Of a DNA stretch of 33,418 bases, positions 1 through 33,418 are shown one piece after another. The position numbers and the translations under genes are program-made. The notes beneath the pieces are model-generated. The model was not told the DNA's origin, ran no database searches, and saw nothing but the letters and a program-made list of their open reading frames with translations. The stretch comes from Exilispira sp. (GTDB lineage: Bacteria > Spirochaetota > JAAYUW01). Position 1 is the stretch's first letter. Each line of letters starts with the position of its first letter. Location of the stretch: positions 1-33,418 of the forward strand of contig JAAYUW010000128.1 in the NCBI GenBank assembly GCA_012517545.1. The letters are read 5' to 3'.

Positions 1-1
1 A

Positions 2-328
2 GACATAAGACCAGCAAGTCTGGAAAAGGAGATAACAAATATACCAATACTTCTGGCAAATAAAGATGCAAAATTTGACTATAAATTATCTGTGCCAATG
101 TTCAATGCAACCGTGTTTATTCCTTTCAATACAAATTTAAATATTTCGCCATCTGATCTTGTTTTTATTATAGATTGTTCATACTTTCATTCAACTGGAA
201 TTTACATTATCAAGATTATTCCTAAAATCAATGATAATTTATTTATTTCAATTATTAAACCAGAATTTGTGCAACTTGAAATCACTGAAGCTAAATCTTA
301 CGAAGAAGATGATAATGAAAAAAAATAA
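2..328 (+). CDS. 3' end of an unidentified protein (start lies before the window)
   Basis: The reading frame is open from the first bases of the window to a TAA at 326-328, so this is the last 108 codons of a longer gene. An internal ATG at 92 has no convincing ribosome binding site and lies inside the open frame, so I do not take it as the start. The visible part is rich in Ile, Phe and Asn, looks like alternating beta strands, and ends in an acidic/lysine tail (EEDDNEKK). I do not recognise the family. Only 18 bases separate it from pdxJ on the same strand, so the two are probably co-transcribed. Confidence 0.6.
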   Translation, partial: DIRPASLEKEITNIPILLANKDAKFDYKLSVPMFNATVFIPFNTNLNISPSDLVFIIDCSYFHSTGIYIIKIIPKINDNLFISIIKPEFVQLEITEAKSYEEDDNEKK

Positions 329-346
329 ATGATAAGGATGTGAAAT

Positions 347-1102
347 ATGGAGATTAAAAAAATCAATAATACTTTTTTACCATTAAGGCTTGGAGTAAAT
401 ATAGATCATATCGCTACACTTAGAAATGCAAGGAAAGAAGGATTTCCATCTGTCATTCAGGCAGCTACAGTTGCAATATCTGCAGGTGCAGATATGATAG
501 TCTGTCATCTGAGGGAAGATAGAAGGCATATAATGGATGATGATGTAAAAGAACTCAGATCGGCTATTAACAAAGATTTAGACCTTGAAATGGCTTTAAG
601 AGACGATGTTATAGATATGTCATTTAAAGTTAAGCCAGATAAGGTTACTATAGTTCCTGAAAAAAGGGAGGAAGTCACCACCGAAGGGGGGCTTGATATT
701 AATAAAAATAAATCAAAGCTGAAAGATCTTGTTATGGAGTATAAAAAAGCCAGAATTGAGATTTTTCTGTTTGTTGAACCTGATATAGAGATTATTGAAA
801 GTTGCGCTCAACTTGGAGTTGATGGCATAGAGATCCACACCGGTAGTTATAGCAGAGCTCGAGGGAAGGACGCCATTCATGAATATAAACGAGTCCTGAT
901 AGCAGCAAAGAAAGCAGATGAACTGGGTCTTGATGTTGCTGCCGGGCATGGTCTTGACTATCAGAACGCTCCGTTAATTGCCACTATCCCTTATATTTTT
1001 GAATTTAACATAGGATTTTCTATAATAGCAAATAGCATTTTTTATGGTCTTGATGACTCTGTTAAAAGAATGAAAGATATAATAAACGCAAGTAGAAGAT
1101 AG
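347..1102 (+). CDS. pdxJ: Pyridoxine 5'-phosphate synthase PdxJ
   Basis: PdxJ is a cytoplasmic TIM-barrel enzyme. It condenses 1-deoxy-D-xylulose 5-phosphate with 3-amino-2-oxopropyl phosphate to make pyridoxine 5'-phosphate, the last ring-forming step of the DXP-dependent vitamin B6 route. The 251-residue protein has about the family length. The N-terminal LGVNIDHIATLRNAR motif, the CHLREDRRHI motif (His54), the Glu81 region and the GHGLDYQN motif (His201) all match the known active site. The segment usually written NIGH near the C terminus reads NIGF here (Phe224), a change at a position linked to phosphate binding. An AAGGATG-like ribosome binding site lies about 7 bases before the ATG. 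acpS, a frequent neighbour, is not seen next to it. The family call is secure. Confidence 0.97.
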   Translation: MEIKKINNTFLPLRLGVNIDHIATLRNARKEGFPSVIQAATVAISAGADMIVCHLREDRRHIMDDDVKELRSAINKDLDLEMALRDDVIDMSFKVKPDKVTIVPEKREEVTTEGGLDINKNKSKLKDLVMEYKKARIEIFLFVEPDIEIIESCAQLGVDGIEIHTGSYSRARGKDAIHEYKRVLIAAKKADELGLDVAAGHGLDYQNAPLIATIPYIFEFNIGFSIIANSIFYGLDDSVKRMKDIINASRR

Positions 1103-1226
1103 ACTGTTATATGGTTCTTGTGATATAATATACTTTTTAAATATGTTTTTTTAATAATAAAATTTTAACCATAGTTATTTTTAATCTTAAACTTCTTAAG
1201 AGAAGATCGATTAAATCTAAAATTGC

Positions 1227-1256
1227 TTGACTTATGTTATTAATTTGATATTTATA
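1227..1256 (+). promoter_or_regulatory. Candidate promoter for the tRNA-Gln gene
   Basis: TTGACT at 1227-1232 is followed after 16-20 bases by the AT-rich segment TATTTATAAA (1249-1258), which gives several possible -10 boxes. The tRNA starts at 1267, a suitable distance. The exact -10 box is not clear. Confidence 0.45.
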
Positions 1257-1266
1257 AATCACAGAT

Positions 1267-1337
1267 TGCGGGCTAGTGTAATGGCAGCACGACAGACTCT
1301 GGCTCTGTTTGTGAGGGTTCAAATCCTTCGCCCGCAG
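1267..1337 (+). tRNA. tRNA-Gln (anticodon CTG)
   Basis: The sequence folds into a full cloverleaf. It has a perfect 7-bp acceptor stem (1267-1273 with 1330-1336) and a D arm with GTGT/GCAC. The anticodon stem is ACAGA/TCTGT with loop CTCTGGC, giving anticodon CTG. The T arm GAGGG/CCTTC encloses the loop TTCAAAT. The discriminator base is G1337, as expected for glutamine tRNA. CCA is not encoded and must be added after transcription. The total length is 71 bases. It stands alone between pdxJ and the DJ-1-family gene. Confidence 0.96.
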
Positions 1338-1596
1338 ATTTTATCCCTTGTTGGCTCTTCTGCTAAGGATAAGGTAACAAAGCTAAAATGCTGCACCGGC
1401 AGATTTTATTTCTTCAACTAAATACCACTTTTATGTATTATTATTTTAATGTTGCCAAATCCTTAACCTTCAGGTTCTATCTCCTGCTTTATCGTGTTTA
1501 ATCTTCTTAATGTACTTTATCTTTTTGTCTATTCGATAGATGAATATTATCTTTATTTTTTTGAATAAAAATGAGTATTTTAAAAAGGTATTTTTT
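1338..1596. other. Intergenic DNA after the tRNA, with a repeated tRNA tail
   Basis: I see no convincing gene here. The 11-base string GCAGATTTTAT, made of the last tRNA bases plus flank (1334-1344), occurs again at 1399-1409. The second copy overlaps a small hairpin (CTGC-ACCG-GCAG, 1391-1402) followed by an interrupted T-rich tract that might help end tRNA transcription. The rest is AT-rich and featureless. Confidence 0.4.
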
Positions 1597-1624
1597 TTGA
1601 TATTTGAAATTTATGTTATATGAT
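1597..1624 (+). promoter_or_regulatory. Candidate sigma-70-type promoter for the DJ-1-family gene
   Basis: TTGATA (1597-1602) and TATGAT (1619-1624) are separated by 16 bases. Both are one or two changes from consensus. The predicted start of transcription would leave a leader of about 40 bases before the GGAGG at 1663-1667 and the ATG at 1674. Confidence 0.55.
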
Positions 1625-1673
1625 ACAGTCAGTTGTCTTAAATTTACCAGAGAGAATCAACTGGAGGTTAGAT

Positions 1674-2228
1674 ATGAAAAAAGCGATAATTATATTGGCT
1701 CCACTTTTTGAGGAAATTGAAGCTATAACTCCTATAGACCTTTTAAGAAGAGCAGAGATAGACCTTACAGTTGCCTCGATTTATGAAACTGAAGTTAAAA
1801 GTGCAAGGAATTTGAAAATAATAGCAGATACAAGATTAGCTGAGGTAAAACAGGATATCTTTGATATAGTTATTATTCCAGGCGGAAAGGGTGCATGGAC
1901 TATTGCTGAAGATAGTTTTGCCTGCAAATTTATACTTGAACATAATAAAAATAGCAAAATTATTGCAGCAATATGTGCAGCTCCAGCTATTGTTCTTGGT
2001 AAGTCCTGTAAAATCCTTGATGGAAAACATTTTACCTGTTTCACAGGGTTGGAAAATGAAGTTCCTGCAGGGATATATACGGGAAAAAAAGTTGAAATAG
2101 ATGGAAATATAATAACAGGATCAGCTCCTTCTGCTGCATTTGCTTTCTCTCTTGCCATTATAGATAAAGTTCTTGGTACAGAAAAGGCAAATCAAATAAA
2201 AAAATCTACACTATATGATCAGTTATGA
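1674..2228 (+). CDS. DJ-1/PfpI (YajL/ThiJ-type) family protein
   Basis: This 184-residue protein is a full-length single-domain member of the DJ-1/PfpI superfamily, close in pattern to DJ-1 and YajL. Members are reported as glyoxalases, deglycases or redox-sensitive chaperones, and the substrate cannot be read from sequence. Visible signatures are FEEIEAITPIDLLRRA near residues 12-27, with Glu16 matching the conserved glutamate beside the active site, DIVIIPGG at 64-71, and the nucleophile elbow AAICAAP with Cys101. The ATG at 1674 is chosen because GGAGG at 1663-1667 sits 6 bases upstream; an in-frame upstream ATG at 1620 overlaps the candidate promoter and is unlikely. The gene converges on the long minus-strand gene with only 31 bases between. 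Confidence 0.93.
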   Translation: MKKAIIILAPLFEEIEAITPIDLLRRAEIDLTVASIYETEVKSARNLKIIADTRLAEVKQDIFDIVIIPGGKGAWTIAEDSFACKFILEHNKNSKIIAAICAAPAIVLGKSCKILDGKHFTCFTGLENEVPAGIYTGKKVEIDGNIITGSAPSAAFAFSLAIIDKVLGTEKANQIKKSTLYDQL

Positions 2229-2259
2229 GATCTGGCTGCTTTTTATTTTTGCCTGAATT

Positions 2260-5200
2260 TTAATCAGCACAAATTTGATTTTTGCCTTTTTGTTTTGCGT
2301 TGTACATCCTTTTATCAGCTATTTGAATTAGTTCTTCAAGCCACTGACCATCATCGGGGTAGTATGATATCCCTACACTAACGGTAAGAGCTTTCGGTGC
2401 TGATATTAATTTAGCATCTTCAACTTTTTTTTTCAATTTTTCAGCTACAAGCATTGCATTTTGTCTTGAAATATCAATAAGAGCAACGATAAATTCGTCT
2501 CCACCATATCGACCTATAAGATCGTGCTTTCTTACATTTTGTTTAACTATTTGTGCAAAACTATTAAGTACTTCGTTTCCTTTCTGATGACCAAAACTAT
2601 CATTTACTGTTTTAAAGTTATCAATATCAATAAACAAGAAACCCATACCAGAACTATTTTCTTCTTTTCTTTGTTTTTGAAGTGAAATAATCTCTGAAAC
2701 TTTCTTATAAAATATTTCTTTTAAATAAAATCCAGTTAGATGATCTTTTAAAAATTTATTTTGCTCATTCTTTGTTGTAAAAAAGTGTGATAGAAATAAT
2801 TCTAAAAAATCAAGAAAATCTTCATTGAAGTTTTCTTTAATGATATTTTTTTTATCAAGATACAACCAGTATTCAGGCTTAGAATTAAAGGAAAATTTTT
2901 TTGCCCTCTTATCATAAGGGGCTGTCACAGTACGAACAAGCTTATAAAGTTCAAATACCGGTATTAGCACGGCCGATTTAACTTTAATGTCCATTAAGTT
3001 TAAAGGGAAATTTGTGATAACAGGTTTATCAGTATTTAAGATAAAATTATTATCAAGATATATTCCCTCATTTTCAAAGTACAATGAGTTATCAAATATA
3101 TAGACAAAGATTTGCTCAATTGCATCTTCATGCTGTTCATTCTTATAGGATTTTAAAAAAATTACCCTATCAAAATATAATTCTGACATTATTGCTATTG
3201 CAAGATTATCTATTGTGTCGGATTCTTGAACTGATATGGAGTTAAAAATTTCAACTTTAAGTTGCTCTTTATCTATCTGAGTTGTTTCAACAAATTTTGT
3301 GAGGCTTTTTAATATTTTATAATACTCAGTACTTCCTTTTTTATCTACAAATTCTGATGAAAAATTTTTTCCCTTATTTATTTTTTCAATATAACCATAT
3401 AGATCATAAGATATAAATTGTAAAAGATAAGAGTATGGTGTTAGCTCAAGACATTTTTTATTTTTGAAATATGAGATATTTTTGTTTATGAAAAAAAGAA
3501 AATTAGCCAGATAATGTATTGCTCTTTTGTCATTATATTCTTTATAAATAATAGATTTTACGAGGTTATATAATCCGTCAAGTACTGGAATATCTATAAG
3601 TGGAATTTTATCGATATAAGATAAATCAATGTTTTTCAGGAATTCTTTATCATCTCTTTTTTGTAGCACTTCTACGAGAAAATCTATTGATTTTGAAGCT
3701 ACTTTATTTATTCTATGTATATTCTGGCTAATAGATTTCAAAATTGCATAGAAATATTGTTCGTTCTGATCTTTTAGTGAAGAAAAAACAAAATTCAATA
3801 CAAAGATATCTATTTGATAATTCTTATAGGAAAAAATACTCGAAAGACCATCTGTAAGATCATTGAAAAGTTCATCACTGAATCCATATTTAAAAAGCAA
3901 GATAAGCGATTTTATTATTTTGTAAAATTTATACGATTCATCATCCTTTTTAAAAGAATCCTCAAGTTTATCTATCAAAGCAAAATAAGAGTCAAGTTTA
4001 TCAAGTTTATCAAGGTAAAAATATGTTAGCATAACTCCTTCAATCGATAAAAGAAAATTAATATTAGTTTCAGTATCCGCAATTTCATAAGCAAAAATAA
4101 AATTATTATGCTTTTCAAGAAGTTTTTCCATATTGATAGGTTTTAAATAAAAAGATAAGTTATGCAAAAGTATGAATATCGATTTTGCGTCCTGTAATGT
4201 TGTAGCTATTTGAAAGGACTTTAAATAGTATCTGATTTTTGATTTTACATCTGGCATGATTGCTGCATAATTGTTGTAAATTGTTGGCATCATTTCTATT
4301 ATATAATTATCTTCCATGATCTTAATTGCTTTTTCGATATGAATAAACTGATTTTTTCTATCATTTTTTACATAATAAAAAACAAAAATATTGTTTGTAG
4401 ATAAGACAGCTAATTCCCATAAACCATATTTTCTGGCATAAAACTGAGCTTGTTCATTGTGCCTTTTATATTCATCATAGTTTTTGAGCCATCGCATATA
4501 TTCACCTTTATATATAAGTGATTGAGTAAGTAAAATTGCTTCATAGTAATTTAGTTCCTGTAAGTCTAAATATTTATCTATTATTTGATCAGATTTTTTA
4601 CTTAGAAGCTTATATTTATTCTGGATATGCAGAAAGTTTAAAATCTGTATTTCTATCAGAAATAACTCTTCCTCAGTGTTAATATTTCTTCCTATATTTT
4701 TTAATTTTTTTAGACTTTCGTTAAATGCATTGATATCTTTTTTTCTCATCTGGATTCTTGAAAGGATGTAATATTTTGCAAATTTACTTTGTCTATTTCT
4801 ATCTGAAACAAGATTTAGAGTATTTATTGCTAAAGAAATATTCTCTTTTTCAAAATAATAAGCGCAAGTTATAAGTATAATATCGAAAAGATATTCGGGT
4901 AGATTTAAGGTGTTTAATTGTGCTTTATCAAGATGGAATTCTGGTAGTGTACTTTTTTCCAGTTTTTTAATATCTATGTATTTAACCAGAAATTGGTATC
5001 TACTCTGTCTATCAGTAAGGTTATAATTGTTATAGGAACTTTCAATAAATGCCCTGTAAAGCAAGACTTTAATCTTTTCATATTCTTTTAGTTCTATGAG
5101 TATTTCGAAAAGCATATTCTTTTCTGCTTCTTTTAAAATACTATAGTTGTTGAGATAGATCTCTTCTGCTAATTTCATATTATTGATATTCTTTATTAGT

Positions 5201-6831
5201 GATGATCTTTTTATCCTTCTTGCATAGTAGTATGAGATAGTGTTGCTAACTATAAAATGTTCATCATCAATAAAGTAAATATACTCTTTTTTTAATAGCA
5301 TATTTAATAATTTTTCTGTATACTGATTAATTCTTTCTATTTTTCCAGATAAAGTTGCATTAAACCATTGAACCAGAAAGATTTTTTTATAAGGGGGAAT
5401 AAAAAAATTTAAAAATGAAATCAAAGAATAAGTTAAAATGGAAGATCTATCTTTCTCCTTTTCAAACTTAGATGTCAAATCTTGTATATATTCGCTTGTG
5501 TATCTGTAACTTGAAAAAAAATCATCTAAATTAAGGTCAGATTTTGAGAATAAGTATATAAAATGGTAGTAATCCTTAATCTTTTTTTTAATTAAATTTT
5601 CATTTATTCCAAATGAATGAGCCAGTATATCGTTGAGTCTTTTTACAAGATCCCCGGTAATTAGAGAATGAGCAATATTTTTTATATTGTAGTTTAATTT
5701 ATCCTTCTTATTCAAAGTCAGTTCGTGTGAGTTGATAATAGTCAAAACTGGATGGCTTAAAGATGATAAAATAGAAAAGAGAAGGCTTTTATGTATCAAG
5801 GTTGCTAGATCATATTTAGATACTATCAAAACAAGATTTCCTGATAAATTTATTGATTCAAACAGATCAATAAGTAAAACTTTTAGCTGGGAAATATCCA
5901 ATTTTTGTTTGTGCAAAATAATATGATCGATTTTATTGCAAAAATTTTGTTCAATGTTAAACAACTTAAGTTGTAAAGCAAGCATCTGCAAAATATAATA
6001 AGGGTCCTGCATTAAAAATATTGTTATTGGAATCAAACCATTGATTAAAGAAAGATCAGATATAAAGTCTGCAATTAAATTAAAATTAATATAGTTTAGT
6101 GAGAAGAAATTTAAAATCAGACTTTTTTGAAGATTTTTATAATTTGTAATTTCATTAAAGACTTTAGAATATAAAGATTTTTCAATAAATATATTAAAAA
6201 TTTTATTATGAGAATATCTTTCCCATGCTATTTTTAGTGATGAATTATCTATAATATTTTTATCCATCAAATTTTCAAGAAAATTCATATCTTTATCAAA
6301 CTTAGTCCCACCTTCCATATCTATAAAAAACAAAAGTCGTTCTTTGCTCACAATTATGTTATCAGATTTTAAATTCCCGTGCGCATAGCCGAGGATGTGC
6401 ATATTTTTTATTATAGAAGCCAATTTTATAAATAATCGTTGTTTGATATTAGCAATATTGTAATTATTTGATTTTTTGTTTTCAAAATTATCTTCATCTG
6501 ATTTTTCATTTAGGATTTCTTTTAGCGTTTTGCCTTCGATATAATCCATGGTATAGAATATATAATTACTGCTTAATTCGCTATTATCTATATTATTTAT
6601 CTTACCAATTTCATATACTCTGACTGTCCAGGGGAAAAAACTATACTTTAGCATTAAATATTCATTTTTAAAATTATTAATTTTCTCTGTTCCAAGATTA
6701 TCAAAGTCGTAAAGTTTTAATAATTTTAAAGGAGAAGATTTATCGATAAGATCCCTGACTTTGTATACATATCCATATTCTCCATGGTAATATACTGATA
6801 ATATTTCATATCTATTGTTTATTATTTTCAT
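2260..6831 (-). CDS. Giant signalling protein: kinase-like head, ATPase-like segment, helical repeats, GAF-like region, GGDEF diguanylate cyclase
   Basis: This is a 1523-residue soluble protein with no clear membrane segment. Residues 1-175 follow the Ser/Thr kinase fold: a Gly-loop-like HGEYGYVYK, Lys36, Glu57, and the catalytic loop AHGNLKSDN at 150-158. The catalytic Asp of HRD is Asn153 and DFG reads DME (171-173), so phosphotransfer looks unlikely. Residues about 240-470 align in style with the AAA/STAND ATPase usual after such kinases, but no GxxxxGK[ST] is present. Residues about 560-1100 are helical, TPR-like in character. About 1170-1350 looks GAF-like. The C terminus is an intact GGDEF domain: DHLTGF (1363), FIDIDNFKTVNDSFGH, an RKHD inhibitory site (1434-1437) and GGDEF (1443-1447). 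Predicted output is therefore c-di-GMP synthesis with product feedback. GAGG lies about 6 bases before the ATG. The ligand or partner is unknown. Confidence 0.88.
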   Translation of the reverse strand: MKIINNRYEILSVYYHGEYGYVYKVRDLIDKSSPLKLLKLYDFDNLGTEKINNFKNEYLMLKYSFFPWTVRVYEIGKINNIDNSELSSNYIFYTMDYIEGKTLKEILNEKSDEDNFENKKSNNYNIANIKQRLFIKLASIIKNMHILGYAHGNLKSDNIIVSKERLLFFIDMEGGTKFDKDMNFLENLMDKNIIDNSSLKIAWERYSHNKIFNIFIEKSLYSKVFNEITNYKNLQKSLILNFFSLNYINFNLIADFISDLSLINGLIPITIFLMQDPYYILQMLALQLKLFNIEQNFCNKIDHIILHKQKLDISQLKVLLIDLFESINLSGNLVLIVSKYDLATLIHKSLLFSILSSLSHPVLTIINSHELTLNKKDKLNYNIKNIAHSLITGDLVKRLNDILAHSFGINENLIKKKIKDYYHFIYLFSKSDLNLDDFFSSYRYTSEYIQDLTSKFEKEKDRSSILTYSLISFLNFFIPPYKKIFLVQWFNATLSGKIERINQYTEKLLNMLLKKEYIYFIDDEHFIVSNTISYYYARRIKRSSLIKNINNMKLAEEIYLNNYSILKEAEKNMLFEILIELKEYEKIKVLLYRAFIESSYNNYNLTDRQSRYQFLVKYIDIKKLEKSTLPEFHLDKAQLNTLNLPEYLFDIILITCAYYFEKENISLAINTLNLVSDRNRQSKFAKYYILSRIQMRKKDINAFNESLKKLKNIGRNINTEEELFLIEIQILNFLHIQNKYKLLSKKSDQIIDKYLDLQELNYYEAILLTQSLIYKGEYMRWLKNYDEYKRHNEQAQFYARKYGLWELAVLSTNNIFVFYYVKNDRKNQFIHIEKAIKIMEDNYIIEMMPTIYNNYAAIMPDVKSKIRYYLKSFQIATTLQDAKSIFILLHNLSFYLKPINMEKLLEKHNNFIFAYEIADTETNINFLLSIEGVMLTYFYLDKLDKLDSYFALIDKLEDSFKKDDESYKFYKIIKSLILLFKYGFSDELFNDLTDGLSSIFSYKNYQIDIFVLNFVFSSLKDQNEQYFYAILKSISQNIHRINKVASKSIDFLVEVLQKRDDKEFLKNIDLSYIDKIPLIDIPVLDGLYNLVKSIIYKEYNDKRAIHYLANFLFFINKNISYFKNKKCLELTPYSYLLQFISYDLYGYIEKINKGKNFSSEFVDKKGSTEYYKILKSLTKFVETTQIDKEQLKVEIFNSISVQESDTIDNLAIAIMSELYFDRVIFLKSYKNEQHEDAIEQIFVYIFDNSLYFENEGIYLDNNFILNTDKPVITNFPLNLMDIKVKSAVLIPVFELYKLVRTVTAPYDKRAKKFSFNSKPEYWLYLDKKNIIKENFNEDFLDFLELFLSHFFTTKNEQNKFLKDHLTGFYLKEIFYKKVSEIISLQKQRKEENSSGMGFLFIDIDNFKTVNDSFGHQKGNEVLNSFAQIVKQNVRKHDLIGRYGGDEFIVALIDISRQNAMLVAEKLKKKVEDAKLISAPKALTVSVGISYYPDDGQWLEELIQIADKRMYNAKQKGKNQICAD

Positions 6832-7251
6832 TACAGCCTCGAATCCAATTTTTTTATTGCAATTCTTTATATTCTTTTTTTCAAGCCTCTGGCTTTAAAA
6901 AAGCTGGATAGATATAATAAAATGATACAGTAAAAGGAATAATAAAGGGTTTTACTTTATTTTGAAGTTATTAATATCTATGATGGGAATATACTTGCTT
7001 CTGGTGATATAAACCGTTTTAATTTATTTTGATGTGATTAATATTAAATGAATTTACAGTATTCTGGAATAATGGTTCTAGACTGAAAAAATTAAAAGGA
7101 AAAATTTAAATTCTATTTTTTTGCAGAAAAACCATTAATTCAAATTTTAATTAACTGTATTATAATACAAAAAATCGAGAAAAAAAGTATATTTTATATA
7201 AAAAAGTTATAAAAATTCATTTTCTTATATTTTATAAAAAATCAATTGTAG

Positions 7252-7281
7252 TTGCTTTAAATTATTGTTTTATTTTATAAA
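7252..7281 (+). promoter_or_regulatory. Candidate promoter just before inverted-repeat element copy 1
   Basis: TTGCTT (7252-7257) and TATAAA (7276-7281) are 18 bases apart. Transcription would begin at about the first base of the inverted-repeat element (7289) and run through it into the csx3-like gene. Copy 2 of the element also has a TATAAT immediately upstream (23258-23263), which makes the arrangement less likely to be chance. Confidence 0.4.
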
Positions 7282-7288
7282 ATTTAAT

Positions 7289-7363
7289 GTACTTCTGGTT
7301 AATGTGTACTTTTTAGCCTTTTCGCAGTAAATGAAGAGCGAGAAGATAATTTGTCGGATGAAC
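7289..7363 (+). repeat. Dispersed inverted-repeat element, copy 1 (75 bp)
   Basis: This 75-base element recurs, split by extra sequence, at 23267-23435. Its ends are imperfect inverted repeats (GTACTTCTGGTTAAT at the left; right end read on the other strand GTTCATCCGACAAAT). An inner stem CTTTTCGC (7318-7325) pairs with GCGAGAAG (7338-7345) as 8 pairs including one G-T. It holds no reading frame and lies about 100 bases before the csx3-like gene. It resembles a small non-autonomous (MITE- or REP-like) element or a transcribed hairpin; which one is not decidable here. Confidence 0.7.
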
Positions 7364-7464
7364 TTAAAATTTGCGATAAAAATCAATATTATTATTTCTT
7401 GTAAGAGTTGAATTTAATAACCTTTATTGAGCCAATACTATTTTTATTGAAAGTGAGGCGAATC

Positions 7465-7797
7465 GTGAATGATAAAATTAAATTTGAGCTTATTGATGGT
7501 ATTGATTTCATGCTCCTTGAGTTTGAACTAAAACAAAATTTACTCGCTGAAGATTTAAAAACGCTGGATTTGCCGGATCCAGTGAAGTTAAAATTTTCCA
7601 ATAGGCTCTTTGTTATCTCGGGTCGCGGACCTATCTGGCTTTATTGTTATCTTACCCATTTTTATCATGTGTGTCGAGCTATAGCAGTTTTTGATCCACG
7701 TTTTCAAGCTGCTGTTGTAGTGCAAACTCATGATGATTCATATGAAGTTGGAGATCTTGTTGAAATAGACTCTTCGCAACTACACATTGGTAAATAA
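7465..7797 (+). CDS. csx3: Csx3-like protein (Crn3 ring-nuclease family), stand-alone
   Basis: The 110-residue product matches the Csx3 family from type III CRISPR systems, whose characterised members degrade cyclic tetra-adenylate and bind or cut RNA with Mn2+. Family landmarks are the N-terminal IKFELIDG strand, SGRGPIWLY (52-60), LTHFYH with His65 and His68, AVFDPR with Asp77 and Arg79, and the VVVQTH strand with His89 followed by Y-EVGD. The conserved His/Asp/Arg/His set is thus retained. I choose the GTG at 7465 because GAGG (7455-7458) lies 6 bases upstream and the product then has the family length; an upstream in-frame ATG at 7408 would add 19 hydrophobic residues. All four Arg codons are non-AGA (AGG, CGC, CGA, CGT), unlike the neighbours. 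No cas gene or CRISPR array is visible nearby. Confidence 0.85.
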   Translation: MNDKIKFELIDGIDFMLLEFELKQNLLAEDLKTLDLPDPVKLKFSNRLFVISGRGPIWLYCYLTHFYHVCRAIAVFDPRFQAAVVVQTHDDSYEVGDLVEIDSSQLHIGK

Positions 7798-7898
7798 GGA
7801 ATTTTTGGCTCTTCTCTTATTTTTAGTGCTAAGTCTTACAAAAAAAATTATGAGTAAATATTAAATAAACTTAAATAATAATTTTGGTACTTTTTCAG

Positions 7899-7954
7899 GA
7901 CTTTCGGCTTTTGACTGTTGACTTTAGGCTGTAGCAAACAGCAAATAGCTTTAA
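7899..7954 (+). repeat. Degenerate tandem heptamer repeat, tract 1 (8 units)
   Basis: The tract reads in 7-base register as GACTTTC, GGCTTTT, GACTGTT, GACTTTA, GGCTGTA, GCAAACA, GCAAATA, GCTTTAA. The first five units fit RRCTNTN and the last three drift. Related tracts occur at 22813-22895 (opposite orientation) and 25257-25284. Degenerate heptamer arrays are known as STRR sequences in cyanobacteria; any kinship to those is only by analogy. Confidence 0.6.
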
Positions 7955-8070
7955 ATATAAATAATTAATTTAATATTTAAATTATTTTGACTAACGTTCA
8001 AATATTTTTTTTTTGAAGTAAAATTATTAAAATAAAATAAAAAAGTTGATGAAAAATATTTAAATTTCCG

Positions 8071-8098
8071 TTGCAAAAATAGAGAAAATTTATATTTT
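8071..8098 (+). promoter_or_regulatory. Candidate promoter for the antiporter gene
   Basis: TTGCAA (8071-8076) is followed after 16 bases by TATTTT (8093-8098), about 100 bases before the antiporter ATG. The base composition makes chance matches common. Confidence 0.3.
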
Positions 8099-8203
8099 TA
8101 AGTCACTGGTAAAAAGATATTTATCTTGCTATTTGCCAATTTTGACTTTAAAATTTAAACATTCAACTTCATAGATAACTTTTTTTGTGATTGAGGACTA
8201 TAT

Positions 8204-10270
8204 ATGACACACGAAATGATGATGCTTGTTTTTCAGCTTGGAATCATTATTTTTTTGGCAAAACTTGGTAACAGAATATTTGAAAAAATCCATATCCCTG
8301 GTCTTATTGGCGAGCTTGTTGTTGGCATCATAATAGGGCCTTATCTTCTGGGTTCTCTATCACTACCAGGATTCCCCGATGGAATTTTCCCGTTGGGTCA
8401 TAATTTCCCGGTTTCAACTGAACTTTATGGAATTTCAACAATAGCTTCAATAATTCTGCTTTTTATTTCTGGAGTTGAAACAGACTTAAATCTGTTTATC
8501 AGATACAGTGTGGTAGGTGGTTTTGTCGGTGTCGGAGGGATAATTTTTTCCTTTCTTTTTGGTATGCTTGTTGCTTTATTTTTTTCTGGCCCACTATTAG
8601 GTAAATCGATGGGTTTTTTTTCACCACAAACACTTTTTTTAGGCGCTATGGCTACAGCAACTTCTGTAGGTATTACGGCAAGAATTCTCTCAGAGAAAAA
8701 AAAGATGGAGTCGCCTGAAGGAGTTACCATCCTCGCTGGTGCAGTAATAGACGATGTTGGTGGTATCATAGTTCTTGCTATAATTCTTGGTATTGTTGGT
8801 TCAAACACAGATAACGGTGGTCTTGACTGGGGAAAGATTGGTATTATTGCAGCAAAATCTTTTGGAATATGGCTTGCTGCGACTGCTATAGGTATTCTCG
8901 CATCGCATAGAATAAGTGGTTTGCTTAAACTTTTCAAAACAAAAACAACTATAGCGATAATGTCGCTTGGCCTGGCTCTTATAGTAGCTGGTTTTTTTGA
9001 AGAAGCTGGTCTGGCTATGATTATTGGAGCTTATGTAACTGGTTTATCACTTTCAAACACAGATATAAAAAATCTTATAAACGAGATACTTCATCCTCTA
9101 TATGAATTTTTTGTACCAATTTTTTTCTGTGTAATGGGTATGCTTATTGATGTCAGAACTTTTGCATCTCCTAAGGTTATCCTTTTTGCTCTTATATATA
9201 CAATTGCTGAAAGTTTAGCAAAGATTTTAGGTTGTGGTTTGCCTTCTCTAGCATTCAATTTTAACCTTAAAGGAGCTTATAGAATAGGTGCTGGTATGAT
9301 CCCTCGTGGTGAAGTAGCATTAATTATAGCTGGTATCGGTATTTCAGCTGGTTTCATTCAACAGGATGTTTTTGGTGTGGCTGTTTTTATGACTTTAGTT
9401 ACAACACTTGTGGCTCCTTCTTTCCTGATTTCTGCCATGAATATTAAAGGCAGTGGTACTAAAAAAGAATCTAAGGTAGAGCAGATTGATAGTTATGTTT
9501 GCTCATTTAAATCAAATGAACTTGCCGAACTCATGCTACAAAATACCATTGAGTTATTTGATGAAGAAGGCTTTTTTGTCAGTACTTTAAATCCACAGGA
9601 TAATATCTATCAGTTAAGAAAAGATAGATATGTAATAACAGTAAGCTTAAATGGGCAGGATTTAATATTCCACTATCGTAAAACTGATGAAGGCATAGTT
9701 CTTGGCAGTCTGGTAGATGTTTTTGCAAAGGTGGAAAAGATGCTTCAGGGGTTAAAAGAACCAATAAATAAAAATGAAGCAATTAAAGCCTTGTTTGAGC
9801 AAAAAGAAGAAGAAAGGACTCCACCAATTGATCCTAAGTATTTCAATATTAATTACATTATCCCGGATCTTAAATCTAAGACCAAAGAAGGAGTTATTCA
9901 GGATCTTCTCAGTATTTTAGTTGAAGATAATACAAAAATTGATTTCTCTTATGCCTTTAAAGAACTTATGAAGAGGGAAAATGAGATGAGCACAGGTCTT
10001 CAAGATGGTGTTGCTATCCCTCATACTAAAATTGAAGGTATAGATAAGATAATCTGTGCTGTAGGAATTTCAAAAAGCGGGATAGATTTTAATTCACTTG
10101 ATGGAAAACCTTCGCATATCTTTTTTCTCATTTTAAGTCCTATAGCAGGAACAAATAGACTTGAACTTTTATCACAGATTGCAAAAAAGATGACTGAAAA
10201 AAACAGAAGAAAACTTTTAAATGCAAAATCTGCAGAGGAGATCTACAAGATTCTAACGACAGAAGGCTGA
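8204..10270 (+). CDS. CPA2-type cation/proton antiporter with C-terminal PTS EIIA domain
   Basis: Residues 1-405 form a 12-13 helix membrane domain of the monovalent cation:proton antiporter-2 family. The acidic pair Asp183-Asp184 in GAVIDDVGG is the ion/proton site, and a PRGE motif lies in a late helix. DD at this site suggests an electrogenic Na+(K+)/H+ exchanger rather than a KefC-type QD channel, as inference. Residues about 420-530 are a soluble linker domain I cannot name. Residues about 545-688 are a PTS EIIA (fructose/Ntr type) domain with the phosphorylation motif GVAIPHTK, His607. The sugar/nitrogen phosphotransfer chain may therefore control ion exchange. The length of 688 fits a fusion of the two. 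A TGAGGAC ribosome binding site lies about 7 bases before the ATG. The glutaredoxin gene follows after 83 bases. Confidence 0.93.
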   Translation: MTHEMMMLVFQLGIIIFLAKLGNRIFEKIHIPGLIGELVVGIIIGPYLLGSLSLPGFPDGIFPLGHNFPVSTELYGISTIASIILLFISGVETDLNLFIRYSVVGGFVGVGGIIFSFLFGMLVALFFSGPLLGKSMGFFSPQTLFLGAMATATSVGITARILSEKKKMESPEGVTILAGAVIDDVGGIIVLAIILGIVGSNTDNGGLDWGKIGIIAAKSFGIWLAATAIGILASHRISGLLKLFKTKTTIAIMSLGLALIVAGFFEEAGLAMIIGAYVTGLSLSNTDIKNLINEILHPLYEFFVPIFFCVMGMLIDVRTFASPKVILFALIYTIAESLAKILGCGLPSLAFNFNLKGAYRIGAGMIPRGEVALIIAGIGISAGFIQQDVFGVAVFMTLVTTLVAPSFLISAMNIKGSGTKKESKVEQIDSYVCSFKSNELAELMLQNTIELFDEEGFFVSTLNPQDNIYQLRKDRYVITVSLNGQDLIFHYRKTDEGIVLGSLVDVFAKVEKMLQGLKEPINKNEAIKALFEQKEEERTPPIDPKYFNINYIIPDLKSKTKEGVIQDLLSILVEDNTKIDFSYAFKELMKRENEMSTGLQDGVAIPHTKIEGIDKIICAVGISKSGIDFNSLDGKPSHIFFLILSPIAGTNRLELLSQIAKKMTEKNRRKLLNAKSAEEIYKILTTEG

Positions 10271-10353
10271 TAGCAATAATTTTTTTTATGATTTTTGACT
10301 TTTAGTATTTATTTCAGTATTTTTTAAACAAATAAATTAGATAAGGAAAAATT

Positions 10354-10578
10354 ATGGTTATAGTATATTCTACGCCAACCTGTCCATATTGTTCTATGGT
10401 TAAAGAATATCTTAAAAACAAAAATATCCCTTTTAGTGATATCGATGTTTCTCAAAATATCACTGCTGCAGAGGAGATGATCCGCAAGTCTGGTCAAAGT
10501 GGTGTTCCCGTGATAGATTTTAATGGACAAATAGTTATTGGTTTTGATAGATCAAAACTTGATAAACTTATCAAATAA
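10354..10578 (+). CDS. Glutaredoxin-family protein (CPYC)
   Basis: This 74-residue protein is a small glutaredoxin/NrdH-like thiol-disulfide oxidoreductase. It has beta strand VIVYSTPT, active site CPYC (Cys10, Cys13), the cis-proline motif GVPVI and a terminal GFDRSKLDKLI helix. It probably reduces protein disulfides in the cytoplasm, drawing electrons from a thioredoxin- or glutathione-type partner not encoded here. AAGGA lies about 7 bases upstream of the ATG. Its stop codon (10576-10578) lies inside the left arm of the bidirectional terminator. Confidence 0.94.
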   Translation: MVIVYSTPTCPYCSMVKEYLKNKNIPFSDIDVSQNITAAEEMIRKSGQSGVPVIDFNGQIVIGFDRSKLDKLIK

Positions 10579-10610
10579 ATAAAGCCGCAGTGATGCGGTT
10601 TTATTTATTT
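10573..10610. terminator. Bidirectional intrinsic terminator shared by two convergent genes
   Basis: A 17-base arm (10573-10589) pairs with 10594-10610 around a GTGA loop. The core is CCGCA/TGCGG, and the outer stem is A-rich on the left and T-rich on the right, so each strand shows a GC hairpin followed by a T-rich tail. The only non-Watson-Crick pair is one G-T. The stops of the glutaredoxin gene (10576-10578) and of the TauE gene (10601-10603, minus) both lie within the stem. Confidence 0.93.
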
Positions 10611-11401
10611 AAAAACAAATCATATGTTACTTTGGACAATAAAAGCAGGAGGGCTATTATAAAAACTGGTTTAATTATCTTGCTTCCTTTTTTAACAGCT
10701 AGACCTGAACCAACCCAGTTACCTACAACTGAACAGATTGCACAAAGCACTCCAAGCTCTATAAATACTGACTTATGCGTTAAAAAAGTTGCCAATGCGG
10801 CAATATTGGAAGATAGATTTACAACTTTTGCATTTCCTGAGGCAGTGGTCATATCAAAGTGAAGTAAGGTTGTATATACCAATATAAAGAAAGTCCCGGT
10901 TCCGGGGCCAAAGAAACCATCATACATACCGATAATTAAACTTGCTGCTGCAGAAATCAGGTAAGGTTTTATTCCATGAAAATAAGTAAGAGAGTCATTA
11001 ACATTTTTTTCAACATTATCATTTTCATTTTTTTGTAATAAAGTAAATACTGCTATTATAGGAATAAGAATTATAAGTAGTATTCTAATAAAATCAACAG
11101 GTATAAGTAATACAAGTCTTGAACCTATTGAAGAACCAACCAAAGCAAATATTACAGAGACAACTCCTATTCTCCAGTTGATTTTACTATGCGAAGCAAA
11201 ACGAATTGTTGCAAAAAAAGTTCCAATTGTTGAAGAAAACTTATTTGTTCCAAGGACGACATGGCCACTTAAGCCAAGAAAAAGGTACGCAGGTATCGAT
11301 ATTATCCCACCTCCTCCTGCTATTGAGTCTATCACTCCAGCAAGAAAGATAGAAAAAAAAACTACGATCAGTTGCCATATAGTAAAATCAGTTATATGCA
11401 T
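10601..11401 (-). CDS. TauE/SafE (TSUP) family membrane exporter
   Basis: The 266-residue protein has about 7-8 hydrophobic helices and the family signature [19 protein letters not shown] near residues 22-40. A second half-repeat carries [15 protein letters not shown]. The family moves sulfite, sulfoacetate, taurine or other organic anions across the inner membrane, and the substrate here is unknown. An AGGG element about 10 bases before the ATG is the likely ribosome binding site. It is transcribed toward the glutaredoxin gene. No sulfur-metabolism gene is adjacent. Confidence 0.92.
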
Positions 11402-11588
11402 ATTGTTTTTACCCTGAATTATTGAGTTTAAATTCTATTTTTTATTAAAATTTGAGGTTTTTCTTTAAATATATGCTCTTTTTCATTTATAAAAGATAAA
11501 TATTTGCAGCAATATATCAATCTTCATTCATCAGTTAAAATTAGCATAAAATTTTTTAATAGGTAGGTAAATTTTCCAAAAATTTAAC

Positions 11589-11616
11589 TTGACATTAATG
11601 AATATCAGGTTATAAA
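11589..11616 (+). promoter_or_regulatory. Strong promoter-like element with a terminator directly after it
   Basis: TTGACA (11589-11594, full consensus) and TATAAA (11611-11616) are 16 bases apart. The predicted start point (about 11623) coincides with the 5' base of the hairpin at 11624. Confidence 0.6.
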
Positions 11617-11623
11617 GATATTA

Positions 11624-11657
11624 GAGGCGATTTTATCGTCTCTTTTTTTATTTTTTT
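11624..11657 (+). terminator. Rho-independent terminator-like hairpin
   Basis: GAGGCGA (11624-11630) pairs with TCGTCTC (11636-11642) around a TTTTA loop, with one G-T pair. It is followed by seven T, one A and seven more T. No plus-strand gene ends upstream of it: the closest, the glutaredoxin gene, has its own terminator a kilobase away. Confidence 0.8.
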
Positions 11658-11664
11658 ACAATAA

Positions 11665-11785
11665 TTTAGCTTTTTTCGCTTTTTTTTATATACCTTAGCC
11701 ATATAAAAAAGCTAAAGGTATCTTTCCTCTTTCTATATCTGTATAATTTTTAGATTAAATTATTGCCCACATAAAAAAAAGCGAA
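11665..11785 (+). repeat. Nested, mutually exclusive inverted repeats (possible RNA switch or IR element)
   Basis: Helix A pairs TTTAGCTTTTTT (11665-11676) with AAAAAAGCTAAA (11705-11716), 12 perfect pairs. Helix B pairs 11690-11699 (ATACCTTAGC) with 11711-11721 (GCTAAAGGTAT), 10 pairs with one bulge. Helix C pairs 11675-11689 with 11771-11785, 15 perfect pairs. A and B share 11711-11716, so they cannot coexist, while B nests inside C. A further small hairpin ATAATTT/AAATTAT lies near 11742-11763. Function is unknown. Confidence 0.6.
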
Positions 11786-11954
11786 GAATTTATTTTATAA
11801 AACATCATCTTTTTCATATTTAGATATCCAATTTTATTAATCCTATAATCGATATCTTCACTACTTGTAATCCAAAGGATTAAAATCAAAAAGATAATTG
11901 TTTTATTGTTAATGATTATTTGAGATCAATATATTTGTTATTTAATAATTTATA

Positions 11955-11984
11955 TTGTTTACATAAAAAAATCTAAAATATAAT
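11955..11984 (+). promoter_or_regulatory. Likely promoter of the rimP-nusA-infB gene run
   Basis: A perfect TATAAT (11979-11984) is preceded by TTGTTT (11955-11960, 18-base spacer) or the overlapping TTTACA (15-base spacer). Transcription would start near 11991, about 50 bases before the rimP ATG. Confidence 0.6.
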
Positions 11985-12039
11985 GTTTGAAAAAAGAAAT
12001 ATACAATAATCTTATTCAAGTATTACGCAGGGAACAATT

Positions 12040-12669
12040 ATGAATAAAAAGCAAGATTTTAATAAAAAAGATGGTAATAAAAAAGAAGTCTTCAAGAAAG
12101 ATACTTTTAAAGATAAGAATACTTTAAACAACAATAAGTTAACAGAGGGTTTATTAAATATCGAACAATTTAAAAATACACTTTTATCTGAATCTAAAAG
12201 TATTTTCCCGATAAATGGAATTAACCTTGTATCTTTGGTTATTACACCCAGGAAACTGGTACAGATAACGATAATGAAAAAAGGAGGAATAACAATCGAC
12301 GATTGTCAGTATATTTCAAAAATATTTCAACCGCTTATACCGGAAGATTATGATTTTCAAGTTCAAAGTCCTGGTATAGGTTTTGAGATACGTCCTGGTA
12401 CAAAAGAATTTGAACTTTTAAGTTTATTTGAACAGCTACCAGTAAAGGTTTTTTATTATGAGGAAAATAGAGATAATTCAGAAGTAAATGATAATAATAA
12501 AAAAGTACTTGAAGCCAGTGGAACCTTTAGTATTGTTACTGATGGGTTAATTTTAAAGAAGTTCAGTAATAAAAAAAAGAATAAAGATAATAAAGAAATA
12601 GAACTTCTGCAGGTTCCTTTTGATAGAATTATTAAAATTAAAACTACTTTCTTTTCGGAGGAGATATGA
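12040..12669 (+). CDS. rimP: Ribosome maturation factor RimP
   Basis: RimP helps mature the 30S ribosomal subunit in the cytoplasm. The core is recognisable from LVSLVITPRKLVQITI, the KGGITIDDCQYISKIF motif near residues 83-98 and FQVQSPGIGFEIRPG, which matches the family's EVSSPG segment. The 209-residue product is longer than the usual 150-160 because of about 38 Lys/Asn/Asp-rich N-terminal residues and a Lys/Asn-rich insertion in the C-terminal SH3-like part. The call also rests on position: it overlaps nusA by 4 bases (ATGA), the standard order. Ribosome binding signal AGGGA lies about 7 bases before the ATG. Confidence 0.88.
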   Translation: MNKKQDFNKKDGNKKEVFKKDTFKDKNTLNNNKLTEGLLNIEQFKNTLLSESKSIFPINGINLVSLVITPRKLVQITIMKKGGITIDDCQYISKIFQPLIPEDYDFQVQSPGIGFEIRPGTKEFELLSLFEQLPVKVFYYEENRDNSEVNDNNKKVLEASGTFSIVTDGLILKKFSNKKKNKDNKEIELLQVPFDRIIKIKTTFFSEEI

Positions 12670-14243
12670 CAAGAAGAAGTTCAACTAAAAGTAACGCGAA
12701 CGAATTTTACAATGAGATAGAAAATATTGCAAAAGAAAAAAATATTTCGACTGAAATAGTGCTTGAATGCTTTAAAAGAGCTTTAATAATTGCATATAGA
12801 AGTTATATATATAAAAGTGAAGGAACAACAAAGGAAGATAAAAGAAAAGATAAAACAAATGATGTAAATCTTACAATAGCAAGAAATAAAAATCAACTTG
12901 AAATACTTATTGAAAAAAAAGTCGTTAAGAAACCAGAGTTTTTACTGAAAGAGATTTCTTTAAAGGATGCAAAAAAGATAAAAGAAGATGTTCAATTAGA
13001 TGATACAATACTTGTCCCTGTTGATTATAGTAACTTTCCATCCACTGTTGTGAGATCAGCGATAGATTCTTTTACAAATGAGATCCAGAATTATGTTGGT
13101 AACAAGCTTTATGAAGAATATAAAAAGCTTGAAGGCTCTATAGTCATTGGGAAAATTCATCGTATAGTTAAAGGAACAGCATATGTTTATCTCGATGAAT
13201 CTAAAATCGAGGCATATTTACCACCTGAAGAGAAATCTCCACTCGATGATATAAAAGTTAATGAATCTAAAAAATTTCTTATAAAACTTGTAAAATCTGA
13301 CAGTGTTGCCGACGATAACGATGACAAGAAGCAGATGAAAGAGAAAAAAAAGGCTGTTCCTACTATTATTCTTTCACGAAATGATCCAAAATTTGTTCAG
13401 AGGCTAATAGAAAGTGAATCTGAAGAGGTAGCAAGGAAAGAGGTCGAGGTTGTTAAGATTGTCAGAGAACCAGGATATAAAACTAAGGTTGCTGTTTCAT
13501 CTAAAATTCCCGGTAAAGATCCAGTTGGAACTGTGCTTGGTAAAAATTCATCTAGAATTTCAAATGTAAGGTTAGAGCTTGGTGGAGAAGTTATCGAAGT
13601 TGTCCAGTATTCACCTAATGAAATTGAATACATCCAGAATGCTTTAAATGTTTCCAAATTCGGTTATGGTAAAATCATTAAGGTCAAAGATACTCCCGAA
13701 GAAAAGAGATGTATCTTTGTTCTTGATAAAGATTCGGATAAAGATAAAATTGTTGGCAAAAGTGGTAATAATGTTAGACTTGCCTCCAGATTGACTGGCT
13801 GGAAGATAGATGTTAAAACACGAAACGAATTTGAAAACTCAGAGATATACAAACTTATAAGCAAAGATATCGATGAATTATTCGCAAAACAAACTGTGAC
13901 AGAAGAAAAAGAGGAACTGGAAGAAATAGGTGAAGATGCTTCTATAACTGTTTTACAGGATCAGCTTGGAAATGAAATCATTAAAAAGCTTCAAAATGCC
14001 GGGATAGATCTTGTATCAACACTTATTGATTGGCACGAGAGTCATAGACTTCAAACTATAAACTCTCTCTCACCTTCAGAGCTTCTAACGATAAATCGAT
14101 TCATAGAACAAAATGTCGAAATTGAAGATGATGAAGAAGAGGAGGAGTTTGAAAATGATTATGCAGAATGCCCTAACTGCCATAAAAAGATTGACCCTGA
14201 TGCCTCTGAATGTCCTTATTGTGGAATTAAATTTGAAGAATAA
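12666..14243 (+). CDS. nusA: Transcription elongation/termination factor NusA with C-terminal zinc ribbon
   Basis: NusA binds RNA polymerase and nascent RNA to control pausing, termination and antitermination. Domains in order are an N-terminal polymerase-binding domain (1-150, with a charged insertion at about 55-70), S1 (about 155-225, with a Lys/Asp-rich insert near 215), KH1 (about 270-330) and KH2 (about 335-400, with the conserved VGKSGNNVRLASRLTGWKIDV). A helical C-terminal segment follows (about 435-480), then an acidic stretch and a four-cysteine zinc ribbon CPNC-x10-CPYC (Cys502, 505, 516, 519). The KH1 GxxG loop reads GKNS (292-295), where GMKG is usual. The Cys ribbon is not part of the standard NusA core. 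The gene begins inside the rimP stop and is followed 90 bases later by infB. Confidence 0.95.
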   Translation: MTRRSSTKSNANEFYNEIENIAKEKNISTEIVLECFKRALIIAYRSYIYKSEGTTKEDKRKDKTNDVNLTIARNKNQLEILIEKKVVKKPEFLLKEISLKDAKKIKEDVQLDDTILVPVDYSNFPSTVVRSAIDSFTNEIQNYVGNKLYEEYKKLEGSIVIGKIHRIVKGTAYVYLDESKIEAYLPPEEKSPLDDIKVNESKKFLIKLVKSDSVADDNDDKKQMKEKKKAVPTIILSRNDPKFVQRLIESESEEVARKEVEVVKIVREPGYKTKVAVSSKIPGKDPVGTVLGKNSSRISNVRLELGGEVIEVVQYSPNEIEYIQNALNVSKFGYGKIIKVKDTPEEKRCIFVLDKDSDKDKIVGKSGNNVRLASRLTGWKIDVKTRNEFENSEIYKLISKDIDELFAKQTVTEEKEELEEIGEDASITVLQDQLGNEIIKKLQNAGIDLVSTLIDWHESHRLQTINSLSPSELLTINRFIEQNVEIEDDEEEEEFENDYAECPNCHKKIDPDASECPYCGIKFEE

Positions 14244-14308
14244 AAAATTTGTATAAAATGATTTTAAGATATTTAATTCAATTGCAATTTGTAAATTTTA
14301 GAGTAGAT

Positions 14309-14332
14309 ATGAAACAGGAGTATTATTATTAA
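14309..14332 (+). other. Possible 7-codon upstream reading frame before infB
   Basis: ATG at 14309 opens MKQEYYY and stops at TAA 14330-14332, one base before the infB ATG at 14334. The infB AGGAG (14316-14320) lies inside this frame, 13 bases from the infB ATG, which is unusually far. Translating the short frame could deliver terminating ribosomes to infB. It may also be chance. Confidence 0.3.
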
Positions 14333-14333
14333 A

Positions 14334-17162
14334 ATGAGCAAAAAGAAGATCATAACTTACCTGAAAGAAAAAGAACTTACAGAAACTCAAGTAAGAAATA
14401 TAATTACCAAATATGGATTTAACCCTGAAGATTTAACTAACGAAGATATCCAGAAAAAGATAGATGAAGAAGTTGAAATATATAGGAAGCCTCAAAAAAA
14501 ACTTATTATCAAGAGGAAAGTGGTCAAAAAAGCTACTATAAAAACAAGTGTGGATGTTGATTTAGAAACACCACAAACTGACGAAGAGGTTAAAGCTCCT
14601 GTTTCTATTAGTGAAACTGGGAATGTTGCCACAAAAACCCTATCAAAGAAGGAGAAATCTTCTATCACCGAACCTATGATGGTAGAAGCGACCTCATCTA
14701 AAGAAAATGAAAGCATAGAAAAAGCTGCTCTGAGAACTGCTAAAAGAAAAAGCAAAACTGAAGATAATGTTTCAGTCATAGAAGCTCCACTTGAAAAAAC
14801 AGAAAAACAAGCAGAAACTTCTGTTAAAGCTAAAAAAACAGAGAAAATAAATGCAGATAATTCAAGTAAAGCCGAAAGTGCTGAAACAAAAACATATGAG
14901 AACAAAAATGAAACTGCTGAAGCGATAGATGCTGAGGTAGAAAACACTCTGGAACAGGAAGATAAGAAAGAAGGAAAAAATAGAACAACTTTTGAGTCAA
15001 ATAAAAGATATACATATAAACCCTCTGAATCAAGTCAAACTGCTTCTACTGAACATCATAAAAAAAGGATTTTTATAAGGAAAAATACTCCTGCTCCAAC
15101 CACTACAAGAGAAAGACCTCATTATCAAAATTATCAGAGAACTGGTCAACAGCAAAGACCTCAAAACTTTTTTTCATCATTTTCAAAAGGTCAGAAAAAT
15201 TCACAAACTACTACTCCAGTTGTTGAAAACACATTTCAGAAAAAAAAGAAATATGTTGAGCATAAACCAGAGATAAAAGATAGGGATGAATTTAACAATA
15301 AACTTAATCCAATTTTAAAGAAAAAAAGGGAAACAGAGTTTGCAATTCCACTGGAGATTGAAATTCCAGAATCAATTTCAGTTTCGGAACTGGCAAGAAA
15401 GATGAATATTAAAGCGAATATACTCATTCAAAAGTTGTTTGAGATGGGAAATTCTGTTACTATTAACCAGATGCTGGATGCTGATACAGTAGAGATACTT
15501 TTATCAGATTTTAATTGTAAAGTTAAGAGAACTTCCATATTCGATGCTGTAAAGATCCCTATTCAGGACAATATAGTTCCTGAACTTAAGAAAAGGCCAC
15601 CTATTGTTACTGTCTTAGGTCATGTTGATCATGGTAAAACAACGCTTCTTGATAGGATAAGAAAAACAAACGTTGCTTCAACAGAGGTTGGAGGGATTAC
15701 TCAGAGAATAGGAGCATATAAGGTTAAGATAAAGGGAGAAGAGATAGTTTTTATAGATACCCCCGGGCATGAAGCATTTACATCTATGAGAGCTAGAGGT
15801 GCAAGTGTTACAGATATAGCAATACTGGTAGTCGCAGCCGATGACGGAGTTATGCCTCAAACAGTAGAAGCTTTAAATCATGCGAAACAGGCAAAGGTCC
15901 CTATAATAGTTGCTATGAATAAGTGCGATAAGCCTGATGTCAAGACCGAAAAGATAATGACTGATCTTACAGCTTATGATATTCTTCCACAGGAATGGGG
16001 TGGAGATACAATGTTTATACCTATCTCTGCACTTAAAGGAGATGGTGTTGATGAACTTCTTACCGCAATACTCCTTGTTGCAGAATCTCTCGATCTAAAA
16101 GCAGACTACAATCCTAAAAGATGGGCTGATGGTGTTGTTATTGAGTCTCGACTGGATAAAGGTAGAGGTATTGTTGCAACTGTACTTGTTAAAAATGGTA
16201 TTTTAAAGGAGAAGGATTTCTTTATAGCTGGTAACTACGATGGAAAAGTTAAAATTATGACAGATGAAAATGGTGTTAGACTGGATAAGGCTTATCCTTC
16301 TACACCAGTAGAGGTCATAGGTTTTGAGCAGTTACCAGATGCTGGTTGTATTTTGCAGGTTGTTGACTCTGAAAAAACAGCAAGAGATATTGCTAGAAAA
16401 AGAAGAGAACTGGAAATATATGAAAAGCAGAAAGAAAACGCTGTAAATTTAGCCAATATTCTTACAAAAATAAATAAGGGTGAAGTTGGTGAACTAAATT
16501 TAATAATAAAAGCAGATGTTCAGGGGATGGCTGAAGCTTTAAAGACATCACTTGAGAAACTTTCAGTTCCAAAAGTAAAGGTAAATGTTATCTTATCTTC
16601 TGTTGGAGCTATTACAGAGTCAGATGTCAACCTTGCTGCTACTGCTAAAGCTATAATTATTGGCTTTAATACTAAACCAACAAAAGAAGCACAACTTATT
16701 GCAGAAAGAGAAAATATCGAAATTCGTCGATATAGCATAATTTACGATGTAATAGAAGATGTTAAGGATGCCATGCTTGGCCTTGCTGCACCTAAGTTTA
16801 GAGAAGAGATAATAGGGGAAGTAGAAATACGGCAGATATTTAAAATACCCTCAATTGGTGTAGTCGGCGGAGCCTTTGTAACAAAGGGAGTTATAACAAA
16901 AGACGCTCAGTGTAGAATATTTAGAGACAACACTCTGATATATACCAGTAAAATTGGTTCGCTGTATAGATTTGAAAATCCAGTAAAAGAAGTCAAGCAG
17001 GGGATGGAATGTGGTATTACAATTGAAAAATATAACGATTTACATGAAAATGATATAATCGAGATATTTAAAAATGTCGAAGAGAAGCAGAGTTTTGAGG
17101 AACTTGCTGCTTATCAAGAAACTGAAAACAGTGATAAAGCAAATAAAATAGAAAAGGAATAG
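14334..17162 (+). CDS. infB: Translation initiation factor IF-2
   Basis: IF-2 is the GTPase that brings initiator tRNA to the 30S subunit and promotes subunit joining. The 942-residue protein has a short helical N-terminal segment, a long disordered Lys/Glu/Thr-rich region (about 45-340), the IF2-N domain ([12 protein letters not shown], about 350-405), and the GTPase domain with G1 GHVDHGKTT (429-437), G3 DTPGHEA (475-481) and G4 NKCD (529-532). Beta-barrel domains II to IV follow, including the [11 protein letters not shown] motif and the C-terminal initiator tRNA-binding domain. About 25 extra acidic/polar residues extend the end. The ribosome binding site spacing is long (13 bases); see the short upstream frame. 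rbfA follows after 26 bases. Confidence 0.98.
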
Positions 17163-17188
17163 TAAAAAAGTCATATAAGGGTTTAATT

Positions 17189-17563
17189 ATGCCACAATCA
17201 AACGTTAATCCTAGAAAACTAAGGTTAGCGGAAGCTATTTTACATATAGTTCAAAGTGCAATTATTTTTGAAGTTGAGCATAAGGATATACATAAAACCA
17301 CTTTTATAAATAGAGTCGAAATTTCTGATGATAAAAAATATGCTAAAATATTTGTAGTTCCTGGTTCTTCTGATATAGCTAAGATAGAAAATGAGATAGA
17401 TGCTCTCAACAAAATTTCTGGTTTTTTTAGAAAAAAAATAGCATCGGAAGTTAAAGTCAGGGTGGTCCCCGAGCTGAAGTTCGTTTTTGATGCAGGATAT
17501 ATTAAAGCTGAATCAGTACTAAAAACTTTAAATAACCTTAACAATGAAGATAATCCACAATAG
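17189..17563 (+). CDS. rbfA: 30S ribosome-binding factor RbfA
   Basis: RbfA is a small KH-fold protein needed for late maturation of 16S rRNA and the 30S subunit, especially at low temperature. The 124-residue product has family length. Family signs are the opening basic helix RKLRLAEAILHIVQ, the strand YAKIFVVPG and the closing motif VRVVPELKFVFD. AAGGG lies about 6 bases before the ATG. It sits between infB and ribF as in many bacteria, but truB, often found after it, is missing. Confidence 0.95.
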   Translation: MPQSNVNPRKLRLAEAILHIVQSAIIFEVEHKDIHKTTFINRVEISDDKKYAKIFVVPGSSDIAKIENEIDALNKISGFFRKKIASEVKVRVVPELKFVFDAGYIKAESVLKTLNNLNNEDNPQ

Positions 17564-17620
17564 ATACTACCACTTACTATCAGCTTTCAAACTAGAATCA
17601 ATAATAAAGAAAATGATATT

Positions 17621-18640
17621 ATGGCAAATGTTTCATACAATCTTTTAGATGATTATAAAAAGATAAGCAAAGACTTTGTTTTAACTATAGGCAACTTTGA
17701 TGGTCTGCATACAGGTCATCGTTTGATTATCGAAAAGACACTTGAAGATGCAAAAAAGCTTAATGCTACTGCTTGTGTCATATCATTTTATAATAAACCA
17801 GCTCCTCTTTTTGTTTCAAGTTATGTAAACACTCAGATCCTGCCTTTGAATGAAAAGATCAATGCTCTTTGTGAATATGGTTTTGAAAATATTTTTCTTT
17901 TTAACTATAATTCTACTTTAAAAGATTTAACGGCAATCGAATTTTTAGATTTTCTTAAAATTAATACACATATAAAAAGTATTACAGTTGGGGAAAATTT
18001 CCTTTTTGGAAAAGGTAGAGGTGGAGATGTTGAACTTATTAAAAACTTTTTTTCTAAAGAAAAGATAAAGATCAATGTTATTCCTCTTTTGTTTGATAAT
18101 GGAGTCCTGATCTCATCTACCATGATAAGGCAAAGGATATTGAGTGGAGATTTTTCAATTAATAAATATCTTAAAAATCCTTTTTATATACAGGGATGTG
18201 TTGAAGAGGGAAAACATCTTGGTCGAGTTTTAGCTTTTCCAACTGCAAATATCTATATTTATGATCAGATTAAACCAAAAGCCGGTGTATATGCAACCAT
18301 AAGTTTATTTGAAAAGGACAATTTGAAATTTTCGATGACTCATGTTGCAGAAGAGGGAAATATTGAGACACATATTTTTGATACTCAAGTTGATCTTTAT
18401 AACAGGGAATTAAGAGTATACTTTATCTGCTTTATACGTAATAATATTAAAGTAAGTTCAATAGATGAGCTTTCACATCTTTTATCAATAGATGAAAGCG
18501 ATATTAAAACTTTCTTTAATGGCTATTATAGATCAATGGATGGAGCAAAAAAATATTTTCAGAATATTACTCATAAATCAGACTTATTTTTTGAGGAAAA
18601 AAAAACTTTTGGGAGTTTTCATGGGAGAACAGAATGTTGA
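17621..18640 (+). CDS. ribF: Bifunctional riboflavin kinase/FAD synthetase RibF
   Basis: RibF phosphorylates riboflavin to FMN and adenylates FMN to FAD. The N-terminal nucleotidyltransferase half shows GNFDGLHTGH (24-33), VGENFLFGKGRGGD and ISSTMIR near residue 165. The C-terminal kinase half shows GRVLAFPTANI, KAGVYAT and the IETHIFD segment carrying the expected catalytic Glu. The total of 339 residues is slightly above the common 300-320. The last 20 bases overlap the start of moxR, which suggests translational coupling. Its place after rbfA fits the usual operon order apart from missing truB. Confidence 0.96.
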   Translation: MANVSYNLLDDYKKISKDFVLTIGNFDGLHTGHRLIIEKTLEDAKKLNATACVISFYNKPAPLFVSSYVNTQILPLNEKINALCEYGFENIFLFNYNSTLKDLTAIEFLDFLKINTHIKSITVGENFLFGKGRGGDVELIKNFFSKEKIKINVIPLLFDNGVLISSTMIRQRILSGDFSINKYLKNPFYIQGCVEEGKHLGRVLAFPTANIYIYDQIKPKAGVYATISLFEKDNLKFSMTHVAEEGNIETHIFDTQVDLYNRELRVYFICFIRNNIKVSSIDELSHLLSIDESDIKTFFNGYYRSMDGAKKYFQNITHKSDLFFEEKKTFGSFHGRTEC

Positions 18641-19667
18641 TAATCGAAATAATCTATTAAATGATAGAGCAAACGATGAAAATAAACAACCAGACAGATG
18701 CATATTAGAAGAAGATCAGGTTCTATATTCTCTTGTAGAAAATCTCAAGCTTGAGATATTAAAAAGAGTTAAAATAAGTGAGCACACTATAAATCTTGTT
18801 CTAACTGCTTTCTTTAGTGGTCTTCATCTGCTACTGGAAGATTTACCAGGTATGGGAAAAACTACCCTGGCGAAAACTCTTGTCTCCTGTATAGATAACA
18901 CTGCAGATCAAACTTTTCTCTTCAGGCGTATTCAATTTACAGCAGATCTTTTACCATACGATATAATCGGGACTGAAATTTTTGTCAAAGAAAAAAATGA
19001 TTTTATCTTTAAAAGTGGTCCTGTATTTGCAGGAGTTTTGCTAGCAGATGAACTAAACCGTGGAAATCCAAAGGTTCAGTCTGCCCTTTTAGAAGCCATG
19101 GGTGAAAATCAGGTTACAGTTTCAAATAAAACGTATAAGTTACATGATCTTTTCTTTGTAATAGCCACTCAGAATCCTATAGAAATAGAAGGAACCTTTC
19201 CATTACCAAGATCATCTCTCGATAGGTTTGGTTTAAGCATAAGCCTTGGTTACCCTTCAGAAGAGCAGCAAAAGGATATTTTAAAGAATAATTTACTTAA
19301 GTTCAATCCAGATTCGATAAATAAGGTTATAAAGCTTGCTGATATTGAAAAGATAAGAAAAAGAGTAGATTCTGTTTATATAGATAGTAAGCTTATAGAT
19401 GTGATAAATGAAGCAGGCATATTATCAAGAGCTTCAAAAGAGTTTTATCCAGGTTTTTCGGTGCGTGCACTTCTTCATCTTTTAAACGCTTCTAAGGCTT
19501 ATGCCTTTGTAAGCCGTGGTGCAAGCTTTGTTACAGACGATGACTTAAAAAAAGTATTTATTCCTGTAGTGTCTCACAGATTATACAACAAATTTGACAG
19601 AACTGAACTTACATCTTTTCTTGATGAAATATTATCAAAAAAATACTGGCAAAACAAGGATAATTAG
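18621..19667 (+). CDS. MoxR-family AAA+ ATPase
   Basis: MoxR ATPases act as chaperone-like motors, often paired with DUF58 or VWA proteins to activate or assemble metal or envelope complexes. Seen here are Walker A LPGMGKTT (75-82), Walker B LLADELNR (141-147 region), sensor I ATQNP, and the family motif EGTFPLPRSSLDRF. The ATG at 18621 is chosen because GGGAG (18611-18615) is 5 bases upstream and the next residues lead into the normal family N terminus; a longer frame from 18492 would lie wholly inside ribF. The stop codon abuts the ATG of the DUF58 gene with no gap. The target complex is unknown. Confidence 0.94.
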   Translation: MGEQNVDNRNNLLNDRANDENKQPDRCILEEDQVLYSLVENLKLEILKRVKISEHTINLVLTAFFSGLHLLLEDLPGMGKTTLAKTLVSCIDNTADQTFLFRRIQFTADLLPYDIIGTEIFVKEKNDFIFKSGPVFAGVLLADELNRGNPKVQSALLEAMGENQVTVSNKTYKLHDLFFVIATQNPIEIEGTFPLPRSSLDRFGLSISLGYPSEEQQKDILKNNLLKFNPDSINKVIKLADIEKIRKRVDSVYIDSKLIDVINEAGILSRASKEFYPGFSVRALLHLLNASKAYAFVSRGASFVTDDDLKKVFIPVVSHRLYNKFDRTELTSFLDEILSKKYWQNKDN

Positions 19668-20798
19668 ATGATTATTCCTTTTATTCTTGCAAATATTGTG
19701 ACTTTCTTTTTCAGATCAAATGGCTTTATAAATCTTATATTTATTTTTTTATCTCTTTTTAATGCTTTTTTTCTCTTATATTATCTTGCTTTATACATCT
19801 ATATCCATACGAGAAGAAAATCTATCCAAGCAGATCTTATGCTTCCAAAATATATTATCAATAGTGATCTGACATTATCTTTAAAAATTTCACCGATTTT
19901 TATTTTTACATTAATTTCCATAAAAATAAAAACTGATAAATCTGAAATTATCTTTATCTATGATTCTGTAAGCCACAAGTTCAAGGCAAGACCCTTTTAT
20001 CGAGCAAATCATAAGATACTTTCGTATGATATATATTTTTATGATCCTGTTTATTATTTAAAGCTCAAAATAAATATTGCAGAGAAGAATATTATCAACT
20101 ACTTTAAGTCAGATTCAGAATCTGTAAATACTGGTATTTTGCCTTTAACCAGGGAAGATTATCGTCTTTATAAGGCTTTTGATGATTCCTCTTTGATTCG
20201 AGATTATCTCTTTGGTGATGATATAAGAAAAATACTCTGGCGAGTTCTAGCTCTTGTTGATGAGATAAAGGTTCGTAGTGATTGGTTTGAGAATAGTTCA
20301 CACAATTTTATTCCATTTCAGGTTGTTGGTATCTATCATCCAGACTATTTTTTTTCAAATTTTATAATTTACAAGATATATAGCCTTGTTCATGCCTTAT
20401 TTTTAAAAGAACTGAATGTTTCTATAAATGGGGTAATTTTCTCAAGGGACGATCTGAAAAAATTGCAGGACTATCTTTTTAAAATCTATGAAGATGAAAA
20501 AAATAAGATTATAGATTTTACACCTTTAAAAGACTCAATCTTGCTTATTAGTGCCATTTCCATAAACTTAAATCCAGACAAAGAGCTATGGATACCAAAG
20601 AATAGCAAGATATACTATCTAACGATGAAAGATTTTTTCAATGTTGATAGTCAAAAATATATTGTTCACTCTTACAACCTCTGTAGAGCATTTAACCTTT
20701 TATTTAAATATCCCTCCATAAGTAAGGTAGCAAACACTTATCTTAAAGAGCTTTACGAATATGATGTACTATTTGAAAAAAGGTACCAGATTGTCTGA
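19668..20798 (+). CDS. DUF58-family membrane protein
   Basis: This 376-residue protein begins with two hydrophobic helices (about 1-46). It then has a beta-rich domain and the DUF58 signature RDYLFGDDIRKILWR (178-192 region), equivalent to the family's REYxxGDDxRxIxW. The C-terminal part has an alpha/beta, von Willebrand-A-like pattern, but I do not see a clear DxSxS metal site. DUF58 proteins are regular partners of MoxR ATPases, and the adjoining genes support that pairing. It starts directly after the moxR stop and its last 38 bases overlap the transglutaminase gene. Confidence 0.88.
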   Translation: MIIPFILANIVTFFFRSNGFINLIFIFLSLFNAFFLLYYLALYIYIHTRRKSIQADLMLPKYIINSDLTLSLKISPIFIFTLISIKIKTDKSEIIFIYDSVSHKFKARPFYRANHKILSYDIYFYDPVYYLKLKINIAEKNIINYFKSDSESVNTGILPLTREDYRLYKAFDDSSLIRDYLFGDDIRKILWRVLALVDEIKVRSDWFENSSHNFIPFQVVGIYHPDYFFSNFIIYKIYSLVHALFLKELNVSINGVIFSRDDLKKLQDYLFKIYEDEKNKIIDFTPLKDSILLISAISINLNPDKELWIPKNSKIYYLTMKDFFNVDSQKYIVHSYNLCRAFNLLFKYPSISKVANTYLKELYEYDVLFEKRYQIV

Positions 20799-22836
20799 GA
20801 GTAAAACTAAACTTAATATTTTTCTTAAGCGATACGAAAAGCAGATTTTGATACTTTTATATAGTTCAATTCTTACCTCTTTTATCCTTTTTTTATCAAC
20901 TGATATTTTCTTCTTTATTTTAGTTCCTGTGCCACTTATAATCTTTATCTTCTACACTAAAAGTTTGAATAAACTAAAAGTTGGAGTAAAACTATTATTA
21001 ACATTGCTATTTACGCTCATCCTGCTTTTTGTTTTTTCTTTGATAACTCAAATAATAAGTTTCAAAACGAACTTTGTAATTTTAAATGTTATATTCTTTA
21101 GTCTTATCTTTATGGCTCTTTCTTACCTTATATTTATTTTAAATCTTATATTAATAAAAAAGCCGGTTTTATATTTTATTTTTAATACAATTATAATTTT
21201 TCTTCTTTCAGTACTTATTCATTCTATTTTGTTTCAAATCATATTCATAGTCTTTTTAATATTTATAACCAGTCTAACATATTTTCTTGCAATAAAGCCT
21301 GATAACTTTACCCTTAAGAATCTCTTATACCTTTTAATTGTTCTTATTTTAATAGGTTTCTTTACATTTTTAATAAGTCAACTATTCAAAAGTGACAGCG
21401 GGCAAAACCTTTTAAAGGAGTCATTTTTTAAGTATCAATTTAACGATAGGGTGACCTTGAAATCTGACTATAATTTTCAGGGAAGTCTCCTCTTTTTTGC
21501 TAAACTTGGTGATTCAATGCTTTTAAAAGCAGTATCTTATCCTTATTTTAGCCGTGAAAAGGGTTTCTATATGACTGATATAAGGGATCTTCCTTTTCCT
21601 GCTATTTTGACGGATTTTATATGGGAAGATAAAGGGTACATAAAAGGAGGTGATAGAAAAGAGGAAGATGTTACAATATACAATGTTAATCTTTCAGAAG
21701 GAACGGTTTTTGCACCAAATGAGCCATACCGTATTGTTCCATATCAAAAGATTCCGGAGAGCAAATTCACCTCAGTTTTTTCAGCATATTCCTTATCTAC
21801 TCAAAAAATTGAAGAAAAACTCTGGCAGATTGATATCTCCTGGGATAGTTTGAGCCCAGAAGAATATAAAAAATATACCGATGTGGGTAAAAAGGATGAT
21901 GAAATACTCGACTTTATCTCACAGTATAAGGAGTATTTCCAGTCAAATACAGATTTAATCACTTTTTTTTATTATTACTTTAAACAAAATTATTACTATT
22001 CGATTACCACAAACCAGGAAGATGGATACGCAGGATTAAAGTCATTTATATTTAAAACAAAAAAAGGGTACTGTGCACATTTTGCCTCGGCTTATGCTCT
22101 AATATTAAGGTACCTTGGGGTTCCAGCTCGTGTAGTCGGTGGATTTAAAGCCATGGAAGATAATAAAATAATGGACTATTATCGCTTCTATGACTTTAAT
22201 GCACACTCATGGGTTGAAATATACACAGATGCCTATGGATGGATTCCTATAGACCCAACATCCGATAGACTTGCCGAAGATGAAGTTTTACCATTTCAGA
22301 AGCCATCTTCTGAAGATGAATCCTCTTACCTTGAAGATATAATAAATATAGAGAAAAAACTTAAACCAGTAGAAAAAGAAGAAGATAAAAATAAATTTCA
22401 AAACAAGTTAGAAAACTCTTTGAAAGACCTACTATTTAAATATAAAAAACCGATTATTCTTTCGGTTTTTATAATTGTTAGCTTGCTTATATTGTACCTT
22501 GTTTTTAGATTCAGGATCATGGTTCTTTATTCTTATTACAACAAAAGGTATTTAAAAAAGATGATTAAAGTTTACATGAAAAAGCTTTCTAAAATTGTAA
22601 AAAAAGAATACCTGACAGCTGAAGAATTATTTTCTTATATAAAGGAGGCTACTCTGGATGATAAATCACGAGAAGAGTTGGATTTCTTTATTGATATTTA
22701 TAATAATCTTACCTTTGCTCCGGAAAGCTTAAGAAATGAGAGACTCAGCATAGAAAATTCAAAAAAAGCTTATAAAGCATTTGTTTCAATTAAAAAAAAG
22801 ATGCAACAGTTGAAAGTACAACAGTCAAAAATCTAA
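20761..22836 (+). CDS. Membrane transglutaminase-like protein (TgpA type)
   Basis: The protein has about seven N-terminal membrane helices (roughly 27-215), an extracytoplasmic region with a transglutaminase/protease fold, another membrane helix (about 563-583) and a cytoplasmic DUF4129-like tail. The catalytic triad is visible as Cys438 in GYCAHFA, His482 in AHSWVEI and Asp498 in DPTS. MoxR, DUF58 and TgpA-like genes form a known recurring trio; TgpA is essential in Pseudomonas aeruginosa, with unknown substrate. The start is uncertain: ATG 20761 or 20764 overlaps the DUF58 gene by about 38 bases, while TTG 20791 has an AAAAAGG signal about 8 bases upstream. The last residues (QLKVQQSKI) are encoded by a heptamer repeat tract. 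Confidence 0.9.
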   Translation: MMYYLKKGTRLSESKTKLNIFLKRYEKQILILLYSSILTSFILFLSTDIFFFILVPVPLIIFIFYTKSLNKLKVGVKLLLTLLFTLILLFVFSLITQIISFKTNFVILNVIFFSLIFMALSYLIFILNLILIKKPVLYFIFNTIIIFLLSVLIHSILFQIIFIVFLIFITSLTYFLAIKPDNFTLKNLLYLLIVLILIGFFTFLISQLFKSDSGQNLLKESFFKYQFNDRVTLKSDYNFQGSLLFFAKLGDSMLLKAVSYPYFSREKGFYMTDIRDLPFPAILTDFIWEDKGYIKGGDRKEEDVTIYNVNLSEGTVFAPNEPYRIVPYQKIPESKFTSVFSAYSLSTQKIEEKLWQIDISWDSLSPEEYKKYTDVGKKDDEILDFISQYKEYFQSNTDLITFFYYYFKQNYYYSITTNQEDGYAGLKSFIFKTKKGYCAHFASAYALILRYLGVPARVVGGFKAMEDNKIMDYYRFYDFNAHSWVEIYTDAYGWIPIDPTSDRLAEDEVLPFQKPSSEDESSYLEDIINIEKKLKPVEKEEDKNKFQNKLENSLKDLLFKYKKPIILSVFIIVSLLILYLVFRFRIMVLYSYYNKRYLKKMIKVYMKKLSKIVKKEYLTAEELFSYIKEATLDDKSREELDFFIDIYNNLTFAPESLRNERLSIENSKKAYKAFVSIKKKMQQLKVQQSKI

Positions 22837-22895
22837 AGTTGAAACTCTAAAGTCCGGGAATAAGATTTTATCAAGACAGTCAAAAGTCTAAAAAA
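22813..22895 (-). repeat. Degenerate heptamer repeat, tract 2 (inverted relative to tract 1)
   Basis: Read on the plus strand in 7-base register the tract is AAAGTAC, AACAGTC, AAAAATC, TAAAGTT, GAAACTC, TAAAGTC. After 20 unrelated bases it continues as GACAGTC, AAAAGTC, TAAAAAA. These are the reverse complements of the GACTTTN units of tract 1. The first units overlap the 3' end of the transglutaminase gene (stop 22834-22836). Confidence 0.55.
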
Positions 22896-23266
22896 AATAA
22901 TAAAAAGAATCTTTAAAATACAATCCAATTTTGATAATAGTATAGGATTTGTATGAAAGCCTTTTATTAATAGGGTAAAAGAAGTTGATAAAAAAAAATA
23001 AATGTTTATAAATATAGATAAGACATACACAATAATATGGAATATAGATTTTCCTGAATCTTCATCCAGCCATCATCAATCACAAGATTTATTTATAGTG
23101 TTTAAGTTTTATTATTGTACTTATCAATATGTCTGGCATGTATGGTAAAAAATTTATATTAAATACTTTTATTAAAGTGATAATCATTTAATTTATGCTC
23201 AAAAATAATGGTGCGAAAATTATCTTACTAAATTATCTTCTAAAATTATCTTATTAATATAATATG
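22837..23266. other. AT-rich intergenic DNA before the second inverted-repeat element
   Basis: Apart from the heptamer tract I see no gene or RNA here. A 65-codon minus-strand open frame is purely hydrophobic, AT-driven and without a good ribosome binding site. TATAAT at 23258-23263 lies directly before the repeat element and may be a -10 box, but its -35 region is weak. Confidence 0.4.
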
Positions 23267-23435
23267 GTACTTCCGGTTAATTGCATACTTTTTAGGCTTC
23301 TCGCAACACAGTGAAGAGCTTATATTTTTTTGCTTTTTGCTTTTCTTTTTATGACTTAACCTGAAAAAGAAGCGAATATCAAAAATAGGTTTTTCATAGT
23401 AGATGAAGAGCGAAAAGATAATTTACCGGATGAAC
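23267..23435 (+). repeat. Dispersed inverted-repeat element, copy 2, split by an 84-bp insert
   Basis: The left part 23267-23319 and right part 23404-23435 match copy 1 (7289-7363). The outer ends are inverted: GTACTTCCGGTTAATT against GTTCATCCGGTAAATT on the other strand, 13 of 16 identical. The octamer TGAAGAGC occurs once in copy 1 but on both sides of the insert here (23312-23319 and 23404-23411), as a target duplication would. The insert is AT-rich with an imperfect hairpin (GCTTTTCTTTTT against AAAAAGAAGCGA). As with copy 1, a gene starts shortly downstream (23478). Confidence 0.7.
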
Positions 23436-23477
23436 CTATAATACGGCTGAAATATTGAAAAGGATTTTAAATTTGAT

Positions 23478-24410
23478 ATGGAGTCTACAAAATTTAAATC
23501 TAAACCAAAACTTACCATTTATTTGTACGCTACTTTTTCGATGCTTTTCTGGGGACTTTCATTCGTCTGGGTTAAGATAGCTTATGAATATTATCGACCT
23601 ATTACGCTTGTTACTATTAGACTTTTTGTGGCTACCATTATATTGGCAATATTTTTAATTTTTAGAAAACCAAAGGTAGAAATCGAAGCAAAAGATTTAC
23701 CAGTATTCGCACTCCTGGCTTTTTTTGAACCATTTTGCTATTTTTTAGGTGAAAGTTTTGGGATGCAGTTTGTTTCTTCCACGCTGGCTAGCGTTATAAT
23801 AGCAATGATCCCAGTAATTGCACCTTTTTTTACCTTCATTTTTTACAGGGAAAAGTTATCATTATCTGGTTTCTTAGGACTTTTCATATCATTTTCAGGA
23901 GTTTTATTCTTAATAATTGACAAAAATTTTAAGCTGGTAGCCGAACTTAAAGGTATACTCCTGCTTTTCTTTGCAGTGTTTTCATCTATTGGATATAGTC
24001 TTATTGTTAAAAAATTGACTTTAAAATATGATTCAATCACGATAATAACAATGCAAAATGGTTTTGGATTTGCTTATTTTCTTCCATTTTTTTTAATCTT
24101 TGATTTCAAGCATTTTATAACAGTTACCCCTGATATTCGCTTGATTACAACTATTTTACAGCTTTCAATATTTGCCAGTGTTCTTTCATTTATACTTTTT
24201 ACATCAGTTATTCGACAACTTGGTATAAACACATCAAATATATTTACGAACTTGATACCACTTTTTACAGCTCTTTTTTCATTCATAATTTTGAAAGAAA
24301 AGTTCAATTTTCAAAAGATAGCAGGTATATTGCTTGTACTTCTTGGTGTTTTTGCATCTCAAATTGACTTGAACTCAATCTTTAAAAGGAAGAAGATAAA
24401 AAATCAGTAA
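23478..24410 (+). CDS. EamA/DMT-family transporter
   Basis: The 310-residue protein has ten predicted membrane helices in two EamA repeats, the layout of the drug/metabolite transporter superfamily. Typical features are the first-helix FWGLSFVWVKIA segment, SSTLASVIIAMIPVIAPFFTF ending the first repeat, and NIFTNLIPLFTALFSFIILKEKF ending the second. Members export amino acids, metabolites or drugs, and the substrate is not readable. The AAAAGGA signal is about 13 bases before the ATG, longer than usual, so the start is less certain. folE2 follows after 38 bases and is probably co-transcribed. Confidence 0.9.
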   Translation: MESTKFKSKPKLTIYLYATFSMLFWGLSFVWVKIAYEYYRPITLVTIRLFVATIILAIFLIFRKPKVEIEAKDLPVFALLAFFEPFCYFLGESFGMQFVSSTLASVIIAMIPVIAPFFTFIFYREKLSLSGFLGLFISFSGVLFLIIDKNFKLVAELKGILLLFFAVFSSIGYSLIVKKLTLKYDSITIITMQNGFGFAYFLPFFLIFDFKHFITVTPDIRLITTILQLSIFASVLSFILFTSVIRQLGINTSNIFTNLIPLFTALFSFIILKEKFNFQKIAGILLVLLGVFASQIDLNSIFKRKKIKNQ

Positions 24411-24448
24411 ATATTAAAAATCAATAATTGTATATTAAGGAGGATTAT

Positions 24449-25234
24449 ATGGCAAAAGAACTTGTCGATGTTCAAAATAGAAAGGCAAATCATCCTATCA
24501 CCATTGATCACGTTGGCATAAAAGGGATAAAATATCCTATACAGGTTTTTGATAAGAAGAGAGGATTTCAACATACTGTGGCTGAAGTGGCTATGTTCGT
24601 AGATTTGCCAAGTCACTATAAGGGTACTCATATGAGTAGATTTATTGAGATTTTATCAACTGTGGATGGTGAAATCTCAGTAAAAATGCTATTAAAGATA
24701 CTCAGGAGAATGAAAGAGCAATTGAATGCAGAGACTTCGAAAATAGAGTTCCATTTTCCATACTTTATAGAAAAAATAGCACCAGTATCGCATAGTAAGG
24801 CTTATGTGGATTATGACTGTACTTTAACAGCAACTTTAAAAAAACATTTTTCGTACATTTTGAAAGTGATTGTTCCAGTTCACACTCTGTGCCCTTGTTC
24901 AAAAGAGCTCTGTAATGTTTCAGCTCATAACCAGAGGTCTTATGTCAGTGTAACTATAGAAGCAAGAAGTGTTATATGGATTGAGGACATCGTTGATATT
25001 GTTGAACAAAATGCATCATCCCCAATATATTCATATTTGAAACGAACTGATGAAAAATATATTACAGAATATGCCTATAATCATCCTATGTTTGTTGAAG
25101 ATATAGTTAGAGCAATTTCAGCAGAATTTGAAAAAATGAATGATCTAAATTATTTTAATATAGAAGCAGAAAATATGGAATCTATTCATAATCATAATGC
25201 ATACGCAAGCATAGAAAGGAGAATGAAGGATTGA
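24449..25234 (+). CDS. folE2: GTP cyclohydrolase IB (FolE2)
   Basis: FolE2 converts GTP to 7,8-dihydroneopterin triphosphate, the entry step to folate and to queuosine. It is the metal-flexible alternative to FolE. The 261-residue protein has family length. Diagnostic features are the early VDLPSHYKGTHMSRF segment, the CPCSKE motif with the metal-ligand Cys148, AHNQRSYV, and the C-terminal ENMESIHNHNAYA motif. The ATG at 24449 has an excellent AAGGAGG signal 6 bases upstream, better than an ATG at 24428. No other folate or queuosine gene lies in the window. Confidence 0.96.
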   Translation: MAKELVDVQNRKANHPITIDHVGIKGIKYPIQVFDKKRGFQHTVAEVAMFVDLPSHYKGTHMSRFIEILSTVDGEISVKMLLKILRRMKEQLNAETSKIEFHFPYFIEKIAPVSHSKAYVDYDCTLTATLKKHFSYILKVIVPVHTLCPCSKELCNVSAHNQRSYVSVTIEARSVIWIEDIVDIVEQNASSPIYSYLKRTDEKYITEYAYNHPMFVEDIVRAISAEFEKMNDLNYFNIEAENMESIHNHNAYASIERRMKD

Positions 25235-25256
25235 TCAAAACTGATATTTATTCACA

Positions 25257-25284
25257 GACTTTTAGCTTTAGATTTTTAATGGTT
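25257..25284 (+). repeat. Degenerate heptamer repeat, tract 3 (short)
   Basis: The units GACTTTT, AGCTTTA, GATTTTT, AATGGTT follow in 7-base register just after folE2. They are close to the units of tract 1. Being short, the tract is suggestive only because the longer ones exist. Confidence 0.4.
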
Positions 25285-25340
25285 GAAATTGCATGAATTT
25301 ATAAAGAGTAAACAAATAAAAGAAGAACTACGAAAATTGT

Positions 25341-26057
25341 ATGAAATTTTTCAATTCGAGTAAAGAGAAAGAAAATTTTGATGAATTTTATCAAAAAAGT
25401 TCTACAAAGGAACTTATAAACTATATTAATAAACTAAATGCCCTTTCAATAATGTTTGAAGATGAAAAATATTTCACTTCTCAACGGAGATATGAAAAGG
25501 TTCCTGCTATAGATTCTCAAACAGCAAGATTACTTTACTTTATAGCACTTATGAAGAAACCTTCAAACATTCTGGAGATAGGTTTTGGTAGTGGATTTTC
25601 AGCATACTCTTTATATTGCGGAGCTGTAAACAATATACGGCATTTTATTACATATGAACACGAAAAAAAAAGATTTACAAGAGGGAAAAAATATATTGAA
25701 TCAAAGAAAATAGATATTGAACTTATATTTGACGATTTTAACGAACAATCCATAAAAAGATTAATGGAAAAAGAAAAGATTGTTGCCTTTGATCTGGTAT
25801 TTATTGATGGGGTAAAAAGAGAGTATCCGGTATACTTTGATCAGGTAAAAAAAATTATCTGTAGAGATTCAATTTTGATATTTGACAATATACTGTTTAA
25901 TGGCAAGCTTCTAGTGCTAAACAGGAAAAAAGATGGCAAAAACACAGAAGGTGCAAAGATCCTTTATTCATTCAATGAAAATCTTGCAAAAGATAAAGAT
26001 TTTTCAACTTTGTTTTTGCCGGTGGGTGATGGTATCGCAATAAGTATAAAAAATTAA
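25341..26057 (+). CDS. Class I SAM-dependent O-methyltransferase (YrrM/TrmR-like)
   Basis: The 238-residue protein has the SAM-binding motif ILEIGFGSGFSAYSL (about 78-92), an acidic end of strand 2 (TYEHE), and FDLVFIDG (about 150-157). The ILIFDNILFNGKLL segment is typical of the class I O-methyltransferase family that includes catechol O-methyltransferase-like enzymes and TrmR, which methylates 5-hydroxyuridine in tRNA. tRNA modification is a reasonable guess, not shown. The ribosome binding signal is weak. It stands alone between folE2 and an unknown membrane protein. Confidence 0.85.
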   Translation: MKFFNSSKEKENFDEFYQKSSTKELINYINKLNALSIMFEDEKYFTSQRRYEKVPAIDSQTARLLYFIALMKKPSNILEIGFGSGFSAYSLYCGAVNNIRHFITYEHEKKRFTRGKKYIESKKIDIELIFDDFNEQSIKRLMEKEKIVAFDLVFIDGVKREYPVYFDQVKKIICRDSILIFDNILFNGKLLVLNRKKDGKNTEGAKILYSFNENLAKDKDFSTLFLPVGDGIAISIKN

Positions 26058-26158
26058 AACCAATTTTATCTTGATTTTTAAGTGATTCCTGTATTTGTTT
26101 ACCATTTGCTATGTTTGGTCGGTTGTTTTATATAACGATAAGAAAATAAAGGCTATCT

Positions 26159-27238
26159 ATGCTTAAAAAAATAATTATTTTTATCTGTTTTGCTGCAATT
26201 TTATTTATCTTTATAATAAATTCGCCAATTATCAAGCCGGCATCAATCATAAAGATAGTTAGCAGTATCGAAAATGAAAGTATAAAAGTATTCGATTCTT
26301 CTGTTGATATAACAAATCTTTTTTACTGGAATAGATTAAACAAGATCACAAGAGTTTCTCCCGGATATAAACTTTCCAGTATTGAGCAGGAAAACTCAAC
26401 TTATTTTATGGGGAAAGATTTTTTCATGTCCAGGGAAGAAGATGGTATATACATATATGATAAAAAACAAGAAAGAAAGAACTACCTTGGAGATTCCTCT
26501 CTTATCCTCTCAAATAAAGATTCCAATCTTTTTGCACTGGTAAAGAAAAATGGAATGGAAATAGGATTTTATCAGTTTATTCCTCTTGAAAATAAGGGAG
26601 TTTTGCTTAAAAATGAAATTTTCCCGAGTTTATATACATCTTATTGTATTACAAGAAATGGTTTTTATTTTGCACTCATGAATGGTTATATTTATTATTT
26701 TAATCCTTTTGAAAACATCAGCAGTGAAAGAGCTGTAAGTGAATCCAGTGATATTATATATGGGGTTTCATCAAACTCCGTTACTTCAGATTACGCCATA
26801 ATATCTGGCTACAATCCTCAAAAGCTCAGTATTTTTAATATAGATGGGACAATTCTTTTAGAAAAGAACATTACAACAACAAAAAATACCTTTATTCATA
26901 TGCTGGAAAATCAAATGATATTATACAAGGAAAAAAGCAAGATAATTGTCGGGAGATATAATCAAAAGAAATCTACTTCTTTTGAAGAGTATGCCAGTTT
27001 AAATATAGAAGGACAACTTTTAGATTGTATAGAATTTTATTCCTATTTTGTATGTATAATTTCAGATGGTAATAGGTACAGCATTGTTGTTTACAGGTAT
27101 GATGATAATAGATTTTATAAAAAGGATTGGAAATATCCTATTTATCAGATAGATATCCTGGATACAACCGGTGTTTTTGCCGTATACAATGAGAATAATC
27201 TCTGGATTTTTGATCTTCAAAAGGAGAACATAAGGTGA
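26159..27238 (+). CDS. Unrecognised membrane-anchored protein, probably beta-propeller-like
   Basis: The 359-residue protein has one N-terminal hydrophobic helix (about 4-23) after two lysines, with no signal peptidase II lipobox, so it is probably an uncleaved anchor. The rest is predicted extracytoplasmic and made of repeated strand patterns with Tyr/Phe and Asp/Asn turns (such as GIYIYDKK, GYIYYFNP, KLSIFNIDG, NLWIFDLQ), which suggests a WD/propeller-like fold. I recognise no family. AAAGG lies about 8 bases before the ATG. It overlaps the next gene by GTGA, so the two are translated together and may act together. Confidence 0.65.
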   Translation: MLKKIIIFICFAAILFIFIINSPIIKPASIIKIVSSIENESIKVFDSSVDITNLFYWNRLNKITRVSPGYKLSSIEQENSTYFMGKDFFMSREEDGIYIYDKKQERKNYLGDSSLILSNKDSNLFALVKKNGMEIGFYQFIPLENKGVLLKNEIFPSLYTSYCITRNGFYFALMNGYIYYFNPFENISSERAVSESSDIIYGVSSNSVTSDYAIISGYNPQKLSIFNIDGTILLEKNITTTKNTFIHMLENQMILYKEKSKIIVGRYNQKKSTSFEEYASLNIEGQLLDCIEFYSYFVCIISDGNRYSIVVYRYDDNRFYKKDWKYPIYQIDILDTTGVFAVYNENNLWIFDLQKENIR

Positions 27239-28065
27239 AATTTTGTAATAGAAAAAATTTTTATATATTCTACATATTATTATTCATTATAGCCGGAATG
27301 CTGGTTTTCCTATTTAACTTTTTTAGTGTTAAAAGTTCAGGTCAGATATATTGTGTTAGAGATTTCTGCAGCTGGCAGGATTCTTTTTTACCTGCTGCTA
27401 CATTTTCAGTAAATGATAATATTTTCCCATCTTTTTTTGATGGTGAACTTATCTACCACTATAAGAAAATCTCTCCATATCAGCTTGATTTTCTCTTTAA
27501 ATCCCTTGCTATATATAAATCTAAAGACAGGCTAATAGGTTTTTCTAACTATTTATATCCGGAAGATTTTTTGAAAAAAAATGATGCAATTGAGCTTTCA
27601 GAAAAAAATACCCAGGTTTTTATTATAGAAAATAAAGTCTTTTTAAATCCAATTAATGAAATAAAACCTTTTTTAAATACCTCTGTGTCAATCGTTAACT
27701 TTTACTATTTAAATGAAGAAGAGGTTCCTGTGGCTTTCAGAACTTCTTATAAGAGCAATGTCATACCCATACTCATTTATGCATATTCCACTTATTTATC
27801 AGGTAGATATGCTTTCACAACAAATGTCTATAAACTGGAAATATACCTGGATAAAACAATGGTTTACCAGCGAGAGTTAGATGTTCTATCAAAGGCAAGG
27901 ATTGTCGAACTTATAACAACTTCGAGTAGACCTCAGTTCATAAAATATATAATATCAAATGTTTCAAATGGTGAGCATACATTAACAGTAAAGGTCTATG
28001 ATATTCAAGGGCATTCTAAAGAGATTCAAAAAAAATTTGTGGTAAAAACAGATTTAGATCAGTAA
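27235..28065 (+). CDS. Unrecognised membrane-anchored protein with an Ig-like C-terminal part
   Basis: The 276-residue protein starts at GTG 27235, with AAGGAG about 9 bases upstream and the GTG overlapping the previous stop (GTGA). One hydrophobic helix (about 8-30) follows a basic N terminus. Residues about 180-270 have the strand pattern of an Ig-like sandwich (YKLEIYLDKTMVYQREL, then GEHTLTVKVYDIQGH). The middle has no motif I know, including no visible HxxxD or HxH metal site of M23 peptidases. A joint envelope role with its partner is inferred only from gene overlap. Confidence 0.65.
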   Translation: MKFCNRKNFYIFYILLFIIAGMLVFLFNFFSVKSSGQIYCVRDFCSWQDSFLPAATFSVNDNIFPSFFDGELIYHYKKISPYQLDFLFKSLAIYKSKDRLIGFSNYLYPEDFLKKNDAIELSEKNTQVFIIENKVFLNPINEIKPFLNTSVSIVNFYYLNEEEVPVAFRTSYKSNVIPILIYAYSTYLSGRYAFTTNVYKLEIYLDKTMVYQRELDVLSKARIVELITTSSRPQFIKYIISNVSNGEHTLTVKVYDIQGHSKEIQKKFVVKTDLDQ

Positions 28066-28109
28066 CATTAAATTAGCAATAGTTTCTTACTGTTTCAATG
28101 GAGTAGAAA

Positions 28110-28955
28110 ATGAAAGATCTTTATATGCGTGGTAATGTTAGAGATGGTGAAAAATATAGTAAAATAGATTGCCCACTATGTGGTTCTTCTGATTATAAGG
28201 TAGAATATAAGACAAAAAATTTTATTTTTGTTCGTTGTAATGAATGTGGTGTTTTATATCAAAATCCAATTCCGCAAACCAATTTTATACAAAAAAGATA
28301 CGATGATAAGTATTTTGAATATGAAGTTGAAAATCATAAAAACTTTTTTGAATTGCAGAAGAAAACTTTGAATGACATAAATATAGAAAAACTCGCTGGT
28401 GGGATAAAAGGGAAAAAATTTCTTGATATCGGTTGTGCTACTGGAATGCTTTTAAATCACTTTAAAAATCTTGGTGCCATACCTTATGGGGTTGAGATTT
28501 GCACGGAATCCTGTCGATATGCCTATGAACACTTTGGATTGACCTTATACAATGGTACTCTTGAAAATGCACATTATGAGAATGATTTTTTCGATATTGT
28601 TCATTTTTCTCATCTTATAGAGCATCTTGAAAAACCTATAGAATTTATGAAAGAAGTTTTTCGTATAACCAAAAGAGGTGGTATTATTATAATTACGACT
28701 CCACGAGAAGATTCCTTCTGGGCTCATATTTATAAGAAAAAGTGGAGATCGTTGATTCCCGATCATTTAATATTATTTTCAAGATCTCATCTCATATCTC
28801 TTGTTAAAATTTCTGGATTTGAACCTATCTTTGAAGAATCGTGGGGTTCTATTCCACTTGATGCAAAACTTAAGTTTTTGAAACCTTTTAGTGATAGATT
28901 TGCAAAGAAATTTGATAGGGGAGATGTTCAATGTATCGTTGCTAAAAAAGTTTAA
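28110..28955 (+). CDS. Zinc-ribbon SAM-dependent methyltransferase
   Basis: The 281-residue protein opens with a zinc ribbon CPLC-x18-CNEC (Cys21, 24, 43, 46). A class I methyltransferase domain follows with FLDIGCATGMLLNHF (about 108-122), the VEICTES acidic loop, DIVHFSHLIEHLEKP and a GGIIIITTPRE strand. This layout is common in methyltransferases acting on sugars or polyketide-like substrates in cell-surface polysaccharide clusters, but no such genes are adjacent. GGAG is 7 bases before the ATG. mutS starts 32 bases downstream. The substrate is unknown. Confidence 0.87.
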   Translation: MKDLYMRGNVRDGEKYSKIDCPLCGSSDYKVEYKTKNFIFVRCNECGVLYQNPIPQTNFIQKRYDDKYFEYEVENHKNFFELQKKTLNDINIEKLAGGIKGKKFLDIGCATGMLLNHFKNLGAIPYGVEICTESCRYAYEHFGLTLYNGTLENAHYENDFFDIVHFSHLIEHLEKPIEFMKEVFRITKRGGIIIITTPREDSFWAHIYKKKWRSLIPDHLILFSRSHLISLVKISGFEPIFEESWGSIPLDAKLKFLKPFSDRFAKKFDRGDVQCIVAKKV

Positions 28956-28987
28956 AAAATTCAATAGATTCGTGAGTGAATATTTAG

Positions 28988-31726
28988 ATGAACAAAGAAA
29001 ACTTAAATCTAGAAAAAGATGATCAGAATTTAACACCGATGATGCAACATTGGGTAAAAATCAAATCAAAATATAAAGATTTTATTATTTTTTATAGACT
29101 TGGAGATTTCTATGAGATGTTTGAGGAAGATGCAAGGGAAGCTTCAAAGATATTGAACCTTGCACTAACTAAAAGAGCAGGTCACCCTATGTGTGGTGTT
29201 CCATATCACTCATATAAAATATATTTAAAAAAGTTGATCTCATATGGTAAAAAAGTAGTTATATGCGAGCAACTTGAAGATCCAGCAAAAGCTAAGGGAA
29301 TGGTTAAAAGAGGTGTAGTTGAGGTAGTTACACCGGGGACCATCGTCGAAGAGGATTATCTGTCAGGTGAAAATAATTATATCGCTTCAATATATAGACT
29401 GAATAAGCTTATAGGTGTCAGCTGGTGCGATGTGTCTACAGGTGAGTTTTTTGCCTGGGAGCTGGGGTCAAAAAGTGCTGAAGATAAAAATGATAAATTT
29501 TCAAATGGAAGCGATAAAGATAAAAATGAGAAAAATAGTGATTTTAAAGAAAATGAAAAACATAAGATCGAAAGCAGTAAAGTTGAAAAAAGCGAAAATA
29601 AAAAGAATAACATAAAGTTTGATGAACTTGAAAGTTTGCTTGAAAAGATAAAACCAGCTGAGATATTAATCTGTCAGGATGACAGGGAACTTTTTGATTC
29701 CTGCAAAAAGTTTTTTACGACAGGTCTTGTTTCTGGCTATTATAATATATTAACTGCTAAAAACCTTTTATCATCATATTTTAATGTGCTTGATATAAGT
29801 CGTATAGGTCTGAAATCTGAGGTTTTACAGGGTTCTTTGAATGCACTTGTCATGTACATACAGGAAAATGAAATATCTGTAAAGCCAAAACTGAGAAATG
29901 TAAACCTGCTAAAAGATTCTAACTTTCTTGAGATAGATCATAGAACCTTTCACAATCTTGAAATTTTTGAACCTTATCTCTCAACAGATGCTAATATGAC
30001 CTTGTTTTCAGTTTTAAATCAAACTAAAACATCTATGGGTAAAAGATTATTAAAAAAGTGGATGTCATTTCCATCAAGAAATAAGGAAGAGTTGCAATTT
30101 CGTTACAATATGGTTGCCAGGATTGCAAGTCAAAAGTTAAATAGAACAATAAGTGAACAACTTGAAAAGATATATGACATAGAAAGGTTAATGAGTCGTA
30201 TCTTTGCAAGGAAAGCAAATCCCATGGACCTTATCCAGTTAAAGTACTCGATTATATATGCAAGATCTTTACAGATATTGCTTGAAGATTCTGATCTCTC
30301 TTTCTTTTCAGTTCCAGATAACCTTATGAAAGTTACTCAAATCATAGAAGATGCCATACTGGAAAACAGTGGAACCGATTTTGAGCAGAATATAATCAAA
30401 GAAGGATTCAGCAGTTCTCTTGATGAGATAAGAAGTTTTTCTAAAGATGCAAATAAGATTCTTGTGGAATACCAGGAAAACCTTAAGAAAGAAACTCAGA
30501 TAAGTAATCTAAAGATAAGGTACAACAAGGTATTCGGTTATTTTATAGAGGTATCAAAATCAAATCTTTCAAAGGTTCCAGAAAAATTCTTACGCAAACA
30601 AACGCTTGTAAATGCTGAGAGATTTACTACAGAGGAACTTATAGAACTTGAAACAAGAATATTATCGGCAACAAATGATTTTAAAGAAAAGCAAAGAGAA
30701 ATCTTTGAAAATCTTGTAGATTCTGTTGCTGATCTTTTTGAAGAAGTTTCTATTCTTGCGGAGAGTATAGCAATTATTGACTGTTTATCAAACTTTGCAT
30801 ATTTTGCTGAAAGATATAACTGGATAAAACCTGCAATAACTGAGGAGTTCAAGATAGTTATCGAGGATGGGAAGCATCCTGTTCTTGATATTTTGTTGGG
30901 GAAAGATTGCATCCCGAATGATCTTCTTATAGATCAGACAAACTTTTTTCACATAATAACAGGGCCAAACATGTCAGGTAAGTCAACCTATCTTCGACAA
31001 TCAGCATTAATCCTTTATCTAGCGCATATTGGTTGTTTTGTTCCAGCTTCAAGATGTGAATTTTTTATACTTGATCAGCTTTTTTCGAGAATAGGAGCAC
31101 AGGATAATATAGCATCGGGACAATCTACCTTTCTTGTTGAGATGGAAGAAACTGCAAGGATATTGAATACTGCGAATCCTCGATCTTTTATAATCTTTGA
31201 TGAAGTGGGACGAGGTACAGCAACTTTTGATGGTATGAGTCTTGCTTATGCTATATGTGAGTTCTGCGTAAATGAAGTTAAGGCTCCAGTTCTTTTTGCC
31301 ACACATTACCATGAGCTTACCCTTTTAGAAGATGAGTACAAAGAGGTCAAAAACTACCATATGAGTGTTAGCGAGTGGAATGGAGATATTATATTTTTAA
31401 AAAAAGTTGAAAATGGTTTTTCAGATAAAAGTTATGGGATATATGTGGCAAAGATAGCTGGTTTACCTCTGCAAATAATAGAAAGAGCTGGCAAAATACT
31501 TGAAATACTTTCGGAAAATGAGATAGTATTTGAAAAGAGAACTTCAAGTACAAAGAAAAGAAAAGGAAAAAATGAACAAAAAAACCTTTTTGAAGAAAGT
31601 GATGAACTTACTTTTACAGACAGTCAGCTCTATGTGCTGGAGAAGATACGCAACATTCCGGTAACAGAGATTACACCAATTCAGGCGCTTGCTTTGCTAG
31701 ATGAGATGCAAAAAAAGCTAAAGTAG
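28988..31726 (+). CDS. mutS: DNA mismatch repair protein MutS
   Basis: MutS recognises mismatches and, with ATP, recruits MutL. The 912-residue protein has the mismatch-reading motif GDFYEMF (Phe41, Glu43), connector, core lever and clamp domains, and the ATPase domain with Walker A GPNMSGKST (659-667), Walker B FIIFDEVGRGTATFDG (Asp738) and the FATHYHELT signature. In the connector domain a run of about 45 Lys/Asp/Glu/Asn/Ser residues (about 162-210) is inserted, absent from the usual MutS and probably a disordered loop. A Lys-rich linker precedes the C-terminal helix pair. The ribosome binding signal is weak. mutL is not in the window. Confidence 0.97.
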   Translation: MNKENLNLEKDDQNLTPMMQHWVKIKSKYKDFIIFYRLGDFYEMFEEDAREASKILNLALTKRAGHPMCGVPYHSYKIYLKKLISYGKKVVICEQLEDPAKAKGMVKRGVVEVVTPGTIVEEDYLSGENNYIASIYRLNKLIGVSWCDVSTGEFFAWELGSKSAEDKNDKFSNGSDKDKNEKNSDFKENEKHKIESSKVEKSENKKNNIKFDELESLLEKIKPAEILICQDDRELFDSCKKFFTTGLVSGYYNILTAKNLLSSYFNVLDISRIGLKSEVLQGSLNALVMYIQENEISVKPKLRNVNLLKDSNFLEIDHRTFHNLEIFEPYLSTDANMTLFSVLNQTKTSMGKRLLKKWMSFPSRNKEELQFRYNMVARIASQKLNRTISEQLEKIYDIERLMSRIFARKANPMDLIQLKYSIIYARSLQILLEDSDLSFFSVPDNLMKVTQIIEDAILENSGTDFEQNIIKEGFSSSLDEIRSFSKDANKILVEYQENLKKETQISNLKIRYNKVFGYFIEVSKSNLSKVPEKFLRKQTLVNAERFTTEELIELETRILSATNDFKEKQREIFENLVDSVADLFEEVSILAESIAIIDCLSNFAYFAERYNWIKPAITEEFKIVIEDGKHPVLDILLGKDCIPNDLLIDQTNFFHIITGPNMSGKSTYLRQSALILYLAHIGCFVPASRCEFFILDQLFSRIGAQDNIASGQSTFLVEMEETARILNTANPRSFIIFDEVGRGTATFDGMSLAYAICEFCVNEVKAPVLFATHYHELTLLEDEYKEVKNYHMSVSEWNGDIIFLKKVENGFSDKSYGIYVAKIAGLPLQIIERAGKILEILSENEIVFEKRTSSTKKRKGKNEQKNLFEESDELTFTDSQLYVLEKIRNIPVTEITPIQALALLDEMQKKLK

Positions 31727-31740
31727 CTACAGTATATTTA

Positions 31741-31760
31741 ATTTTTTACCGATAAAAAAT
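31741..31760. repeat. AT-only inverted repeat between mutS and the M23 peptidase gene
   Basis: ATTTTTTA and TAAAAAAT are perfect inverted arms around CCGA. The hairpin is weak and has no T tract after it, so a terminator is doubtful. An operator or chance are both possible. Confidence 0.3.
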
Positions 31761-31794
31761 AATAAGAAAAAGATAAAATTTTACGGTGGAAAAA

Positions 31795-32976
31795 ATGGGG
31801 CTTTATTTTCAGGGGAATAGTTTTGATGGCAAATATAAATGGAAATCTCGTAAAAGGTCTTTCAAAACCAGTCATCCCGGTCGTTTAGGCGAGTTTAATC
31901 AAGGGAATATTTTAAATTCCAGGACCAATTGCAACTCGATAAATAACTTAAATCAAGGGATTCATATAAATAATAAAATAAGACACAAGATTAACTTAAA
32001 GCGTAGTTTTAAACTGAATAATGAAGCTTTTATTTCTATTATTATCATAGTTGCAGTAATAAGTTCGATATTTCTTGTATCATATTTATTGAACAATATT
32101 GCTCTGGGCAAAAATAACGAACAGATTATCGTACTGCCTTATGATAGAACCTTTAACCCTTCTGTTGAAACAGCCCTTAGTACAAAAGAGATATCAAATA
32201 TATATAAGTCGGTTGGTGGTGAAGAAGCAAATATTATACCGGTATCATATACGAACTATAAGGTCCAGGCTGGAGATAACCTCTGGACGATATCAAAGAA
32301 GTTTGAAATTTCGGTAGACTCTATTTATTCTGCTAATATTTCATCTCTAAAAAATCCGCATATGCTTTCAGCGGGAATGATTTTGAGGATTCCATCAAAT
32401 ATTGGTATAGTTGTTAAAGTTAAGAATGCTGAGGAACTTAAAAAAACAGTTGATCGATATGATGTTGACGAACTATCTCTCTTTATTGCAAATCAGGTAG
32501 CAAACTTTGATGAACTTGCAAAAAAAGGAGAAATTTTTTTACCAAATGTTGAACTTCCTCAAACTGAAAAGTTGAAAGCCTATGGTATAGCATTTGGCTA
32601 TCCTGCAAGAGGGTATATCTCTTCAAGGATGGGTTATCGAAAGGATCCATTTACCGGGCAAAAAAGATATCATACTGGTCTGGATATTTCAAATGTGATA
32701 GGAACGCCTATTTATGCAGCTTACGATGGTGTTGTTATCTTTGCTGGATCAAATGGTGGTTATGGTAATTGTATTATTATCTCTCACCCACTTGGCTACT
32801 CAACCTTATATGGTCATCTCTCAAAAATACTGGTAAAAGTAGGGCAGAGAGTTTCTAAAGGCTCTAAAATAGGACTTATGGGAAGCACAGGCAGGTCTAC
32901 TGGTAGCCATCTCCATTTTGAAATAAGAAAATTTGGTAAGATTTTAAATCCTTTATCATATATGGTGTGGAAATAA
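31795..32976 (+). CDS. LysM-M23 peptidoglycan endopeptidase, membrane-anchored
   Basis: This 393-residue protein probably trims peptidoglycan cross-links during growth or division. A basic, Asn-rich cytoplasmic N-terminal region (1-80) leads to one membrane helix (about 80-102). A LysM peptidoglycan-binding domain (VQAGDNLWTISKKF...ILRIP, about 160-205) and an M23 (LytM) metallopeptidase domain follow. Zinc and catalytic residues are all present: His293 and Asp297 in HTGLD, His341 in YGHL, and His372/His374 in HLHFE, so it should be active rather than an EnvC-like activator. The ATG at 31795 is preferred because GGTGGA is 4-5 bases upstream; a GTG at 31786 lacks a signal. Confidence 0.93.
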   Translation: MGLYFQGNSFDGKYKWKSRKRSFKTSHPGRLGEFNQGNILNSRTNCNSINNLNQGIHINNKIRHKINLKRSFKLNNEAFISIIIIVAVISSIFLVSYLLNNIALGKNNEQIIVLPYDRTFNPSVETALSTKEISNIYKSVGGEEANIIPVSYTNYKVQAGDNLWTISKKFEISVDSIYSANISSLKNPHMLSAGMILRIPSNIGIVVKVKNAEELKKTVDRYDVDELSLFIANQVANFDELAKKGEIFLPNVELPQTEKLKAYGIAFGYPARGYISSRMGYRKDPFTGQKRYHTGLDISNVIGTPIYAAYDGVVIFAGSNGGYGNCIIISHPLGYSTLYGHLSKILVKVGQRVSKGSKIGLMGSTGRSTGSHLHFEIRKFGKILNPLSYMVWK

Positions 32977-33178
32977 AGGTAAATATTATAATTTTTTAAT
33001 TATAATCGTTAAGAATTATATCAATAAGATTTAACTGTTATAGCTAAAGCACATAAGTAAATATTAAAAAAAGCTCCTTTTTCTCTTTATTTTCATTTTC
33101 CTTTATTATATTTACTAAAGATACAGCCGGCATAAAGTTTATTCTTTATTAATATAATGTTTTTAGAAACAAATTTTA

Positions 33179-33206
33179 TTGATTTAAGGAAAAATCATGC
33201 TAAAAT
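33179..33206 (+). promoter_or_regulatory. Candidate promoter for the terminal gene
   Basis: TTGATT (33179-33184) and TAAAAT (33201-33206) are 16 bases apart. This would leave a leader of about 115 bases before the ATG at 33328. Confidence 0.4.
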
Positions 33207-33300
33207 AGATATGAGTAAAAATCAAAAATATTAGAAATATATAAATCGCAAATAAAACCTGAATATTATTTTATCCTTAATATTTTTTTTTGCAGATTTA

Positions 33301-33314
33301 CATTTTGCAAAATG
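33301..33314. promoter_or_regulatory. 14-bp perfect palindrome just before a ribosome binding site
   Basis: CATTTTGCAAAATG is a perfect palindrome that ends 3 bases before the GAAGGA signal (33318-33323) of the last gene. It could be an operator for a dimeric regulator acting in the leader. There is only one copy, so this is speculative. Confidence 0.3.
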
Positions 33315-33327
33315 AAAGAAGGAAATT

Positions 33328-33418
33328 ATGTCAAATCTTACTCAGTTTGTAAAAGTAAGTGACTTTAACGAGTTAAAAGAAATTGTTAGAAATATTGGAA
33401 TAAAGGTTGAACAGCTTG
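33328..33418 (+). CDS. 5' end of an unidentified protein (runs off the window)
   Basis: ATG at 33328 has a good AAGGA signal 5 bases upstream. The first 30 codons (beginning MSNLTQFVKVSDFNELKEIV) stay open to the window edge and look helical and soluble. They are too few to identify a family. Confidence 0.6.
   Translation, partial: MSNLTQFVKVSDFNELKEIVRNIGIKVEQL

Follow-up and report, generated by a model that had tools for sequence, protein, structure and literature searches.

Ring nucleases, enzymes that destroy the CRISPR alarm molecule made by Cas10, have to our knowledge been examined almost exclusively as parts of type III loci. The Csx3 (Crn3) protein of Archaeoglobus fulgidus (AfCsx3; AF1864; PDB entries 6YUD, 3WZI, and 6VJG) and its studied relatives are members of type III CRISPR systems (PMC7371418). 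The Asp69 face of AfCsx3 binds cyclic tetra-adenylate (cA4) through Ser44, Gly45, Arg46, Ile49, Arg71, and other residues, the His60 face is made up of His57, His60, and His80, and the H60A and D69A variants are inactive (PMC7371418). In Escherichia coli, the M. mazei Csx3 partly relieved Csx1-mediated cA4 immunity driven by a heterologous Csm complex (PMC7371418). A ring-nuclease-family gene situated away from a CRISPR locus has been described in Pseudomonas fluorescens, where the orphan Csx15 belongs to a different family; in the available portion of that report, PfCsx15 sequesters cA4 with little ring nuclease activity and is not described as the relict of a lost locus (PMC13148439).

The csx3 gene described here resembles PfCsx15 in its isolation and AfCsx3 in its sequence. 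It occupies positions 7465–7797 of the forward strand of the window, a stretch of 33,418 nucleotides that is one whole 33-kb contig of a draft Exilispira genome (2.36 Mb, 197 contigs, 93.6% complete), and encodes 110 residues from a GTG start, with a candidate ribosome-binding site (GAGG, 7455–7458, forward strand) lying 6 nt 5′ of it. All of the Csx3 motifs listed in an earlier, sequence-only reading of this DNA are found in the open reading frame. The identification of the product as a bona fide Csx3 (Crn3), made in the same reading, is strongly supported: profile scores exceed the curated cut-offs (Pfam PF09620, 87.8 bits, cut-off 21; NCBIfam TIGR02579, 97.5 bits, cut-off 55.4), and PADLOC and PDB sequence searches likewise match the product to Csx3.

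The window protein is approximately 39% identical to AfCsx3 and shares its fold. The first 13 matches of an alignment-based AlphaFold2 model (pLDDT 94.7) in a PDB fold search are all AfCsx3, and the TM score against cA4-bound Csx3 (6YUD) is about 0.8–0.9 (0.82–0.90). In alignment A3, all nine tabulated ligand and catalytic positions are identical in the two proteins, with window residues Ser52, Gly53, Arg54, Ile57, His65, His68, Asp77, Arg79, and His89 corresponding to AfCsx3 Ser44, Gly45, Arg46, Ile49, His57, His60, Asp69, Arg71, and His80. Both the cA4 face (Ser44, Gly45, Arg46, Ile49, Asp69, Arg71 in AfCsx3 numbering) and the histidine face (window His65, His68, His89) are retained, and the protein is predicted from these residues to be a cA4 ring nuclease.

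In contrast to AfCsx3 and its studied relatives, the window csx3 has no cas neighbor in its 33-kb contig, and no array adjoins it. Profile HMMs started from cas proteins and run iteratively across every fetched locus pick up csx3 alone in the window and neither cas nor Csx1 genes, CRISPR-like spaced repeats are absent from its first 12.1 kb, and the congener CRISPR repeat is absent from its whole length, even allowing three mismatches. For cas genes, Csx1, and the repeats covered, these scans bear out the earlier statement that the 33 kb contain no cas gene, CARF effector, or repeat array. The description of the gene as an orphan holds for the window but fails genome-wide, where cas6 and a type III-A cas10/csm1 are encoded on a second contig, C197; an orphan call made from one contig can prove wrong when the other contigs are taken into account. 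Comparison of cas proteins with the intergenic stretches beside csx3 by tblastn, using a reversed-sequence control, yielded no convincing cas remnants.

The earlier reading had also found its observations to fit horizontal gain of csx3; in such a scenario a lone gene would have entered AT-rich DNA together with or beside a dispersed element. Several observations are in keeping with this: csx3 is scattered over many phyla and matches only 4 of 393 genomes of its own phylum, no csx3 was reported in two congener assemblies, a copy of the element lies just upstream, and the arginine codons are odd. As previously stated, none of the four arginines is encoded by AGA, as against 65% AGA in nine neighboring genes. 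This is thin evidence, given that it involves four arginines only and a chance of 0.015, uncorrected, for one pre-chosen codon. Composition does not mark csx3 as foreign, since its G+C content (35.7%) and GC3 (0.25) fall inside the ranges of neighboring genes (25.8–36.2% and 0.20–0.27); compositional foreignness was consequently rejected.

The existence of the dispersed element is confirmed, and it is species-specific: 25 places in the source genome match it, against none in the two congeners. The copy next to csx3 (7290–7380, forward strand) ends 84 nt upstream of the gene, and a second window copy (23391–23442, forward strand) precedes a transporter-like gene (23478–24410). The inverted-repeat structure that had been ascribed to the element did not stand, as its hairpin potential is no better than that of shuffled sequence (z −0.44). 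The element is short and situated in AT-rich intergenic DNA, and the window copies end 36–84 nt upstream of genes.

The genomic setting of csx3 carries more information about its origin. In the window the gene is flanked on the left by pdxJ (347–1102, forward strand) and tRNA-Gln(ctg) (1266–1338, forward strand) and on the right by a Na+/H+ exchanger gene with an EIIA domain, here nhaE for short (8204–10270, forward strand); csx3 is on the same strand as nhaE, and 6.9 kb separate tRNA-Gln from nhaE. These genes serve as synteny anchors: pdxJ, with identities of 72% and 71% in congeners G001 and G002, precedes the tRNA in both, and nhaE is upstream of rimP-nusA-infB (12040–17162 in the window, forward strand) in all three genomes. 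A 74-residue glutaredoxin-like open reading frame with a CPYC motif (10354–10578) is present between nhaE and tauE, and its DNA is conserved in both congeners.

In G001, contig C43 begins inside csx3 (last 13 residues; tail KEFSIGEVVRYEL followed by the stop codon), which overlaps csx1, and proceeds in the order csx1-cmr2-cmr1-cmr3-cmr4-cas1-cas2-array. The last 46 nt of this contig (a repeat and 17 nt of spacer) are found again within the array that ends contig C50; the two arrays share their repeat and its orientation, and C50 continues into nhaE, tauE, rimP, nusA, and infB. A join between C43 and C50 is probable but unproven, because it depends on one shared piece of spacer and the preceding spacers differ; the differing spacers could arise from strain mixtures. 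One contig of G002 passes from pdxJ-tRNA-Gln into type I-B cas genes, cas1, and cas2, with which it ends, and another contig starts near nhaE; type I-B genes but no cmr genes are present in the G002 interval. In neither congener (0/2) does a single contig span the interval; read across these contig gaps, the evidence places csx3, in the expected orientation, at the site that CRISPR-Cas occupies in the genus. How the two system types can share a locus is seen in the phylum-mate G153, where I-B genes and Cmr genes lie together at a site that includes cmr6-csx3-csx1.

Horizontal gain is not favored, because in both congeners the interval is linked to CRISPR-Cas, and the csx3 of G001 is inside a Cmr operon. 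The absence reported for the congener assemblies reflects, in G001, a gene cut by the contig end, the base composition fits that of the neighbors, and the element copy upstream is merely one of 25 in the genome. Arrival of csx3 as a foreign gene is, on balance, unlikely.

Relatives of the window protein point to the same kind of locus. In the phylogenetic tree, which comprises 96 columns and is weakly supported overall, the window protein is placed among Csx3 proteins of cmr6-csx3-csx1-cmr2 operons (SH-aLRT 88–90), and operonic members of the same subgroup (L049–L052) are 45–50% identical to it. These and the operonic Csx3 genes of two phylum-mates (L023 in G113, L024 in G153) belong to Cmr operons, complete or partial, and are neighbors of a Csx1 effector gene, whereas the window csx3 stands alone. 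Its end branch is also longer, at 0.88 versus 0.1–0.3 for the operonic relatives, which could reflect relaxed constraint. Among 80 Csx3 loci from public genomes, 72 have at least one cas match in the fetched stretch, although for four of these a TIGR03985 protein is the sole match. Most of the eight loci lacking a cas match are short on one or both sides, and three (L048, L099, and L106) extend for several kilobases to either side of csx3; as the loci were drawn by pattern scans, these numbers are no unbiased census. Cas-free cellular Csx3 is uncommon, but not unique.

The sequence-only reading had suggested that a lone Csx3 could damp a type III system encoded at another genomic site, and a genome-wide search for type III cas genes located a candidate. 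A Cas10 palm domain was found at C197:1–420 of the same assembly, and the gene it belongs to (C197:1–2094) encodes 698 residues of Cas10/Csm1 (TIGR02578, 435.6 bits, cut-off 170) with a GGDD cyclase motif and an HD motif. The gene is cut by the contig end and adjoins cas6, so that the genome of csx3 contains a truncated Csm1 with an intact cyclase motif, attributable to a type III-A system. The order cas6, csm1, moxR, DUF58, UPF0597, RNase J is common to C197 and contig C72 of G001, where csm1–csm5 are complete within this neighborhood, and the match argues strongly against C197 being a binning error. With this Cas10 present, damping of a type III system elsewhere is plausible; the Cas10 gene itself, as distinct from the damping, is directly observed.

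No match to a RAMP protein, Cas1, or the Csx1 CARF domain was obtained in the source assembly. As no RAMP was matched, csm2–csm5 either fall in an assembly gap or have been lost, and the III-A system may be incomplete. The search for CARF effectors was limited to the Csx1 type, since a Csm6 model matched nowhere, controls included, and was discarded as uninformative.

The cas6 site beside the moxR-DUF58 block is occupied by csm (III-A) genes both in the source genome (C197; L028:1–3214) and in G001 (C72; L037). In G002 (C27; L036) a cmr (III-B) system with cas1 comes after this cas6 instead, beside a homolog of a gene that flanks the site, such that cas6 is shared and the effector module exchanged.

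A rival explanation is that csx3 is a decaying relict, unexpressed or unneeded, perhaps for want of a cA4 effector in the III-A system. The long end branch, the missing Csx1 CARF and csm2–csm5, and the gene-free flanks of 21–23% G+C would agree with decay. Against this, the csx3 reading frame is full-length and keeps every active-site residue, the fold is confidently predicted, and a plausible ribosome-binding site is retained, while the neighboring cas genes have gone without trace. Decay is quite unlikely in light of this difference in preservation.

The explanation that we hold with moderate confidence is that csx3 outlived a lost III-B/I-B locus and that its product is able to work in trans on cA4 supplied by the III-A system still present. 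The pdxJ-tRNA-Gln to nhaE interval of an ancestor would have housed a type III-B Cmr locus, probably continuous with a type I-B one, in which csx3 stood between cmr6 and csx1; in the source lineage all of this locus except csx3 would have disappeared. The gene, presumably expressed, would yield head-to-tail dimers of Csx3, two of them stacking on the ligand, that sandwich cA4 and, with Mn2+, cut it into linear A2 as AfCsx3 does. Its likeliest present role would be the clearance in trans of cA4, the presumed product of the Cas10 on C197. Action in trans on a type III-A system is feasible, since the M. mazei Csx3 acted on a foreign Csm complex (PMC7371418), and by analogy it is mechanistically reasonable that a Csx3 from a III-B locus should serve a III-A Cas10. 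The gene probably represents an off-switch left behind, not a foreign arrival, because related bacteria keep a CRISPR-Cas locus at this place and the source genome retains Cas10. An apparent survival of csx3 beyond its own locus, with a different type III system left, would make this genome a natural case of an off-switch working in trans, and leads to the testable prediction that ring nucleases can outlast their loci of origin.

It is interesting to speculate whether, after the loss of III-B, selection kept Csx3 in a new job, as a chromosomal cA4 guard or sponge for III-A or in the service of another cyclic-nucleotide signal; this is an unlikely variant. A more radical version, in which the protein is no longer a cA4 ring nuclease and functions as a sponge, or as an enzyme for another nucleotide signal, could draw on the long branch and on PfCsx15, for which binding and sequestration of cA4 rather than cleavage form the precedent (PMC13148439). 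It is very improbable, given that all of the Csx3 catalytic residues are kept, including His57, His60, Asp69, Arg71, and His80. The gene next to csx3 (2260–6831, reverse strand) had prompted a conjecture of a link to c-di-GMP-type signaling; it encodes a large kinase-like/GGDEF protein, but no evidence connects the two, the gene is divergent from csx3, and it is absent from the congener stretches compared. The GGDEF protein comprises 1523 residues, with a kinase-like N-terminal region and a C-terminal GGDEF domain.

A last possibility is that a prophage left csx3 behind as a phage-borne anti-CRISPR. Some viral contigs that lack cas genes do encode Csx3: an alignment-based scan recovered at least 13 such loci (L128–L140), with cas genes detected in none, and four of them encode a terminase large subunit (L132, directly before csx3; L133; L134; L137), while another encodes a phage primase and a ribonucleotide reductase. 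A search of annotated phages gave no match to the window protein, a scan of viral contigs with it as single sequence found nothing, PHROGs gave no match for the window protein or three viral Csx3 proteins, and a BFVD fold search with the window Csx3 gave no significant match. None of the identified window genes is phage-like, and in the tree the window protein groups with Csx3 of Cmr operons, the viral copies not being its nearest kin. With neither a phage or prophage location nor kinship to phage copies, a phage origin is extremely improbable, and survival from a lost CRISPR-Cas locus is preferred.

The viral copies include a divergent subgroup (GRAPIWRYGMAFH-like) formed by L134–L140 and a phage-like Pyramidobacter plasmid record, and a further Csx3 gene lies on a viral contig with no cas genes nearby (L021:6603–6887). 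A published survey covering 28,114 phage genomes lists the ring nucleases AcrIII-1, Csx20, and Csx16 but not Csx3 (PMC12409355). Phage-borne Csx3, as a putative anti-CRISPR, deserves its own study. Among cellular copies, a csx3 from Thermotogota (L054) has lost His57, which is replaced by Glu, whereas all nine positions are intact in the window protein; the Thermotogota gene directly precedes one for a membrane protein with an apparent CARF-type domain, and the pair (L054:9926–11400) is possibly a cA4 module without a nearby CRISPR locus.
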